From Paenirhodobacter populi (lineage in GTDB: Bacteria; Pseudomonadota; Alphaproteobacteria; Rhodobacterales; Rhodobacteraceae): 64,000 bases of DNA. Made by a program: the position numbers and the translations under genes. The stretch spans positions 62,001 through 126,000 of the forward strand of contig NZ_SAUZ01000016.1 of assembly GCF_004022215.1 (NCBI RefSeq), read 5' to 3'. How positions within the stretch are numbered: the stretch's first letter is position 1; each line of letters begins with the position of its first letter. Under the pieces are notes generated by a model that saw nothing but the letters and a program-made list of their open reading frames with translations, was not told where the DNA came from and did no database searches. Below, in pieces: positions 1 through 64,000 of the stretch.

Positions 1-222
1 TTCGGCCAGCGCCTGATCACGCAGATGTATTTCGAGGGCGACCCGCTGATCGACCGCTGCCCGATCGCCGCGACGATCCGCAACCGCTCGCAGCTTGACC
101 GGCTGGTGGCGCCGCTCGACATGGCGTTCTCGCGGCCGCTCGACTTCCTCGCCTACAAGTTCGACATCGTCCTGCGCGGGCGGCGTCAGACCATGTTCGA
201 AAACAAGCTGGAGGGGATGTGA
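1..222 (+). CDS. pcaH: Protocatechuate 3,4-dioxygenase beta subunit, C-terminal part
   Basis: This open frame enters from the left edge and supplies the last 73 residues of the beta subunit of protocatechuate 3,4-dioxygenase, the ring-cleaving enzyme that turns protocatechuate into 3-carboxy-cis,cis-muconate. The fragment shows the typical PcaH tail ([13 protein letters not shown], then a [10 protein letters not shown] segment). The Tyr/His ligands of the non-heme Fe(III) lie upstream of the window and cannot be checked. pcaG starts one base after the stop codon, the standard pcaHG arrangement, so the two subunits are co-translated. Confidence 0.9.
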
Positions 223-223
223 G

Positions 224-823
224 ATGGTCCAGCCGCTGAATTACCTGGCCGAAACCCCGTCGCAGACCGCCGGGCCCTATGTCCATATCGGCCTGATGCC
301 GACCTATGCCGGCAATCCAGGCAGCTATCAGGAAGAGATCGGCGTTTCGCCGATCTCGGGTGAAGTGCAGGGCACGGTGATCGAGATCGTCGGATCCGTC
401 TACGATGGCACCGGATGGGCGCTGCGCGATGCGATGATCGAAAGCTGGCAGCCGGATGCGGCGGGCAGGTTCCCGGGGCAGGACGGCGCCGATCCCGCCG
501 TTTCCGGCCTCTGCCGGTTCGGGGCGGATGCGGTGACGGGGGAATTCAGCCTGCGCACCGTCAAGCCCGGCCCGGTGCCCTCGCGCTATGGCAAACCGTT
601 CGCGCCGCATATCTCGCTCTGGATCGTGGCGCGGGGGATCAACATCGGCCTGCAGACCCGCATCTATTTCGAGGATGAGGACAATTCCGAAGACCCCCTC
701 CTCGCCCGGATCGAACAGCGGCCGCGCGTCGATACCCTGATCGCTAAGAAGATCGGCGAGAACCGCTACCGCTTCGACATCCGCCTGCAGGGTGCGGGGG
801 AGACGGTCTTCCTCGACATCTGA
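224..823 (+). CDS. pcaG: Protocatechuate 3,4-dioxygenase alpha subunit
   Basis: A 199-residue intradiol dioxygenase-fold protein, the alpha partner of PcaH. It opens with the family motif ETPSQTAGPYVHIGL (about residues 9-23) and contains the core of an intradiol dioxygenase (FSLRTVKPGPVPSRYGKPFAPHI split across residues 106-130). In the known enzyme the iron ligands sit on the beta subunit and the alpha subunit completes the active-site wall; that is family knowledge. The start at 224 is preceded by a GGAGGGG ribosome site inside the end of pcaH. It belongs to one operon with pcaH and pcaB. Confidence 0.93.
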   Translation: MVQPLNYLAETPSQTAGPYVHIGLMPTYAGNPGSYQEEIGVSPISGEVQGTVIEIVGSVYDGTGWALRDAMIESWQPDAAGRFPGQDGADPAVSGLCRFGADAVTGEFSLRTVKPGPVPSRYGKPFAPHISLWIVARGINIGLQTRIYFEDEDNSEDPLLARIEQRPRVDTLIAKKIGENRYRFDIRLQGAGETVFLDI

Positions 824-891
824 TCGCGGAGTAACTTGCGGACGGCGCGGCGTTTCAGGCCGCGCCGTTTCGTCATTTCGGGAAGGATGAC

Positions 892-1950
892 ATGACCGAC
901 GTATTCGACCACCCCTGGCTTGGCGGACTGTTCGCCGATGTGGAACTGGCGGCTTTGTGGTCGCCCGAGGCGCAGTTGGCCGGGATGCGGGCTTTTGAGG
1001 TGGCATGGAGCCGCGCGCTCGGCCGCGCCGGCATGGCCGATCCGGCGCAGGCCGAGGCCGCGGCGCAGGCGATCGCGGCGATGGCGTTCGACATGGCCGA
1101 TCTGCGCGCGGGCACGGGCACGGATGGCGTGGTCGTGCCGCATCTGGCCGCACAGATGAAGGCTGCGGCGGGCGCGGCCAAAGGCGCGGTTCACAAGGGC
1201 GCCACCTCGCAGGACGTGATCGACACGGCGCTCGCGATGGCGATGCGCGACAGTCTGGCGGTGATCAACGCGCGGCTGGCGGAACTGACCGGGGCGCTGG
1301 AGGCGCTGGACGCCCGCTTCGGCAAGGAGCCCTTGATGGGCCGCACCCGGATGCAGGCCGCGACCGAGATCACCGTGCATGACCGTATCGCGCCCTGGCT
1401 GCTGCCGCTGGCCGATCATCGCGCGCGGCTGGCCGAGTTGCGCCCGCGCGTGGCCAAGGTGCAGATCGGCGGCGCCTCGGGCGATCGTTTCGCGCTTGGC
1501 GACAAGGCCGACGGGATCGTGGCCGATGTCGCGGCGGCGCTCGATCTGGCGCCCGCGCCGCGCGCCTGGCACGCGATGCGCGACGGGGTGGCGGAATTCG
1601 CGTCGTTCCTGTCGCTGGTGACCGGGACGCTTGGCAAGATGGGGCAGGATATGGCGCTGATGGCGCAGCAGGGGATTTCGGAAATCGCTTTGGTGGGCGG
1701 CGGGGGGTCTTCGGCGATGCCGCACAAGCAGAACCCGGTGCTGGCGGAGCTGCTGGTGACGCTTGCGCGGTTCAACGCGGTACAGGTTTCCGCGATGCAT
1801 CAGGCGCTGGTGCATGAACAGGAACGCTCGGGCGCGGCCTGGGCGCTGGAATGGATGGTGCTGCCGCAGATGGCGCAGGCGACGGGCCGGGCGCTGGTCG
1901 CGGCGCAGGCTTTGGCCGGTCAGGTCCGGCGGATGGGGATGCCGGAATAA
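892..1950 (+). CDS. pcaB: 3-carboxy-cis,cis-muconate cycloisomerase
   Basis: A 352-residue member of the fumarase/aspartase superfamily that converts 3-carboxy-cis,cis-muconate, the product of PcaHG, into gamma-carboxymuconolactone. The superfamily signature GSSAMPHKQNPV is visible near residues 272-283, and HKGATSQDVIDTA (about 102-114) is the second conserved block. It is about 100 residues shorter than the roughly 450-residue pseudomonad PcaB; it ends soon after the signature-containing helical core, a shorter form that I recall from alphaproteobacteria. A GGAAGGA site precedes the ATG. Last gene of the pcaHGB operon; a family C repeat follows. Confidence 0.92.
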   Translation: MTDVFDHPWLGGLFADVELAALWSPEAQLAGMRAFEVAWSRALGRAGMADPAQAEAAAQAIAAMAFDMADLRAGTGTDGVVVPHLAAQMKAAAGAAKGAVHKGATSQDVIDTALAMAMRDSLAVINARLAELTGALEALDARFGKEPLMGRTRMQAATEITVHDRIAPWLLPLADHRARLAELRPRVAKVQIGGASGDRFALGDKADGIVADVAAALDLAPAPRAWHAMRDGVAEFASFLSLVTGTLGKMGQDMALMAQQGISEIALVGGGGSSAMPHKQNPVLAELLVTLARFNAVQVSAMHQALVHEQERSGAAWALEWMVLPQMAQATGRALVAAQALAGQVRRMGMPE

Positions 1951-1983
1951 TACCAGTCCGGCGTCGGGATTATGGAGGGGTAG

Positions 1984-2052
1984 GAGGGGGCCAGCCCCCT
2001 CTTTGCGCTGACGCGCAAATTCACCCCCGGGATATTTATGGAAAAACGACGG
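1984..2052 (+). repeat. Family C intergenic repeat, copy 1
   Basis: A 69-bp structured repeat between the convergent ends of pcaB and pcaF. It consists of hairpin 1 (GAGGGGGC-CA-GCCCCCTC, 1984-2001), hairpin 2 (TTTGCGC-TGAC-GCGCAAA, 2002-2019) and a conserved tail with CCCCCGGGATATTTATGG and GAAAAACGACGG. The same element recurs at 5604-5672 (opposite orientation), 25555-25616 and 42718-42817, with a diverged relative near 8021-8121. Its position suggests a bidirectional transcription terminator or a REP-like element. Confidence 0.85.
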
Positions 2053-2098
2053 GAAGAGGGTCTTCTCGGGCGCGGGGGAGCCCCGCGCCCGTGATGTT

Positions 2099-3298
2099 TC
2101 AGACGCGCTCCAGCGCAATGGCGATCCCCTGCCCCACGCCGATGCACATGGTGGACAGCGACAGCTTGCCGCCGGTCTTCGCCAGTTCCAGCGCCGCCGT
2201 GCCGGTGATCCGCGCGCCCGACATGCCGAGCGGATGGCCAAGCGCGATCGCGCCGCCGTTGCGGTTCACCCGTTCGTCGTCATCGGCGATGCCGAGGTCG
2301 CGCAAGGTGGCAAGACCCTGCGCGGCGAAAGCCTCGTTCAGCTCGATCACGTCGAACTGGTCCTGCGTCAGGCCAAGCCGCGCCATCAGCTTTTTCGACG
2401 CGGGCGCCGGGCCGATCCCCATGATGCGGGGGGGCACACCGGCCGCCGCCCCGCCGAGGATGCGCACGATCGGCGTGAGTCCGTATTTCCGCGCCGCGGC
2501 CTCTGACGCGATGATCAGCGCCGCCGCGCCGTCGTTCACGCCGGACGCATTGCCCGCGGTGACCGAGCCGTTCGGGAACAGCGGTTTCAGCTTGCCAAGC
2601 GTTTCCATCGTCGTTGCGCGCGGATGTTCGTCGCGGTCCACGATAACCGGGTCGCCCTTGCGTTGCTTGACGGAAACCGGAGTGATTTCCGCCGCGAGCC
2701 GCCCGTTCGCCTGTGCCTCCGCCGCCTTCGCCTGCGAGCGGAGAGCCATCGCGTCCTGATCCTCGCGGCTGACGCCGAAATCGTCGGCGACGTTCTGCCC
2801 GGTCTGCGGCATGGAATCGACGCCGTATTGCGCCTTCATCAGCGGATTGACAAAGCGCCAGCCGATGGTGGTGTCGTGGATCTCCGCCCCGCGGCTGAAG
2901 GCGGATTCCGCCTTGGGCATGACGAAGGGGGCGCGCGACATGCTTTCGACGCCGCCGGCGATGATGATCTCGGCCTCGCCCGCCTTGATCGCGCGGGCGG
3001 CGGTCAGCACCGCATCCATGCCCGATCCGCACAGCCGGTTGATCGTCGTGCCCGGCACCTCAAGCGGCAGCCCCGCCAGCAGCAGCGACATCCGCGCGAC
3101 GTTGCGGTTGTCTTCGCCCGCCTGATTGGCGCAGCCGAAGATCACGTCGTCGATCGCGGCCCAGTCCACACCGGCGTTCCGCTCCATCAGTGCCTTCAGC
3201 GGGATCGCCCCCAGATCGTCGGCCCGGACTGAGGCCAGAGCCCCGCCGAAACGCCCGATCGGTGTGCGGATATAGTCGCAGATGAAAACTTCGGTCAT
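2099..3298 (-). CDS. pcaF: 3-oxoadipyl-CoA thiolase
   Basis: A 399-residue thiolase that splits beta-ketoadipyl-CoA with CoA into succinyl-CoA and acetyl-CoA, the final step of the pathway. All catalytic residues are visible: nucleophile Cys90 in NRLCGSGMD, His355 in ALGHPLGMSG and Cys385 in MCIGVGQG. The start is preceded by GGAGGTG. It lies one base after pcaJ in the pcaI-pcaJ-pcaF operon. Other acetyl-CoA acetyltransferases look similar, but the linkage to pcaIJ and pcaHGB supports PcaF. Confidence 0.92.
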   Translation of the reverse strand: MTEVFICDYIRTPIGRFGGALASVRADDLGAIPLKALMERNAGVDWAAIDDVIFGCANQAGEDNRNVARMSLLLAGLPLEVPGTTINRLCGSGMDAVLTAARAIKAGEAEIIIAGGVESMSRAPFVMPKAESAFSRGAEIHDTTIGWRFVNPLMKAQYGVDSMPQTGQNVADDFGVSREDQDAMALRSQAKAAEAQANGRLAAEITPVSVKQRKGDPVIVDRDEHPRATTMETLGKLKPLFPNGSVTAGNASGVNDGAAALIIASEAAARKYGLTPIVRILGGAAAGVPPRIMGIGPAPASKKLMARLGLTQDQFDVIELNEAFAAQGLATLRDLGIADDDERVNRNGGAIALGHPLGMSGARITGTAALELAKTGGKLSLSTMCIGVGQGIAIALERV

Positions 3299-3299
3299 G

Positions 3300-3971
3300 T
3301 CACACCTCCGGCACGTCGATATCGGCCACCGGGCCGCCGAGATGCAGCTTTGCCCCCGTCACCGCCTGCAGATCGTCGAAGCTGAGCCCCGCAACCTTTT
3401 CGCGCAAGACGAAATGCCCGTCCTCGATATCCACCACGGCGAGCGAGGTATAGACCCGCGTCACGCAGCCCACGCCGGTCAGCGGCAGGGTGCATTTTTC
3501 CACGAGCTTCGGCTTGCCGTCCTTGGTCACATGGTCGGTCAGCACGGCCACCCGCTTTGCCCCATGCACAAGGTCCATCGCGCCGCCCACCGCCGGAACG
3601 CCCTTGGGCCCGGTCGACCAGTTCGCCAGATCGCCGGTCTCGGCCACCTGATAGGCACCGAGGATCGCCACATCCAGATGCCCGCCGCGCACCATCGCGA
3701 AGCTGTCCGCATGGTGGAAAAAGGCCGCGCCCGGTTTCAGCGTGATCGCCTTCTTGCCGGCGTTGATCAGGTCCCAGTCCTCGGTCCCCGGAGCCGGGGC
3801 CTCGCCGAAGCCAAGAACACCGTTTTCCGTGTGGAACACCGCCTGACGGCCGGGGGGCTGGAATTTCGCCACCATTTCCGGGAAGCCGATGCCAAGGTTG
3901 ACATAGGCGCCATCGGCGATGTCCTGCGCCGCACGCCAGGCGATCTGCGCGTTGGAAAGTTTCGCGGTCAT
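3300..3971 (-). CDS. pcaJ: 3-oxoadipate CoA-transferase subunit B
   Basis: A 223-residue beta subunit of the succinyl-CoA:3-oxoadipate CoA-transferase. The family's catalytic glutamate is Glu49 in the motif TENGVLGFG; a Gly-rich loop (YVNLGIGFP, about 23-31) precedes it. Its ATG overlaps the stop of pcaI by four bases (ATGA), indicating translational coupling of the two subunits, which form an A2B2-type enzyme in relatives. It activates beta-ketoadipate before thiolysis by PcaF. Confidence 0.92.
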   Translation of the reverse strand: MTAKLSNAQIAWRAAQDIADGAYVNLGIGFPEMVAKFQPPGRQAVFHTENGVLGFGEAPAPGTEDWDLINAGKKAITLKPGAAFFHHADSFAMVRGGHLDVAILGAYQVAETGDLANWSTGPKGVPAVGGAMDLVHGAKRVAVLTDHVTKDGKPKLVEKCTLPLTGVGCVTRVYTSLAVVDIEDGHFVLREKVAGLSFDDLQAVTGAKLHLGGPVADIDVPEV

Positions 3972-4702
3972 GCCTGCACCTCAGGGTAATGCGTGTCGGC
4001 GCGGTTCAGCGCCTCTTCCTGCGCGGGGGCCGGAACCTCGACGATCGCGTCGACGAAGATGCCGGGGGTGATGACGTTCTCGGGCTCGATCCCGCCGGGT
4101 TCGACCGCGCGGGTCACCTGCACGATGGTTTTCGCCCCGGCCATCGCCATGATCGGGCTGAAGTTCCGCGCCGCCATCCGGTAGGTCAGGTTGCCGTAGT
4201 GATCGCCAAGCTCCGCCTTGATCAGCGTGAAATCGGCCTTGAGCCAGCGTTCCATCACATAGGACCGCCCCTCGAATTCCTGCACCGGCTTGCCCTTGGC
4301 AAGGTCCGTGCCGAAAGAGGTCGGCGTGAAGAAGGCCGGGATCCCTGCCCCGCCTGCACGGATACGCTCGGCCAGTGTGCCCTGCGGCACCAGTTCCAGC
4401 TCGATCTGCCCCGCCAGATATTTGTCCGTGAAGACCCGCGGATCGGCCGAGCGCGGGAAGGAACAGACCATCTTGCGCACCATGCCCTGTTCGATCAGCG
4501 CGGCGATGCCGACATGACCGTTGCCGGCATTGTTGTTGATGACGGTCAGGTCCTTGGGGCTGCCGGTCGCAAGGAAACGGTCGATCAGCGCGTGGATCAG
4601 CTCGATCGGCGCGCCCGAGCCGCCGAAACCGCCGATCATCACCGTGGCGCCGTCGGGGATATCCGCGACCGCCTCGGCCAATGTGGCAATGCGTTTGTCC
4701 AT
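3968..4702 (-). CDS. pcaI: 3-oxoadipate CoA-transferase subunit A
   Basis: A 244-residue alpha subunit of the CoA-transferase encoded with pcaJ. The CoA-binding loop GGFGGSGAPIELIHALID (about residues 23-40) and the INNNAGNGHVG segment are typical of the family. The start has a strong AGGAGG site (complement of CCTCCT at 4708-4713). First gene of the pcaIJF operon, transcribed away from the PcaR-like regulator at 4809; the 106-bp gap probably carries both promoters. Confidence 0.92.
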   Translation of the reverse strand: MDKRIATLAEAVADIPDGATVMIGGFGGSGAPIELIHALIDRFLATGSPKDLTVINNNAGNGHVGIAALIEQGMVRKMVCSFPRSADPRVFTDKYLAGQIELELVPQGTLAERIRAGGAGIPAFFTPTSFGTDLAKGKPVQEFEGRSYVMERWLKADFTLIKAELGDHYGNLTYRMAARNFSPIMAMAGAKTIVQVTRAVEPGGIEPENVITPGIFVDAIVEVPAPAQEEALNRADTHYPEVQA

Positions 4703-4772
4703 GAACTCCTCCTGCTTGTCGGGCGGAAGTTACGCCCGGGCGAGGGTCTGGCCTAGGAATTTCGTGCGCTTG

Positions 4773-4808
4773 TTGACATTTGTTCTATATGTGACCAATC
4801 CTGTGCGC
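4773..4808 (+). promoter_or_regulatory. Candidate pcaR promoter with possible PcaR operator
   Basis: The gap between pcaI and the regulator holds a perfect TTGACA (4773-4778). Seventeen bases later is only a poor -10 (CAATCC, 4796-4801), which would place the transcript start at or just before the regulator ATG. GTTCTATATGTGACC (4782-4796) resembles the start of the PcaR box described in Pseudomonas (GTTCGATAATCGCAC, recalled). Both readings are inference. Confidence 0.35.
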
Positions 4809-5570
4809 ATGGTGAACAAAACCGATTTCATCGCCTCTCTGGCCAAGGGGCTTCAGGTGATCGAGGCCTTCCGCGCCGAACATCCCCGCCTTGCCATCGC
4901 CGATGTGGCGGAGGCGACGGGGCTCGACCGGGCCACGGCGCGGCGCTGCCTGCTGACGCTGCATGAGCTGGGCTATGCCGATTACGACGGCAAGTTCTTC
5001 ACCCTGACCCCACGGGTTCTGCGGCTTGGCATGGGGACGCTGGCGGCGCTGCCGCTGGCGCAGGTGGTGCAGCCGTGGCTCGATCAGCTGTCGGAGCGGA
5101 TCGGGCAGTCGACCTCGGTCGCCATTCTGGACGAGACGGAAATCGTCTATCTGGCGCGGGCGGCGCAGCGGCGGGTGATGTCGATCGGGCTGATGCCGGG
5201 ATCACGGCTGCCGGCGCATTCCACCTCGCTCGGGCGGGTGCTGCTGGCGGCGCTGCCGGAACACGAGGCCCGCGCCATCGTCGAACGGTCGGACCTGACG
5301 CCGCGCACGGCGCTGAGCCTGACCCATCCCGACGACATCATGGACCGCATCCGCCTGGCCCGGGTCGATGGACATGCCCTGATCGATCAGGAGGTCGAGA
5401 TCGGCCTGCGCTCGATCGCCGTGCCGCTCTATTCCACCTCGGGGCGCGTGGTCGCGGCGCTGAACACCGGCGTCGCCGCCGTGCAGACCGCGCCCGGGGA
5501 ACTGGAAACCCTCTATCTGCCTGCATTGCTCAAGGTGCAGGACGGATTGCGCCGCGTCCTGCGCGGCTGA
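4809..5570 (+). CDS. pcaR: IclR-family regulator, PcaR/PcaU type
   Basis: A 253-residue IclR-family protein: N-terminal winged helix-turn-helix (about residues 8-68, with IADVAEATGLDRATARRCL) and C-terminal effector-binding domain (about 80-250) with the conserved ALIDQEVEIGLRSIAVPL segment, very like pseudomonad PcaR. In the PcaR/PcaU family beta-ketoadipate is the inducer and pcaIJ are targets. It is divergent from pcaIJF. ATG 4809 fits the domain start; GTG 4803 is an alternative. No Shine-Dalgarno sequence is visible, so the mRNA may be leaderless. Confidence 0.8.
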   Translation: MVNKTDFIASLAKGLQVIEAFRAEHPRLAIADVAEATGLDRATARRCLLTLHELGYADYDGKFFTLTPRVLRLGMGTLAALPLAQVVQPWLDQLSERIGQSTSVAILDETEIVYLARAAQRRVMSIGLMPGSRLPAHSTSLGRVLLAALPEHEARAIVERSDLTPRTALSLTHPDDIMDRIRLARVDGHALIDQEVEIGLRSIAVPLYSTSGRVVAALNTGVAAVQTAPGELETLYLPALLKVQDGLRRVLRG

Positions 5571-5603
5571 TGCGGCGTCTGCGCTACAGCCAAGCGCCTT
5601 CTG

Positions 5604-5672
5604 CCGTCGTTTTTCCATAAATATCCCGGGGGTGAATTTGCGCATCAGCGCAAAGAGGGGGCTGGCCCCCTC
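5604..5672 (-). repeat. Family C intergenic repeat, copy 2
   Basis: Reverse-complement copy of the element at 1984-2052 and of exactly the same length. It reads CCGTCGTTTTTCCATAAATA at its left edge, then the TTTGCGC/GCGCAAA hairpin (loop ATCA) and the GAGGGGGC/GCCCCCTC hairpin. It fills the convergent gap between pcaR and the thioesterase gene. Confidence 0.85.
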
Positions 5673-5711
5673 CTACCCCTCCGTTCGCCCCGCGGCCCGT
5701 TCCGGAGCGCC

Positions 5712-6143
5712 CTAGATACCCGCATCCGGCCCGAAACGACGCGCAAGCGCCGCGCGGACAATCTCCGGCACGGGGATCTTCTCCATTCCCGGCGTCGTGA
5801 CGAAGACAGAAACGAAGGACGCGGTAAATCGGAGCACCCGGCCCTGCTCCGCGCTCAGGCGCAGCCGCACCGAACTGCGGCCGACCGCCTCGGGCGCCAC
5901 CGAGAATACCAGCGGCGTTCCGGGGATCACGGGCGCCTTGAAATCCATCTCCATATGCACGAAGGGCATGCCGAAGCCGTATTCGGTGTTCATCCGATAC
6001 CAGCCCTTGCCGTCGAGTATCTCTTCCCAGAACACATCCAGCGCCTCAAGCGCGAGGTTGCTCAGCGTGCCGGTGTAGGCGATGCCCGCCGGGTCGCAAT
6101 CGCCGAAGCCGACGCGCCGCTGCCACTGAAATGCCTCTGTCAT
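5712..6143 (-). CDS. Acyl-CoA thioesterase, 4-hydroxybenzoyl-CoA thioesterase family
   Basis: A 143-residue single hotdog-fold protein. The motif FGDCDPAGI at residues 13-21 matches the active-site segment of Pseudomonas 4-hydroxybenzoyl-CoA thioesterase, including Asp17, the catalytic carboxylate there. It probably hydrolyses an aromatic or related acyl-CoA in the cytoplasm; the substrate is unknown. The start at 6143 is chosen because AGGAGG lies five bases upstream; the longer frame from 6173 has no such site. It follows the MFS gene at 6170 and lies between aromatic catabolism and transport genes. Confidence 0.78.
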   Translation of the reverse strand: MTEAFQWQRRVGFGDCDPAGIAYTGTLSNLALEALDVFWEEILDGKGWYRMNTEYGFGMPFVHMEMDFKAPVIPGTPLVFSVAPEAVGRSSVRLRLSAEQGRVLRFTASFVSVFVTTPGMEKIPVPEIVRAALARRFGPDAGI

Positions 6144-6169
6144 GTCTGCCTCCTGAAAGCCGCTGTCCG

Positions 6170-7804
6170 TCATACGCCGGGGATCTCGGGCGTGGTCTGA
6201 CGGGGCGGGATGTCGTCGTGAACGGGCACGGTCTGGCGCTCGATCATCCGGTGGACGCGGGGCATTTCACCGCCCCGGTGCAGCGCCCGGAGGTTGTCGA
6301 GGTTCTCGGCATCCGCCTTGGTGCGGCGATGGTTGTGGCGCAGATAGTCGAGCCAGGTCGGCACATGATAGCTTTCGGTCCACTGGCGCGGGTTTTCCAT
6401 GTCGCGCAGCAGCGCCCATTGACGCGCCCCGTCGCGGATGCGGATGCGGCGGCGTTCCTGCATCAGGCGCAGGAAGGTATCGGTATCCTCGGGGTCGATG
6501 ATATAGTCGATCATCACCATGATCGGACCACTGCGCGCCTTGATGTCCAGCACCGGCTCGGGCGCGCGGAAGCGGTCCAGCGGCGCAAGATCGAGCGTCG
6601 AGAATTCCGGCAGCCAGAGCCAGAAGCCAAGCAGCAGCCCGATCAGCAGCATCGCGGCCGAGGTGCAGAGCGCGAACGAAACCCCCTGTCCGTCGGCCAG
6701 CGCCCCCCAGCTCCACGCCCCCACGGCCATGCCACCGAACACCGCCGTCTGGTAGAAGGACAGCGCCCGCCCGACGACCCATCGCGGCGTCGCAAGCTGC
6801 ACCGTCACGTTGAACAGCGACAGCGCCAGCACCCAGCATGCCCCGGCCAGCAGCAGCGCGGCGCAACTGGTCAGCATCAGCGTCGAAAACGCCAGCACCG
6901 TCATGGACAGCGCGAAGCCGGCAAAGGCCAGCCGCACCACGACCTCATTCGTCAGGCGCTCGCGCAGGGGGCCGTTGAGGGCGACGCCGCCGATCGCGCC
7001 AAGCCCGAAACAGCCGAGCAGGATCCCGTAGGTCAGCGCGCTCCCCTGCAGCGTGTCGCGCGCGACGACGGGCAGCAGCGCCAGCACCGACACGGCGGCA
7101 AAGCCGAACACCGCGCCCCGGCCCATCACCCGCAGCAGTGCGGGCGACATCATGATATAGCGCAGCCCCGCCCCGAGCGCGGCGCCCAAAGGCTCGGGCG
7201 GCAGGCTGGATTTCGGATAGGCGGGCTTCCAGCGGATCAGCGCCCCGATCAACGGCAGGTAGCTGAAGGCATTCAGCGCAAACGCCGCAGCCGCACCCGC
7301 CGCCGCGACGATCAGCCCGCCGATCGCCGGGCCGAGGCTGCGCATCATGTTGAAGCCCATGCTGTTCAGGCTGACCGCATTGGGCAGATCCTCGCGCGCG
7401 ACGATATCCCCCATCGAGGCCTGCCACGACGGGTTGAACAGCGCCGTACCGGACCCGATGAGGAAGGTGAAGGCCAGCAGCAGCCAGGGCGTCAGCAGCC
7501 CGAACCAGCTGCACAACGCGAGCGCGGCCGAAACCACCAGCATGAAGACCTGCGCAAAGATCATGATCCGGCGCCGGTTGAAATTGTCGGCCAGCGCCCC
7601 CGCGATCAGGGAAAAGGCCATGATCGGCAAGGTGTTGGACGATTGCACCAGCGCCACCATCCCATGCGAGGGTGTCAGCGACACCATCAGCCACCCCGCG
7701 CCCACCGCCTGCACCAGACCGCCGAGGTTCGATGCCAGCGTCGCCGTCCAGAGGGCTCGGAAACTGCTGTTGCGGAAGGGCGTGAGGACAGAGCTTCTGG
7801 GCAT
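6170..7804 (-). CDS. MFS transporter (EntS/MFS_3 type) with C-terminal soluble domain
   Basis: A 544-residue major facilitator: about 12 hydrophobic segments fill residues 15-410, with the loop motif GALADNFNRRRIM (about 69-81) after TM2, as in EntS-like (MFS_3) exporters. Unlike a plain 400-residue MFS protein, it has about 130 extra polar residues at the C terminus (IMVMIDYIIDPEDTDTFLRL onward, rich in Arg and His), which resembles a small ferredoxin-like domain and is expected in the cytoplasm. The substrate cannot be read from sequence; the thioesterase gene follows after 26 bases, so they may be co-transcribed. Confidence 0.75.
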   Translation of the reverse strand: MPRSSVLTPFRNSSFRALWTATLASNLGGLVQAVGAGWLMVSLTPSHGMVALVQSSNTLPIMAFSLIAGALADNFNRRRIMIFAQVFMLVVSAALALCSWFGLLTPWLLLAFTFLIGSGTALFNPSWQASMGDIVAREDLPNAVSLNSMGFNMMRSLGPAIGGLIVAAAGAAAAFALNAFSYLPLIGALIRWKPAYPKSSLPPEPLGAALGAGLRYIMMSPALLRVMGRGAVFGFAAVSVLALLPVVARDTLQGSALTYGILLGCFGLGAIGGVALNGPLRERLTNEVVVRLAFAGFALSMTVLAFSTLMLTSCAALLLAGACWVLALSLFNVTVQLATPRWVVGRALSFYQTAVFGGMAVGAWSWGALADGQGVSFALCTSAAMLLIGLLLGFWLWLPEFSTLDLAPLDRFRAPEPVLDIKARSGPIMVMIDYIIDPEDTDTFLRLMQERRRIRIRDGARQWALLRDMENPRQWTESYHVPTWLDYLRHNHRRTKADAENLDNLRALHRGGEMPRVHRMIERQTVPVHDDIPPRQTTPEIPGV

Positions 7805-8135
7805 CTCGGCGGGCTGTTTGGGAATGTGGCTGGAGCCTTATGACTGGAACAGGAACGATGTCGCAAGGTGATTTGTTCAGATAGCGGCGGCGAATGGCAC
7901 GGCTGGCGCACGAAACCATCCCCACAATCCGGCCGGGATCCCATGCGCCCGGAACCGGCAAGACGCCGTTCGATCCGGCGACAGCGCAGGCCGGAATTAC
8001 TGGCCCCTTCTCCCGCTTTCATCCATGAATATCCGCGGGAATGAGGCGGATCAAATGGCCTTCCTGTGGAAGGACGTCGCGCCGAAAACCGGAACGGGGC
8101 GGGGGCAACGCCCCTCCCCCGCAACGACCGATCCC
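7805..8135. other. 331-bp gap with diverged family C repeat, otherwise no gene seen
   Basis: No convincing reading frame. The left half precedes the MFS start and should hold its promoter. The right half (8021-8121) carries a diverged family C element: CCATGAATATCCGCGGG, then GGCCTTCC-TGT-GGAAGGAC and GGGGCG-GGGGCAA-CGCCCC hairpins, located just downstream of the PcaK-like gene. Confidence 0.6.
8021..8121 (-). repeat. Family C-like repeat, diverged copy 5
   Basis: It shows the ATCCATGAATATCCGCGGGA core (compare TCCATAAATATCCCGGGGG in the good copies), the same GGCCTTCC/GGAAGG insertion hairpin found in copy 4, and a GC-rich hairpin at the far end. It is orientated like copy 2 and follows the stop of the transporter gene, consistent with a terminator role. 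Confidence 0.55.
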
Positions 8136-9398
8136 TCACGCCTTTTGCTGAAAAACCTGCGTCGTGGCGATGGCGAGCGCGCCCAGAAAACCGACGATGG
8201 CAAAGACGTAGAAGCCCCAGGGATGGCCGATCCCCATCGAGACCAGCGTGCCCCCGACCAGCGGGCCGGTGATCGCCCCCACCCGGCCGACGCCCGCCGA
8301 CATACCAAGCGCGGTGGCGCGCACGCCCGGCGGGTGGTTCGCCGCGGTGAAAGCATAGACCAGCACCTGCGCCGAAAAGACGAAACAGCCGGTCAGGAAC
8401 ACCATCGGGTAAAGGATGGCCGAGGGCATCCTGACCGACAGCGCCGCCAGCAGCACCGCCCCGCACAGGAACCACAGGAAGGCCGCGCGCTTCAGCCCGA
8501 TCCGGTCGCCGACCTGTCCCGCGACAAGCAACCCGCAGATCGCCCCGGCATTGAGCAGGAGCAGCAGCCACAGCCCCCCGGTCAGCCCGTATCCCGCCGC
8601 CATCATCAGCTTCGGCAGCCAGGTGTTCAGCCCGTAGACCAGCAAGAGCCCCATGAACGAGGTCACCCAGATCGCGATCGAATTGCGCAGGAACGGATGG
8701 CGGAACAGGGATCCGAGCGACGCCTTCTGCTCGGCCGGGGCCGGCGGGGCGAGCGTGATGCCGAACTGCGTGGCGATGGCCTGCGCCTCGGCAGTGCGGC
8801 CCTTCGCGATCAGGAAAGAGGGCGATTCCGGCAGATACCGGAACATGACCGGTGCAAGGATGAAGCCCGGAATGGCGCCGACGACGAACATCGCCCGCCA
8901 GCCGAAGACCGGCAGCAGCACCAGCCCCAGAAGCGCGGTCGCCACCGCGCCGACGTGATAGCCGGTCATCACCGTGGTCGAGGCCTTGCCGGCCCGGCCG
9001 CGCGAGAACTCGGTCACCATGGCGATCGCCGTGGGCAGGCAGCCGCCAAGCCCGAAGCCGGCAAGGAAGCGCAGGATCCCCAGCTCGATATAGTTCCGCG
9101 CAAAGGCGCAGCCGAGCGTCAGCACCGAAAAAGCCACCACGGCCCAGATCAGCGCCTTGCGCCGGCCAAGCCAGTCGGTCGCGATGCCGACCGAAAGCGC
9201 CCCAATGGTCATGCCGACAAGGCTGATGGTCGAAACGAAGGTCGCTTCGGCCGGGGTCATCCACGGCGTTTCACCGCTGGTCAGCGGCGGGATCAGCGCG
9301 CCGAGAACCACGAGGTCGAAGCCGTCAAGAACGACAGCGATCCAGCAAAGCAGCGCGACGATGCGCGCGGACGCACTCTGGGAATGGGTAGGTGCCAA
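8136..9398 (-). CDS. pcaK: Aromatic acid:H+ symporter (AAHS family MFS), PcaK-like
   Basis: A 420-residue, 12-TM major facilitator of the AAHS family that imports aromatic acids such as 4-hydroxybenzoate or protocatechuate with protons. Family marks: LDGFDLVVLG in TM1 (about residues 23-32), where the acidic residues are essential in PcaK, and GIATDWLGRRKAL in the loop after TM2 (about 75-87). The start is a TTG (9396-9398), chosen because GGAAGGAG lies six bases upstream. Exact substrate uncertain; pca genes nearby support an aromatic acid. Confidence 0.8.
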   Translation of the reverse strand: MAPTHSQSASARIVALLCWIAVVLDGFDLVVLGALIPPLTSGETPWMTPAEATFVSTISLVGMTIGALSVGIATDWLGRRKALIWAVVAFSVLTLGCAFARNYIELGILRFLAGFGLGGCLPTAIAMVTEFSRGRAGKASTTVMTGYHVGAVATALLGLVLLPVFGWRAMFVVGAIPGFILAPVMFRYLPESPSFLIAKGRTAEAQAIATQFGITLAPPAPAEQKASLGSLFRHPFLRNSIAIWVTSFMGLLLVYGLNTWLPKLMMAAGYGLTGGLWLLLLLNAGAICGLLVAGQVGDRIGLKRAAFLWFLCGAVLLAALSVRMPSAILYPMVFLTGCFVFSAQVLVYAFTAANHPPGVRATALGMSAGVGRVGAITGPLVGGTLVSMGIGHPWGFYVFAIVGFLGALAIATTQVFQQKA

Positions 9399-10150
9399 GA
9401 TAGTCTCCTTCCTGATGTCAGGACGAATCCCGGGCCCCTCAACCCTTCCCGTTGCCGCGGCGCGGCAATGGTCCCCTCGTCCTTAGCGCGGCAGACTAGC
9501 GAGCCGGATATGCAGCGGCAATGTGCCGCACCCCCAGAAAAACATGACATTTTTCGCGAGATATATATACCTGCGGTTAAGTTTTGAGGCTTTCAGCATG
9601 GCTGCGGCGTTAAGAATGCGAACCGCGATCAGCCTATTGAGGCCGCGGCTCACGCCACGCAAGCCGCGCGTCCACTGGAATACCTATCCGGAAAACCTGC
9701 GTGGTGCCAGCCAGCCACAGCCGTAGTCGAGCAACCGGCATGCTCGCGCGGCCGGTTGCGAGACGATTTTGGATGCCGGTCATAATTGAAGCCCGCCCGG
9801 CCGCGTGATGCCCTTCACGGACGCACAGGCGGATCCCCGTGGTCGCCGGATGCTGCCCCACGGGCCGGATCCAGGCCGATAGCCGGCTCGCGAAAACATG
9901 ACCAATGCGAAACCACCCTCCAGCTCCGTCCGCCGCCGTTTATTTCAGCAGTTCGTCAGAGCGACGGGCTTCGGACGCTGGCTCATGAACAGAGTGGAAA
10001 ACAGCAGCCGGGATCGGCCTCCTGAGGTCCTTCAGGCATTGTCTTCGATGACCAGATCATGCAATTTAAAGGAGAATTCAATCGGCATAGTCCCATATTC
10101 ACTGCTCAGTTCACGAAATCCACCTCCCAAATCCTCCTGAAAGACGACCA
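9399..10150. other. 750-bp intergenic junction between pca region and glycosyltransferase island
   Basis: Mostly non-coding. It contains an AT-rich stretch (9540-9600, with GAGATATATATACC), a long inverted repeat GCAACCGGC (9731-9739) / GCCGGTTGC (9751-9759), and one weak candidate small gene (9898-10140). No recognisable mobile-element protein or tRNA is seen. It marks the left edge of the compositional shift towards lower GC. Confidence 0.5.
9898..10140 (+). CDS. Hypothetical 80-residue protein
   Basis: Candidate small gene starting with MTNAKPPSSSVRRRLF, basic in its first half (VRRRLFQQFVRATGFGRWLM) and Ser/Pro-rich at the end. It stops ten bases before the glycosyltransferase start. No Shine-Dalgarno of note and no family recognised; it could be a chance frame in the leader of the next gene. 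Confidence 0.2.
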   Translation: MTNAKPPSSSVRRRLFQQFVRATGFGRWLMNRVENSSRDRPPEVLQALSSMTRSCNLKENSIGIVPYSLLSSRNPPPKSS

Positions 10151-12484
10151 ATGCCCAGCCTCTCGTTCGATCGCGGATCACTGCTGTCCGGTAGGAAGCG
10201 TATTGCCATTTTTGCCTCCTACAGCGGTGATGGCTTTCTTCCTCCACAGGTTTTGCCCTACCTCGCCGGGCTGAAGCCCCTGACCCAGGCGATCATCGTG
10301 GTCTGCGACAACGATCTGGCCCCCGGAGAGCGCGAGAAGCTGGCGCCATACGCCACCCATGTGATCACCGGCCGACACGGCGAATACGATTTCGGCTCCT
10401 ACAAACGCGGCACGGCCTGGGCGCGCGACAACGGACTGCTTGAGACTGCGGATGACTTGATCCTGTGCAATGACAGCTGCTTTGGTCCCGTCGGTTCCTT
10501 CGCACCGATGTTCGAGAAGATGGAAGCGCGCGGGCTCGACTTCTGGGGCGCGACGGACAGCCGCGAATTCACCTATCACCTGCAAAGCTATTGGGTGGTA
10601 TTGAGCCGCAAGGTTTTCCTTTCCTCAGCATTCACCAGCTTCCTTGAAAGCGTGAAGAAGCAGGACAATGTTCAGAAGGTGATCCTGAACTACGAACTTG
10701 GCCTGACGAAGACATTGATTGAGGCCGGGTTCAAAGCCGGTGCCATGGTCGAAAATACGTTGAAGGGCGTGCACCCAAAGGACCCGAGCAAAAACAACCT
10801 GACACTATTCCCTCTTTATACGCTCGAACACGGCCTGCCCTTGGTGAAAGTCAAGGCGCTTCGTGTAGCCCATACAAATGCAGACGGGCAGAATCGAGTG
10901 CTGGAATGGCTTCATCAAAACGCGCCTGATCTCTATGAACACGTCATCTCGGACATTGACATAAGGCGCTTCGAAGATGCGGATGATGTCGCATTTTCGT
11001 TGATCATGCCGACACATAACAGGGCATGGTGCATTTCGAAAGCTGTCACCGCAGTCATGGCGCAAACGCATCGCCGTTTTGAACTGATCATCGTGGATGA
11101 TGGCTCTATCGATGACACCGAAGGGTTAATTACGCGAGACTTTGGCGCCGATCTGGAGACTGGTCGTATCCGCTACATCCGACTGCGAGAGAATGTTGGC
11201 GTTTGCAATGCGCGCAATATCGGGATAGCTCATGCCCGCAATCCATGGATCGGATACGCAGACAGCGACAATGTAATGCGACCATACTTTCTGACGATGA
11301 TGGCCAATGCGATCGTCGAACATCGGGATCGTGATGCTTTCTATGGAAGAATGATCCACGTCAATGGCGGCGTTATAATTGGAAAGTCGTTTAATCGAGA
11401 AGGCCTTGTCAAGGGCAATTTCATTGATCTGGGCGTCTTTGTTCACCGCAGATCTCTCATCTCGAAATTTGGTGGCTTCGACGCGGAATTGCGCCGACTC
11501 GTCGACTGGGATCTTTGCATCCGCCTCACACGCCACAAAGATCCCATTTACATTCCAAGAATTCTTCTGGACTATACGGATGAGCAGCATGATGATCGGA
11601 TTAGCGTCTGCGAGTCATTTCTTAAAGCTGATATGATGATTCACACCAAGCATGACGACAGACCTACAGTGTCGACTGTCATACTGGGCTATAACCACCA
11701 ACAGTTTATCGTCGAGGCGATTGAAAGTGCATTGTCGCAAAAGGGAACGCCCTTCCATGAAATCCTCCTAGCGGATGATGGATCGAATGATGGAACGGCA
11801 AGAATATTTGCACGTTATGCAGAAAAATATCCCAGAATAATTCGGAACATCAGTCGAGGAGGAAACTTCGGCATTGCAGAAAACTATCGTCATTGCTTCA
11901 AGGAGGCCGTGGGTAAGTTTATAGCAGTTCTGGAGGGTGATGACTACTGGACTGATCCAGAGAAGAATATGAAACAATCATCTTTTTTGATGTCGCACCC
12001 TGAAGCAACTATGGTTTTTTCCCGTATTGAGTTGCTGGATATGGGAAAGAATAGTTACCGCTTATTACCGCGGCAAGATGGATTAGCATCTTTGCTGGCG
12101 GGATCTGATTTTGCCAAGAATGAGCACCTCAACCTGATCGCCAATTTCTCCTCTGCAATGTTTCGCAAGAAAATCATGGCCGATTTGCCCTCGGCAGTCT
12201 ATAAGCCGAGGATGAATGAAATTACGCTGTCGTTCTATCTTGATCGCATTGGTAAATTTGGCTTCATTGATGAAGTTATGAGCGTTTACCGGTTGAATTC
12301 CGCCAGTGTCTGGACCGGTGCGAGCCAGATTTCACGATTAGAACAAGCGATCGAAATCCGCGAAAATGCTTTGCGTATTGCCAAGCCCGAACATCGTCCT
12401 GCCATACAGGCACGCCTTAACGAGAAAAAGCACCAGCTTGCGGCCCTGCTGGCGACCGCAAAGAATGTCACAAAGGTCGCATAA
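10151..12484 (+). CDS. Multidomain glycosyltransferase: RgpF-like domain plus two GT2 domains
   Basis: A 777-residue cytoplasmic glycosyltransferase. Residues 18-265 form a rhamnan-synthesis protein F (RgpF) domain: YDFGSYKRG, LILCNDSCFGP and ATDS with HLQSYWVVLS are its usual blocks. Residues about 280-500 form a first GT-A domain (FSLIMPTHNRA, VDDGSIDDTEGLI, YADSDNVMRP) and about 507-720 a second (VSTVILGYNHQQF, ADDGSNDGTARIF, LEGDDYWTDPE). It probably builds or decorates a surface polysaccharide such as O-antigen or capsule; donor sugars are unknown. Base composition is clearly AT-richer than the pca and iol genes, which suggests transfer. The next gene starts ten bases later. Confidence 0.8.
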   Translation: MPSLSFDRGSLLSGRKRIAIFASYSGDGFLPPQVLPYLAGLKPLTQAIIVVCDNDLAPGEREKLAPYATHVITGRHGEYDFGSYKRGTAWARDNGLLETADDLILCNDSCFGPVGSFAPMFEKMEARGLDFWGATDSREFTYHLQSYWVVLSRKVFLSSAFTSFLESVKKQDNVQKVILNYELGLTKTLIEAGFKAGAMVENTLKGVHPKDPSKNNLTLFPLYTLEHGLPLVKVKALRVAHTNADGQNRVLEWLHQNAPDLYEHVISDIDIRRFEDADDVAFSLIMPTHNRAWCISKAVTAVMAQTHRRFELIIVDDGSIDDTEGLITRDFGADLETGRIRYIRLRENVGVCNARNIGIAHARNPWIGYADSDNVMRPYFLTMMANAIVEHRDRDAFYGRMIHVNGGVIIGKSFNREGLVKGNFIDLGVFVHRRSLISKFGGFDAELRRLVDWDLCIRLTRHKDPIYIPRILLDYTDEQHDDRISVCESFLKADMMIHTKHDDRPTVSTVILGYNHQQFIVEAIESALSQKGTPFHEILLADDGSNDGTARIFARYAEKYPRIIRNISRGGNFGIAENYRHCFKEAVGKFIAVLEGDDYWTDPEKNMKQSSFLMSHPEATMVFSRIELLDMGKNSYRLLPRQDGLASLLAGSDFAKNEHLNLIANFSSAMFRKKIMADLPSAVYKPRMNEITLSFYLDRIGKFGFIDEVMSVYRLNSASVWTGASQISRLEQAIEIRENALRIAKPEHRPAIQARLNEKKHQLAALLATAKNVTKVA

Positions 12485-12493
12485 ACATTACCG

Positions 12494-14851
12494 ATGAGCA
12501 GATCAGCTATGGAACAATCCACCCGTAAAGTCGCAGTTCTGGTTCTGGGAATGCATCGATCCGGCACATCCCTTTTGGCGGGGGTGCTCCATAGCCTAGG
12601 TTGCCAAGGCCCAAAGACACCTGTCGCAGCCAATGATCGTAATCCAAAAGGCTATTTTGAGTCACAGCCGATATTTCGCCTCAATGACGAGATCCTCGCC
12701 GCGGCTGCTCTCAAATGGGATGACTGGCGCCCTCTCGACCCGGGCTGGCAACTCTCGCCGAGGTTCAATGAATTCCGGGATCGTGCGGCCGAATTGATCG
12801 AGGCGGAATATGGCCGTTCCTCATTGATTTACCTCAAGGATCCACGCATCTGTCGTCTTCTTCCGCTTTGGCGGCAGGTCCTCGAAGATAACGGCTATCG
12901 CGTAGTCTGTATCCATACCCACCGTAGTCCGGTCGAAGTGGCCACATCGCTCGAACAACGCCGCAATATCGAGGTGGATCCGAGTATCGGAATGCTTGTC
13001 TGGTTGCGATACGTTCTGGAGGCGGAGGCCAACAGCAGGGATCTGCCGCGGATATTCACCAGCTATTCCCGGATCCTCGGGAATTGGACAGAGTTCTCCG
13101 CACGGGCGGAAGAACGATTTGGTTTCTCCTGGCCGGTGATCTCGCAGTTGCGCGAGGAAAGGGTCGCCGATCTGATCGATCCGAAATTACGCCACCATGA
13201 CTCTGATATAGCCGCGACTCTGAAGAACGCGGCGGCACCAAAACTTATCGTCGACAGTATGCGCATTCTGGAAGAATGGGCCGCTGACGGGGAGAAAGAA
13301 GAAGACAGAAACGTTCTGGATCATATACATGGTCAGTTCGATCTTGCGGCGTCGCTGTTCTCCCGTCCACTGGTCGCTTTGGATAAAAGGAAACAAGAAG
13401 CAAGGCGGCTGGAAAAGGATCTGAATGCGTCGAAGGCGAAGCTCGTCGAACTTGAAACCAACGCTGAATCTCTTTCCGACACGATCGCCAAGCAACAGGA
13501 AACTCTGGTCGACCTCACGCGCGAGCGTGACGAAATCCGTGAACGGGAAGGTATTCTGCAGGGTGAGCTGCAACAATGCAATGATGCTCTGGTAAGGATA
13601 CAGGCCGAGGCTGACGCAAAGCAAGCGGAGCATGAAACCGAGATAAACGCTCTTTCCGACACGATTGCTGCGCAGGAGAAATCCTTGAATGATCTCATCA
13701 GTGAGCGCGACAAGAGCCAAGAGCAAGAAAACATTCTGCAAAAAGAACTGCAGGAGCACAATACAATCTTGATGCAAATGCAGGCGACGGCCGAGGAGAA
13801 GCGAACCGAGTTAGAGGCGGAGATCGGAATCCTTTCCGACAATTTGATTGATCGCGACAAAGGAATTGTGAACTTGCGTCGCGAACTCGACGCGATAAGG
13901 AAGGAAAAGGAGGCATCAGAAAAGAGTTTCTCTTCTGAAATTAGAGCGCTTTCCACTCAACTTTCCGAGTGTCAATCGAGTGATAGCGCTCTTTCAGAGG
14001 TCCGATCTTCTCATGAAGCAAAACGGACCGCACTCGAGGCCGAGATCAGGGTGATGGCCGATAATCTGATCGTCCGCGACAAGACGATCATGACCCTGAG
14101 GCAGAAACTTGACGCGAAGACAAGGGATGCCGAGACGCTTCAACGAAAGTTCGAGGCTGAGGTAAACCCAGCTTCCACTGGACGCGATCACCGAAAGATC
14201 GGTGATCACACCCCAGCACATGGATCAATTGAGCAGCTCACACCTTATAGAGTTTCAGGCTGGGTATTGAGTGTTCAGGGAACAGATCCTGTTCTTGAAA
14301 TCACCGTCGATGGAAAAATCGTCGGTCGCGCCGTCGTGAATCCGGTGGATGGCGGATCAAAGTATATCTTCCATTTTCGCTTTAACGAGCCATTAATAAA
14401 ACGACTCTATCACGTTGTGCGCGTTTATGATCGCACTTCGGGAAGAGAGGTGCCCGGGCGAGGATTTCCGATATTGCGCAATTGTGTCGGTCGCTTGGCG
14501 GACGCCCATACCCGGATCGAAGGGTGGATAGACCGTATTGATGACAAAGCGATAAGTGGTTGGGTTATCGACAATGCGTCGATTGTCAGCCCGCCAATGC
14601 CAGAATTGTTTGTGGATGAGATCCGGGTCACGGCGATACCGTCGCGTTATTCACGGCTTGACCTGACTGCAAACGGTTATGGCGATGCGAGGCTTGGCTT
14701 TTATTTCGATCTACAGGCCCTTGGCCTCAATGCGGGACAGCATCAGGTGACTATCAGAGCGGCAGGAAAGAAATTGCCTTTGGTTCCAGGTCAGAGCACT
14801 CAGATCAATATCGGAGAGCATCTTTCTAAAAGAGTCCACGTCTCGGCATGA
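12494..14851 (+). CDS. Sulfotransferase-like protein with repeat coiled coil and two C-terminal beta domains
   Basis: A 785-residue protein. The N terminus is sulfotransferase-like: VLGMHRSGTSLLAGVLHSLG (about 17-36) is the PAPS 5'-phosphate loop and YLKDPRICRLLPLW (about 112-125) a second core block. Residues about 290-560 are a long charged coiled coil built from two exact-length 60-residue repeats plus degenerate copies (see 13454-14164). Residues about 575-780 hold two beta-rich modules of about 100 residues, each with a SGWV motif (VSGWVLS, ISGWVID), as seen in alphaproteobacterial glycan proteins. ATG 12494 is used; ATG 12509 is equally possible. Likely partner of the upstream glycosyltransferase in making a sulfated or otherwise modified glycan. 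Confidence 0.72.
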   Translation: MSRSAMEQSTRKVAVLVLGMHRSGTSLLAGVLHSLGCQGPKTPVAANDRNPKGYFESQPIFRLNDEILAAAALKWDDWRPLDPGWQLSPRFNEFRDRAAELIEAEYGRSSLIYLKDPRICRLLPLWRQVLEDNGYRVVCIHTHRSPVEVATSLEQRRNIEVDPSIGMLVWLRYVLEAEANSRDLPRIFTSYSRILGNWTEFSARAEERFGFSWPVISQLREERVADLIDPKLRHHDSDIAATLKNAAAPKLIVDSMRILEEWAADGEKEEDRNVLDHIHGQFDLAASLFSRPLVALDKRKQEARRLEKDLNASKAKLVELETNAESLSDTIAKQQETLVDLTRERDEIREREGILQGELQQCNDALVRIQAEADAKQAEHETEINALSDTIAAQEKSLNDLISERDKSQEQENILQKELQEHNTILMQMQATAEEKRTELEAEIGILSDNLIDRDKGIVNLRRELDAIRKEKEASEKSFSSEIRALSTQLSECQSSDSALSEVRSSHEAKRTALEAEIRVMADNLIVRDKTIMTLRQKLDAKTRDAETLQRKFEAEVNPASTGRDHRKIGDHTPAHGSIEQLTPYRVSGWVLSVQGTDPVLEITVDGKIVGRAVVNPVDGGSKYIFHFRFNEPLIKRLYHVVRVYDRTSGREVPGRGFPILRNCVGRLADAHTRIEGWIDRIDDKAISGWVIDNASIVSPPMPELFVDEIRVTAIPSRYSRLDLTANGYGDARLGFYFDLQALGLNAGQHQVTIRAAGKKLPLVPGQSTQINIGEHLSKRVHVSA
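13454..14164 (+). repeat. 180-bp tandem coding repeat (60-residue coiled-coil unit)
   Basis: Inside the sulfotransferase-like gene, units start at 13454, 13634 and 13814. The first two are exactly 60 codons and share the pattern E-x-x-x-x-LSDTIA-x-Q-E/T-x-L-x-DL-x-x-ERD, ILQ-x-ELQ, MQA/IQA. The third is stretched to 74 codons and a partial fourth (EAEIRVMADNLIVRDKTI) starts at 14036. Such units can expand or contract by recombination and change the length of the stalk. Confidence 0.8.
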
Positions 14852-15014
14852 ACTCTTTCTGATAGACGCGATGTCGATAATATTTTCCCCGGACAGTAGC
14901 CGACCATAGAGGTAAAACGCGCCAATGGGGTGAGCAATTCGGAGTTGCATTAAATCAGTGGGCGTTGTTGCGCTATTCGGCGCTGAGTTTGAGCTTTCCC
15001 TTTCCCAGTTGGCT

Positions 15015-15993
15015 TCAGGCGACGACTTCGATTTCGGCTCTTCCGAGGGCCGAGCAGCGATCCATGATAGCGATGCGGATCTGGATTTCGGCGGTTTGGC
15101 GGTCGGGATCGCGTGACATGATCCGTTCGCCGAAGAGCTTGAGGCGGTTCATCTGCGCCTCGATGCGGCTTCGGGCATGATAGCCTGTCCATTTCTTCCA
15201 GAGAGCCCGGCCCAGACATCTGGTCGTTTGCAGGATCTCATTGCGCGAGATCGCTGCAGGGCAATCGGGTTTCCACGCACGGCCGTTCCGTCGGATCGGG
15301 ATGATCGGCTCCGCGTCGCGCTCAAGGATCGCAGCATGGCAGCGACGCGTGTCGTAGGCTCCGTCCGCAGTGACCGTCTCGATATCCTCGGTGACCGGGA
15401 TCTGCGACAGCAGCTCCGGCAGGATCGGGCTGTCGCCTTGTCGGCTGGAGGTGAACTCGGCAGCACGGATATCACCTGTCATGGTGTCCGTCGCCAGGTG
15501 AACCTTGCGCCACTCCCGACTACGCGCCGCGCCATGCTTGCGGGCCAGCCATTCGCGATCACCGCGGAAACGGATGCCATTGCTGTCGATCAGCAGATTC
15601 AGGGGCTGGCCGGAGCATCGATAAGGGATTTGAACCGCGATCCGCGCCTGGCGGCGGCACAGGGTCGAATAGTCCGGCACCGGCCAGTCGAGACCGGCCA
15701 TCTTGATCAGGCTCGCGACAAGACCGACGGTCTGGCGGAGCGGTAGGCCGAAGAGGACCTTCAGCGTCAGGCCAATCGTCGGGCAAACAGTCCCCCGGAC
15801 TGTTTGCTGACCCTCCTCATATCTGAATGGCGCTGTCGGAGAAAGCCTCGGGGTGGCCGCGCCTGCCGGTCCTGACCGCCGACCACTCCAGCTCGGCATC
15901 GAACCAGATCGAAAGGGAGCCACGTCGCTTGAGCGAGGCGTTGTAGATAGACCAGTTCGTCGTGCGATAGCGGGAGGTGTTAGGCTTCGGCAT
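15015..15993 (-). pseudogene. IS5-family (IS903 group) transposase, split by hairpin element A
   Basis: The N-terminal frame from ATG 15993 reads MPKPNTSRYRTTNWSIYNAS and RRGSLSIWFDAELEWSA, then runs into TGA at the edge of element A1. The remaining catalytic part (LTLKVLFGLPLRQ through LIDSNGIRFRG, VTADGAYDTRRCH and WTGYHARSRIEAQM, ending at 15015) is in another frame. These include the DDE blocks around Asp in LLIDSNG, Asp in TADGAYDTR and Glu in RSRIEAQ. Together they would make a normal transposase of about 310 residues. With the insertion it should be inactive unless ribosomes re-start or shift. Confidence 0.8.
15772..15822 (-). repeat. Hairpin element A, copy 1 (51 bp), inside IS5 transposase
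   Basis: Read on the transposase strand it begins ATATGAGGAGG, has a perfect 11-bp stem GCAAACAGTCC-GGG-GGACTGTTTGC, and ends CCCGACGATTGG. It matches element A2 (17357-17407) at 43 of 51 positions, with identical length, ends and stem core. Its TGA is in frame with the interrupted transposase. Confidence 0.85.
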
Positions 15994-16068
15994 GTGACTG
16001 ACCTAACCCTACCGATTCCCAAAATGAATCCATATCACCGATATGTGCAACAAGCCCGGTAGACCTCG

Positions 16069-16111
16069 CCGTTCGCCATCGGGCTTGAACCGGTGGCGCC
16101 TCGATGGCTCA
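16069..16111 (-). repeat. Hairpin element B, copy 2 (43 bp)
   Basis: On the transposase strand it begins TGAGCCATCGAGGCGCC, has the stem GCCACCGG/CCGATGGC and ends GCGAACGG. It differs from B1 at 7 of 43 positions, including a T-A to C-G compensatory change in the stem. It lies directly after the codons for GSLKG of the IS481-like gene. Confidence 0.8.
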
Positions 16112-16342
16112 CCCCTTGAGGCTGCCGACGAAGAACGTGCCGACCGACAGTAGCTCGCCCGACGCCGCGCTTTCGACATGGCGCTCGCGGTAGGAGGGGT
16201 TGAGCTTTTCGAGGAAGGCAGCCTGCTCGGCGGTGATATCGATGACCTTGCCGGCATTGGCCTCTTCCAGCGCCAGCCAGCGCTCGATCCGGGTGCCGAG
16301 CCCATGGTCGTTGAGCAGCTTCTGGATCGTGATCGCCGAGAT

Positions 16343-16385
16343 CCGTTCGCCATTGGGCTCGAACCAATGGCGCTCCAATGGCTCA
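16343..16385 (-). repeat. Hairpin element B, copy 1 (43 bp)
   Basis: On the transposase strand it begins TGAGCCATTGGAGC, forms the perfect 8-bp stem GCCATTGG-TTCGAGC-CCAATGGC and ends GAACGG. It separates the codons for LSLEG from those for ISAITIQK, which are adjacent or nearly adjacent in relatives, and shifts the frame. Confidence 0.85.
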
Positions 16386-16646
16386 CCCTTCCAGCGAAAG
16401 GATCGCCTCGAGCCGGTTGCAGCCGTATGCCGGGTGCTCAAGCGCTAGGGCCCGGATGCGCTCGACAACCTCCGGCGCGGTGGCCTGCGGGTAGGACTTG
16501 TGGATCGGGGGCAGGTCCTTCAGCCCGTCGAAACCTTGGGTCTGGAACCATCGCTTCCACTCGTAGAAGCTGGTGCGATCCATGCCGCGCTGACGGCAGG
16601 CCTCGGCGACGTTGCCTGGTTCCCGCGCTAGCTCCAGCACGCTCAT

Positions 16647-16844
16647 CCGCTGTTACGCGACTTTGCTGGCCGCGTCACGTGGCGACTTCCTGATCTTCGA
16701 TGATCCGTCCCTCGGTGGTTCCTCCTTTCCAAGAATTGCACGGAAAGAAGGTTAAGGGGACAGGTTCGGGGCCCATGGCGAAGGGCATCAAGCTCCTCGG
16801 TGAATGAGAGGGGACCGTGGCTGCGGAGCAGCCGCGCAAGCCCA
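16647..16844. other. 198-bp IS-derived or unassigned sequence
   Basis: Between the IS481-like start and the first recognisable codons of the next IS5 remnant. It contains GGTTAAGGGGACAGGTTCGG-like sequence, possibly an IS end, but no terminal repeat pair could be established. Confidence 0.35.
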
Positions 16845-16964
16845 TCGAATGAATGGTTCGCGCGCAAGCATGGCACGCATCGCCGACGCCGGTATCGCAA
16901 GGCTCAACTGGCCATAGATACGGCCACCGACATCTGCGCAGCGGAGTTCATCTCCAGCGACAAG

Positions 16965-17007
16965 GGCGACATCGAGCCGATGAAGCGCCACTGGCTCGAG
17001 CGAACGG
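16965..17007 (+). repeat. Hairpin element B, degraded copy 3
   Basis: Plus-strand sequence between the transposase codons for SSDKGD and the expected LDQIPP region. GCGCCACTGGCTCGAGC and GAACGG match element B, but the right arm of the stem (CCAATGGC) is lost. Confidence 0.55.
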
Positions 17008-17356
17008 GCGAGGGTTCTGCCCCACCCGCTCGACCAGATCCCGCCCGATGAGCAGATCGGCACCGTGACCGGAGACGGCGCCTCCGACACCCGCCGCTAT
17101 CACACGGCCATCCTGCTGCGCGGCGGTACCGTAGTCATACCCTTCCGCAAAAACGGGCAACGATGGCGGGGGACTGCCCGCCGCGCTCGACATGGTCCTC
17201 GGACCAGTGGCGGATAATGTCTCGCCCCGCAACAGGATCCCCGTGCGCCCCAACGCCCGGGCCGCATTCGTCGGACTTGCGCGGCGCCACTGGCGCCACG
17301 GTTCCTCCTCATCCTGGAAACGCTGGTCCGGATATCACGTCCGAAGCCGGATCGAG

Positions 17357-17407
17357 ATATGAGGAGGACCATGAAACAGTCCAGTGGACTGTTCTCCCGA
17401 CGATTGG
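17357..17407 (+). repeat. Hairpin element A, copy 2 (51 bp), inside second IS5 remnant
   Basis: It begins ATATGAGGAGGACCATG, has stem AACAGTCC-AGT-GGACTGTT and ends CCCGACGATTGG. It sits between the codons for HVRSRIE and MKYLKAFGER, next to the catalytic glutamate. Its 51 bases are 17 codons, so downstream codons stay in frame, but TGA is the second codon. A stop, an AGGAGG site and an ATG are packed together at the left end. Confidence 0.85.
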
Positions 17408-17599
17408 ATGAAATACCTCAAGGCGTTCGGGGAACGCAGCGCATCACGCGACCCGGACCGACAGACGGCCGAAGTCCAGATCCGTGTCGCACTGATGAAT
17501 CGCGTCAAAGCGTTCGGCACCGCCGAGATCGAGCGCGTGGCATGAACTCAACCGGGAAAGGGCACTGCCTACTCAGGTTTTGACTTTTGCAACAACGCC

Positions 17600-17743
17600 G
17601 ATCACGCCGATGCCGGATGCCCGGACAATCCTGTGTGCTTGATCGGCCGCTGGATCGAAGACTACAATGATAACCGCCCGCACTCAGAGCTGAAAATGTG
17701 CTCGCTCCGCGAGGTCATCGCAGCGCAAACCACAACCTCCTGA
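17600..17743 (+). pseudogene. IS3-family transposase C-terminal remnant
   Basis: A short frame ends at TGA 17741-17743 and reads LIGRWIEDYNDNRPHSELKM followed by CSLREVIAAQ. The block W-x-x-x-YN-x-x-RPHS is the conserved C-terminal end of IS3-family integrase-type transposases. Everything upstream is missing, cut off at the right end of the IS5 remnant at 17599. Confidence 0.7.
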
Positions 17744-17914
17744 GTGCCCGATGAAACGGGGCAAGACCAAGACCGACGCCCGGACAACATGCGTCCCCAA
17801 CTACTGCTGCGTACCTTACCGAATACAGCGTCAATTGCAATCCTACAGAAATAGTAATTATCATTGCTTCCGACGGTGGCATGAGGAGCAGCCACCGCGA
17901 ACCGGAGGAACCAT

Positions 17915-18358
17915 ATGATCGTCACGAAACATGTCCTGTCGGCGCAGACGGCGCTGAGCCTTGTTCAGCACGCCTTCGCCCATGCGCAGGCGCAGGGCTG
18001 GCCGGTGGCCGTTGCCGTCACCGACCCGGATGGAGAGATGCTCGCCGCGCTGCGGATGGATGGGGTGGGGCCGCATATCCTCGGCTTTGCGTCGGACAAG
18101 GCCTATACCGCGGCGCTGATGCGGGTGACCACAAAGGCCTATTTCGAGGAGGTCAGCCAGCGCGACGATTCCCGGATCGTGCTCGCGAACCGGCAAAGGT
18201 TCATCGTCTGGGGCGGCGGGCTGCCGGTCGTGCATGACGGGCGGGTCGTGGGCGGCATCGGCGTTTCGGGGGCAACAGCCGCCGAAGACATCGAATGCGC
18301 GCAGGCGGCGCTGACGGCCGAAGGTCTGGATTGGGCGGTCCCGGCGCAGGCCGAATGA
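17915..18358 (+). CDS. GlcG/HbpS family heme-binding-type protein
   Basis: A 147-residue protein of the GlcG/HbpS (former DUF336) family. The family blocks are present: AVAVTDPDGEMLAALRMDG (about 32-50), ASDKAYTAALM (about 58-68) and GGGLPVVHDGRVVGGIGVSG (about 100-119). Members bind heme or act as small-molecule accessory proteins; the role here is not known. No signal peptide is seen. A good CGGAGGAA site precedes the start. It is the first intact gene after the IS graveyard, 120 bp before the inositol region, and may belong to it. Confidence 0.78.
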   Translation: MIVTKHVLSAQTALSLVQHAFAHAQAQGWPVAVAVTDPDGEMLAALRMDGVGPHILGFASDKAYTAALMRVTTKAYFEEVSQRDDSRIVLANRQRFIVWGGGLPVVHDGRVVGGIGVSGATAAEDIECAQAALTAEGLDWAVPAQAE

Positions 18359-18401
18359 TCCCTGCACATCACGCAACAAAAATAAACTAGTCAATATTAT
18401 T

Positions 18402-18415
18402 GCAACAACTATTGC
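18402..18415. promoter_or_regulatory. Candidate IolR operator 1
   Basis: GCAAC-AACT-ATTGC lies 63 bases before the Gfo/Idh gene start, within an AT-rich stretch; with flanks it becomes TTGCAA-N6-TTGCAA. It matches the dyad GCAAY-N4-RTTGC also found at 20689, 34548 and 40121. Assignment to IolR is inference from co-occurrence with inositol genes. Confidence 0.5.
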
Positions 18416-18478
18416 AAACCCCGGCGCGTTCGTCTTTCATGCCTCCCGGAGGGTCGGATTCGACCGGGGAGATGGATC

Positions 18479-19696
18479 ATGGAAAAGACGGAAGCGCCGG
18501 GGACATTCCCCCCGGCCAAGCGGAAACTGCGTCTGGGGATCGTCGGCGGCGGCGCCGGTGCCTTCATCGGGCGGGTCCATGCGCGCGGCGCACGGCTGTC
18601 CGACCGGTGGGAGATCGTGGCGGGCGCGCTGTCCTCGCGCCCCGAGGTCGCTCTGGCCTCGGGCCGCGAATGGGGCCTTGCGCCTGAACGCTCCTATATC
18701 GACTGGCGCGAGATGGCCGAGGCCGAGGCCGCCCGCCCCGACGGTATCGACGCCGTGGCGATCACCGTGCCCAACCACCTGCATGCCCCCGTCGCACTGG
18801 CCTTCATGGATGCCGGGATCGACGTGATCTGCGACAAGCCTCTGGTCAATACGCTGGAGGAGGCGCAGGCCCTGATCGACCGGCAACGCGAGACCGGGCT
18901 GATCTTCGGCGTGACCTATTCCTTCGCAGCCCATGCCATGGTCCGGCAGGCGCGGCAGATGGTGCGCGAAGGCGCTATCGGCCCGGTGACACAGATCCAT
19001 GTGGAATATTTTCAGGAAATGGCCCTGCTGCCCGCCGATGCCGCATGGTCCGGCACGCCCTGGCGGCAGGATCCGGCCAAGGTCGGCGGCGCGGCGACCA
19101 CGGCGGACATCGGCACCCATGCCCATCATCTGGCGGAATTCGTCTCGGGCCTGCGGATGACGCGGCTGCGGGCGGAATTCCACCGTCTCGGCGCGGATCA
19201 GCCGCTTGAGGACACCGCCTTCATGACCTGCCGTTTCGAGGGCGACGTGCCCGGCACGCTGATCATCTCGCAGGCGGCGGCGGGGGCAAGCTGCGGCTTG
19301 CGGATCCGTATCTCGGGCACCGCGGGCACGCTGGAATGGGATCAGGAAAACCCCGAATACCTGTATCACCGCCCGTTCAATGCACCGCATGTTCGGATTT
19401 CGCGCGGGCATGGCGCGGGGATCCTGTCCGACGCGGCGCGCTTCGTCCACATCCCGCGCGGCCACCCGGAGGCGCTCTCGGACGCATGGGGCAACCTCTA
19501 CGAGGAATTCGCCATCGCGATCGAGGCGCGCCGCGACGGCCGAACCCTGCCCGATGGCCTGCTGGCCTATCCGGGGATCGAGGAAGGCGCGGCCGGCGTC
19601 GCCTTCATCCAGGCCGCGATCCGGTCCGACGCCGAAGACGGCGCCTGGGTGGGCTGCACCTTCGACACCGGTTCTGCAAAGGAAGACACAAGATGA
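18479..19696 (+). CDS. Gfo/Idh/MocA-family oxidoreductase
   Basis: A 405-residue NAD(P)-dependent dehydrogenase. The Rossmann fold opens with LGIVGGGAGAFIGRVHARG (about 19-37), the sugar-dehydrogenase lysine motif is CDKPLVN (about 119-125), and the C-terminal domain has TTADIGTHAHHLAEF (about 202-216). It is closely similar in layout to the gene at 28665-29822, with a large C-terminal part ending in an AEDGAWV stretch. It probably oxidises an inositol or a related cyclitol or sugar. Its stop overlaps the ATG of the first binding protein (ATGA), so it is first gene of the transport operon, behind a candidate IolR site. Confidence 0.8.
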   Translation: MEKTEAPGTFPPAKRKLRLGIVGGGAGAFIGRVHARGARLSDRWEIVAGALSSRPEVALASGREWGLAPERSYIDWREMAEAEAARPDGIDAVAITVPNHLHAPVALAFMDAGIDVICDKPLVNTLEEAQALIDRQRETGLIFGVTYSFAAHAMVRQARQMVREGAIGPVTQIHVEYFQEMALLPADAAWSGTPWRQDPAKVGGAATTADIGTHAHHLAEFVSGLRMTRLRAEFHRLGADQPLEDTAFMTCRFEGDVPGTLIISQAAAGASCGLRIRISGTAGTLEWDQENPEYLYHRPFNAPHVRISRGHGAGILSDAARFVHIPRGHPEALSDAWGNLYEEFAIAIEARRDGRTLPDGLLAYPGIEEGAAGVAFIQAAIRSDAEDGAWVGCTFDTGSAKEDTR

Positions 19697-20631
19697 AGAC
19701 CCTGATGATGAGCACCGCCCTCACCCTTGCCGCCGTCTCGGCACAGGCGCAGGAAATCGGTGTCGCGATGGCGCAATACGACAACAACTTCCTGACGATC
19801 CTGCGTCACGGGATCGAGGACGGCGGCAAGGCCGCCGGCGTGAACCTGCAATTCGAGGATGCGCAGAACGACATCCCCCGGCAGTTGAGCCAGATCCAGA
19901 ACTTCATCAGCTCGGGCGTCGATGCGATCATCGTCGTCGCGGTGGATTCGGATTCGATCCCGCAGATGGACAGGATGGCGACTGCCGCGGGCATTCCGAT
20001 CGTCAACATCAACCGCGAACCGCCGCATGTCGACAAGCTCGGCCCGCTCGAAGCCTTCGTCGGCTCACGCGAAACGGATGCCGGCACGATTCAGGCGCGC
20101 GAGGCCTGCCGCATGGTCCGCGAAAAGATCGGCGAGGGCGAGAACGCCAAGGGCGCAATCCTTGCCGGCGACCTTTTCATTCAGGCGGGCCGGGTGCGGA
20201 CCGAAACCGTGCAGGATTTCGTCAAGACGCCGGAATGCGATTTCGTCGAGATCATCGACACGCAGGTCGGCGACTGGTCGCGCAGCAAGGCCAACGACCT
20301 TGTGTCGAACTGGCTTTCCGCCGGGATCAAGCTTGACGTGATCTTCGCCAACAATGACGAAATGGCGATCGGCGCGGCGCAGGCGCTCAAGATGGCGGGC
20401 GTGTCGCAGGAGGATGTCGTCATCGCCGGGGTCGATGCGACGCCCGACGCGCTGATGGGGATCCGGTCGGGCGATGTCGACCTGACCGTCTTTCAGGATG
20501 CCGCCGGGCAGGGGCGTCTGGGCGCCGAAATCGCCGCGAAAATGGCCCGGGGCGAGGCCTTCGACCAGGTCAGCTACATCCCGTTCGAGCTGGTGACGGC
20601 CTCCAACCTGGCCGAATACCTGTCGCGCTGA
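19693..20631 (+). CDS. Sugar/inositol ABC transporter periplasmic binding protein 1
   Basis: A 312-residue type I periplasmic binding protein (RbsB/LacI fold). The signal peptide MKTLMMSTALTLAAVSAQAQ ends near residue 20. The mature protein has FLTILRHGIEDGGKAAGV, the hinge DAIIVVAVDSDSIPQMDRM and the late motif VIAGVDATPDALMGIRSGD. Context suggests myo-inositol or a related cyclitol. Start ATG 19693 overlaps the dehydrogenase stop and is preceded by AAGGAAG. A second, paralogous binding protein follows at 20962, although only one ATPase and one permease are encoded. Confidence 0.83.
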   Translation: MKTLMMSTALTLAAVSAQAQEIGVAMAQYDNNFLTILRHGIEDGGKAAGVNLQFEDAQNDIPRQLSQIQNFISSGVDAIIVVAVDSDSIPQMDRMATAAGIPIVNINREPPHVDKLGPLEAFVGSRETDAGTIQAREACRMVREKIGEGENAKGAILAGDLFIQAGRVRTETVQDFVKTPECDFVEIIDTQVGDWSRSKANDLVSNWLSAGIKLDVIFANNDEMAIGAAQALKMAGVSQEDVVIAGVDATPDALMGIRSGDVDLTVFQDAAGQGRLGAEIAAKMARGEAFDQVSYIPFELVTASNLAEYLSR

Positions 20632-20688
20632 TGCCTGCCCGGCGGATGACGTCGCGTGAGAGAACAAATATTGCTGCACATGCGCACT

Positions 20689-20702
20689 GCAATTTTTGTT
20701 GC
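20689..20702. promoter_or_regulatory. Candidate IolR operator 2
   Basis: GCAAT-TTTT-GTTGC, immediately followed by TAATGTTTTT, in the gap between the two binding-protein genes. It suggests a second, separately regulated promoter for the gene at 20962. Confidence 0.5.
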
Positions 20703-20732
20703 TAATGTTTTTCGCGGCGGCTATCCTTCCTA

Positions 20733-20762
20733 GGCGGGGAAGGAGGTTCCCCCGCCGTTTTT
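20733..20762 (+). terminator. Rho-independent terminator-like hairpin
   Basis: GGCGGGGAA and TTCCCCCGCC pair around GGAGG with one bulged C, and GTTTTT follows. It lies about 100 bases after the first binding-protein gene but also 31 bases after candidate operator 2, so it may either end the upstream transcript or attenuate transcripts reading into the second binding-protein gene. Confidence 0.65.
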
Positions 20763-20961
20763 CAAGACAAGACGAATCCGGTCACGGGTTCGACACTGGC
20801 GTCGCCTGTCGGCGCATGGGGAGGGGTTTCAGCCTGATTTCGCATCACCGGCCGCAGGCCGACTGCGCGAGGGGCTTTCCGGACATCTTCCACATGCCGC
20901 GCACGGCGAAACGGGTCAGGAGGAGACCCGGCCGAAGCCCATTCAACGGAGGAGAAACCAC
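20763..20961 (+). other. 199-nt leader before second binding-protein gene
   Basis: GC-rich, no reading frame that looks coded. It ends in a strong GGAGGAG ribosome site. Several short GC inverted repeats (for example ACCGGCCGCAGGCCGACT and GAGACCCGGCCG) could fold, but no known riboswitch is recognised. Confidence 0.4.
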
Positions 20962-21891
20962 ATGAAGAAACTCGCAATGGCCACGGCGCTTCTCGCCCTG
21001 CTGGCAGGAACCGCCCATGCCGAAAAGATCGGCGTGGCCATGTCGCTGTTCGACGACAACTACCTGACCGTGCTGCGTCACAACATCCAGCGCCACGCCG
21101 GCGAACTTGGCGGCGTCGAGGTGCAGATGGAGGATGCGCAGGGCGACATCGCCCGCCAGCAATCCCAGATCGAGAACTTCGCCGCTTCCGGCGTCGACGG
21201 CATCATCGTCATGCTGGTCGATGCGGATTCGGGCAAGGCGATGTCGCGCATCGCCGAACGGGCGGGTGTTCCGCTTGTCTTCGTCAACATGCTGCCCGCC
21301 AACATGGACACCTTCCCCGACAAGCAGGCCTGGGTCGGCTCGGACGAGGAACAGGCGGGTGAGCTTCAGGCGACCGAGGTTTGCAAGCTGATGGGCGGCG
21401 AAGGCAATGCGGTGATCCTGATGGGGCAGCTTGGCACCACCGGGCAGCGCGGCCGCACCGCCGCCGCGGAGCGGGTCCTGCAATCCGACGAATGCAAGGG
21501 GATCAAGATCCTCGACTCGCAGACCGCGAACTGGATGCGGACCCCGGCGATGGACCTGATGACCAACTGGATCACCTCCGGGATGAAACCGGATGCGGTT
21601 CTGGCGAACAACGACGAAATGGCACTCGGCGCGATTCAGGCGCTGAAATCCTCGGGCTTCAAGATGGATCAGGTCGTGGTGGCGGGCGTCGATGCGACGC
21701 AGGACGCGCTGGCCTCGATCAAGACCGGCGATCTGGACGTCACCGTCTACCAGTCGGCCAAGGGTCAGGGGGAAGGCGCGCTTGACACCGTGCTCAAGAT
21801 CGCCCGCGGCGAAACCTACGAACAGAAGGTCGCCGTGCCGTTCGAACTGGTGACGCCGGAAAACGTCGACGACTACACCGTGCGGAACTGA
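20962..21891 (+). CDS. Sugar/inositol ABC transporter periplasmic binding protein 2
   Basis: A 309-residue paralogue of the preceding binding protein. The signal peptide MKKLAMATALLALLAGTAHA is cleaved after AHA. Conserved blocks are YLTVLRHNIQRH, VDGIIVMLVDADSGKAMSRI, DAVLANNDEMALGAIQALK and VVAGVDATQDALASIKTGD. It is clearly related to protein 1 but not identical, so it may bind another stereoisomer or derivative. A perfect hairpin follows its stop, typical of operons where the binding protein must be made in excess over the membrane parts. Confidence 0.85.
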   Translation: MKKLAMATALLALLAGTAHAEKIGVAMSLFDDNYLTVLRHNIQRHAGELGGVEVQMEDAQGDIARQQSQIENFAASGVDGIIVMLVDADSGKAMSRIAERAGVPLVFVNMLPANMDTFPDKQAWVGSDEEQAGELQATEVCKLMGGEGNAVILMGQLGTTGQRGRTAAAERVLQSDECKGIKILDSQTANWMRTPAMDLMTNWITSGMKPDAVLANNDEMALGAIQALKSSGFKMDQVVVAGVDATQDALASIKTGDLDVTVYQSAKGQGEGALDTVLKIARGETYEQKVAVPFELVTPENVDDYTVRN

Positions 21892-21896
21892 CAGGC

Positions 21897-21920
21897 GGCG
21901 CCCGGATGCGTCCGGGCGCC
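21897..21920 (+). terminator. Intercistronic hairpin after binding-protein gene
   Basis: GGCGCCCGGA-TGCG-TCCGGGCGCC, a perfect 10-bp stem five bases after the stop, without a U-run. It is likely to stabilise the upstream mRNA or terminate part of the transcripts before the ATPase gene. Confidence 0.65.
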
Positions 21921-22110
21921 GTGACGTCCACCGGAGGAGTGGATGCGACAGGGGGGATGCCATGCCAGAGAAACCGACACCCGGTATCGCGCCGCGGCGG
22001 GGGGAGTCCCGCGCCGGGCCGGTCGCATGCGATGGTCCGAACGTCCCGAAACTTCGCCCGCAACTCCGGATGAGGCCCCTGCCCGTCCCGTCAGCATGAA
22101 GGAACCAGCC

Positions 22111-23646
22111 ATGAATTCGATGACGCCTCCGCAGACCCTCGGACAGGGCGGGCAGCCCGTCGGCCCCTACCTTCTGGAGATCGAGGGGATCCGCAAGGAA
22201 TTCCCCGGCGTGCTCGCCCTCAACGACGTGCAGTTCCGGCTGCGCCCCGGCACCGTCCACGCCCTGATGGGCGAAAACGGCGCGGGGAAATCGACGCTGA
22301 TGAAGATCATCGCCGGGATCTACACCCCCGACCGCGGCACCATCCGGCTGCGCGGAGAGGAGGTCGAGCTGAACGGCCCGCTGGACGCGCTGAAGCGGGG
22401 CATCGCGATGATCCATCAGGAACTCGCGCTGATGACCTGGATGACGGTGGCGGAAAACATCTGGATCCGGCGCGAACCGAAGAACGCCTTCGGCCTGATC
22501 GACCACCGCAAGATGGCGGAACAGACGCGCGAGCTGTTCGACCAGCTCAAGATCCGCATCGACCCCACGGCCGAGATCAGCACCCTGACCGTCGCGCAGC
22601 GACAGATGGTCGAGATCGCCAAGGCCGTCAGCTACCAGTCCGACGTGCTGATCATGGACGAACCGACCTCGGCCCTGACGGAAACCGAGGTGGACCACCT
22701 GTTCGACATCATCCGCGACCTGCGCGCGCGCGGTATCGGCATCGTCTACATCACCCACAAGATGAACGAGCTGTTCGAGATCGCCGACGAGTTTTCCGTC
22801 TTTCGTGACGGCACCTATGTCGGCACCCACGCGAGCGCCGATGTCACCCGCGACGACATCATTCGCATGATGGTGGGTCGCGAGATCACCGACATGTTCC
22901 CGAAAGAGGAAGCCAAGATCACCGACGTGATCCTGTCGGTCGAGAACCTGACCTTGCCGGGCGTCTTCCACGGCATCACCTTCGATCTGCGCAAGGGCGA
23001 GATCCTTGGCGTCGCGGGGCTTGTCGGCTCTGGCCGCTCGAACGTGGCCGAGGCGCTGTTCGGCGTCGTCCCGGCGACCGAGGGCACGATCCGCATCGAC
23101 GGCCGCCCCGTGACGATCCGGTCCTCCGCAGATGCGATGCGCGAGGGCATGGCCCTGCTGACCGAGGATCGCAAGGAAACCGGCTGTTTCCTGCAACTGT
23201 CGATCCTTGAGAACATGCAGATCGCCGCGCTCCATCAGGGCCACGTCAAGGCGGGCTTCGTCGACGAACAGGGCCTGACGAAGCTGTGCGAGGACATGAA
23301 GGGCCGGCTGCGGGTCAAGACCCCCAACCTTGACGAGCGGATCGAGAACCTGTCCGGCGGCAACCAGCAGAAGGTGCTGATCGCGCGCTGGCTTCTGACG
23401 AAACCACGCATCCTGATCCTTGACGAACCGACGCGCGGGATCGACGTCGGCGCCAAGGCGGAAATCCACCGCCTGATCTCGAAACTGGCGCAGGAGGGGG
23501 TCGCGGTCATCATGATCTCGTCCGAGCTGCCCGAGGTTCTGGGCATGTCCGACCGGATCCTGGTCATGCACGAAGGCCATATGACCGGCATTCTCGACCG
23601 GGCCGAGGCCAATCAGGTGAAAATCATGGAACTGGCGGCCCGCTGA
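22111..23646 (+). CDS. Sugar ABC transporter ATP-binding protein, double NBD (RbsA/IatA type)
   Basis: A 511-residue ATPase with two fused nucleotide-binding domains. NBD1 has GENGAGKST (about 51-59) and an atypical signature [10 protein letters not shown], with [12 protein letters not shown] as Walker B. NBD2 has the degenerate P-loop [16 protein letters not shown], signature [15 protein letters not shown] and Walker [17 protein letters not shown]. This degenerate second P-loop is normal in RbsA/XylG/MglA proteins. It energises import of the sugar or cyclitol bound by the two binding proteins. ATG 22111 is chosen for the AAGGAA site upstream; ATG 22096 is an alternative. Confidence 0.87.
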
Positions 23647-23691
23647 GGCCGCAACGCAAGACCGACGGCGCAAGCCGGGGAGGAGGATACA

Positions 23692-24705
23692 ATGGCAAAC
23701 GTGCAGATCGAACCCGTGGCCCGGACCAGACGCAAGCTGCCACAGGAACTGAACATCCTGTCGGTGCTGGTCGGCGTCGCGCTGGTGTTCGAATTATTGG
23801 GCTGGATCTTTCAGGGGCAGAGCTTCCTGATGAACCCGCAGCGGCTGACGATCATGATCCTTCAGGTTTCGGTCGTGGGGATCATCGCCGTCGGCGTGAC
23901 GCAGGTCATCATCACCGGCGGCATCGACCTGAGTTCGGGCTCGATCGTCGCCATGACCGCGATGGTCGCGATGAGCTTCGCGCAATCCAGCGACTATGCC
24001 CGGGCGATCTATCCGGCGCTGACCGACATGCCGGTGATCGTGCCGCTGGCGGTGGGGCTCGGCCTCGGGCTGCTGGCCGGGATCATCAACGGCTCGCTGA
24101 TCGCCATCACAGGCATCCCGCCCTTCATCGCCACGCTCGGCATGATGGTGACGGCGCGCGGCATCGCGAAATGGTATACCAAGGGCCAGCCGATCTCCTT
24201 CCCGACGGAAAGCTTTGCCAAGATCGGCTCGGGCGCCTGGCCGGTGGCGATCTTCCTGCTGGTCGCGATCATCTTCCACGTCGCGCTGCGCTACACGCGC
24301 TACGGCAAGTTCACCTATGCGATCGGCGCCAATCCGCAGGCGGCCCGCGTGTCGGGCATCAACGTGCAGCGCCACCTGATCACGGTCTATGCCATTGCCG
24401 GGCTGCTGTCGGGCCTTGCGGGCATCGTCACCGCGGCGCGGGCCGAAACCGCGCAGGCGGGCATGGGGATGATGTATGAACTCGACGCCATCGCGGCGGC
24501 GGTCATCGGGGGCACCTCGCTCAGCGGCGGCCGGGGGCGGATCTTCGGCACGGTGATCGGCACGATGATCCTTGGCCTGATGATGTCGGGCTTCACCTTC
24601 CTGCGCGTCGACGCCTACTATCAGGAAATCGTCAAGGGCCTGATCATCGTGGCCGCCGTCGTCGCCGACGTCTACCGCCAGAAGGCGCGCACCAAGAAGG
24701 CCTGA
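23692..24705 (+). CDS. Sugar ABC transporter permease (RbsC/IatP type)
   Basis: A 337-residue inner-membrane permease with about ten hydrophobic segments. Family marks are TGGIDLSSGSIVAMTAMVA (about 77-95), FIATLGMMVTARGIAKWYTKG and GGTSLSGGRGRIFGTVIG near the C terminus. It probably works as a homodimer with the ATPase encoded 45 bases upstream. Same operon as the two binding proteins; a terminator-like hairpin follows. Confidence 0.87.
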   Translation: MANVQIEPVARTRRKLPQELNILSVLVGVALVFELLGWIFQGQSFLMNPQRLTIMILQVSVVGIIAVGVTQVIITGGIDLSSGSIVAMTAMVAMSFAQSSDYARAIYPALTDMPVIVPLAVGLGLGLLAGIINGSLIAITGIPPFIATLGMMVTARGIAKWYTKGQPISFPTESFAKIGSGAWPVAIFLLVAIIFHVALRYTRYGKFTYAIGANPQAARVSGINVQRHLITVYAIAGLLSGLAGIVTAARAETAQAGMGMMYELDAIAAAVIGGTSLSGGRGRIFGTVIGTMILGLMMSGFTFLRVDAYYQEIVKGLIIVAAVVADVYRQKARTKKA

Positions 24706-24727
24706 GGGGGACCCCTCGACCTTGTCC

Positions 24728-24751
24728 GCCCGGAGCGATCCCGCTCCGGGC
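24728..24751 (+). terminator. Terminator-like hairpin after permease gene
   Basis: GCCCGGAGCG-ATCC-CGCTCCGGGC, a perfect 10-bp stem followed by ATTCTTGT. It separates the ABC transporter operon from the TauE-like gene, whose start is 17 bases further on. Confidence 0.7.
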
Positions 24752-24768
24752 ATTCTTGTGGGTGAAAC

Positions 24769-25530
24769 ATGCTCTGGAACCTGTTCAACTCGCCGGTCGA
24801 GCTGACCGTCACGCTGGTCTCCGTCATTCTGGTGGGCCTCTCCAAGGGTGGCCTTGGCGGCATGAGCATGCTGGGCGTGCCGCTGATGGCGCTGGTGATG
24901 TCGCCGGTGACGGCGGCGGCGATCCTGCTGCCGGTGCTGGTGGTGATGGATGTCGTCAGCGTCATCCAGTGGCGCAAATGGGTCGACTGGCACATCATGC
25001 GGCTGATCATGCCGGGGTCGGTGCTGGGCATCGGCATCGGCTGGTTCACCGCCGAGATGGTGTCGGATTCCGTGGTGCGGCTGATCGTCGGCGTGGTCTC
25101 GGCGGTTTTCGTGCTGCGGGCGGTGTTTCCCGCGCGCAATGTGCAGAAGGTGAACGGCGACCGGCCGTGGCTTGCGAATATCTGCGGCACGGCGGCGGGA
25201 TATACCAGCTTCGTCGCCCATGCCGGCGCGCCGCCGATCCAGATCTACATGATGCCGATGCGGCTCGACCCGCGGATCTTCACCGGCACGACGGTGATGT
25301 TCTTCGCCGTCACCAATGCGCTGAAGCTGATCCCCTATGCGATGCTGGGGGAGTTCGACGGCCAGAACCTCGGCCGGGCGGCGCTGATGTTCCCGCTTGC
25401 GGTCGCGGCGACCTGGGCCGGCGGCTGGATCGTGCACCGGATGCGTCCGGCGATCTTCTATCCGCTGACCTATATCTCGGTCGCGGTGGTCGCGGTGAAG
25501 CTGATCTGGGACGGGATCGCGGGGCTTTAG
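24769..25530 (+). CDS. TauE/SafE family membrane transporter
   Basis: A 253-residue integral membrane protein with about eight hydrophobic segments. The N-terminal half-repeat motif VGLSKGGLGGMSMLGVPLMA (about 22-41) and the second half motif GYTSFVAHAGAPPIQIYMMP (about 144-163) are hallmarks of TauE/SafE anion exporters. Members export sulfite, sulfoacetate or other organic anions. The substrate here is unknown; position at the end of an inositol uptake operon does not fix it. Confidence 0.78.
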   Translation: MLWNLFNSPVELTVTLVSVILVGLSKGGLGGMSMLGVPLMALVMSPVTAAAILLPVLVVMDVVSVIQWRKWVDWHIMRLIMPGSVLGIGIGWFTAEMVSDSVVRLIVGVVSAVFVLRAVFPARNVQKVNGDRPWLANICGTAAGYTSFVAHAGAPPIQIYMMPMRLDPRIFTGTTVMFFAVTNALKLIPYAMLGEFDGQNLGRAALMFPLAVAATWAGGWIVHRMRPAIFYPLTYISVAVVAVKLIWDGIAGL

Positions 25531-25554
25531 GCGTTCCGCGTAGGGAGGGGAAGA

Positions 25555-25616
25555 AAGGGGGCCCTGCCCCTCGGCGCAAGCGCCTCACCCCCGGGATATT
25601 TATGGAAAAACGACGG
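25555..25616 (+). repeat. Family C intergenic repeat, copy 3
   Basis: In the convergent gap between the TauE-like gene and iolB. GGGGC-CCT-GCCCC is hairpin 1 and GGCGC-AA-GCGCC is hairpin 2: the stems differ in sequence from copies 1 and 2 but pairing is kept. The tail CCCCCGGGATATTTATGG and GAAAAACGACGG is identical. Confidence 0.85.
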
Positions 25617-25661
25617 CAGAAGGGGGCTTGGGGCGCCTTCTGCCGCAGGGAAAGGAGCGGG

Positions 25662-26465
25662 TCAGCCCCGATCCATCAGCCACTGCACATTCGGATCCGC
25701 GACGAAGCGCCAGTTCCGCCGCGGGCCGGCCATGACGTTGAGGTAGTAGAGATCGAACCCATAGGGCGCGGCGCAGGGATGATGGCCGCGCGGCACCAGC
25801 GTCACATCCCCGTCGCGCACGGCAATCACCTCGTCGAGCGCGCCGTCATCCGTATAGACCCGCTGGAAGGCGAAGCCCTGCGCCGGGTCGAGCCGGTGGT
25901 AATAGGTCTCTTCCAGATAGGTGATGCGGGGGAAATCGTCCTCGTCGTGGCGGTGGCTGGGATAGCTCGACCAGTTGCCGGCGGGGGTGTAAACCTCGGT
26001 GACCAGCAGGCTGTCGCAGACATCCTCGGCCTCCATCGCGATGTTGTTGATGAGGCGGGTGTTCTGCCCGGTGCCCCGGGTCGTCAGCACGATCCCCTCG
26101 GGGCCGAGCCTGCGCGCCGGGTAGTTGCCCCGGCCGGGGGCCGCGCAGACGGCGATGATGCAGTCGGTTTCCGCCACGGCGCGCCACTCCTGCCCGTTCG
26201 GCACGTAAAGGCTGTGCGGCGGAGTCTTGTCGAAAACGCTCATCCGGTCGCCCAGAACGCCCCAGTCCTGTCCGGCGGCGGTGAAGGCGGCCTTGCCCTC
26301 GACCATCACCAGGATCACCTCGTTCGTGCCGGTGGGTTCCTGCGCCACGTCGCCCGGCCGCAGCCGATAGAGCGAAAAGCCGACATAGCGCCAGCCGGCC
26401 GAGGCGGGCGTGACCTCATGCACCTTGCCCCGAGTGCCGAAGGGTTTCAGTTGGAGGCGGCTCAT
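25662..26465 (-). CDS. iolB: 5-deoxy-glucuronate isomerase
   Basis: A 267-residue bicupin-fold isomerase that converts 5-deoxy-D-glucuronate into 5-dehydro-2-deoxy-D-gluconate (DKG), the fourth step of inositol catabolism. Metal-binding blocks SSYPSHRHDEDDFPR (about 166-180) and LVPRGHHPCAAPYGFDLYYL (about 223-242) are conserved in IolB. Its ATG overlaps the stop of the small membrane gene by four bases. Last gene of the minus-strand iol operon. Confidence 0.9.
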   Translation of the reverse strand: MSRLQLKPFGTRGKVHEVTPASAGWRYVGFSLYRLRPGDVAQEPTGTNEVILVMVEGKAAFTAAGQDWGVLGDRMSVFDKTPPHSLYVPNGQEWRAVAETDCIIAVCAAPGRGNYPARRLGPEGIVLTTRGTGQNTRLINNIAMEAEDVCDSLLVTEVYTPAGNWSSYPSHRHDEDDFPRITYLEETYYHRLDPAQGFAFQRVYTDDGALDEVIAVRDGDVTLVPRGHHPCAAPYGFDLYYLNVMAGPRRNWRFVADPNVQWLMDRG

Positions 26466-26662
26466 TTTCCCTCTCCCGTTTCGTCGCGGGGGCGGAAGGT
26501 CACGAAGAAGCGCCAGCCGACCCAGCCGCCAAGCGCCAGAAAGGCCAATCCCCAGCCGGGGCTGCCGGTCGCGAATTCAAACACCGCCCACAGAAGGCAG
26601 ATCCCCGTCAGCAGGACGCGCAGCCAGAGCGGGCGAAAGCGCGGATCGTCCAGATCGAACAT
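26462..26662 (-). CDS. Small membrane protein between iolC and iolB
   Basis: A 66-residue protein starting MFDLDDPRFRPLWLRVLLTG, with two hydrophobic stretches (about 14-31 and 36-51) and a charged tail RPRDETGEGK. It resembles small DUF3329-like proteins of Rhodobacteraceae that I recall, but this is not certain. An AAAAGGAAAA site precedes the start at 26662; a longer version from ATG 26707, which overlaps the iolC stop by four bases, is also possible (81 residues). Coupling on both sides to iolC and iolB makes it a real cotranscribed gene of unknown function. Confidence 0.65.
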   Translation of the reverse strand: MFDLDDPRFRPLWLRVLLTGICLLWAVFEFATGSPGWGLAFLALGGWVGWRFFVTFRPRDETGEGK

Positions 26663-26703
26663 CGATTTTCCTTTTGTATCCGGGCCCTTCCCGTCCGGGC
26701 CGG

Positions 26704-28611
26704 TCATGCCGCGACACGGGCGGCGCCGCGCGCCCGGTCCCAGATGTCGCACAGGCGGGCGTAGCGGCGGGCCATCTCGGCCACCGCCGCGTCGTCATTG
26801 ATCCGATCAGCCATCCAGTCCCGCGCCACCGCGCCGAAAATCGTCCGGCCGACGGCGAAGCCGCGCACCAGCGGCTGCGCCGCCGCGACACGGAAACTTT
26901 CGGCCAGCTCCGCCTCGGGCGCATCGAGGCCCAGCACCACGATCCCGCGGGTATAGGGGTCGTTTTCCTCGATCGCCGCGACGGCGTTTTCCCAGGCCCG
27001 CGCGGTCTTCATCGGTTCGAGCTTCCACCAGTCGGGGTGGATGCCGATCTCGTAGAAGCGGCGGATCAGCGTCGCGGTGGTGTCGTCATCGACGGGGCCG
27101 ACCTTGGACGGGATGATCTCCAGCAGGAATTCCAGCCGGTTGCGCCGCGCGGCGGCAAAGAGGCGCGTCATGACGGCCTCCTGCTCCGCGCGCATCTCGG
27201 GCGTGTCGTCGGGATGGCAGAAGCAAAGCACCTTCACCACATCCTCAAGCGCCCATTCCGACAGCCCGCCGTAATCCGGTCCGATCTCGGGTTCCAGCGT
27301 GAGCGGGCGCGAGCCCGGCCATTCGACCGGCCGACCGATCCACAGCCCGGTGCCCGAGGCCGCGTGCAGCGCCCGACGGCCCAGCCGGTTGTCGCACAGG
27401 ATGCCATAACCGGGGCGGCCGTCCTGCACCTCTAGCGCGGCGGCAAGGCACAGCTCCTTGAAGGCGCCGATCTTCGCAGGCGTCGCGCCCGCCATTTCCT
27501 CAAGCTGCATCCGGTGGTCGAAGGCGAAGACGCGCATTTCCGACCAGTCGCCATGACGGTTGGTGGACCAGTGGATCTGTTCAAGCTCCGCATCGTTGCG
27601 CAGATCGGGCCGGCGGATGCCGCGTTCGAGGAAGAATTGCAGTTCCTCCCACGAGGGATAGGCGGGCGTGCAGCCATGGCGGCTGACGGCAAACGCCCCA
27701 CAGGCATTGGCGTATTCCAGCGCCTTCGGCCAGCTTTCCCCGTCGAGCCAGCCCTTCAACAGGCCCGAAAAGAACCCGTCCCCGGCGCCCAGAACGTTGA
27801 ACACCTCGATCGGGAAGCCGGGGCCGGCCTCGCCCTCGTCCAGCGTGTCGGGGATTTCGCCGGTGAAGGCCACGGCCCCGGCCGCGCCGCGCTTGCATAC
27901 CAGAACGGCGGGCGTCACCGCGCGGACGGCGCGCAGGGCGGCGATGGTATCCGTGGTGCCGCCGGCGATGTGGAATTCCTCCTCGGTGCCGACGATCAGG
28001 TCGAACAGCGGCAGCGTCGCCTGCAGCTTCGCCGTCACGGCGGCGCTGGCGATGAAGCGGTTCTCGCCGTCGCCGTGGCCCGACAGGCCCCACAGGTTCG
28101 GCCGGTAGTCGATGTCCAGCGCCGTCTGCGCCCCGTGACTGCGCGCAAGGGTCAGCGCCTTGAGCACCGCCGCCTCGGTCCGCGGATGGCTCAGATGCGT
28201 GCCGGTAGCGACGACGGCGCGGGCATCGGCGATCAGCGCGGCGTCGATGTCGTCTTCGCACAGCGCCATGTCGGCGCAGTTCTCGCGGTAGAAGATCAGG
28301 GGGAAATGGTCCTCGTCGCGGATGCCCAGCAGGACCAGCGCGGTCAGACGCTCGGGATCGGTGCGGACGCCGCGCACGTCGACGCCTTCGCGCAGCAGCT
28401 CCTCGCAGATGAAGCGGCCCATGTGTTCGTCGCCGACCCGGGTGATGAGCGCCGATTTCAGACCGAGCCGCGCCGTCCCCGCCGCGATATTGGTGGGCGA
28501 TCCGCCGATATATTTGCGGAAACTGCCCATATCCTCCAGCCGTCCGCCGATCTGCGCGCCGTAAAGATCGACCGAGGCCCGGCCGATGGTGATCAGATCA
28601 AGGCTCTTCAT
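26704..28611 (-). CDS. iolC: Fused 5-dehydro-2-deoxygluconokinase and DUF2090 (DKGP aldolase-type) domain
   Basis: A 635-residue two-domain protein. Residues 1-320 are a PfkB-family kinase (ITIGRASVDLYGAQIGGRLE at the start, GGSPTNIAAGTARLGLKSAL, and catalytic NVLGAGDGFFSGLLKGWLDG) that phosphorylates DKG. Residues about 335-635 are a DUF2090 domain (FAFDHRMQLEEM, DNRLGRRALHAASG, LEFLLEIIPSK, PDWWKLEP), a class I aldolase-like barrel. No separate iolJ is present in the window, so the DUF2090 domain probably cleaves DKG-phosphate into DHAP and malonate semialdehyde. The start at 28611 has GGAGG upstream. Confidence 0.88.
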   Translation of the reverse strand: MKSLDLITIGRASVDLYGAQIGGRLEDMGSFRKYIGGSPTNIAAGTARLGLKSALITRVGDEHMGRFICEELLREGVDVRGVRTDPERLTALVLLGIRDEDHFPLIFYRENCADMALCEDDIDAALIADARAVVATGTHLSHPRTEAAVLKALTLARSHGAQTALDIDYRPNLWGLSGHGDGENRFIASAAVTAKLQATLPLFDLIVGTEEEFHIAGGTTDTIAALRAVRAVTPAVLVCKRGAAGAVAFTGEIPDTLDEGEAGPGFPIEVFNVLGAGDGFFSGLLKGWLDGESWPKALEYANACGAFAVSRHGCTPAYPSWEELQFFLERGIRRPDLRNDAELEQIHWSTNRHGDWSEMRVFAFDHRMQLEEMAGATPAKIGAFKELCLAAALEVQDGRPGYGILCDNRLGRRALHAASGTGLWIGRPVEWPGSRPLTLEPEIGPDYGGLSEWALEDVVKVLCFCHPDDTPEMRAEQEAVMTRLFAAARRNRLEFLLEIIPSKVGPVDDDTTATLIRRFYEIGIHPDWWKLEPMKTARAWENAVAAIEENDPYTRGIVVLGLDAPEAELAESFRVAAAQPLVRGFAVGRTIFGAVARDWMADRINDDAAVAEMARRYARLCDIWDRARGAARVAA

Positions 28612-28633
28612 GTCGCGCGCCCTCCTCCCAAAG

Positions 28634-28653
28634 GCGGGGGCTGACGCCCCCGC
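28634..28653 (-). terminator. Hairpin between Gfo/Idh gene and iolC
   Basis: GCGGGGGC and GCCCCCGC form an 8-bp stem with a four-base loop, just before the iolC ribosome site; on the minus strand CTTT follows. Probably an intercistronic processing or partial termination site within the iol operon. Confidence 0.5.
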
Positions 28654-28664
28654 GCGCGTTTCGT

Positions 28665-29822
28665 TCAGACCGCCACGGGGGTGATCCACGGCTGGTCTTC
28701 GGCTTCGGCGCTGTCCACCACCGCCTCGACGAAGGCGACGCCCTTCAGCCCGTCATAGGCCAAAGGCAGGTTGCGCCCGGCAGGCCCCGGCTCGCGCCCC
28801 TCGCGCCGCGCCCGGATCGCCTCGGCGAAGCCCAGATAGAGGTTCGCGAAGGCTTCCAGATAGCCCTCCGGATGGCCGGGGGGCGTGCGGGTGCGGGCGG
28901 CGGCGTCTTCGGACAGGTCGGCGGAGCCGCGCTTGATGACCTGCACCCGGCCGTCGAGCGGGGTGTAGATCAGCTCGTTTGGCTGTTCCTGATACCACTG
29001 GAACGAGCCCTTGGAGCCAAAGACCCGCAGCCGCACACCGTTGGAATTGCCGATCGCCACCTGCGAGGACCACAAGAGCCCCCGCGCCCCACCCTGATAA
29101 CGCAGCAGGACATGGGCATTGTCATCGAGCGCACGCCCTTCGACAAAGGTCGCCAGATCGGCTGTCAGGCTTTCAAGCTTCAGCCCCGTGACGAAGCCCG
29201 CCAGATGATAGGCATGCGTGCCGATATCGCCGATGGACCCACCCCGGCCGTTCTTCAGCGGATCGGTCCGCCACGCGGCCTGCTGGTTGCCCGCCTTCTC
29301 GATCGGGGCGGACATCCATTCCAACGGATATTCAACCTGCACGGTGCGCACGTCGCCGATCTCGCCCCGCGCGATCCGCACCCGCGCCTCATGCACCAGC
29401 GGATAGCCCGAATAGGTGTAGGTCACGCCGACGAACCGGCCCGAGTCGCGCGCCAGCGCCTCTAGCGCCACGGCATCGGCCAGCGTCGCGGTCAGCGGCT
29501 TTTCGCAGATCACCTCGAAGCCCGCCTCGATCAGCGCCTTGGCGATCGGGTAATGGGTGAAGTTCGGGGTGCAGATGGCGACGGCATCGACGGGATCTTC
29601 GCGCGCGGCCTCACCGGCGATCAGTTCCTGATAGGTGCCGTAGCTGCGCGCGGGATCGAGCCCCTGCGCGATGGCGAAATCCCGCCCCCGCGCCGGGTCG
29701 ACATCGAACGCCCCCGCCACCAGTTGCCACTGGCCATCGAGCCGCGAGGCCAGACGGTGGATGTTGCCGATATAGGCCCCCTGCCCGCCGCCCACCATTC
29801 CAAGACGCAAAGGTCTGCTCAT
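28665..29822 (-). CDS. Gfo/Idh/MocA-family oxidoreductase in iol operon
   Basis: A 385-residue dehydrogenase with LGMVGGGQGAYIGNIHRLA (about 7-25) as NAD-binding loop, ICEKPLTATL (about 104-113) with the catalytic lysine, and SIGDIGTHAYHLAGFVTG (about 193-210) with the catalytic Asp/His. It is a likely paralogue of the gene at 18479. Possible roles are oxidation of scyllo- or another inositol isomer, or reduction of inososes. Its ATG overlaps the stop of the epimerase gene upstream (ATGA), so they are translationally coupled. Confidence 0.82.
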   Translation of the reverse strand: MSRPLRLGMVGGGQGAYIGNIHRLASRLDGQWQLVAGAFDVDPARGRDFAIAQGLDPARSYGTYQELIAGEAAREDPVDAVAICTPNFTHYPIAKALIEAGFEVICEKPLTATLADAVALEALARDSGRFVGVTYTYSGYPLVHEARVRIARGEIGDVRTVQVEYPLEWMSAPIEKAGNQQAAWRTDPLKNGRGGSIGDIGTHAYHLAGFVTGLKLESLTADLATFVEGRALDDNAHVLLRYQGGARGLLWSSQVAIGNSNGVRLRVFGSKGSFQWYQEQPNELIYTPLDGRVQVIKRGSADLSEDAAARTRTPPGHPEGYLEAFANLYLGFAEAIRARREGREPGPAGRNLPLAYDGLKGVAFVEAVVDSAEAEDQPWITPVAV

Positions 29823-30880
29823 GCTTCCTCCAGTCCGAGCATCGCCCGGTTGGCGCGTGCATTCGCGCCGGATTTCACGAAATCGTCGAAGGCGCGGTCC
29901 GAGACCCGGATGATATGGTCCGCGATGAACTGCGCCCCCTCGCGGGCACCATCCTCGGGGTTCTTGATGAAGCATTCCCATTCGAGGACCGCCCATCCGT
30001 CGAACCCATAGGTCGAAAGCTTGGTGAAGATCGCCCCGAAATCCACCTGCCCGTCGCCGGGGGACCGGAACCGACCCGCGCGCTTTGACCACGGCTGATA
30101 GCCGCCATAGGCACCCGACTTGCCATCGGGGCGGAACTCGGCGTCCTTGACGTGGAAGGTGCGGATGCGGTCGTGGTAATGGTCGATGAAGGCCAGATAA
30201 TCCAGCGCCTGAAGCACGAAATGCGACGGGTCATACATCAGGTTGGCGCGGGGGTGGTTCTTCACCTTCTCCAGGAAATATTCCCAGCTATGGCCGTCGT
30301 GCAGATCCTCGCAGGGGTGGATCTCGTAGCAGACATCCACGCCATGTTCGTCGAAGTCATTCAGGATCGGCGTCCAGCGGCGGGCGAGTTCGTCGAAGCC
30401 TTCCTCGACCAGACCTTCGGGCCATTGCGGATAGGGATAGAGATAGGGCCACAGCAGCGCGCCGGAAAAGGTCACGTGCCGGTCGATGCCGAACCGCTTC
30501 GAGGCGCGGGCCGCGAAACGCAACTGTTCCTCGGCCCATGCGCGACGGGCGGCGGGATTGCCGCGGACATGTTCCGGCGCGAAACTGTCCATGATCATGT
30601 CATGCGCCGGATGCACCGCCACCAGCTGCCCGGTGATATGCGAGGCGAATTCGGTGATCTGCAACCCGTGATCGGCCAGAAGGCCGGAGATCTCGTCGCA
30701 ATAGGCGTCGCTTTCGGCGGCGCGCTTCATGTCTATCAGGCGGGTGTCCCAGGTCGGGATCTGCACCCCCTTGAAGCCTTTGTCCGCCGCCCATTTCGCC
30801 AGACCGGGCAACGAGTCATAAGGCGCCTCGTCGGACGCGAACTGGGCCAGGAATACCCCCGGCCCCTTGATCGTGCGCAT
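29819..30880 (-). CDS. Sugar phosphate isomerase/epimerase family protein
   Basis: A 353-residue TIM-barrel protein of the xylose-isomerase-like AP endonuclease 2 superfamily. Visible metal and active-site blocks are GVDVCYEIHPCEDLHDG (about 196-212), NLMYDPSHFVLQ (about 228-239), TFHVKDAEF (about 259-267) and VLEWECFIKN near the end, giving Glu, Asp, His and Glu ligands. It may interconvert inososes or a keto-sugar for the neighbouring Gfo/Idh enzyme, with which it is translationally coupled. ATG 30880 starts just after the SDR gene stop. Confidence 0.78.
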   Translation of the reverse strand: MRTIKGPGVFLAQFASDEAPYDSLPGLAKWAADKGFKGVQIPTWDTRLIDMKRAAESDAYCDEISGLLADHGLQITEFASHITGQLVAVHPAHDMIMDSFAPEHVRGNPAARRAWAEEQLRFAARASKRFGIDRHVTFSGALLWPYLYPYPQWPEGLVEEGFDELARRWTPILNDFDEHGVDVCYEIHPCEDLHDGHSWEYFLEKVKNHPRANLMYDPSHFVLQALDYLAFIDHYHDRIRTFHVKDAEFRPDGKSGAYGGYQPWSKRAGRFRSPGDGQVDFGAIFTKLSTYGFDGWAVLEWECFIKNPEDGAREGAQFIADHIIRVSDRAFDDFVKSGANARANRAMLGLEEA

Positions 30881-30881
30881 G

Positions 30882-31694
30882 TCAGGCCTCCAGCTTCGCG
30901 GCCGGCACCGGCGCGTCGTCATAACCGCCATAGACCGACTGGTCGAAGGGGATCACCGCGCCCGTCATCATGCCGCCGTCATCCGAGGCCATCCACAGCA
31001 CGGCCCGCGCCACTTCCTTGGGATCGAGGATGCGGCCGAAGGGCTTCGCCGCCGCCGCCCGGTCGATGAAATCCGGATCGCCCGTTTCCGACAGCACCAG
31101 CGCCCGTTCATGGTCCGAGTTCATCCAGCCGATGTCGAGCTGGTTGACATGGATCCGGTGGCGCATCAGCGAGAAACCCGCATGGCGGGTCAGCGTGGCA
31201 AGCGCGCCCTTGGACGCCGCATAGGGCGCAAGGAACGGCTGCCCCGCCAGCCCGGACATCGAGCCGATGTTGACGATGCGGCCCTCGGCCCCTTCGCGGA
31301 TCATCACCTTCGCCGCGTCCTGAATGAGGAAGAACGGCGCCCGCGTGTTCACCGCGAACATCCGGTCGAAGAGTTCCGGCGTGGTGTTCAGCATGTTGCC
31401 GCGATCGGTCAGCCCGGCGGCGTTGACAAGGATGTCGACCCGGCCAAAGCGCTTGTCGGCGGCCGGGATGATCTTGCGCACGTCCTCGATATTGCCCAGA
31501 TCGGCGGCCACCACCTCGACCGGCACGCCGGTCTCTTCGCTGATGGAATGGGCGACCTTGCGGCCCTTTTCCTGATCGCGGCCGACGATGACGATGCCCG
31601 CGGCGCCCGCCTCGGCGAACAACCGCGCGACCGCCGCGCCTAGGCCCTGCGTGCCGCCGGTGATGACGGCGACCTTTCCGTCGATACGGTTCAT
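30882..31694 (-). CDS. SDR family oxidoreductase
   Basis: A 270-residue short-chain dehydrogenase. The cofactor loop is TGGTQGLGAAVARLFAEAG (about 12-30), the NAAG motif is at about 89-92, the catalytic Ser is in GSMSGLAG and the Tyr-x-x-x-Lys in APYAASKGALAT (about 154-165). It is in the middle of the iol operon, between iolE and an epimerase-type gene, so a cyclitol or keto-sugar substrate is likely, but it cannot be named. Confidence 0.8.
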   Translation of the reverse strand: MNRIDGKVAVITGGTQGLGAAVARLFAEAGAAGIVIVGRDQEKGRKVAHSISEETGVPVEVVAADLGNIEDVRKIIPAADKRFGRVDILVNAAGLTDRGNMLNTTPELFDRMFAVNTRAPFFLIQDAAKVMIREGAEGRIVNIGSMSGLAGQPFLAPYAASKGALATLTRHAGFSLMRHRIHVNQLDIGWMNSDHERALVLSETGDPDFIDRAAAAKPFGRILDPKEVARAVLWMASDDGGMMTGAVIPFDQSVYGGYDDAPVPAAKLEA

Positions 31695-32608
31695 CTCGTC
31701 ACCTCCTCCAGGTCAGAGCCTACAACCTCATACCCCGCCGCGTCCATGACGCGCAGAAGTTCCGCATGGCCCTTGCGCGCCATTTCCAGCGGCGGATTGG
31801 CGACGGGATCCTGTTCCGCCTCGACGACGAACCAGCCCTCATAGCCCTTCGCGGCCAGTGCCTTGACGATCGCCTCGAAATCGAGGCTACCGTCGCCCGG
31901 CACGGTGAAGGCCCCCTTGATGACGGCATCGAGGAAGCTTTCCTTCGTGCGGTCGAGCGCGTCGATCACTTCGCGCCGGATGTCCTTGGTGTGGACATGG
32001 GTGATGCGCGCATGGTGGTTCTCGATCACCCGCATCACGTCGCCGCCGGCAAAGGCCATGTGGCCCGCGTCGAACAGCAGCGGCACCGAGGAATGCTTCA
32101 TGAACAGGTCGAGCTCCGCCTCGGTCTCCACCGCCGCCGCCATGTGGTGGTGGTAGGAAAGCGGCATCCCCTGCGCCGCCGCCCAGTCGGCGAAATCCGA
32201 GATCTTGCGGCCATAGGCCTCGACCTCGGCCTCGCTCAGCTTGACCTTCGTCGCCAGCGGCGCCGACCGCACCCCCTGGATCGAGCGCGCGGTTTCCCCG
32301 TAGACGATGCAGGGCGCGCCCGCCGCGATGAAGAATTCCATCTGCTGCGCGATCCGGTCCTTTTCCGCTTCGATGTCGCCATCGAGCAGCAGGCCCGAGA
32401 ACCAGCCCCCGCAGACCGAAATCCCGAAGCGGTCGAGGATCGGACCCAGTTCCTTCATGTCCATCGGGAAGCGGCGGCCCGTCTCCATCCCGGTGAACCC
32501 GGCGACGGAGGCCTGACGCAGGCATTCCTCAAGGCTGACATCATCCGACAGTTCCGCGAGGTCGTCATTCCACCACGCGATCGGGGCAATCCCAAGTTTG
32601 GCTTTCAT
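31691..32608 (-). CDS. iolE: myo-Inosose-2 dehydratase
   Basis: A 305-residue TIM-barrel dehydratase that removes water from scyllo-inosose to give the trione precursor of the IolD substrate. Conserved blocks are GIAPIAWWNDDL (about 6-17), MPLSYHHHMAAAVETEAEL (about 148-166) and LFDAGHMAFAGGD with THVHTKDIRREV. It starts directly after the iolD stop and its own end overlaps the SDR gene by four bases, so all are one operon. Confidence 0.9.
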   Translation of the reverse strand: MKAKLGIAPIAWWNDDLAELSDDVSLEECLRQASVAGFTGMETGRRFPMDMKELGPILDRFGISVCGGWFSGLLLDGDIEAEKDRIAQQMEFFIAAGAPCIVYGETARSIQGVRSAPLATKVKLSEAEVEAYGRKISDFADWAAAQGMPLSYHHHMAAAVETEAELDLFMKHSSVPLLFDAGHMAFAGGDVMRVIENHHARITHVHTKDIRREVIDALDRTKESFLDAVIKGAFTVPGDGSLDFEAIVKALAAKGYEGWFVVEAEQDPVANPPLEMARKGHAELLRVMDAAGYEVVGSDLEEVTR

Positions 32609-34480
32609 TTAAACACCCAGACGCTGAGCTTCGCGGATTTTTTCCTGCGCCTTGCGCGCGGCCCGCACGGTTTCGAAATTCGAGATTTCCGGCACCCCGA
32701 CATCCCAGTCGGCATCGCCCGGCACCCATTTCCAGGCGTCCGAGACGATGTTCACGACGGTGATCCCGTCATGCGCCAGCGCCTCCTTCATCACCCGTTC
32801 GAGATCGGCGAGGCTTTCGGCCTTCACCGCCTTCGCGCCCATCGCCTCGGCATGCTTGACGAAATCGACGTGGAGTGGGTTTTCCCGGTTCTGCACCCGG
32901 CAATCGGTCAGCAGGTTGTTGAAGCCCGGCACGCCCTTGGCCTGTTGCAGACGGTTGATGACCGCGAAGCCACCGTTGTCGCAGACCACGACCACCATCT
33001 TGTGCCCGGTCAGCGCCGCCGAATAGACATCGGAATTGGCCATCATGTAGGTGCCGTCGCCGAGCATGACGATCGGCGTGCCGCCGGTGCCGCCCGGCCC
33101 TTCCTGCGCCATCGCGCAGCCCCAGCCCGCCGGGATTTCATAGCCCATGCAGGAGAAGCCGAATTCGCAGTCGAAGGTGTCCGGGTTCTTGACCCGCCAG
33201 CCCTTGACCACCTCGCCGGGCGTGCCGCCCGCGGCCGAGATCAGCGTGTCGTTCGGCCCGGCGACCTTGTTCAGCACCGCCACGACCTGCGCGTAGGACG
33301 GAACCGGATCATTGGTCGGCGCCTGCACGTCATCGAGCAGCTTGTTCCATTCGGCGAAGAGCGTCTTGGCATGTTTCAGCAGCGCCGCATCGGCCTTCCA
33401 GCCGCCAAGCGCGGCATCCAGCTCGCCGATCGTTTCCAGCGCATCGCCGACGACCGCCAGCGAGCGGTGCTTCACCGCGTCGAACCGCGCCGCATTGACC
33501 GAGATGAACTGCGCATCGCGCGAAAACGCCGTCCACGATCCGGTGGTGAAATCCTGAAGCCGGGTGCCGATGGCCAGGATCACGTCCGCCTCTTTCGCCA
33601 GCGCATTGGCCGAGGTCGAGCCGACGATCCCGATCGGGCCCGCATGGACCGCGTCGTCATGCGTCAGCGTGCCCTTGCCGGCGATGGTTTCCACCACCGG
33701 GATGCCGCGCTCCGCCGCGAATTTCGCCAGCGTCTCGCCCGCCAGCGAATAGCGCACGCCGCCGCCCGAGATGATCAGCGGGCGTTTCGCCGTCCTCAGC
33801 AGCTCGGCCGCCGCGGCGACCGCCTCGCGGTCCGGGCGCGGACGGGGAATCTTCCACACCTTGGGTTCAAAGAACACCTCGGGGTAATCGTAGGCCAGTT
33901 CCTGCGTGTCCTGCGCAAGGCCGATGAAGGCCGGGCAGCAATCGGCGGGGTCCAGCATCGTCGCCACCGCCTGCGGCAGCGATTGCAGGATCTGTTCCGG
34001 CACCACGATCCGGTCCCAGTAGCGCACGACCGACTTGAAGGCGTCGTTCGCGGTGATCGACGGATCGTTGAAATGCTCGACCTGTTGCAGCACCGGATCG
34101 GGCAGGCGATTCGCGAAGGTATCCCCCGCGATCAGCAGCACCGGCAGGCGATTCGCCATCGCCACGCCGGCGGCGGTCACCATGTTCAGCGCGCCCGGCC
34201 CGATCGAGGTCGCGGCCACCATGATCTGGCGGCGGCGCTTCGCCTTGGCAAAGCCGATCGCGGCCAGAGCCATCGTCTGTTCGTTCTGGCCGCGCCAGGT
34301 CGGAAGCTGATCCTGAACCTGTTCAAGTGCTTCGGACAGGCAGGTCACGTTGCCGTGGCCGAAAATGCCGAACACGCCCGCGAACAGCGGCACACGCTCC
34401 CCTTCGATTTCGGTGAACTGGTTGCAAAGGTAACGGACCAGTGCCTGAGCCATGGTCAGGCGCACGGTATTGCGGGTCAT
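32609..34480 (-). CDS. iolD: 3D-(3,5/4)-trihydroxycyclohexane-1,2-dione acylhydrolase
   Basis: A 623-residue ThDP enzyme that opens the cyclohexane ring to 5-deoxy-D-glucuronate. The N-terminal pyrimidine domain (about 1-190) has FAGVFGIFGHGNVTCL, the central domain has IISGGGVRYS, and the C-terminal PP domain carries the GDG-to-NN ThDP/Mg motif (MLGDGTYMMANSDVYSA to VVCDNGGFAVINRLQ, about 475-520). First gene of the minus-strand iol operon, divergent from iolG; the start at 34480 has AGGAGGCGAG upstream. Confidence 0.92.
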   Translation of the reverse strand: MTRNTVRLTMAQALVRYLCNQFTEIEGERVPLFAGVFGIFGHGNVTCLSEALEQVQDQLPTWRGQNEQTMALAAIGFAKAKRRRQIMVAATSIGPGALNMVTAAGVAMANRLPVLLIAGDTFANRLPDPVLQQVEHFNDPSITANDAFKSVVRYWDRIVVPEQILQSLPQAVATMLDPADCCPAFIGLAQDTQELAYDYPEVFFEPKVWKIPRPRPDREAVAAAAELLRTAKRPLIISGGGVRYSLAGETLAKFAAERGIPVVETIAGKGTLTHDDAVHAGPIGIVGSTSANALAKEADVILAIGTRLQDFTTGSWTAFSRDAQFISVNAARFDAVKHRSLAVVGDALETIGELDAALGGWKADAALLKHAKTLFAEWNKLLDDVQAPTNDPVPSYAQVVAVLNKVAGPNDTLISAAGGTPGEVVKGWRVKNPDTFDCEFGFSCMGYEIPAGWGCAMAQEGPGGTGGTPIVMLGDGTYMMANSDVYSAALTGHKMVVVVCDNGGFAVINRLQQAKGVPGFNNLLTDCRVQNRENPLHVDFVKHAEAMGAKAVKAESLADLERVMKEALAHDGITVVNIVSDAWKWVPGDADWDVGVPEISNFETVRAARKAQEKIREAQRLGV

Positions 34481-34528
34481 CTCGCCTCCTCCTGCGGATG
34501 GATATGTTTCGATATTACGGAATGCATA

Positions 34529-34561
34529 TTGACAATGCAACAGTCTCGCAATGATTATTGC
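34529..34561 (+). promoter_or_regulatory. iolG promoter with candidate IolR operator 3
   Basis: TTGACA (34529-34534), 17 bases, then a weak -10 TGATTA (34552-34557). The dyad GCAAT-GATT-ATTGC (34548-34561) covers the -10, an ideal position for a repressor. A second dyad, TGCAT-N7-ATGCA, overlaps the -35. The region also separates iolD from iolG, so both operons could be controlled. Confidence 0.55.
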
Positions 34562-34584
34562 CAAAGATCTCGGGAGGAGACTCA

Positions 34585-35592
34585 ATGCTCAGAATTGCCG
34601 TCCTTGGCGTGGGCCGCATCGGCCGCATGCATGCCGAAAACATTGCCGCGCATCCGCGTGCAACCCTCGCGGGCGTGTTCGACGTCCACACACCCGCAGC
34701 GGTGGAAATATCTGAAAAGCTGGGCGTTCCCCGGTTCGAATCGGCCGAGGCGGTGTTCGCATCGCCGGAGGTGGACGCCGTGCTGATCGCCACCTCGACC
34801 GCCACCCATGCCGATCTGATCGAGGAGGGCGTCGCCGCCGGCAAACCGATCCTGTGCGAGAAGCCGATCGACCTGTCGCTGGACCGCGTCAATGCCTGCG
34901 CAACGAAAATTGCAGGCGCGACGGTGCCGATCATGCTGGGCTTCGTGCGCCGCTTCGACACCGGCCATGCCGCCGTGCGGCGGGCGATCGAGGAAGGCCA
35001 GATCGGCGAGCTGCATCAGGTCATCGTCACCTCGCGCGATCCGGGCATGGCCTCGGTCGCCTATGTCGAGGTCTCGGGCGGGATCTTCCGCGACATGACG
35101 ATCCACGATTTCGACATGGCGCGCTTCATTCTGGGCGAGGAAGTGACCGAGGTGACGGCGACCGGCTCGCGGCTCGTCGATCCGGCGCTGATGGAACGCT
35201 GCAATGACTACGACACGGTGACGGTGGTGCTGAAGACCGCCTCGGGCAAGCAGGCGATCATCAACAACTCGCGCCGCGCCGCCTATGGCTATGACCAGCG
35301 GGTCGAGGCCTTCGGCTCCGGCGGCATGGCGATTTCGGAAAACCGGACGCTGAACCAGCTGCGGCTTTATACTGCCGATTTCACCGGGCAGGCGACGCCG
35401 CTGCTGAACTTCTTCATCGAACGCTATCAGGATGCCTTCGCGGCGGAAATCGGCGCCTTCGTCGATGCGATCGAACAGGGCATCGCCCCGCCGGTCGATT
35501 TCGAGGATGGCCGTCAGGCGCTGATCCTCGCCGAAGCCGCCCTCCTTTCGGTCGCCGAAGGCCGGACCGTCAAAATCAGCGAGATCGGATAA
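34585..35592 (+). CDS. iolG: Inositol 2-dehydrogenase
   Basis: A 335-residue Gfo/Idh/MocA-family enzyme that oxidises myo-inositol to scyllo-inosose with NAD+, the first catabolic step. It has AVLGVGRIGRMHAENIA (about 5-21), ILCEKPIDLSLD (about 90-101, catalytic Lys) and GGIFRDMTIHDFDMARFILG (about 162-181, with Asp and His of the active site). This short, compact form is the classical IolG among the four Gfo/Idh genes here. A GGGAGGAG site precedes the start. First gene of the plus-strand operon. Confidence 0.88.
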   Translation: MLRIAVLGVGRIGRMHAENIAAHPRATLAGVFDVHTPAAVEISEKLGVPRFESAEAVFASPEVDAVLIATSTATHADLIEEGVAAGKPILCEKPIDLSLDRVNACATKIAGATVPIMLGFVRRFDTGHAAVRRAIEEGQIGELHQVIVTSRDPGMASVAYVEVSGGIFRDMTIHDFDMARFILGEEVTEVTATGSRLVDPALMERCNDYDTVTVVLKTASGKQAIINNSRRAAYGYDQRVEAFGSGGMAISENRTLNQLRLYTADFTGQATPLLNFFIERYQDAFAAEIGAFVDAIEQGIAPPVDFEDGRQALILAEAALLSVAEGRTVKISEIG

Positions 35593-35595
35593 GCC

Positions 35596-37026
35596 ATGTA
35601 TTCGCAATTCGGACTGTTCATCGACGGCAGCTGGACCCCCGGCGCCGTCACGGCGGAGGTCATCTCCCCCGTCACGGAAAAGCCGCTCGGCACCGTGCCC
35701 GCGGCCACGGCGGATGAAACCCGCGCGGCGCTTGATGCCGCGGCGCGGGCCTTGCCGAAACTGCGGGCCTTGGGCGGTTTCGCCCGGGCCGAGGCGCTGC
35801 ACAAGGCGGCGGATGAGATGATCCGCCGCGCGGATGAAGCGGCGCGGATGATCGCGCTGGAAACCGGCAAGCCGATCGCGCAGGCCGGGCGGGAATGGGG
35901 CCTTGCCTGCGACCAGTTCCGCTGGTTCGCCGAGGAAGCCCGCCGCATCTACGGCCGCATTGTCGACAGCCGCGTCCCCGGCGGCCGGTTCGAGGTGACG
36001 CGCGAACCCGTGGGCATCGTCGGCGCCTTCACCGCGTGGAACTTCCCGGCCGCGCTGCCGGCGCGCAAGCTGGCGCCGGCACTGGCAGCGGGCTGTCCGG
36101 TGGTGCTGCGGCCCTCGTCGCAGACGCCGGGCGTGGCGATGGTGATGGTCGACTGCCTGCGCGCCGCGGGCCTGCCCGACGGGGCGGTCAATCTTGTCGT
36201 CGGGTCCACCGGCAACACCTATGCGCCGATCATGGCCGATACGCGGGTGCGCAAGGTCTCACTCACCGGCTCGACGCGCGTGGGTCAGCAGATGATCCGC
36301 GACGCCGCCGATACGGTCAAGAAAGTGTCGATGGAGCTTGGCGGCAATGCGCCGCTGATCGTCTACGACGATGCCGATCTGGAAAACGCGCTCGACCTGA
36401 CCGTGCCGACGAAATTCGCCAATTGCGGACAGGTCTGCGTGACGCCGGACAGGATCTTCGTCCACGACAGCCTGCATGACGCCTTTGTCGAGGGTTTCGT
36501 CGCCCGCACCGCGAAAATCCGGCTGGGCGACGGGCTCGACCCCGACACCGGGATGGGGCCGCTGATCAACGGCGGCAGGCTGGAAGAGATCGAATCCATC
36601 GTGCAGGACGCCGTCCGCGCGGGTGCGACGCTCGCCCACGGCGGCAAGCGCCCGGCGCATCTGAACAGCGGCTATTTCTTTGAACCCACGGTGCTGACCA
36701 ATGTTACCGACGACATGAAGGTCTTCGCCGAGGAAAACTTCGGCCCCATCGCCGCCATCACCCGCTTTTCCAGCGAGGAGGAGGCACTCACCCGCGCCAA
36801 TGCCTCGGACATGGGGCTGTCGGCCTATGCCTTCACCCGATCGCCCGATCGCGCGCGGCGCACCGTGGCGGCGCTGAAATCCGGCATGGTGGGGATCAAC
36901 AGCTTCGCCCTCGCCGCCTCCGAGGCGCCTTTCGGCGGCACCAACCATTCCGGCATGGGCCGCGAGGGCGGGATCGAAGGCATCGAGGATTATCTGGACA
37001 CCAAGCTGGCGCAGATCGTGTTCTGA
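35596..37026 (+). CDS. NAD(P)-dependent aldehyde dehydrogenase (succinate-semialdehyde type)
   Basis: A 476-residue aldehyde dehydrogenase. It has AFTAWNFPAALPARKLAPAL (about 148-167), the NAD loop SLTGSTRVGQQM, catalytic Glu in KVSMELGGNAPL (about 248-259) and catalytic Cys in ANCGQVCVTPDR (about 280). Best general match is succinate- or glycolate-semialdehyde type dehydrogenases. It follows iolG by three bases. The aldehyde is unknown; it could oxidise the product released by the aldolase encoded next. Confidence 0.83.
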   Translation: MYSQFGLFIDGSWTPGAVTAEVISPVTEKPLGTVPAATADETRAALDAAARALPKLRALGGFARAEALHKAADEMIRRADEAARMIALETGKPIAQAGREWGLACDQFRWFAEEARRIYGRIVDSRVPGGRFEVTREPVGIVGAFTAWNFPAALPARKLAPALAAGCPVVLRPSSQTPGVAMVMVDCLRAAGLPDGAVNLVVGSTGNTYAPIMADTRVRKVSLTGSTRVGQQMIRDAADTVKKVSMELGGNAPLIVYDDADLENALDLTVPTKFANCGQVCVTPDRIFVHDSLHDAFVEGFVARTAKIRLGDGLDPDTGMGPLINGGRLEEIESIVQDAVRAGATLAHGGKRPAHLNSGYFFEPTVLTNVTDDMKVFAEENFGPIAAITRFSSEEEALTRANASDMGLSAYAFTRSPDRARRTVAALKSGMVGINSFALAASEAPFGGTNHSGMGREGGIEGIEDYLDTKLAQIVF

Positions 37027-37047
37027 ACAGCCGCGAGGGAGAAGACC

Positions 37048-37866
37048 ATGTTCACCAACAAGCTGAAACGGCAATGGGCGGAAGGACGGCCCGCAATCAA
37101 CGGCTGGCTTTCCATCGGCAACCCCTTCACCGCCGAGATCATGGCGGCGCAGGGCTACGATTCCGTCACCATCGACATCCAGCACGGCGCGCTCGACTAC
37201 GGCTCCGTCCTGCCGATGTTTCAGGCGATGCGCGCCTCGGGCGTGACGCCGATGGCGCGGGTGCCGTGGCGCGAACCCGGTGCGATCATGAAGGCGCTCG
37301 ACGCCGGCGCGCAGGGGATCATCTGCCCGATGGTCAATTCGGCCGAGGAGGCAGCAGAGTTCATCAGCTACCTGCGCTATCCGCCGCTCGGCCAGCGCAG
37401 CTTCGGCCCGACCCGCGCGGCCTTCGCCTATGGCAGCTATGGCGTGGCGGCGAATGACGAGGTGCTGGCCCTTGCGATGATCGAAACGCAGCGCGGCGTC
37501 GACAACCTCGAAGCCATCGCCGCGACGCCGGGGCTCGACGGGATCTACATCGGTCCGGCCGACCTCACGCTCGGCACGCAGAACGGCACCCTGCCGCCCG
37601 GCTTCGACCGCGAGGAAGAGGTCATGGTCACCCTGATCCGCCGCATCCTGTCGGTGTGCAAGGAAAACGGCATCCGCGCCTGCCTGCATTGCGGCACGGC
37701 GGAATATGCCGCGAAGGCGATCGGCTGGGGATTCGACCTGACCACCGTGGGCGGCGACAGCCGGTTTCTGGCCGCCGCCGCCTCGGCTTCGGTCCGGACG
37801 TGGCGCGATCTCACCGGCACGGCCCCCGCCGACGCCCCCGCCCAGCCCGCGAAAGGAGGCTATTGA
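37048..37866 (+). CDS. HpcH/HpaI-type class II aldolase
   Basis: A 272-residue TIM-barrel aldolase of the HpcH/HpaI family. It has GWLSIGNPFTAEIMAAQGYD (about 19-38), DIQHGALDY (about 43-51, with the catalytic His), PMVNSAEEAAEFISYLRYPP, MIETQRGVDNLEAI (metal-binding Glu) and IGPADLTLGTQ (metal-binding Asp). Relatives cleave 2-keto-3-deoxy sugar acids or 4-hydroxy-2-ketopimelate to pyruvate plus an aldehyde. It overlaps the next gene by one base (TGATG) and is flanked by dehydrogenases that could handle its substrate and products. Confidence 0.85.
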   Translation: MFTNKLKRQWAEGRPAINGWLSIGNPFTAEIMAAQGYDSVTIDIQHGALDYGSVLPMFQAMRASGVTPMARVPWREPGAIMKALDAGAQGIICPMVNSAEEAAEFISYLRYPPLGQRSFGPTRAAFAYGSYGVAANDEVLALAMIETQRGVDNLEAIAATPGLDGIYIGPADLTLGTQNGTLPPGFDREEEVMVTLIRRILSVCKENGIRACLHCGTAEYAAKAIGWGFDLTTVGGDSRFLAAAASASVRTWRDLTGTAPADAPAQPAKGGY

Positions 37867-38831
37867 TGCCCCATCTTCTGGTTGCCGGAAAGCTCCACCC
37901 CTCGGGCGAGGCGCTGTTGCGCGACCTGCCCGCCCGGGGCATCACCGTCGATTACGTCGAGGAGGTCTCCGAACCTTCCTACGCGCCGCTGATCGACAAG
38001 GCCGACGCGCTGGTGATCCGCACGCAGCCGCTGTCAGCGGCGACGATCGCCCGGGCGGACCGGCTCAAGGTCGTCTCGCGGCATGGCGTCGGTTACGATT
38101 CGGTCGATCTCAAGGCGCTGAACGACCGCGGCATCGCGCTGACCATCGTTGGCGACGTGAACTCCATCTCGGTCGCGGAACATGCGATCATGCAGCTTCT
38201 GGCGGCGGCGAAGCGCGTGCTGCGCGCCGATCATTCGGTGCGCGGCGGCGAATGGCGCTGGCGCGACGGTCTGGAACAGCAGGAGATTTCGGGCAAGAAC
38301 CTGCTCATCCTCGGCTATGGGCGGATCGGGCGGCATCTGGCGCGGATGGCGGCGGGCTTCGGCATGCAGATCCGCGCCTACGACCCCTATCTGGAACGCG
38401 CGGGCTGGCCCGAGGGGCCGGTGTTGCCCGTCTCGCTCGACGAGGGGCTTGCATGGGCCGACTGCATCTCGGTCCACATACCCAAGGGCGACAAGCCCGC
38501 CATCGGCGCAGCGGAGATCGCCAAGATGAAGCGCGGCGTGATCCTGTCCAACACCGCGCGCGGTGGCGTCGTATGCGAAACCGCGCTGGCCGAGGCGCTG
38601 GCCTCCGGTCAGGTGGGTGCCGCCGGCGTCGATGTCTTCGACGAGGAACCGCCCGTCCACGGATCGCCGCTCTTCGCGCACAGCTCGGTCCTGCTGTCCC
38701 CCCATATCGCGGGGCTGACGGCCGAATGCGGCGAACGCATGGCCATCGCCTCCATCGAGAACGCCCTGAACTATCTCGCCGGCAGTATCGACCGGCATCT
38801 CGTCGTCAATCCGGAATTCGCACATGTCTGA
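37866..38831 (+). CDS. D-isomer 2-hydroxyacid dehydrogenase
   Basis: A 321-residue NAD-dependent dehydrogenase of the phosphoglycerate/hydroxypyruvate type. Cofactor loop LGYGRIGRHLARMAAGFG is at about 154-171; catalytic Arg in NTARGGVVCE, Glu in DVFDEEPPVHG and His in LSPHIAGLT follow in the normal order. It would interconvert a 2-hydroxy acid and a 2-keto acid. Position between an aldolase and a Gfo/Idh gene supports a sugar-acid substrate. The following ATG lies eight bases inside its end. Confidence 0.83.
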   Translation: MPHLLVAGKLHPSGEALLRDLPARGITVDYVEEVSEPSYAPLIDKADALVIRTQPLSAATIARADRLKVVSRHGVGYDSVDLKALNDRGIALTIVGDVNSISVAEHAIMQLLAAAKRVLRADHSVRGGEWRWRDGLEQQEISGKNLLILGYGRIGRHLARMAAGFGMQIRAYDPYLERAGWPEGPVLPVSLDEGLAWADCISVHIPKGDKPAIGAAEIAKMKRGVILSNTARGGVVCETALAEALASGQVGAAGVDVFDEEPPVHGSPLFAHSSVLLSPHIAGLTAECGERMAIASIENALNYLAGSIDRHLVVNPEFAHV

Positions 38832-39948
38832 CAAACCCGTCCTCCGCATCGGCCTGATCGGCACCGGCTTCATGGGCAAGGCCCATGTCTTCGGCTTCGC
38901 CTCGGCGCAGAAGGTCTTCGACCTGCCCTACCGGCTGGAGCTGCATACCGTCGCCGACATCACGCCGGAGGCCGCCACCCGCGCCGCGCATGAATTCGGT
39001 TTCGCCCATTCCACGGCGGACTGGCGCGAGCTGATCTCGAACCCCGAGATCGACCTGATCGACATCACCGCGCCCAATGCGCTGCACAAGGAAATGGCGC
39101 TGGCCGCCATCGCCGCGGGCAAGCATGTCTATTGCGAAAAGCCGCTGGCGCCGCTCGCGGCCGACGCGCGCGAAATGGCCGATGCGGCGGCGGCGAAAGG
39201 GGTCAAGACGCAGGTCGGTTTCAACTACCTGTGCAACCCGATGCTGCGCCTTGCGCGCGAGATGATCGCCGCGGGCGAACTGGGCGAGATCCGCGGCTAT
39301 CGCGGCCTGCATGCCGAGGATTACATGGCCGACGCCTCCGGCCCCTATACCTTCCGCCATGATCCGGCGGGCGGCGGGGCGCTGGCCGACATCGGCAGCC
39401 ATGCGCTCGCCACGGCGGAATTCCTGCTCGGCCCGATCAGCGAGGTGATGGGCGATTGCGTCACGCTGATCGGCGAACGGCCGGACGGCAAGGGCGGCAC
39501 CCGCAAGGTCAGCGTCGATGACGTCGGCCGCGCCTTCCTGCGCTTCGCCAACGGCGCGCAGGGCTCGATCGAGGGCAACTGGATCGCCACCGGCCGCAAG
39601 ATGCAGCATGATTTCGAGGTCTACGGCACCAAGGGCGCGCTGGCTTTCACCCAGGAACGCTTCAACGAGCTGCATTTCTATGCGACCGACGATGCCCCGG
39701 GCCGGCGCGGCTTCCGCCGGATCGAGGCCTCGCCCGATCACCCGCCCTATGGCCGCTTCTGCGTGGCGCCGGGGCACCAGCTTGGCTTCAACGACCTCAA
39801 GGCGATCGAGATCGAGGGCTATACCCGCGCCATCGCGGGCGAGATCCCCGAACCCTTCGGCTTCGTCGCCGGCCTGCGGATCCAGCGGCTGGTCGAGACG
39901 ATCCAGAAATCCTCGGCCGCGCGGCAATGGCTGCCCGTGCCCGCCTGA
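38824..39948 (+). CDS. Gfo/Idh/MocA-family oxidoreductase, fourth in region
   Basis: A 374-residue dehydrogenase: IGLIGTGFMGKAHVFGF (about 9-25) as cofactor loop, YCEKPLAPLAADAR (about 102-115) with the catalytic Lys, and GGALADIGSHALATAEFLLG (about 182-201) with the Asp/His pair. It is similar in length to MocA/scyllo-inositol dehydrogenase-like proteins. Last gene of the iolG operon; a strong hairpin follows at 40039. Specific substrate not deducible. Confidence 0.82.
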   Translation: MSDKPVLRIGLIGTGFMGKAHVFGFASAQKVFDLPYRLELHTVADITPEAATRAAHEFGFAHSTADWRELISNPEIDLIDITAPNALHKEMALAAIAAGKHVYCEKPLAPLAADAREMADAAAAKGVKTQVGFNYLCNPMLRLAREMIAAGELGEIRGYRGLHAEDYMADASGPYTFRHDPAGGGALADIGSHALATAEFLLGPISEVMGDCVTLIGERPDGKGGTRKVSVDDVGRAFLRFANGAQGSIEGNWIATGRKMQHDFEVYGTKGALAFTQERFNELHFYATDDAPGRRGFRRIEASPDHPPYGRFCVAPGHQLGFNDLKAIEIEGYTRAIAGEIPEPFGFVAGLRIQRLVETIQKSSAARQWLPVPA

Positions 39949-40038
39949 TAGGGCCGGCCTGACGGGGCCGGTCTGACGGAATGCGCGCGGGCCCCCTCCT
40001 ACCCGTTGCGCCAAGGGGGCCTCCTCGCCCCGCACTCC

Positions 40039-40065
40039 GGGCGCCCGGTCCCCCACCGGGCGCCC
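40039..40065 (+). terminator. Strong hairpin after iolG operon
   Basis: GGGCGCCCGGT-CCCCC-ACCGGGCGCCC, a perfect 11-bp stem, preceded by an AGGGGGCC/GGCCCCCT pair at 39997-40022 that resembles the GC hairpin of family C. No U-run follows; likely operon end or mRNA 3' barrier. Confidence 0.6.
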
Positions 40066-40120
40066 GTCCCCTGTCCGCAGGGAACCATTCGCCCCTTTGC
40101 ATCATTGCCCTTGGCTTTCC

Positions 40121-40134
40121 GCAATATTCATTGC
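40121..40134. promoter_or_regulatory. Candidate IolR operator 4 (autoregulation)
   Basis: GCAAT-ATTC-ATTGC just upstream of iolR, continuing into CAAAG. It is close enough to the start codon to cover the transcription start or early leader, consistent with self-repression. Confidence 0.55.
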
Positions 40135-40157
40135 AAAGTTGTGGCATGGAGCAAGAT

Positions 40158-41030
40158 ATGCACGCAGGCGAGCCACCCAAGGACTACGAAGAGCTGATCC
40201 GGCTGATTCACGAACGCCACGATCAGATGAGCAAGACCTACCAGAAAATCTCGGTCTTTCTGACGCAGAACCCGAATGACGTGGCGGTGCAATCCGTCAA
40301 TGCCATCGCGGAACGCTGCGGCATCCACGCATCGAGCTTCGTGCGCTTCGCGCAGGCGCTTGGCTATCGCGGGTTCAAGGAATTGCAGGCGCTGTTCCAG
40401 AAGCGGCTTGCCACCGCCGCCCCGGGGTTCGAGGCGCGGGTGAAAGCGCTGGAAACCGAGCTTCACACCTCGCGCGACCGCTCCGAGACGGGTTTCCTCA
40501 GCGAACTGGTCGTGCGCGACATCGCCTCGCTTCAGGAACTGCTCAAGGACATCCGGCCCGAGGATCTGACCCTTGCGGCGCAACTTCTGCATCAGGCGGA
40601 TACCATCTACCTGATCGGGCAGCTGCGGTCCCTGCCGGTGGTGCAGCTGATGCGCTACCAGCTGACGATGATCGGCAAGCGGTGCATCCTGCTCGACAGC
40701 GCGGCGGGCTTTTCGACCTATATCAGCCGGACGATCACGCCCCGCGACGTGCTGATGGCGGTGTCCTTCCGCTTCTACGCCAAGGAGGTCGTCGATATCG
40801 TCGAGGAAGTCGGCGCCCGCGGCATCGACATCGTGGCGATTTCCGACAGCACGCTGTCGCCGCTGGCCAAGACGGCGCGGGTGCTGTTCCCGGTGCCCGA
40901 GCACGATTACACCTTTTCACGCTCGCTCGCCGCACCGATGTGTCTGGCGCAGGCGCTGGTCGTATCCGTCGCCGCGCGGGTGCAATACAACAACACCGCC
41001 CCGCGCATCCCGACCGTGACCGGAATCTGA
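40158..41030 (+). CDS. iolR: RpiR-family regulator of inositol catabolism
   Basis: A 290-residue RpiR-family protein: N-terminal HTH_6 domain (about 10-85, VNAIAERCGIHASSFVRFAQ) and C-terminal SIS sugar-phosphate-binding domain (about 130-270, DTIYLIGQLRSLPVVQLM, RDVLMAVSFRFYAKEVVDIV). Known IolR repressors of alphaproteobacteria are of this type and respond to an inositol catabolite such as DKG-phosphate. ATG 40158 is preceded by GGAG; ATG 40146 is a possible longer start. It sits between the iolG operon and mmsA. Confidence 0.85.
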   Translation: MHAGEPPKDYEELIRLIHERHDQMSKTYQKISVFLTQNPNDVAVQSVNAIAERCGIHASSFVRFAQALGYRGFKELQALFQKRLATAAPGFEARVKALETELHTSRDRSETGFLSELVVRDIASLQELLKDIRPEDLTLAAQLLHQADTIYLIGQLRSLPVVQLMRYQLTMIGKRCILLDSAAGFSTYISRTITPRDVLMAVSFRFYAKEVVDIVEEVGARGIDIVAISDSTLSPLAKTARVLFPVPEHDYTFSRSLAAPMCLAQALVVSVAARVQYNNTAPRIPTVTGI

Positions 41031-41170
41031 CGATCCTGCGCCGGAAAGGCACCGCGATGCCCCCTTCCCCGCCTCATCATGCAAAAATGCAAAACGGATT
41101 TTCCTTATTCCCTCTGTTCCATCTATTTCTGCAACACTAAACTCCTCCCAACAAGCAGGAGGAGAAGAAG

Positions 41171-42670
41171 ATGCAAGACATCGGACATTGGATCGACGGC
41201 AAGCATGTCGCGGGCACCTCGGGGCGCTTCAGCGACATCTACAACCCGGCGACGGGTGAAATTCAGGCCCGGGTCGCGCTGGCGACGCCCGAGGAACTCG
41301 GCGCGGCCATCGACTCGGCGGAAAAGGCGCAGGTCAAATGGGCCGCGACCAACCCGCAGCGGCGCGCCCGCGTGATGATGAAGTTCGGCGCGCTCATCAA
41401 CGAACACATGGACGAACTGGCCGAGCTGGTTTCGCGCGAACATGGCAAGACGCTCCCCGACGCCAAGGGCGACGTGCAGCGCGGCCTTGAGGTGATCGAG
41501 GTCTGCATGGGCGCGCCCTCGGCCCTGAAGGGCGAGTTTTCCGACAATGCCGGGCCGGGGATCGACCTTTACGCGATGCGCCAGCCGCTTGGCGTCGTCG
41601 CGGGGATCACGCCCTTCAACTTCCCGGCGATGATCCCGCTGTGGAAGATGGGGCCGGCGCTGGCCTCGGGTAATGCGATGATCCTGAAACCGTCCGAGCG
41701 CGTGCCCTCGACCTCGCTGCGTCTGGCGGAACTCGCGCAGGAGGCCGGGCTGCCCGACGGCGTGCTGCAGGTCGTCAACGGCGGCAAGGAAATCGTCGAC
41801 GCGCTGCTGGATCACCCGACCATTCAGGGCATCGGCTTCGTCGGCTCGACGCCGATCGCGCAATACATCTATGGCCGCGCGGCGACGAACGGCAAGCGCG
41901 CGCAGTGCTTCGGCGGCGCCAAGAACCACATGCTGATCATGCCCGATGCCGATCTGGACAAAGCGGCGGACGCGCTGATCGGGGCGGGCTACGGGGCGGC
42001 GGGCGAACGCTGCATGGCGATCTCAGTCGCGGTGCCGGTCGGGCAGAAGACCGCCGATGCGCTGATCGACAAGCTGATCCCAAGGATCGAAAAGCTGAAG
42101 GTCGGCCCCTATACCGGCGGCGATGACGTCGATTTCGGGCCGGTCATCACCAAGGCCGCGCTGGAGCGGATCGAGGGGCTGATCGCCTCGGGCGTCGAAC
42201 AGGGCGCCAAGCTGGTGATCGACGGCCGCGGGCTGAAGATCCAGGGCTATGAGGACGGCTTCTTCACCGGCCCGTCGCTGTTCGACAACGTCACCCCGGA
42301 CATGGAGATCTACAAGCAGGAGATCTTCGGCCCGGTCCTGTCCACCGTGCGCGCCGACAGCTATGAAGAGGCGCTGCAACTGGTGATGAAGAACGAATAC
42401 GGCAACGGCACGGCGATCTACACCGCCGACGGCGATACCGCGCGCGATTTCGCCAGCCGGGTGAATGTCGGCATGGTCGGCATCAACTTCCCGATCCCGG
42501 TGCCGCTGAGCTACTATTCCTTCGGCGGCTGGAAGAAGTCGGCCTTCGGCGACCTGAACCAGTATGGCCCGGATGCCTTCCGCTTCTACACCAAGACCAA
42601 GACGGTCACGGCGCGCTGGTTCTCTGGCATCCGCGACGGGGCGAGCCTGAACTTCAAGGCGATGGACTGA
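41171..42670 (+). CDS. mmsA: CoA-acylating methylmalonate/malonate-semialdehyde dehydrogenase
   Basis: A 499-residue CoA-dependent aldehyde dehydrogenase (IolA/MmsA) that turns malonate semialdehyde into acetyl-CoA and CO2, the last inositol step, and acts in valine breakdown too. It has GITPFNFPAMIPLWKMGPAL (about 144-163), catalytic Cys281 in GAAGERCMAIS, and the typical end SYYSFGGWKKSAFGD. A strong AGGAGGAG site precedes the start. Upstream (41080-41095) is a tandem ATGCAAAA repeat. A structured family C repeat with a terminator follows. Confidence 0.92.
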   Translation: MQDIGHWIDGKHVAGTSGRFSDIYNPATGEIQARVALATPEELGAAIDSAEKAQVKWAATNPQRRARVMMKFGALINEHMDELAELVSREHGKTLPDAKGDVQRGLEVIEVCMGAPSALKGEFSDNAGPGIDLYAMRQPLGVVAGITPFNFPAMIPLWKMGPALASGNAMILKPSERVPSTSLRLAELAQEAGLPDGVLQVVNGGKEIVDALLDHPTIQGIGFVGSTPIAQYIYGRAATNGKRAQCFGGAKNHMLIMPDADLDKAADALIGAGYGAAGERCMAISVAVPVGQKTADALIDKLIPRIEKLKVGPYTGGDDVDFGPVITKAALERIEGLIASGVEQGAKLVIDGRGLKIQGYEDGFFTGPSLFDNVTPDMEIYKQEIFGPVLSTVRADSYEEALQLVMKNEYGNGTAIYTADGDTARDFASRVNVGMVGINFPIPVPLSYYSFGGWKKSAFGDLNQYGPDAFRFYTKTKTVTARWFSGIRDGASLNFKAMD

Positions 42671-42717
42671 TCCTTCGGGGTCCAGGGCCCGGGGGCAGGC
42701 GCAGACGGTGAGGTCGC

Positions 42718-42817
42718 AGGGGGCCAGCCCCCTCGGCGCAAGCGCATTCGGCGGGACGACCTTCCACTGGAAGGTCGTCTTTTCCACCTCATCCCCCGGG
42801 ATATTTATGGAAAGCCG
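42718..42817 (+). repeat. Family C intergenic repeat, copy 4, with internal palindrome insertion
   Basis: AGGGGGC-CA-GCCCCCT hairpin, a GCGC-AA-GCGC remnant of hairpin 2, then a 23-bp near-perfect palindrome (42756-42778), and finally the conserved tail TCCCCCGGGATATTTATGG. It fills the convergent gap between mmsA and the LysR gene. Confidence 0.8.
42756..42784 (+). terminator. Rho-independent terminator of mmsA
   Basis: ACGACCTTCCA-C-TGGAAGGTCGT (11-bp arms; the innermost pairs must open for the loop) followed by CTTTTCC. Good intrinsic terminator on the mmsA strand. Confidence 0.8.
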
Positions 42818-42863
42818 AAATGGAAAGGATCGCCTCGGATAACGAGGCGCCCGGGAGCCGGGC

Positions 42864-43763
42864 TTATTGCCCGGCTGCGATGGCTTCGAGCCGGGCGATT
42901 TCCGTTCGCGTGGCCTGGGCGAAAGCCTCGGCAAAGCGGGTCAGGCGTTCCGAGCGGCGATCGTCCGCGTGCCGCACCAGCCAGAAGGTCCGGCGCAGCG
43001 CGATCGTTTCGGGCAACACCCGCACCACATCCGGGCAGGCGGGGATGGCGAAATCGTGGACGATGCCCAGCCCCGCCCCCGCCCGCACCATCTGCATCTG
43101 TACCGCGACCGAGTTGGAGGCCAGATCGACCGTCGGCGCCCCCGTCTCGGCCAGATAGTCCAGTTCGCGGTCGAAGATCATGTCGGGGATATAGCCGATC
43201 ATCCGGTGCCCGCGCAGATCCGCGAGTGCGGTAATCGGCGGATGCGTGGCCAGATAGCTCCGGTCGCCTGCCAGATGCAGCGCGTAATCCGCCAGCTTCT
43301 GCACCGTCAGCCGCCCCCCCGTCGGGCGCGAGACGGTGATGGCGAAATCCGCCTCGCGCTTCGACAGGTTGACCATCCGCGGCAGGGCGAGGATCTGGAT
43401 CTCAAGCCCCGGATTGGCATCGCAGATCGCCCCGCAGACCTGCGGCAGCACGTAGTTCGCGCAGCCATCCGGCGCGCCGATGCGGATCTGCCCGCTGAGG
43501 CCTCCGGTCTGGCCCGAAAGCTCCTCGGCCGCGCCGGACATCGCCTGTTCGGCGGTTTCGGCATGGGGGATCAGGCGGCGCCCGGGCTCCGTCAGCCGAT
43601 ACCCCTGCGGCGATTTCAGGAACAGTTTCGCCCCCAGATCCTCTTCCAGCCGCGCGACCCGGCGCCCGACCGTCGCGGCATCGCATTTCAGCACGCGCGC
43701 CGCCGCCGACAGGCTTTCCGCCCGCGCGACGGCCAGAAACACCCGCAGATCGTCCCAGTCCAT
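42864..43763 (-). CDS. LysR-family transcriptional regulator
   Basis: A 299-residue LysR regulator: HTH at about 1-60 (LRVFLAVARAESLSAAARVL, CDAATVGRRVARLEEDLG) and substrate-binding domain from about 88 (GQIRIGAPDGCANYVLPQV). Its subtype resembles small LTTRs that control neighbouring dehydrogenase genes. It is convergent with mmsA. A perfect TTTGCAT-GA-ATGCAAA palindrome lies eight bases before its start codon and suggests autoregulation. Target unknown. Confidence 0.82.
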   Translation of the reverse strand: MDWDDLRVFLAVARAESLSAAARVLKCDAATVGRRVARLEEDLGAKLFLKSPQGYRLTEPGRRLIPHAETAEQAMSGAAEELSGQTGGLSGQIRIGAPDGCANYVLPQVCGAICDANPGLEIQILALPRMVNLSKREADFAITVSRPTGGRLTVQKLADYALHLAGDRSYLATHPPITALADLRGHRMIGYIPDMIFDRELDYLAETGAPTVDLASNSVAVQMQMVRAGAGLGIVHDFAIPACPDVVRVLPETIALRRTFWLVRHADDRRSERLTRFAEAFAQATRTEIARLEAIAAGQ

Positions 43764-44227
43764 GATGCCCTTTGCATGAATGCAAAACCAATGCGCCGAT
43801 GGTGGGATATTGCCGGCATTCCTGCAAGACCGATCCGCTTCGGCGGATCACTGCCCAGTGGGATGACGGCAACTCCATCCCTCGACCGGCGATCCATAGG
43901 GTAGAACATCCGGTCGCCGTTGAGCACCAGATCATGGCCGGCCGGTTTTGAAGACACCTTCGTCCCTGTATTTCAGTTTCGCCGGCCCGCCACGCCGATC
44001 AATCCAATGGACTGGTGCAGGTCAACGCGTTTGCCGCCGAGCGTCAGATCCGTCCCCGCAGGCCGGCCAATATTGTTTGCATTTGCGCAATTTGCGCCGC
44101 AAGACTCCGGGCAAAGAAGGAGTCCGCGCCCGTTTGACGCCGTGGCGCTCCGGATCGGGCAGGCTCGATCCGAAGACGGAACCAAGACCATCACCCCGCG
44201 CCCGACAGGCGCATCAAGGAACCCGGC
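43764..44227. other. 464-bp divergent gap, LysR gene / PLP-enzyme gene
   Basis: No convincing gene. It contains the LysR-type palindrome at 43771-43786 and, nearer the plus-strand gene, the palindrome GCGCAA-T-TTGCGC (44085-44097) inside an AT-richer stretch (CAATATTGTTTGCATTTG), a plausible operator/promoter for the gene at 44228. A minus-strand frame at 43688-43957 looks like chance. Confidence 0.5.
43771..43786. promoter_or_regulatory. LysR-type palindrome before LysR gene
   Basis: TTTGCAT-GA-ATGCAAA, a perfect 16-bp inverted repeat that contains T-N11-A, the core spacing of LysR operators. Likely autoregulatory site. Confidence 0.55.
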
Positions 44228-45283
44228 ATGACCTACGACGATATCGAAACCCCCGCCCCGCTGGTCGATCTGGCGACGGTGGAACGCAATCTTGCCCGGA
44301 TGCAGGCCTATTGCGACACGCATGGCATCCGCCTGCGCCCGCATATCAAGACCCACAAGATCGTCCGTCTGGCGCGGCGTCAGGCCGAGCTGGGCGCCAT
44401 CGGCATCACCTGCCAGAAGCTGACCGAGGCCGAGGTGATGCTGGACAGCGGCGTGCAGGATATCCTGATCTCCTACCCGCTGATCGGGCCGCAAAAGGCG
44501 CGCCGTCTGGCGGCGATCGCCGGCAAGGCGCGGTTCACCGTCGCGGCGGACAGCACGCTGGCCGTGGACACGGCGGCCGAGGCCGCGCGCCTGTCCGGCG
44601 CGGAAATCGGCGTGCTGGTCGAATTCGATTCCGGTCTGGGGCGCACCGGCGTCGTCACGCCCGAGGCGGCGCTGGCGCTGGCCCAACAGGTCGTGGCGAC
44701 GCCGGGGCTGCGCTTTGCCGGGGTGATGACCTATCCGGCGAACGAGGCCACCGCCGCTTTCGTCGCGCGGCTGCGGCCGATGCTTGACGCCGCGGGCATC
44801 GGGCTGCCGATGGTGTCGGGCGGCGGCTCGCCCCGCGCCTTCCACATGCACGAGCTGGGCTGCGTCGACGAGTTGCGCGTCGGCACCTACATCTACAACG
44901 ACCGCGCCATGATCGGCGCCGGGGCCGCGACGATCGAGGATTGCGCGCTGATGGTCATCGCCACCGTGATCAGCATTCCGCAGCCCGGCCATTTCATCAT
45001 CGACGCGGGCACCAAGACCCTGACCAGCGACCCCGCCGGCCCGGGCAACCCCGGCTTCGGCCTGCTGGTGGACTATCCGCAGGCGGTGATCGAGCGGCTG
45101 ACCGAGGAACACGGCATCGTCAGCATCGACCCCGCGCTCCCCGCCCCGAAACTGGGCGAGAAGGTGCGGATCGTGCCCAACCACGTCTGCCCGGTCAGCA
45201 ACCTGCACGATCAGGTTCTGGTGCGGCTGCCCGACGGCACGCTGGAGGCATGGGACGTGTCCGCCCGCGGCTGCACGCGCTAG
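44228..45283 (+). CDS. D-threonine aldolase / D-serine dehydratase-type PLP enzyme
   Basis: A 351-residue fold-type III PLP enzyme. The N-terminal alanine-racemase-like barrel has RPHIKTHK (about 37-44), in which the lysine forms the PLP Schiff base. The C-terminal beta domain has the metal-binding block PNHVCPVSNLHDQ (about 317-329; His and Cys). Members cleave D-3-hydroxy-amino acids to glycine plus aldehyde, or dehydrate them. ETPAPLVDL at the N terminus is typical. It suggests use of D-amino acids, in keeping with the nearby peptidase/peptide importer genes. No clear partner gene in the same operon. Confidence 0.85.
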   Translation: MTYDDIETPAPLVDLATVERNLARMQAYCDTHGIRLRPHIKTHKIVRLARRQAELGAIGITCQKLTEAEVMLDSGVQDILISYPLIGPQKARRLAAIAGKARFTVAADSTLAVDTAAEAARLSGAEIGVLVEFDSGLGRTGVVTPEAALALAQQVVATPGLRFAGVMTYPANEATAAFVARLRPMLDAAGIGLPMVSGGGSPRAFHMHELGCVDELRVGTYIYNDRAMIGAGAATIEDCALMVIATVISIPQPGHFIIDAGTKTLTSDPAGPGNPGFGLLVDYPQAVIERLTEEHGIVSIDPALPAPKLGEKVRIVPNHVCPVSNLHDQVLVRLPDGTLEAWDVSARGCTR

Positions 45284-45486
45284 GGCGCAGACCGATGACC
45301 GCAAGGTGAGCCGGGCGGCGCTGGCGTGAGCATCGGCACGGTGTCAGACGCCATGGGCTTGCGCCGCGAACAGCGCGCAGATCCTCATCCTCGCCGAGGT
45401 GCTCCGCTACACCGTGCGCGACTCGTCGCGCGCCGCCATCCTACCCATGCACCCGGCGACCGCCCGTTTCACGGGATCGCTGACCC
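45284..45486. other. 203-bp convergent gap without family C repeat
   Basis: Between the PLP-enzyme gene and the RpiR-family gene. No hairpin with a U-run and no gene; the sequence looks like decayed coding DNA but no protein is recognised. Confidence 0.35.
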
Positions 45487-46350
45487 CTAATCCCCCAGAA
45501 GCTGCCGGTCGTCGCCATCGCGGCTGCGCACCAGTTCCGCCTTGACCCTCCGCAGCGTTTGCAGCGACGTGGCCCGGTCGGCATAGGCCACCAGATTGGC
45601 CAGCACATCCACCGCCGCCAGATAGGCGAAGCGGGTCGAGCTGGGGCGGAAGATGTTCTGCCCCTCGGGCAGGTCGATGGTGATCACCACCGAGGCCGCC
45701 TTGGCCAGTGGCGAGCCGCTTTGTGTCAGCGCGATGGTCGGCAGCCCCTGCTGCCCCAGCAATTCGACGCAGCGCACCAGCGTCGCATCGATCCCGGTCA
45801 TCGAGGAGACGATGGTCACCGTCCCCTCGGTCGCCGCGGAGGCCTGCATCAGGCTCATCGTCAGGTCGTTCGAGCTGTGCACCCGCAGCCCCAGCCGGAA
45901 CAGCCGGTTGTGCAACTCGCCCGCGATCATCGAGGAATTGCCCCCCGCCCCCACCGCCTGAATGAAATCCGCCCCGCGCAAGAGCTGCGCCGCCCGTTCC
46001 ATCGCCGCCAGATCGACCTGACGGTGGAACCGGAACAGCGCGTCCTGCGCCTTGGTCACGATATCCTCGGCCACCTCGGCGGGGGTGGTCGAGGTGACCT
46101 CGGGCTTGAGGTAGCGCAGCCCCACATAGGCCATCTGCGCCAGCTTGACCTTGAAATCCGGATAGCCCGCACAGCCGATCCGGCGCGAGAACCGCGTCAC
46201 CGACGGGGCCGAGACACCGGCCCGCTCCGCCAGTTCGGCGATCGAGGCGCGCATGGCGAAATCCACATCGTCGAGCACCGTGCGCGCCAGACGCGCGTCC
46301 AGCCCCTCAGGCTTGCCGGCGGTGTTCGCGAGGGTCTGAAACAGGTCCAT
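45487..46350 (-). CDS. RpiR/MurR-family transcriptional regulator
   Basis: A 287-residue RpiR-type protein: HTH_6 domain (about 20-80, IAELAERAGVSAPSVTRFSR) and SIS domain (about 125-260, ADFIQAVGAGGNSSMIAGEL, VTIVSSMTGIDATLV). SIS domains usually sense a phosphorylated sugar or amino sugar. It is divergent from the M81/Dpp operon and its start region carries a GAAATT-G-AATTAC site, matching another site upstream of the operon, so it probably controls that operon and itself. Confidence 0.85.
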   Translation of the reverse strand: MDLFQTLANTAGKPEGLDARLARTVLDDVDFAMRASIAELAERAGVSAPSVTRFSRRIGCAGYPDFKVKLAQMAYVGLRYLKPEVTSTTPAEVAEDIVTKAQDALFRFHRQVDLAAMERAAQLLRGADFIQAVGAGGNSSMIAGELHNRLFRLGLRVHSSNDLTMSLMQASAATEGTVTIVSSMTGIDATLVRCVELLGQQGLPTIALTQSGSPLAKAASVVITIDLPEGQNIFRPSSTRFAYLAAVDVLANLVAYADRATSLQTLRRVKAELVRSRDGDDRQLLGD

Positions 46351-46374
46351 GAAACATCCAGTCTGTGGGGTCCT

Positions 46375-46387
46375 GAAATTGAATTAC
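46375..46387. promoter_or_regulatory. Candidate RpiR operator, site 1
   Basis: GAAATT-G-AATTAC, 25 bases upstream of the RpiR gene start; one mismatch from the perfect dyad at 46679. Confidence 0.45.
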
Positions 46388-46678
46388 GCAACCGGCACCT
46401 GCGTCAAGCCCGGACTGCGCCGAATCGACCCTTGAACGGCGCAATGAAGAAATTCCGTATCACCAGCCCCTGTCTTGGCACCGGATGCGGCCAACCCCGC
46501 GCCGGCCCGAAAAACTGCATGAAATTTCAGCGGGAAATTCCGCTCTTCGCTTTCCGCCCAAAATCGAAACAGGCGGGGCAACCTGTTGTCATTCCTGTAT
46601 TTTTGCACCCATCCCACCGATGCGCACCGGACCGGCCGAAAATTTGCCCGACAATGGCGAAAATCTTTTCCTCAGTGA

Positions 46679-46691
46679 GAAATTCAATTTC
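46679..46691. promoter_or_regulatory. Candidate RpiR operator, site 2
   Basis: GAAATT-C-AATTTC, a perfect 13-bp palindrome about 30 bases before the -35 of the candidate promoter of the M81 operon. Confidence 0.45.
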
Positions 46692-46720
46692 CAGACTACC
46701 GCGGAATTACCGGATTTTCG

Positions 46721-46748
46721 TTGACCGCAGGCACATTTACGGCATGAT
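46721..46748 (+). promoter_or_regulatory. Candidate promoter of M81/Dpp operon
   Basis: TTGACC, 16 bases, CATGAT (four of six to TATAAT), in the AT-rich gap. The leader to the M81 start would be about 130 nt. Confidence 0.35.
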
Positions 46749-46883
46749 TATGAAAACTTATTACAAAATCACCCGGCAGGCCACTGCCCTGTGCCGGACG
46801 GCCGATCCGTCCGGCATATGATCAGACATCTTCGGACGACGCGGGCCTCCGGCCCCCGGCGTTCACGCATCAGGACGCAAGAC

Positions 46884-48365
46884 ATGCGTATCTTCACGGC
46901 CTCGCTGGCCACGGAAACCAACACATTCTCGCCGGTTCCGACCGATCTCGAGGCCTTCAGGGCGGCCTTCTACGCCGGCCCCGGACAGCACCCCGATACC
47001 CCCACGCTCTGCTCGTCCGTCGTGCCGATCCTGCGCCGCCGCGGCCGGGACGAGGGCTTCACCGTGATCGAGGGCACCTCGACCTGGGCCGAGCCCGCCG
47101 GGATGATCCAGCGCCAGACCTACGAAACCCTGCGCGACGAAATCCTCGGCCAGCTCCGCGCCGCGATGCCGGTCGATGCGGTCATCCTCGGCCTGCATGG
47201 CGCCATGGTCGCGCAGGGCTACGACGATCCCGAGGGCGATCTTCTGACCCGCGTGCGCGAGATCACCGGCCCCGACGTCTTCGTTTCGGCCGAGTTCGAT
47301 CCGCACAGCCACCTCACCGCGCGGCGCGTGGCGCAACTGGACATGCTGGCGGCCTTTCTCGAATTTCCCCATACCGATTTCGAGGAACGTGGCGCCCATG
47401 TCGTCGATGTTTCGCTGGCGGCGCTGCGCGGCGCGGTCAGGCCGGTGATCTCGACCTTCGATTGCCGGATGATCACCATCTACCCGACCAGCCGCGAACC
47501 GATGCGGTCCTTCGTCGACCGGCTGAAGGCGATGCAGGGCAAGGACGGCATCCTGTCGATCTCGGTCATCCACGGCTTCATGGCGGGGGATGTGGCAGAC
47601 ATGGGCACCCGCATCGTCGTGGTGACGGACAATGACAGGGCAAAGGGCGACGCGCTGGCCCGCAAGCTGGGCGAAGAGCTTTACCGGATGCGGCGCGAAA
47701 CCGCCTTTCCCATGTTCGATACCGAAACCGGGCTCGACCACGCAGCGGCGGTCCATGCCGCCCGTCCCGGCCGGCCGGTGGTCATCGCCGATGTCTGGGA
47801 CAATCCGGGCGGCGGCGTCGCGGGCGATGCGACGGTCATCCTGCGCCGGATGCTGGAACGCGGCATGACCAATGCGGGCATCGCCACCATGTGGGATCCG
47901 ATCGCCGTCTGGTTCGCCCATGCGGCGGGCGAGGGTGCGAAGATCACCCTGCGCATCGGCGGGAAATCCTGCGCCGAGGGGGGCGAGCCGCTCGACCTGC
48001 GCGTGCGGGTGATGAAGACCGTGTCCGAGGGCTGGCAGAGCTTCCGCGCCAGCCGCGTCACGCTTGGCCGTGCCGCGGTGGTGCGCCCGGTGGGCACGGA
48101 CATGGACATCATCCTGATCACCTCGCGCACCCAGACCTACGAACCCGACATCTTCACCAACCTCGGCATCGACACCGCCGCCAAGGACTACCTGCTGATC
48201 AAGTCCACCAACCACTTCTACGCGGGCTTCGCGCCGATCACGCCCGAGGTGGTCTATATCGCCGCCCCCACCTGCTATCCGACGAACCCGGCCGAGACGA
48301 AATACCTCAAGGCCGGCAAGGGGATCTGGCCGCGCGTGCCGGATCCGCTCGGGCTTGACGGCTGA
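46884..48365 (+). CDS. M81 family metallopeptidase (MlrC-like)
   Basis: A 493-residue MlrC-type enzyme (microcystinase C family; DUF1485 plus MlrC C-terminal domain). N-terminal block TETNTFSPVPTDLEAF (about 10-25), LHGAMVAQGYDDPEGDLL (about 113-130) and EFDPHSHLT (about 140-148) supply likely zinc ligands; the C-terminal part has VSEGWQSFRASRVTLGRAAV and KSTNHFYAGFAP. MlrC cleaves linear microcystin peptides, but most family members are of unknown substrate. Start 46884 has AGGA upstream. It heads the Dpp operon, so it may hydrolyse an imported peptide-like compound. Confidence 0.85.
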   Translation: MRIFTASLATETNTFSPVPTDLEAFRAAFYAGPGQHPDTPTLCSSVVPILRRRGRDEGFTVIEGTSTWAEPAGMIQRQTYETLRDEILGQLRAAMPVDAVILGLHGAMVAQGYDDPEGDLLTRVREITGPDVFVSAEFDPHSHLTARRVAQLDMLAAFLEFPHTDFEERGAHVVDVSLAALRGAVRPVISTFDCRMITIYPTSREPMRSFVDRLKAMQGKDGILSISVIHGFMAGDVADMGTRIVVVTDNDRAKGDALARKLGEELYRMRRETAFPMFDTETGLDHAAAVHAARPGRPVVIADVWDNPGGGVAGDATVILRRMLERGMTNAGIATMWDPIAVWFAHAAGEGAKITLRIGGKSCAEGGEPLDLRVRVMKTVSEGWQSFRASRVTLGRAAVVRPVGTDMDIILITSRTQTYEPDIFTNLGIDTAAKDYLLIKSTNHFYAGFAPITPEVVYIAAPTCYPTNPAETKYLKAGKGIWPRVPDPLGLDG

Positions 48366-48434
48366 CCGACCGCGCGGCCCGGCCCGGGCGGCGCCCAAGA
48401 CACAACGAAAACACGCCACAGGAAGGTTCTCACC

Positions 48435-49961
48435 ATGCTCAATCGCAGATCGTTTCTTGTCTCCACCGCGGCCACGGCCGTCTTTGCGGGCAGCGCCCGC
48501 CTTGCATTTGCCGCCCCTTCGGACGGGGTTCTGACCGTCGCCATGATCGGCGAGCCGCCCACCCTCGATGTCATGCAGACCACTACCGACCTGGTGATGA
48601 CGATCGACCAGCACATCTTCGAGACGCTCTACACCTATGACGCGGAATGGAAGACCGTGCCGCTTCTGGCCGCGGCGCAGCCGGTGATCTCGGACGACGG
48701 CCTGACCTACACGATCGCCCTGCGCGAGGGGGTGAAGTTCCACAACGGCGCGGTGATGACCAGCGACGATGTCGTCGCCTCGCTCCGGCGCTGGCTCGAT
48801 CTCGCGACGAAGGGCAAGCAGGTCGCCGCCTTTGTCGAGAGCCTCGAGGCCGATGGCCCGAACACCGTGGTCTTCCGGCTCAACGCCCATTATTCGCCGC
48901 TGATCGCCACGCTCTGCTCCGGCTCGGTGATCCTGCCCGTGACCACGCTGGCCGATCCGCTGACGGAATTCGTCGGCACCGGGCCCTATGTGCTCAAGGA
49001 ACGCCGCCCGGACCAGTATATCCAGATGGTCCGCTTCGACGACTATGCCTCACCCGAGGGCGAACCCAGCAACTACGCCGGCGGGCGCGAGGCGATCGCG
49101 AAGGAAATCCGCTTCGTGCCGGTGCCCGACGCCAACACCCGGGTCGAGGGGCTGCTGTCCGGCCAGTTCGACTTTGCCGATTCCTTGCCCGTCAGCGCCT
49201 ACGACCGGCTGAACGGATCGGACAAATCCGCCCCCGTGATCTTTGAAAACGCCGGCTGGGTGTCGATGAACATGAACATGAAACAGGGCCTGATGACCAG
49301 CAAGGCCCTGCGTCAGGCGGTGCAGCTTGCGCTGAACCCCACCGACATGATGATGGCGGCCTTCGACGCGGACATGTTCTACAGCGTCGATGGCTCGATC
49401 TTCCCGAAGGGTTTCTTCTGGCACACCGAAGCGGGCATCGCGCGTTACGGCGAAGGCGATCCCGAAGGCGCGGCGAAAATGCTGGCCGAGGCGGGCTACG
49501 ACGGCACCCCCCTGCGGCTGATGACCTCGCGCCAGTATGAATTCCACTACAAGATCTCCGAGGTCGCCAAGGCCTATCTCGAAGCCGCGGGCTTCAAGAT
49601 CGACCTTCAGGTCGTGGACTGGGCCACGCTGACCACCCGGCGCGCCGATCCGGATCTGTGGGACATCTTCGTCACCCATTCGAACTTCCCGGGCGATCCC
49701 TCGACGATCAACACCCTCTCGGACAATTATCCGGGCTGGTATGTCTCGGACCAGAAGGCCGAGGCCGTCGCGGCCTACATGAACGCCACCACGGACGAGG
49801 CGAAATTCGCCGCATGGGAACGGATCCAGACCGCGATCTACGATGACGTGCCGCTCTACAAGGTGGGCAACTTCAACGCGCTGGCCGGTGTCGCCAAGGG
49901 GGTCGCGGGCTATGAGCCCACCTACTGGCCGCACTTCTGGAACGTCTCGCCCAAGGAGTAG
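48435..49961 (+). CDS. Peptide/opine-type ABC transporter substrate-binding protein (SBP_bac_5)
   Basis: A 508-residue periplasmic protein of the DppA/OppA family. The N terminus MLNRRSFLVSTAATAVFAGS has the Arg-Arg-x-Phe-Leu of a Tat signal, so it may be exported folded. Family features are LREGVKFHNGAVMTSDDVVA (about 97-116) and ALRQAVQLALNPTDMM. It delivers a peptide, opine or related solute to the permeases encoded next. A GGAAGG site precedes the start. Confidence 0.87.
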   Translation: MLNRRSFLVSTAATAVFAGSARLAFAAPSDGVLTVAMIGEPPTLDVMQTTTDLVMTIDQHIFETLYTYDAEWKTVPLLAAAQPVISDDGLTYTIALREGVKFHNGAVMTSDDVVASLRRWLDLATKGKQVAAFVESLEADGPNTVVFRLNAHYSPLIATLCSGSVILPVTTLADPLTEFVGTGPYVLKERRPDQYIQMVRFDDYASPEGEPSNYAGGREAIAKEIRFVPVPDANTRVEGLLSGQFDFADSLPVSAYDRLNGSDKSAPVIFENAGWVSMNMNMKQGLMTSKALRQAVQLALNPTDMMMAAFDADMFYSVDGSIFPKGFFWHTEAGIARYGEGDPEGAAKMLAEAGYDGTPLRLMTSRQYEFHYKISEVAKAYLEAAGFKIDLQVVDWATLTTRRADPDLWDIFVTHSNFPGDPSTINTLSDNYPGWYVSDQKAEAVAAYMNATTDEAKFAAWERIQTAIYDDVPLYKVGNFNALAGVAKGVAGYEPTYWPHFWNVSPKE

Positions 49962-49965
49962 GCCC

Positions 49966-50916
49966 ATGAACAGGATCGCCCAGGCCCTCGTCCGGCGTCT
50001 GGCGGGCATGGCCATCGTGCTCGCCATCGTCGCCACGGTGGTCTTTCTCATCGTCCGCGTCACCCCGGGCGATCCTGCGGCCGTCATGCTCGGCTCCGAC
50101 GCGACGCCCGAGGATATCGCGCAGCTGCGCGAAAAGCTCGGGCTGAACGCGCCGCTCGTCGTGCAATACGGCCAGTTCCTCTGGGGGCTGCTGCACGGCG
50201 ATCTGGGGCAGTCGATCTTTCTCAACCAGTCGGTCGGGCAGGCGCTGCTGAGCCGGGCCGAGCCGACCTTCTTCCTGACGCTCTTCGCCATCCTGATCGC
50301 CACGGCCATCGCGCTGCCGGTGGGGGTGCTGTCGGCGGTGAAGCGCGGCACGCTGTTCGACCAGATCGTGGTGACGGTCACGATGGTCGCGGCCTCGGTG
50401 CCCAGCTTCTGGCTGGGGCTGGTGCTGATCCAGATCTTCGCCGTCCAGATGGGCTGGTTCCCGGCCTCGGGCTATGGCGGGCCGGACACGCCCTTCGGCG
50501 CGCGGCTTCACCACCTGATCCTGCCGGCGATCACCTTGGGCGTGGTCAATTCCGCGCTGATCACCCGGTTCACCCGCGCCGCCATGCTGGACGTGCTGGG
50601 CGACGACTACATCCGCACCGCGCGGGCCAAGGGCGCGGGCGAGGGCCGCGTCGTGCTGAAACATGCGCTGCGCAACGCCATGGTGCCGATCATCACGGTC
50701 ATCGGCCTGTCCGTCGCCATGCTGGTCGCGGGCGCGGTGGTGACGGAAAGCGTCTTCGGCCTGCCCGGGGTCGGCAATCTCGTCGTCTCGGCGGTGCTCA
50801 GGCGCGACTATCCGGTCATTCAGGGCACGCTGCTTGCCGCCGCCGCGATCTACGTGCTGATCAACTTCATCGTCGACATGCTCTACGTCGTCGCCGACCC
50901 GCGAGTGAAACTATGA
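49966..50916 (+). CDS. ABC transporter permease, DppB type
   Basis: A 316-residue inner-membrane permease with six TM segments. N-terminal signature FLIVRVTPGDPAAVMLG (about 27-43) is typical of DppB/OppB; the EAA-loop is ARAKGAGEGRVVLKHALRNA (about 218-237). Pairs with the DppC-type gene, whose ATG overlaps its stop by four bases. The start at 49966 follows AAGGAG at the end of the binding-protein gene. Confidence 0.87.
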   Translation: MNRIAQALVRRLAGMAIVLAIVATVVFLIVRVTPGDPAAVMLGSDATPEDIAQLREKLGLNAPLVVQYGQFLWGLLHGDLGQSIFLNQSVGQALLSRAEPTFFLTLFAILIATAIALPVGVLSAVKRGTLFDQIVVTVTMVAASVPSFWLGLVLIQIFAVQMGWFPASGYGGPDTPFGARLHHLILPAITLGVVNSALITRFTRAAMLDVLGDDYIRTARAKGAGEGRVVLKHALRNAMVPIITVIGLSVAMLVAGAVVTESVFGLPGVGNLVVSAVLRRDYPVIQGTLLAAAAIYVLINFIVDMLYVVADPRVKL

Positions 50917-51755
50917 CCCTCGTTCCCGCCGCTCTCCGCCCGCTGTTGCGCAACCGCGCCGTGGTCTTCGGCATGATCGTGCTGGCGATCGTGGTGCTGG
51001 CCGCGATCTTCGCGCCGCTGCTTGCCCCCTATGCGCCGAACAGGCTGTCGATCGTGAACAAGCTGAAGCCGCCCTCGGCCGCGCATCTGTTCGGCACCGA
51101 CGAATTCGGCCGCGATATCTTTTCCCGCGCCATCTTCGCGGGGCGGATCTCGCTGCTGGTCAGCCTCGGTGTCGTCGCGCTGTCCACGGTGCTCGGGCTG
51201 ATCCTCGGGGTGCTGGCGGGGTATTTCCGCCGCCTCGACGCGCCGATCTCGCGGCTGATCGACGCGATGATGTCCTTTCCGGATATCCTGCTGGCCATCG
51301 CGCTGGTCGCGGCGCTCGGCCCTTCGGTGGTGACGGTGATCATCGCGCTCGGCATCACCTACGCCCCGCGTCTGGCGCGTATCGTGCGCGGCTCGACGCT
51401 GGTGCTGCGCGAGATGCCCTATATCGAGGCGGCGATCACCCTCGGCCTGCCGACATGGCAGGTCATCGGGCGGCACCTTCTGCTGAACCTCGCCTCGCCC
51501 ATCCTCGTGCAGGCCACCTTCGTCTTCGCCTCGGCCATGCTGGCCGAAGCCAGCCTGTCCTTTCTGGGCGTGGGCGTGTCCACCGACATGCCGACATGGG
51601 GCACCATGCTCGCCTCGGGCCGCGAATACATGAGCAACGCGCCATGGCTGATGGTCTTCCCGGGCCTTGCGATCGTCTTTTCGGTGCTGTCGCTGCAACT
51701 CCTTGGCGACGGGCTGCGCGATCTGGTCGACCCGCGCCTTTCGAAAGAGCACTGA
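50913..51755 (+). CDS. ABC transporter permease, DppC type
   Basis: A 280-residue permease. HLFGTDEFGRDIFSRAIFAG (about 49-68) is the conserved DppC/OppC block and the EAA region is REMPYIEAAITLGLPTWQVI (about 167-186). It forms the heterodimeric channel with the DppB-type protein. Translationally coupled to its neighbour upstream (ATGA) and one base from the ATPase gene downstream. Confidence 0.87.
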   Translation: MTLVPAALRPLLRNRAVVFGMIVLAIVVLAAIFAPLLAPYAPNRLSIVNKLKPPSAAHLFGTDEFGRDIFSRAIFAGRISLLVSLGVVALSTVLGLILGVLAGYFRRLDAPISRLIDAMMSFPDILLAIALVAALGPSVVTVIIALGITYAPRLARIVRGSTLVLREMPYIEAAITLGLPTWQVIGRHLLLNLASPILVQATFVFASAMLAEASLSFLGVGVSTDMPTWGTMLASGREYMSNAPWLMVFPGLAIVFSVLSLQLLGDGLRDLVDPRLSKEH

Positions 51756-51756
51756 C

Positions 51757-53577
51757 ATGACGCAAGCACCCATCCTACCGGCACCCATCCTGTCTGTCGA
51801 GCATCTGACCACCTCGTTCCGCGCGGGCTCCGGCTGGCGCGCGGTGATCCGCGACATCGGCTTTCAGGTCCACGCGGGCGAAACCGTCGCCATCGTGGGC
51901 GAATCCGGATCGGGCAAAAGCGTCACCGCGCTGTCGGCCATGCGCCTGCTGCCGCGCGACACCGCCCGGATTCAGGGCCGCATCGCGCTGAACGGGCGCG
52001 ATCTGCTGACCCTGCCCGAGCCGCAGATGCGCGCCATCCGCGGCGGCGAGATCGGCATGATCTTTCAGGAACCGATGACCTCGCTCAACCCCGTCTTCAC
52101 CATCGGCAACCAGCTCGCCGAGGCGATCGTGCTGCACAGCGACAAGAGCTGGACCGAAGCCGAGGCCGAGGCGGTGCGCCTGCTGGAACGGGTGCGCATC
52201 CCCGCCGCGAAATCGCGCCTGCACGAATATCCGCACAAGTTCTCGGGCGGGATGCGCCAGCGGGTGATGATCGCGATGGCGCTGGCCTGCCGGCCGAAAC
52301 TGCTGATCGCCGACGAACCGACCACCGCGCTCGACGTGACGATCCAGGCCGAGATCCTTGCCCTGATCCGCGCCCTGCAGGCCGAGGAAAACATGGCCGT
52401 GCTGTTCATCACCCATGACATGGGCGTGGTGGCCGAGGTCGCCGACCGCACCGTGGTGATGTTCCGCGGCGACATGGTCGAGACCGGCCCCACCGCCCGG
52501 ATCTTCGCCAGCCCGGAAAAACCCTATACCCGGGCGCTTCTGGCCGCGATCCCCCGGCTTGGCTCGATGGGCGACAGCCCCGGCCCGCGCCGCTTCCCCG
52601 ATGTCGATGCCGCCACCGGCCGGATCACCGAGGGCCGCGCCCTGCCGCCGCCCGACACCACCCACGCCGCGCCCGTCGTCTCGGTCCAAAACCTGTCGGT
52701 GCGGTTCGACGTGCCGAACGGGCGGGTCCACGCGGTGGAAAACGTCTCGTTCGACCTGCATCCCGGCGAAACGCTGGCGCTGGTCGGGGAATCCGGCTGC
52801 GGCAAATCCACCACCGGCCGCGCCATCCTGCGGCTGCAACAGGCGACCGAGGACAGCATCGTCATCAACGGCCGCAACATCGAGGACATGCACGGCGCCC
52901 ATCTGCGCGACATGCGCCGCCACGCGCAGATGATCTTTCAGGATCCCTTCGCCTCGCTCAACCCGCGCATTCCGGTGGGCAAGGCCATTCTGGAACCGAT
53001 CCTCAGCCACAGGGTCCTGCCGCGCGACAAAGCCCGCGCCCGGGTCGAGACGCTGCTGCATCAGGTCGGCCTGCCGCCCGAGGTGGCGGGGCGCTATCCG
53101 CACGAATTCTCGGGCGGGCAGCGGCAGCGGATTTCAATCGCGCGGGCGCTGGCGCTCGACCCGTCGTTCATCGTCGCGGACGAGGCGGTCTCGGCGCTCG
53201 ACGTTTCCGTCAAGGCGCAGGTCGCCAATCTGCTGATGGACCTGCAGGCGGAACACGGGCTCGCCTATCTGTTCATCTCGCACGACATGTCGGTGGTGGA
53301 ACGCATCAGCCACCGCGTCGCCGTGATGTATTTCGGCGAGATCGTGGAAATCGGCCCGCGCGCCGAAATCTTCGGCAATCCGCAGCACCCCTACACCCGC
53401 CGCCTGATCGAGGCGGTGCCGATCCCCGATCCCGCGCGACGCGGCACCCGCCCCCATGTCGCGCAGGAACAGGTCCGCTCGCCGATCCGGCCGCTGGATT
53501 ACATCCTGCCGAAGCGCGAATACCGCACCGTTTCGCCGGGGCATTACGTGCAGACCGGCGGCGTGTTCGGCACCTGA
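51757..53577 (+). CDS. Fused DppD-DppF ABC transporter ATPase
   Basis: A 606-residue protein with two complete ABC domains. NBD1 (about 8-265): GESGSGKSVTAL, signature FSGGMRQRVMIAMAL, Walker B LLIADEPTTALD. NBD2 (about 305-560): GESGCGKSTTGRAIL, signature FSGGQRQRISIARAL, Walker B FIVADEAVSALD. Each is followed by the oligopeptide-transporter C-terminal segment. In E. coli these are separate DppD and DppF; the fusion is common in alphaproteobacterial (GsiA-like) systems. It powers the importer encoded just upstream. Confidence 0.88.
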   Translation: MTQAPILPAPILSVEHLTTSFRAGSGWRAVIRDIGFQVHAGETVAIVGESGSGKSVTALSAMRLLPRDTARIQGRIALNGRDLLTLPEPQMRAIRGGEIGMIFQEPMTSLNPVFTIGNQLAEAIVLHSDKSWTEAEAEAVRLLERVRIPAAKSRLHEYPHKFSGGMRQRVMIAMALACRPKLLIADEPTTALDVTIQAEILALIRALQAEENMAVLFITHDMGVVAEVADRTVVMFRGDMVETGPTARIFASPEKPYTRALLAAIPRLGSMGDSPGPRRFPDVDAATGRITEGRALPPPDTTHAAPVVSVQNLSVRFDVPNGRVHAVENVSFDLHPGETLALVGESGCGKSTTGRAILRLQQATEDSIVINGRNIEDMHGAHLRDMRRHAQMIFQDPFASLNPRIPVGKAILEPILSHRVLPRDKARARVETLLHQVGLPPEVAGRYPHEFSGGQRQRISIARALALDPSFIVADEAVSALDVSVKAQVANLLMDLQAEHGLAYLFISHDMSVVERISHRVAVMYFGEIVEIGPRAEIFGNPQHPYTRRLIEAVPIPDPARRGTRPHVAQEQVRSPIRPLDYILPKREYRTVSPGHYVQTGGVFGT

Positions 53578-53618
53578 ACACTGAACCTGCGGCCCGGCCG
53601 CGACAAAAGGAGAAAGAC

Positions 53619-54005
53619 ATGAGCGTGAAACGTTACGGCGTGGGCGAGGGCAAGGGGTCTGGCCAGCGCAGCCTGCCCTTCGCCAAGGCGACGGAGGCGG
53701 ACGGCTGGCTTTACGTCTCGGGCCAGACACCGATGCGCGAGGGCGAGGTCGTCGGCACCAACATCGTCGAACAGGCCACCGTCGCCATCGAGAACATGCT
53801 GACCATCCTGCGCGACGCGGACTATGATGTTCAGGATATCGTGCGCATCGGTGTCTGGCTGGACGACGCCCGCGACTTCTGGAGCTTCAACGCCGTGTTC
53901 GAGAAATATTTCGGCGCCCATCCCCCCGCCCGCTGCTGCGTGCAATCGCCCATGGTCGTCGACTGCAAGGTCGAGATCGACTGCATCGCCTACAGGAAGA
54001 AGTGA
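53619..54005 (+). CDS. RidA family protein
   Basis: A 128-residue YjgF/YER057c/UK114 protein. Conserved parts are LYVSGQTPMREGEVVG (about 27-42), the central VEQATVAIENMLTILRDADY and PPARCCVQSPMVVDCKVEID (about 104-123), where the Arg of PPARC corresponds to the catalytic arginine of RidA. Such proteins hydrolyse reactive enamine/imine intermediates, for example those made by PLP enzymes. It lies behind the transporter genes with an AAAAGGAGA site. Confidence 0.85.
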   Translation: MSVKRYGVGEGKGSGQRSLPFAKATEADGWLYVSGQTPMREGEVVGTNIVEQATVAIENMLTILRDADYDVQDIVRIGVWLDDARDFWSFNAVFEKYFGAHPPARCCVQSPMVVDCKVEIDCIAYRKK

Positions 54006-54030
54006 CCCGCCCGCCCGGAAAGGACCGGCC

Positions 54031-54939
54031 ATGACCCCGCAAACCATCGTCTGTCTGGGAGAGGTGATGATCGAGTTGTCCCCCGCCGGCCCGGGCCTTG
54101 CCCGGATCGGCGTCGCGGGCGACACGTTCAACACCGCGGTCTACCTGCGCCGCCTGACGGACCCGGCGGTGCGGGTGTCCTACGTCACCGCGCTTGGCGA
54201 CGACATCCAGTCCGACCGCATCCTCGCGGCGCTGCGCGAGGAAGGGCTCGACACCTCCCGGATCGCGCGCGTCCCCGACGTGATGCCCGGGCTTTACATG
54301 ATCACGCTCGATGCCGACAACGAGCGCAGCTTCAGCTACTGGCGCGGCGCTTCGGCGGCGCGGACGATGTTCGGCCCCGGCTCGGCGCTTGGGCCAGAGG
54401 ATCTGGCGCCCTGCGACCTGCTCTACCTCTCGGGCATCAGCATCGCCATCCTTGCACCCGACGCGCGCCGGCGCCTGCGCGACTGGATCGCGGGCTTCCG
54501 CGCCCGGGGCGGGCGCGTGGCCTTTGATTCCAACTATCGCCCCCGCCTGTGGTCCGGCCCCGATGACGCCCGCGCCGAGATCCGCGCACTTTGGGAGCTG
54601 ACGGATATCGCGTTGCCCTCGCTCGACGATGAAATCGCGCTCTTCGGTGATGCCGGTGAAGCCGGGGTCATGGCCCGGCTCGCCGCATGGGGCGTGCGCG
54701 ATGGGGCGCTGAAACGCGGCGCACGGGGGCCGCGCGCGCTGGACGGTTCGGGGCGCGAGATCGCCCCCGGCCCGGTCGGCGTCATCGACACCACCGCCGC
54801 GGGCGACAGTTTCAACGCGGGCTTCCTTGCCGGCGTGACGCGGGGGGCCAACATCACCGGCTGCATGGAAACCGGCCATGCCACCGCCGCCCGCGTCATC
54901 GGCCATCCAGGTGCGATCGTGCCGCGCGCCATTTGGTAG
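54031..54939 (+). CDS. PfkB-family sugar kinase, 2-keto-3-deoxygluconate kinase type
   Basis: A 302-residue carbohydrate kinase. N-terminal VCLGEVMIELSPAGPGLARI (about 6-25), GDTFNTAVYLRRL (about 30-42), ADNERSFSYWRGASAARTMF (about 93-112) and the catalytic anion hole VIDTTAAGDSFNAGFLAG (about 251-268, with the general base Asp) fit KdgK. It would make KDPG from 2-keto-3-deoxygluconate, or act on a similar keto-deoxy sugar acid. It ends the M81/Dpp operon and its stop abuts the end of the convergent patD gene without a spare base. Confidence 0.8.
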   Translation: MTPQTIVCLGEVMIELSPAGPGLARIGVAGDTFNTAVYLRRLTDPAVRVSYVTALGDDIQSDRILAALREEGLDTSRIARVPDVMPGLYMITLDADNERSFSYWRGASAARTMFGPGSALGPEDLAPCDLLYLSGISIAILAPDARRRLRDWIAGFRARGGRVAFDSNYRPRLWSGPDDARAEIRALWELTDIALPSLDDEIALFGDAGEAGVMARLAAWGVRDGALKRGARGPRALDGSGREIAPGPVGVIDTTAAGDSFNAGFLAGVTRGANITGCMETGHATAARVIGHPGAIVPRAIW

Positions 54940-56364
54940 TCAGAGCGCCACCATGATGTGGCGGGCGACGGAATAATCCTCGAGCGCATACATCGACATG
55001 TCCTTGCCGTAGCCCGAATGCTTCATCCCGCCATGCGGCATCTCGTTCGCCAGCATGAAATGCGTGTTCACCCAGGTGCAGCCGTATTGCAGCGCGCCCG
55101 CGACCTTCAGCCCCTTGGACACGTTCTTCGTCCAGACCGAGGAGGCCAGCCCGTATTCGGAATCGTTCGCCCAGTTGATCGCCTGTTCCATCTCCTCGAA
55201 CCGGGTGACCGAGACGACGGGGCCGAAAACCTCGCGCCGCACGATTTCATCCGATTGCAGGGCGCCGGCGATGACCGTGGGCTTGTAGAAGAAGCCCGGC
55301 CCGTCCGCGATGCCGCCGCCGGTGACGACCTCGATATGGCGCGCCTCGCGCGCGCGGCCGACGAAGCTCGCCACCCGGTCGCGCTGCCGGGGGGAGATCA
55401 GCGGCCCCATCTCGTTCACACTGTCATCCGCCTGCCCGTAAGTGATCGAGGCCACCGCCGCCCCCAGCTCCGCCACCAGCCGGTCATGGATCCCCGCCTG
55501 CGCGTAGATCCGGCACGCCGCCGTGCAATCCTGTCCGGCGTTGTAATAGCCGAAGGCCCGCAGCCCCTGCACCACGGCCTCAAGGTCGGCATCGTCCAGC
55601 ACCACGACCGGCGCCTTGCCGCCCAGTTCCAGATGGGTGCGCTTGATCGTGCGGGTCGCGGCCTCCATGATCTTGCGGCCCGTCGCGATGTCGCCGGTGA
55701 TCGAGATCATCGCGATCTTCGGATGGTTGATCAGCGCCGAGCCGACCGTATCGCCGCGCCCCAGAACCACGTTCACCACGCCCTCGGGCAGCACATCGGC
55801 AAAGATCTCCGCCATCTTCAGCGCGGTCAGCGGCGTCTGCTCGGAGGGCTTGAACACCACCGTATTCCCCGCCCCGATCGCGGGGGCGATCTTCCACGCC
55901 ATCATCATCAGCGGATAGTTCCACGGCGCGATCGAGGCGACCACCCCCACCGCATCGCGCCGGATCATCGAGGTATGCCCCGGCAGATATTCCCCCGCGA
56001 GCGGCCCGGTCATCGTCCGCACCGCCCCGGCGAAGAAGCGGAAACAGTCGATGATCGCGGGCAGTTCGTCGCCAAGCGCGAGATGCCCCGGCTTGCCGCA
56101 GTTGAGCGCCTCGAGCGCCGCGAATTCGCCCGCCGCCGCCTCGATCCGCTCGGCGATCTTCAGCAGGCAGGCCGAGCGTTCCCCGGGTGTCGTGCGCGAC
56201 CAGCCCGGAAAGGCCTTCGCCGCCGCCTCGACCGCCCGTTCCACCTGCGCGAGCGAGGCTTCTGGCAATGTCACGATCACCTCCCCCGTGCGCGGGTTCA
56301 GGATCTGTTCTTCGCTTTCCGTGCCGGACACGAAATCCGCGCCGATCAGCATGTTGGTTTGCAT
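54940..56364 (-). CDS. patD: Gamma-aminobutyraldehyde dehydrogenase (PatD/YdcW type)
   Basis: A 474-residue aldehyde dehydrogenase. [20 protein letters not shown] (about 148-167), catalytic Glu in [13 protein letters not shown] (about 250) and Cys in [15 protein letters not shown] (about 284) are present; [20 protein letters not shown] is typical of the aminoaldehyde group. It oxidises 4-aminobutyraldehyde to GABA in putrescine breakdown. It is the last gene of a YdcSTUV-type operon, in the same order as E. coli ydcSTUVW. Good GGGAG site before ATG 56364. Confidence 0.85.
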
Positions 56365-56382
56365 CCCGTATCTCCCTTGAAG

Positions 56383-57189
56383 CTATTTTTCCGAACCTTC
56401 GCTGTGCTGCCCGTCCCGCGTCAGCCACCAGGCCGCCAGAATGGGCAGCACCGTCACCAGCACCACGGCCATGGCGACGACATTGGTCACCGGCCTTTCG
56501 CGCGGGCGGATCAGTTCCTGCAACATCCAGATCGGCAGGGTCGCCTGATTGCCGGCGGTGAAGGTGGTGACGATCACCTCGTCGAACGACAACGCAAAGG
56601 CCAGCATTCCCCCCGCCAGCAGCGCCGTGGCGATATTGGGCAGGATCACCAGCCTAAAGGTCTGCACCCCGTCCGCGCCCAGATCCATCGCCGCGTCGAT
56701 CAGCGCGGCCGAGGTGCGCCGGAACCGCGCCACCGCGTTGTTGTAGACGACGACGATGCAGAAGGTCGCGTGGCCGAGCACGATGGTCCAGGTGCTGAAC
56801 GGAATGTCCAGCAGCGAGAAGGCCGACCGCAGCGAGATGCCGGTGATGATCCCCGGCAGCGCGATGGGCAGGATCACCAGCAGGGAAATCGTCTCCCGGC
56901 CAAAGAACCGCGCCCGCGACACCGCCGCCGCCGTCAGCGTGCCCAGCACCATGGCGATCCCCGTGGAAATCGCCGCGACCTTCAGCGACAGGCCAAGTGC
57001 CTGCCACACATCCGCCCGCCCCATCGTCACGCCGATCCATTTCGTGGTGAAGCCGGGCGGCGGCCACTGAAAGCTCTTTTCCTCGGTGGTGAAGGCATAG
57101 ATGAAGATCAGCACGATGGGGGCCAGCAGGAACACCAGCCCCGCGGCGGCGGCGCATTTCAGCGCCCAGGGGGCCCGGTCAGAGCGCAT
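56383..57189 (-). CDS. Polyamine-type ABC permease, PotC/YdcV type
   Basis: A 268-residue permease with six TM segments. The EAA loop is [20 protein letters not shown] (about 161-180). PotC-like features are [13 protein letters not shown] in TM1 and [15 protein letters not shown] (about 202-216). It starts 11 bases inside the end of the PotB-type gene. Together they form the channel for polyamine uptake. Confidence 0.85.
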
Positions 57190-58120
57190 CGAAAGCCCCC
57201 ATCCTGCGCGCGCCCCAGAGGTAGACCCCCATGATCGCGATCGGCACCACGGTGAAGGCCGCGGCCAGCGGGATATTCCCCGCCGTGCCCTGCTGCATGT
57301 AGACCGCCTGCCCGATGAACAGCCGCCCGGAGCCGATGATCTGTGGCACGATGTAATCGCCAAGCGTCAGCGAGAAGGTGAAGATCGACCCCGCCACGAT
57401 CCCCGGCAGCGCCAGCGGCAGCAGCACCATGCGGAAGCTCTGCCCCGGCGTCGCGCCAAGGTCCGAGGCCGCCTCGATCATCGCGCCCGGCACCCGTTCC
57501 AGCGCCGCCTGCACCGGGATGATCATGTAGGGCAGCCAGATATAGACGAAGACGATGAAGGTGCCGGTATAGCTGACCGACAGCGAATTGCCCCCCACCA
57601 CCGGCAGCGCCAGAATGGCATCCAGCAGCCAGCCCAGATGCAGTTTGGCAAAGGCCCAGCTCAGGATGCCCTCCTTCGCCAGAACCAGTTTCCATGCGTA
57701 GACCTTGACCAGATAGCTCGACCACAGGGGCAGCATGACCCCGATGTAGAACAAGGCCTTCCACCCGCCCCTGGCGTAGCGGGCGGCAAAATATGCGATC
57801 GGAAAGGCGATCACCGCCGAGGCGACCGTGACGCAGGCCGCCATCGTCACCGTGCGCAGGATGATGGCGAAATTCGACGGGCGCAGCAGCTCGGCATAGG
57901 TCGCCAGCGTGAATTCCGGCACCACGAGGCCGGAAAATTCGTCGATCGAATAGAAGCTCTGCACCAGCAGCGCCAGCAGCGATCCGATATAGACGATGCC
58001 CAGCCACAGGGTGATCGGCAGCACCAGCAGAAAGGTGAACATCGCCGGATGCCGGATCATCCAGTCGACGGCGCGCGCCACGACGCCTGAGCGCGGCGGC
58101 AGGATGGCGGTGTCGCTCAT
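57179..58120 (-). CDS. Polyamine-type ABC permease, PotB/YdcU type
   Basis: A 313-residue permease with an N-terminal cytosolic stretch and six TM segments. [20 protein letters not shown] (about 40-59) is TM1 and the EAA loop is [20 protein letters not shown] (about 215-234). The start at 58120 overlaps the ATPase stop by four bases. Confidence 0.85.
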
Positions 58121-59100
58121 GTTGCGGGCCCCAGCAGATGCGCCTTTTCCAGAGGCCATGCGATGCCGACCCGGTCGCCCGGCCGCGGCAGATCCCCGGA
58201 GGCGGGCGCAAGCATCGTCAGCCCCTGCCCCGCCACGTTCAGCCCCAGCTTCACCACCCGCCCGTGATAGGCGCGCGATGTGACCTCGGCCTCCCGCCCG
58301 GCGGGGTCCAGCGTGATATCCTCGGGCCGCAGGCTGGCCCAGTCCCCGGCCCGGCCCACGCCGACGAAATCGGCGGGCAGCACGTTCGAGGACCCGACGA
58401 AATCCGCGACAAAACGGCTGGCGGGGCGGCGGTAGATATCCTCGGGCGTGCCGACCTGCTGGATCCGGCCCTCGGCAAAGACCGCAACGCGGTCGGCCAT
58501 CGACAGGGCCTCCTCCTGATCATGCGTGACGAAAACGAAGGTCAGGCCGAGCGCCCGCTGCAACCGGCGTAGTTCCTCCTGCATCTGCTCGCGCAGCTTC
58601 AGGTCCAGCGCGCCGAGCGGTTCGTCCAGCAGCAGCACCTTCGGCTTGTTGACCAGCGCGCGGGCCAGCGCCACCCGCTGCCGCTGCCCGCCCGACAGCG
58701 CGGCGGCGCGGCGGTCGCCGAAACCGGCCAGCTCGACCATCGCCAGCGCCTCCTCGGCGGCGCAGTGGCGTTCCGCCCGGCCGATGCCCTTCACCCGCAA
58801 CCCGAAGGCCACGTTGTCGCGCACGTTCATATGCGGAAACAGCGCGTAATTCTGGAACACCGTGTTGACGTTGCGCCGGTAGGGCGGCATCCCCGCCGCC
58901 TGTTCGCCACAGATCGCGATCTCGCCGGCAGTGGGCTGCTCGAATCCCGCGATCAGGCGCAGGCAGGTGGTCTTGCCCGATCCCGAAGGCCCCAGCATGG
59001 CGAAGAACTCGCCATCCGCGATGTCCAGATCGACATCATCCACCGCGCGCACCGTGCCGAAATGGCGCGAGACGCCGCGAAAGCTCACAGCTTGCATCAT
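58117..59100 (-). CDS. Polyamine-type ABC ATPase, PotA/YdcT type
   Basis: A 327-residue ATPase. Walker A is [20 protein letters not shown] (about 36-55), signature LSGGQRQRVALARAL (about 135-149), Walker B VLLLDEPLGALDLKLREQ, with the switch His in FVTHDQEEAL. The C-terminal TOBE domain (about 240-325, SLRPEDITLDP) is characteristic of PotA-type ATPases. Two ATGs are adjacent at 59100 and 59097; either may be used. Confidence 0.87.
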   Translation of the reverse strand: MMQAVSFRGVSRHFGTVRAVDDVDLDIADGEFFAMLGPSGSGKTTCLRLIAGFEQPTAGEIAICGEQAAGMPPYRRNVNTVFQNYALFPHMNVRDNVAFGLRVKGIGRAERHCAAEEALAMVELAGFGDRRAAALSGGQRQRVALARALVNKPKVLLLDEPLGALDLKLREQMQEELRRLQRALGLTFVFVTHDQEEALSMADRVAVFAEGRIQQVGTPEDIYRRPASRFVADFVGSSNVLPADFVGVGRAGDWASLRPEDITLDPAGREAEVTSRAYHGRVVKLGLNVAGQGLTMLAPASGDLPRPGDRVGIAWPLEKAHLLGPAT

Positions 59101-59120
59101 CTGTCCTAGTCCGTTGAGGC

Positions 59121-59137
59121 CCGGGCCGCGCGCCCGG
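59121..59137 (-). terminator. Intercistronic hairpin after polyamine binding-protein gene
   Basis: CCGGGC-CGCGC-GCCCGG between the binding-protein stop and the ATPase start, 12 bases after the stop, without a U-run. Same arrangement as the hairpin at 21897, again behind a binding-protein gene. Confidence 0.45.
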
Positions 59138-59149
59138 ACCGTTGCAGGA

Positions 59150-60301
59150 TCAGCCGCCCATGACGGCGATATAGTCCGACACCCAGCGGTGATAGGGCAC
59201 GCAGCCGCCCGCCTCGCAGGCCGAGGTCGGCGTGCGCCAGAACCAGATCTTGTCGAAATCCTGCAAGCCGTTTTCCGCGCAGCCCTCCGCCGTCTGCATC
59301 CCCGACCCGTCGGTGCAGGCGGACGGGACCGAGGGCACCGCCCCGAACCACAGCGACAGGTCCGATTGCAGGTTGGAGCTCAGCGCATGTTCCATGAAGA
59401 GATAGGCGCAGGTCGGATGCTTCGCCTCGGCATGCAGCATCAGCGTATCGGCCCAGCCGGTCGCGCCCTCCTGCGGGATGGTGGACCCGACCGGCGCGCC
59501 ATCGGCCTTCAGCAGGTTCACCTGAAACGGCCAGGAGGACGAGGCCACGACCCCCTCGTTCTTGAAATCGTCGATCTGCACCATCGCGTCATGCCAGTAG
59601 CGCGAGACCAGCTTGCGCTGCCCCTTCAGCAGGTCCAGCGCCGCCTCGTATTGCGTCTCGTTCAGCTCATAGGGGTTGGTGATGCCCAGCTCGGGCTTCA
59701 CCGACATCAGGTAAAGCGCCGCATCGGCGATGTAGATCGGCCCGTCATAGGCCTGCACCCGGCCGGCGTTCGACTTGCCGTCCGGCAGGGTCTGTTCGTT
59801 GAACACAACATCCCAGCTTTTCGGCGCCTCGCTGAAGACCGTGGTGTTGAACATCAGCACATTCGGCCCCCACATGAAGGGCACGCCGTAATGCGCGCCC
59901 TCGACCGTGTGCCAGGGCGCCTCCTTCAGCCGGTCGTCCACCTTGTCCCAGCCGGGGATCAGCGCGATGTTGACGCGCTGCACCTTCTTGCCCGCGATCA
60001 GCCGCAGCGAGGCATCGCCCGAAGCCGTCACCAGATCGAACGTCCCCTGATTCATCAGCGACACCATCTCGTCCGAGGTGCCCGCCGTCTTGACCTCGAC
60101 CTTGCAGCCGGTGCCTTCCTCGAATTTCGTCACCCAGTCATAGGCCGGATCGGTCTCGCCCCGCTCGATATACCCCGGCCAGGCGACGATCGACACAGCC
60201 CCCTCCGGCGTGCCGAGCGAGGCCATCTGCGCCGAAGCGGGAAGAGTAAGCGCGGCCGTCAGCGCAAGACCCGAGGCCGCCGCGTTCCAAAGCTTGTTCA
60301 T
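59150..60301 (-). CDS. Polyamine-type ABC binding protein (PotD/YdcS type)
   Basis: A 383-residue periplasmic protein. The signal peptide covers about residues 1-25 (MNKLWNAAASGLALTAALTL then PASAQ). The mature part begins VSIVAWPGYIERGETDPAYD (about 37-56), typical of YdcS-type proteins, and has GVPFMWGPNVLMFNTTVF and two Cys near the C terminus (PSACTD and AEGCAENG) plus CEAGGC, perhaps disulfide bonded. First gene of the transporter operon, with a LysR box about 100 bases upstream. Confidence 0.85.
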   Translation of the reverse strand: MNKLWNAAASGLALTAALTLPASAQMASLGTPEGAVSIVAWPGYIERGETDPAYDWVTKFEEGTGCKVEVKTAGTSDEMVSLMNQGTFDLVTASGDASLRLIAGKKVQRVNIALIPGWDKVDDRLKEAPWHTVEGAHYGVPFMWGPNVLMFNTTVFSEAPKSWDVVFNEQTLPDGKSNAGRVQAYDGPIYIADAALYLMSVKPELGITNPYELNETQYEAALDLLKGQRKLVSRYWHDAMVQIDDFKNEGVVASSSWPFQVNLLKADGAPVGSTIPQEGATGWADTLMLHAEAKHPTCAYLFMEHALSSNLQSDLSLWFGAVPSVPSACTDGSGMQTAEGCAENGLQDFDKIWFWRTPTSACEAGGCVPYHRWVSDYIAVMGG

Positions 60302-60397
60302 CTGCGTTTTCCCTGTTGTGGCGGGGCGATCCTGCCCCTTGGCGGCAAGCCTGTCGCAGCCCTGTCGATTTCGCAAATCCAATTATCAGAAGGACGC

Positions 60398-60414
60398 TAT
60401 CGGATTTCCCGATA
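60398..60414. promoter_or_regulatory. LysR box before polyamine operon
   Basis: TATCGG-ATTTC-CCGATA, containing T-N11-A (ATCGGATTTCCCGAT). On the minus strand a -10-like GATAAT (60382-60387) follows at a distance that places the box over the -35, as for LysR-activated promoters. Confidence 0.6.
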
Positions 60415-60419
60415 ACGGA

Positions 60420-61322
60420 TCAGCGCAGCGGCCGGTGCGACTGCGCGGCATGGATGAATTCCCGCGCCTGCGCCGACAGCGGCGTGCCGCGTCGCCATAC
60501 CACCCCCACCTGCACCACCGGCAGCGTGCCCGAAACGTCGCGCGACACGATCGGATCGCCTTCCAGCGACCAGCGCCGATAGGCCATCTCGGGCAAAAGC
60601 GCGATCCCCGCCCCCGTCGCCACCAGCGACCGCACCGCCTCGACCGAACGGGTGCGGAACGCCACCCGCGGCCGCGCCCCGAACGCCGCCAGCAGCCGCC
60701 GCGTCGGTTCCTCGATCTCGTCAAGCCGCAGCATGATCATCGGCTCCCCCGCCAGATCCTCGATCGAGACCGAGGTCTGCGTCGCCAGCCGGTGCCCGTT
60801 CGGCAGCCAGAGTTGATAGGGCGACACGTCGAGGATCTCGACCTGCAGGGCCATCCGGTCGCGCAGGGTCGAGGTCAGCATCACCGCCACGTCCAGCTCT
60901 CCGCCGACCAGCAGATGTTCGAGGTAATCGCCGTTGTCCTCCAGCGCGGTGACCTCCACCTCCGGATTGGCGCGGCGAAAGCGCGAGAGGATGTCCGACA
61001 GGACATAGCCCGCGACCAGCGAGGTGACGCCGATATGCAGCCGCCCGGTCACGCGCGCGCCGTCCTGATCCAGCGCCTGCCGCGCATCGGCGACCGAGGT
61101 CAGGATGCCTTGCGCATGGCGCAGAAACTGATGCCCGCGATGGGTGATTTCGAGCCCGCGCGGATGCCGGTCGAACAGCCGCACACCCAGATCGGCCTCA
61201 AGCTCGCGGATCGCCTCGGTCACCGAGGATTGCGAAATCGCCAGCGCCTGTGCGGCACCGGACACAGTGCCGCTTTCGGCGGCGGCAAGGAAATAGCGCA
61301 ATTGCTTGAGGGTGAAGGCCAC
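60420..61322 (-). CDS. LysR-family regulator, upstream of polyamine operon
   Basis: A 300-residue LysR protein from GTG 61322: HTH in LKQLRYFLAAAESGTVSGAA and ALAISQSSVTEAIRELEADLG (about 4-50) and a cofactor domain beginning GRLHIGVTSLVAGYVLSDIL (about 90-109). A longer version from ATG 61364 (314 residues) is possible; no clear ribosome site separates them, and GTG is preferred because LysR proteins start just before LKQLRYF. It reads in the same direction as the ydcSTUV-like operon and the LysR box lies directly after its stop codon, so it probably controls that operon. Confidence 0.82.
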   Translation of the reverse strand: MAFTLKQLRYFLAAAESGTVSGAAQALAISQSSVTEAIRELEADLGVRLFDRHPRGLEITHRGHQFLRHAQGILTSVADARQALDQDGARVTGRLHIGVTSLVAGYVLSDILSRFRRANPEVEVTALEDNGDYLEHLLVGGELDVAVMLTSTLRDRMALQVEILDVSPYQLWLPNGHRLATQTSVSIEDLAGEPMIMLRLDEIEEPTRRLLAAFGARPRVAFRTRSVEAVRSLVATGAGIALLPEMAYRRWSLEGDPIVSRDVSGTLPVVQVGVVWRRGTPLSAQAREFIHAAQSHRPLR

Positions 61323-61735
61323 GATCCGAATGCCCCGGCTGATTTCCCGCACAAGACCACGCATCCGCCCCCGCCGCAATCCGGCCCGGAAGAGCGGGAT
61401 TCCCTGAGATGTCGCTCGGGCGTCCACCCGGGAACGACGCGCAAAATCGGCGCGGATCGACGGAGACATCCCCGGACGCCGCGAAGCCGCATGCCGGCAA
61501 GGCCGCGACAGCGCGCGTTGCCGCCGGGCCTGCCGTAGGCGCTTGGGGTCTGATCCGCCGCATCAGACCCAACCCGCCCAAATCATCGCATGGTCGCTTT
61601 GGCGAAGAGCCGCGAGACCGGCTCATATCCAGACCAACCGCAACGGCAAGCCGGGCGTCGCGGTGGACCAGCGCCGGCAAGATCGGCAAAGGCCCGGTGC
61701 CTGCGCGCCATGTTCCGCCGCGTGGGTCGAAACCC
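61323..61735. other. 413-bp gap upstream of LysR gene
   Basis: GC-rich, no supported gene. An imperfect hairpin TTGGGGTCTGAT/ATCAGACCCAA (61543-61572, one bulged G) is the only clear structure; it may end the amidohydrolase transcript. The rest looks like decayed coding sequence without recognisable product. Confidence 0.45.
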
Positions 61736-62914
61736 TCAGCGCAGGTAGCTTTCCGCCAGTCTGGCCCAGAGAGCGGCGCCCACCGTCAGGCTTTCGTCCG
61801 CGAAATCGTATTTCGGATTGTGCAGGACCGCGGACTCGACCCCGTTCCCCAGACGCAGGAACGCCCCGGGCTTGTGTTCCAGATAATGGGCGAAATCCTC
61901 GGAGCCGGGGATCGGCGGGCATTCCTTGACGTTTTCGGCGCCGATCAGGTCGCGTGCGACCCCGGTGGCAAATTCGTTTTCCGGCGTGGTGTTGAACACC
62001 ACCGGATGACCATGTTCATATTCGACCACCGCCTCGGCCTCGAAGGCATGGGCGACATCGGTGGCGACGCGCAGGATGCGTTCCTCGAGCCGCAGCCGGA
62101 CCTCGGGTTCAAAGGAGCGCACGGTCATCACGAATGTCGCCGTGTCGGGGATCACGTTCGACACCGTGCCGCCGGAGATCGTGCCCACCGTGATCACCGC
62201 CGCCTTCGTCGGATCGATCGAGCGGGACACCACCGCCTGCAGGGCCACCACGATCTGGCAGGCCACCATGATCGGATCGACGGTCAGATGCGGGCGCGAG
62301 GCATGGCCGCCCTTGCCCTTCACCGTGACCGTCGCCGTGTCCGCAGCCGCCATGATCCCGCCGTTGCGCGTCAGGATCTGGCCCTCCGGCGCGCCCGGAT
62401 GGTTGTGCAGGCCGAAGATCGCGTCGAAGGGAAACCGCTCGAACAGCCCGTCGCGGATCATCGCCATCGCGCCGCTGGTCGTGCCGGCTTCCTCGGCCGG
62501 CTGGAAGATCAGCGTCAGCGTGCCGTTGAAGCGCCGGGTCCGCGCCAGATATTGCGCCGCCCCCAGCAGCATCGTGGTGTGGCCGTCATGGCCGCAGGCA
62601 TGCATGACCCCGGGGGTCTGGCTCTTGTAGGGGCGGTCGATCGCCTCGGTGATCGGCAGGGCGTCCATATCGGCGCGGATCGCCACGGATTTCCGGCCCT
62701 CGCCCACCGTCAGACGGGCCACGACACCGTGCCCGCCGACATTGCGGGTCACGTCATAGCCCCAGCTTTCCAGCTTTTCCGCCACATAGCGGGCGGTGTT
62801 GGCCTCCTGATGCGACAATTCCGGGTGCTGGTGCAGATAATGGCGCGTGGCGACCAGATCATCCTTCATCGCATCGAAATCGGACACACGGGCCGAGGCA
62901 TTGTCGTTCAGCAT
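61736..62914 (-). CDS. M20 family amidohydrolase (hippurate hydrolase type)
   Basis: A 392-residue M20D metallohydrolase. Metal-binding blocks are visible: RADMDALPITEA (about 80-91), MHACGHDGHTTMLLGAA (about 108-124, Cys and His ligands), FQPAEEAGTTSGAMAMI (about 142-158, catalytic and metal Glu) and GLHNHPGAPEGQ (about 174-185); GSEDFAHYLEHKPGAFLRLG near the end carries the last His. Members cleave N-acyl or N-aminoacyl amino acids such as hippurate. ATG 62914 has GGAAG upstream. Grouped with an amino acid ABC importer. Confidence 0.87.
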   Translation of the reverse strand: MLNDNASARVSDFDAMKDDLVATRHYLHQHPELSHQEANTARYVAEKLESWGYDVTRNVGGHGVVARLTVGEGRKSVAIRADMDALPITEAIDRPYKSQTPGVMHACGHDGHTTMLLGAAQYLARTRRFNGTLTLIFQPAEEAGTTSGAMAMIRDGLFERFPFDAIFGLHNHPGAPEGQILTRNGGIMAAADTATVTVKGKGGHASRPHLTVDPIMVACQIVVALQAVVSRSIDPTKAAVITVGTISGGTVSNVIPDTATFVMTVRSFEPEVRLRLEERILRVATDVAHAFEAEAVVEYEHGHPVVFNTTPENEFATGVARDLIGAENVKECPPIPGSEDFAHYLEHKPGAFLRLGNGVESAVLHNPKYDFADESLTVGAALWARLAESYLR

Positions 62915-62998
62915 CTCGCTTCCTTTCAGGCCGGGCGCCTGCCCTGCCGATCCTGCGGCGGGATCCGGACCCCGCCCGTTGATTTGTCTCGCCCGCCG

Positions 62999-63780
<782 letters not shown>

Positions 63781-63784
<4 letters not shown>

Positions 63785-64000
63785 GCGTTGTCTCCGATCC
63801 CGGCGGGGGACTGGGCCGGGGTGGCGGCCTCGCTGCGCCGGTCGCCTCTGGCGTAATAGCGTTCGATATAGCCCTGCGCGATGTTCAGAACGGTGGTGAT
63901 GACCAGATACCACAGCACCGCGACCAGCAGCATCGGCACGATTTCAAAGGTGCGGTTGTAGATCGACTGCACCGCATACAGCAGGTCCGACATGGCGATG
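63781..64000 (-). CDS. Polar amino acid ABC transporter permease, C-terminal part
   Basis: The last 72 or so codons of a HisM/GlnP-type permease that continues beyond the right edge. Visible sequence [20 protein letters not shown] then [20 protein letters not shown] is the last periplasmic loop and final TM helix, followed by YIERYYARG and a short polar tail. Start and EAA loop lie outside the window. Confidence 0.85.

Follow-up and report, generated by a model that had tools for sequence, protein, structure and literature searches.

The 51-bp repeats that interrupt two transposase genes in the window (the whole 64,000-nt stretch of Paenirhodobacter populi DNA analyzed here) probably belong to a non-autonomous, structure-based mobile hairpin of the Rhodobacterales, one lineage of which lives inside insertion sequences (ISs). 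The family combines the general properties of mobile hairpin repeats: its ends are defined, it occupies many sites, occupied sites have empty counterparts, and its structure is kept as its sequence changes. No paper describing this hairpin family was found in the open literature searched; in the available part of the text of a Paracoccus mobilome paper (PMC3281130), the terms "palindrom", "hairpin", and "stem-loop" are absent, and Paracoccus and Rhodobacter go unmentioned in the RepRanger paper (PMC12306157). An Rfam search with 5 loci likewise returned no family at its gathering score, the best scores being 28.5 bits against a gathering score of 87 and, for BASRCI153, 21.2 against 137.

Two hairpin copies in the window

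The two copies lie at 15772–15822 on the minus strand and at 17357–17407 on the plus strand. As a sequence-only reading of the window had described, each is 51 bp long, they are identical at 43 of 51 positions, and they have in common both ends (ATATGAGGAGG and CCCGACGATTGG) and a palindrome in the center, AACAGTCCNNNGGACTGTT. With up to 2 mismatches allowed, the palindrome has 2 matches in the window, against a mean of 0.01 over 100 shuffles, and 14 in the whole genome, where a reversed control pattern has 0.

Copy 1 (44-bp core at 15776–15819; 74.5 bits against a covariance model of the family) sits between codons AIQ and LTLKV of an IS5-family transposase gene (Pfam DDE_Tnp_1, E = 6.8e-26). 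Two pieces of this gene remain on the minus strand: an N-terminal piece of 58 aa at 15817–15993, taken from the ORF list and terminated by the element's TGA, and a C-terminal piece at 15015–15770 with Pfam matches to DDE_Tnp_1 and DDE_Tnp_1_5. Homologous IS5 genes without the hairpin span this site in matches of 71–78% identity, and where the same site is filled elsewhere (L117/L159), the net gain relative to an empty relative is +46 bp. Copy 2 (core at 17360–17403; 60.7 bits, with copy 2 itself part of the model's alignment) follows HVRSRIE in a decayed IS5 transposase, the downstream piece of which (MKYLKAFGERSASRDPDRQ..., 17384–17545, plus strand, from the ORF list) is 53 aa long and gave no match in a Pfam search. 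An empty counterpart of this site is present within the same genome (L011, C40), with flanks 96% and 90% identical and a net gain of +45 bp. The IS5 that holds copy 2 is a decayed patchwork, adjoining IS3-like transposase pieces in the interval 16000–17500.

A unit kept by base pairing

Across 121 collected copies we find a common 44-bp core (TGAGGAGGATCAGAAAACAGTCCGGGGGACTGTTTTCCCGACGA) that begins 15 bases ahead of the palindrome and ends 28 bases from the palindrome start. Its left edge is sharp. For the copies collected by scanning public genomes, the search pattern specified the right half of the core and so partly set the right edge, but this end recurs in copies obtained by searches free of that constraint. 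The whole unit measures approximately 47–49 nt and has a fixed direction, TGAGGAGG-ATCAG-stem-loop-stem-CCCGACGA. It folds into an inner stem of 11 pairs with a loop of 3, a bulge that is mostly ATCA-like, an outer stem, and mutually complementary end bases, with NTGA as the foot of the element and GAAN' as the opposite end. The copies have fixed rather than random ends. What is conserved is not the fixed 51-mer of the sequence-only reading; it is the 44-bp core, flanked by end bases that vary and complement each other.

The letters of the stem are variable (AACAGTCC, AACGATCC, ATCCTTCC, AACGGTCC, and ATTGATCC, among others), and each variant has a matching second arm. Among 44 distinct sequences, 94.7% of cells are paired in the drawn structure, and compensated double changes occur in 10 of 15 pairs (5.3 in shuffles), giving 72 double-change cells against 17.0 in shuffles and 2–16 when partners were slid by 1–3 columns. 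The copy finder demanded complementarity at 7 of 8 arm letters, so selection accounts for part of the covariation in these 8 pairs, and the independent evidence comes from the remaining pairs only. Of the 72 cells, 48 fall in these remaining pairs, with the largest contributions from the terminal pair beyond the core (23) and the pair immediately beneath the palindrome (13). When the sister lineage described below is included (63 sequences; 24 further rows of the alignment, A4, were taken from covariance-model matches), double changes extend to 14 of 18 pairs and 182 cells, against 49.6 in shuffles. The outer stem varies among GGCGG:CCGCC, GCCGG:CCGGC, GCAGG:CCTGC (L302), and GGAGG opposite CCGAC with two G.A juxtapositions. 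Under standard rules these juxtapositions, a feature of the IS lineage, make two outer-stem columns count as unpaired (34 and 32 of the 63 rows), and they may form sheared tandem pairs. Judged from these alignments, the compensated changes show that the unit is kept by base pairing and not by stem sequence.

The exact palindrome is present in 9 of 18 genomes of the genus, and a looser, shortened pattern in 12 of 120 genomes of the family. When public genomes were scanned for the palindrome plus the right end, at least 113 stretches matched; among the 80 matches listed by title, nearly all are from Rhodobacterales (Paracoccus, Gemmobacter, Rhodobacter, and others), and the outliers among the matches listed are metagenome bins labeled Acidobacteria (L029) and Roseibium (L103), together with three labeled only Alphaproteobacteria. 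We note in passing that the palindrome also occurs on 12 viral contigs; a phage origin was considered and set aside, an 81-base query containing copy 2 having matched no phage record.

Insertion into transposase genes

Similarity to transposases, as judged with seeds consisting of Pfam-identified proteins and annotated plasmid genes, lies within 150 bp of 104 of the 121 copies and covers many IS families: IS5 (52 copies), IS3 (21), IS66 (8), IS256 (8), IS21 (6), other rve-type elements (6), and IS110 (3). Among the 17 unlabeled copies, three have Pfam transposase domains (L026, L130, and L131), and most others either have a site in common with a labeled copy or are transposase-like by eye; L107 adjoins a PG_binding_1 domain and is not transposase-like, and L017 is uncertain. 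The independent sites are fewer, since the same IS is often represented several times among the 121 copies (11 of them come from one IS in one strain). The best-scoring strand is the element's own in 66 of the 104 labeled copies and the opposite one in 38, strand calls being doubtful for some IS3 rows, and from this split it follows that orientation is not fixed. The uniform orientation and phase claimed earlier thus hold for the two window copies, both of which are in sense orientation in IS5-family transposase genes with TGA in frame, and do not extend to the family at large, in which phases also vary by site.

Several hairpins can lie in one IS region. In L126, four copies differing in stem and direction occupy approximately 1 kb of one IS region (about 660–1570), and in the window's genome, single IS regions on three contigs (G000:C21, C37, and C46) contain two or three hairpins of different stem types. 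A different hairpin of approximately 36 bp (GGCATTGCTTCGAGCAATGCC core) is inserted in an annotated, whole IS3 orfA on a Rhodovulum sulfidophilum plasmid (AP014802.1; L214), near the site that the hairpin element occupies in L050.

The history of these sites can be read from 52 filled/empty pairs, in each of which a related gene without the unit was aligned on both flanks (flanks of at most 76 bp, 75%–100% identity). The net gain is +45 in 21 pairs, +42 in 13, +43 in 11, +41 in 2, +46 in 2, and 36, 44, and 47 once each; the gap filter of 4–22 bases allowed only net gains of 31–49, and the pairs are partly dependent, several having one site in common. No target duplication was seen in the 52 pairs inspected. 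Instead, approximately 3–6 bp of target are replaced when the unit is taken as 47 or 49 nt, a figure that hinges on the chosen element end and on extrapolated alignments. The clearest pair concerns IS110, where a filled P. aminovorans gene of 1077 bp and an empty P. yeei gene of 1032 bp, both annotated as whole transposases, differ by exactly 45 bp; an IS110 copy in the window's genome matches the empty gene at 97% and 99% identity on its two flanks. As comparisons of aligned genes, the pairs show that the unit has entered transposase genes belonging to many IS families, on one strand or the other, replacing target bases without duplicating any. From pairs that are at best approximately 97%–99% identical, and that are not strains of one species, we infer that the hairpin is mobile.

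The earlier claim that the hairpin was inserted at different points of separate transposase genes is upheld by these relatives, which are uninterrupted and lack the 51 bp. That the unit might instead be ancestral IS sequence, an original state lost in relatives, is scarcely credible: some sites do recur in ISs of several species, as the IS5 RIE site does, but the closest relatives have ordinary codons in place of the unit, and the unit is also found in unrelated IS families.

Insertion appears to have occurred repeatedly, and ISs have in turn multiplied with the hairpin aboard. Two very different IS5 genes (L175 and L123), with flanks only 55% identical, carry the unit at the same codon, and each has a close empty relative (flanks 93/97% and 88/93% identical, respectively); given the divergence of the two genes and the close empty relative of each, the simplest reading is that there were separate gains at one favored site. 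In Paracoccus sp. MKU1, an element-bearing IS5 is present at 11 loci, and in ten of ten comparisons similarity is lost approximately 103–107 bp from the element, a break that looks like the IS end; genome G091 has an element-bearing IS3-like sequence at four loci. Multiplication of ISs bearing the hairpin, with the hairpin carried along, is shown by these repeated loci. It demonstrates carriage by the IS and not the hairpin's own movement, the case for which is built on the empty sites.

The consequences for the interrupted genes differ from site to site. An open, in-frame gene is left by the insertions in IS110, in two IS66 genes, at the IS5 FS site, and in several antisense IS5 copies; the frame is stopped or shifted at the IS5 RIE and AIQ sites and at the EW site with +43 (no frame could be called in 7 of the 52 pairs, and calls were doubtful or failed near contig ends and for some IS3 rows). 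Most reading frames through the core are open. With most core frames open, some insertions may leave a working transposase, or the interrupted IS may be movable by intact copies, and the IS lineage would persist because transposase genes are multicopy, dispensable, and mobile.

These frames bear directly on the sequence-only reading's proposal of a translational stop-restart cassette, in which TGA ends the first product and translation of the downstream part begins anew at AGGAGG plus ATG. In both window copies an in-frame TGA is indeed followed by AGGAGG, and other sense sites (the IS5 RIE and AIQ sites) also meet TGA. However, at copy 1 the frame of the downstream part contains no start codon, and in copy 2 the element's ATG (17371) does not share the reading frame of the transposase codons that follow from 17408 on, so that the cassette fails for both. 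Moreover, in the 38 of 104 labeled copies that are antisense, TGA and AGGAGG would fall outside the transposase message, and the frame is open through the element in IS110, IS66, and the IS5 FS site. We therefore regard the cassette as very improbable.

The same variety limits the likeness to Rickettsia palindromic elements (RPEs) that had been suggested. RPEs are approximately 150 bp long, encode a conserved peptide, and lie in unrelated metabolic genes, as described in the available part of PMC10969869. The hairpins are likewise short palindromic repeats of alpha-Proteobacteria inside genes, and the comparison is apt insofar as some insertions keep the frame, so that the gene stays open (IS110, +45 bp). 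It breaks down where others stop or shift the frame: unlike RPEs as that portion of the text presents them, the element is 47–49 nt long, lies in transposase genes, and has no fixed frame or strand, occurring in mixed frames on both strands rather than as an in-frame insertion with a conserved peptide.

Candidate enzymes and a sister lineage in host DNA

If the hairpin moves as a structured DNA unit, a structure-recognizing enzyme supplied in trans, and not a Y1/RAYT transposase coded in these genomes, might cut or copy the folded single strand and would then seal the strand into a short gap. The search for a RAYT partner that the sequence-only reading had recommended came back empty for the genus: the Y1 transposase domain PF01797 (RAYT family) is absent from 18 of 18 genomes, the window's own included, and the same search matched 5 of 14 named genomes used as a control. 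A repetitive extragenic palindrome (REP) mobilized by a RAYT (TnpA-REP, Y1 family), possibly in another donor genome, would fit a short palindrome with a fixed foot, many copies, and insertion without target duplication. On the reverse strand, the core also begins CGTC-like, recalling the CGTC-tagged REPs of alpha-Proteobacteria (Di Nocera et al. 2013, PMC3733652), for which the available part of that text describes stems of 8–9 bp starting with AT, loops of 4–5, and a CCA tail, and in which Paracoccus and Rhodobacter go unmentioned. Both kinds of hairpin repeat come from alpha-Proteobacteria, have a fixed foot that is unpaired, and, as far as that portion of PMC3733652 goes, are not known to have a transposase of their own. 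However, against the families as described there, our element has an 11-bp inner stem without AT at its first two positions, a loop of 3, a covarying outer stem, and no CCA tail, and the letters CGTC occur in the IS lineage and are replaced by CGGC in the sister lineage. Together with the missing PF01797, this makes a RAYT-driven REP improbable. Given end bases that complement each other, target bases that are replaced, and the lack of a Y1 transposase, how the element inserts is a question that lends itself to direct testing.

An element that moves through an RNA stage, reverse-transcribed for example by a group II intron or retron enzyme, would agree with the covariation-conserved structure and the fixed direction. 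RVT_1 matches occur in 9 of 18 genomes of the genus, but without an evident link to the copies, and three genomes with exact copies (G006, G009, and G012, the last only 81% complete) have no RVT_1 match; we consider this route quite unlikely.

GTAG-type REPs and REPINs served by RAYTs are also non-autonomous palindromes in many copies, but they are mainly extragenic and have a GTAG foot, whereas the present copies lie inside IS genes, with feet NTGA and GAAN', in a genus without a Y1 transposase. Miniature inverted-repeat transposable elements (MITEs) are small, non-autonomous, and internally repeated as well; in contrast to them, the hairpin has ends (TGAGGAGG and CCCGACGA) that do not form a common terminal inverted repeat, its stem changes with compensation, and target is lost rather than duplicated. 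IStrons, in which a group I intron resides in an IS, resemble the hairpin in being nested in and carried by the IS, but a group I ribozyme would not fit into 47–49 nt. Since RPEs, CGTC-tagged REPs, GTAG-type REPs, and MITEs each differ from the family in at least one of the features compared, we file it with no named mobile repeat.

A stronger reading, which we offer only tentatively, is that the element is a hyperparasite: a 47–49-nt structured DNA element with its own insertion route, aimed at the transposase genes of many unrelated IS families through structure plus a loose target rule, and spreading between species on the ISs that it has entered. If the mobile-hairpin reading is right, insertion sequences have tiny parasites of their own; this reading would also account for broken or lengthened transposase annotations across the Rhodobacterales.

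ISs are not the only habitat of the wider family. A covariance model built from IS-nested copies gave 52 matches in the window's genome (E up to 0.01), 20 of them within 300 bp of similarity to an IS protein and 32 not; the IS reference set was derived from IS-nested copies, so other ISs could be missed. Matches of the GGAGG or GCCGG type had an IS nearby in 17 cases and none in 1, those of the GGCGG type, which we call the sister lineage, in 1 and 29, and the 4 unassigned matches were divided 2 and 2 (17/18 versus 1/30 for the assigned matches, Fisher p = 7e-11). The 29 GGCGG places without an IS correspond to 26 loci, of which 24 have the upstream flank AAATATCCC (at most 1 mismatch); an approximate ORF rule places 20 of all 26 in intergenic DNA, and 6 touch or overlap a predicted ORF. 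The window itself contains one sister-lineage copy (TGAGGTGG...CCCGCCGAATGC) at 42744–42794 on the minus strand (49.1 bits), between two convergent ORFs at 41171–42670 (plus) and 42864–43763 (minus), and a weak one at 8039–8089 on the plus strand (24.4 bits, E = 0.0018), which has an upstream flank of the sister type and is probably decayed. On the evidence of these sequence matches, the sister lineage resides in host intergenic regions, and the earlier impression that copies are confined to transposons is accurate for the IS lineage and not for the family as a whole. If the mobile-hairpin reading is right, a single genome in which one lineage occupies IS genes and another occupies host intergenic DNA offers a natural control for target choice.

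The intergenic copies also raise the alternative that the hairpins are not mobile themselves: they would be host 3'-end structures (terminator-like) that recombination or copying errors distributed and that ISs acquired. In its favor, the sister lineage has a standard intergenic setting (AAATATCCCGG ... GAGGGGGCTGGCCCCC) in which the slot is elsewhere filled by a different hairpin, and one sister-type copy (C27:19290) adjoins an IS256 protein and so links the two habitats. This alternative nevertheless seems unlikely, as the filled/empty pairs show the unit gained cleanly and by itself, at many unrelated intragenic sites and without the intergenic flanks, and we continue to favor a mobile hairpin. 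The intergenic module itself, TTTTCCATAAATATCCCGGGGGTGA - variable hairpin - GAGGGGGCTGGCCCCCT, recurs in the window at 5620, 25591 (minus strand), and 2027 (minus strand), with different hairpins in the slot at different sites and sister-lineage copies filling it at others. Sister-lineage hairpins can also stand in direct tandem in the window's genome, as three units at G000:C10:29966-30096 (L265) and as two at G000:C3:143143-143231 (L256).
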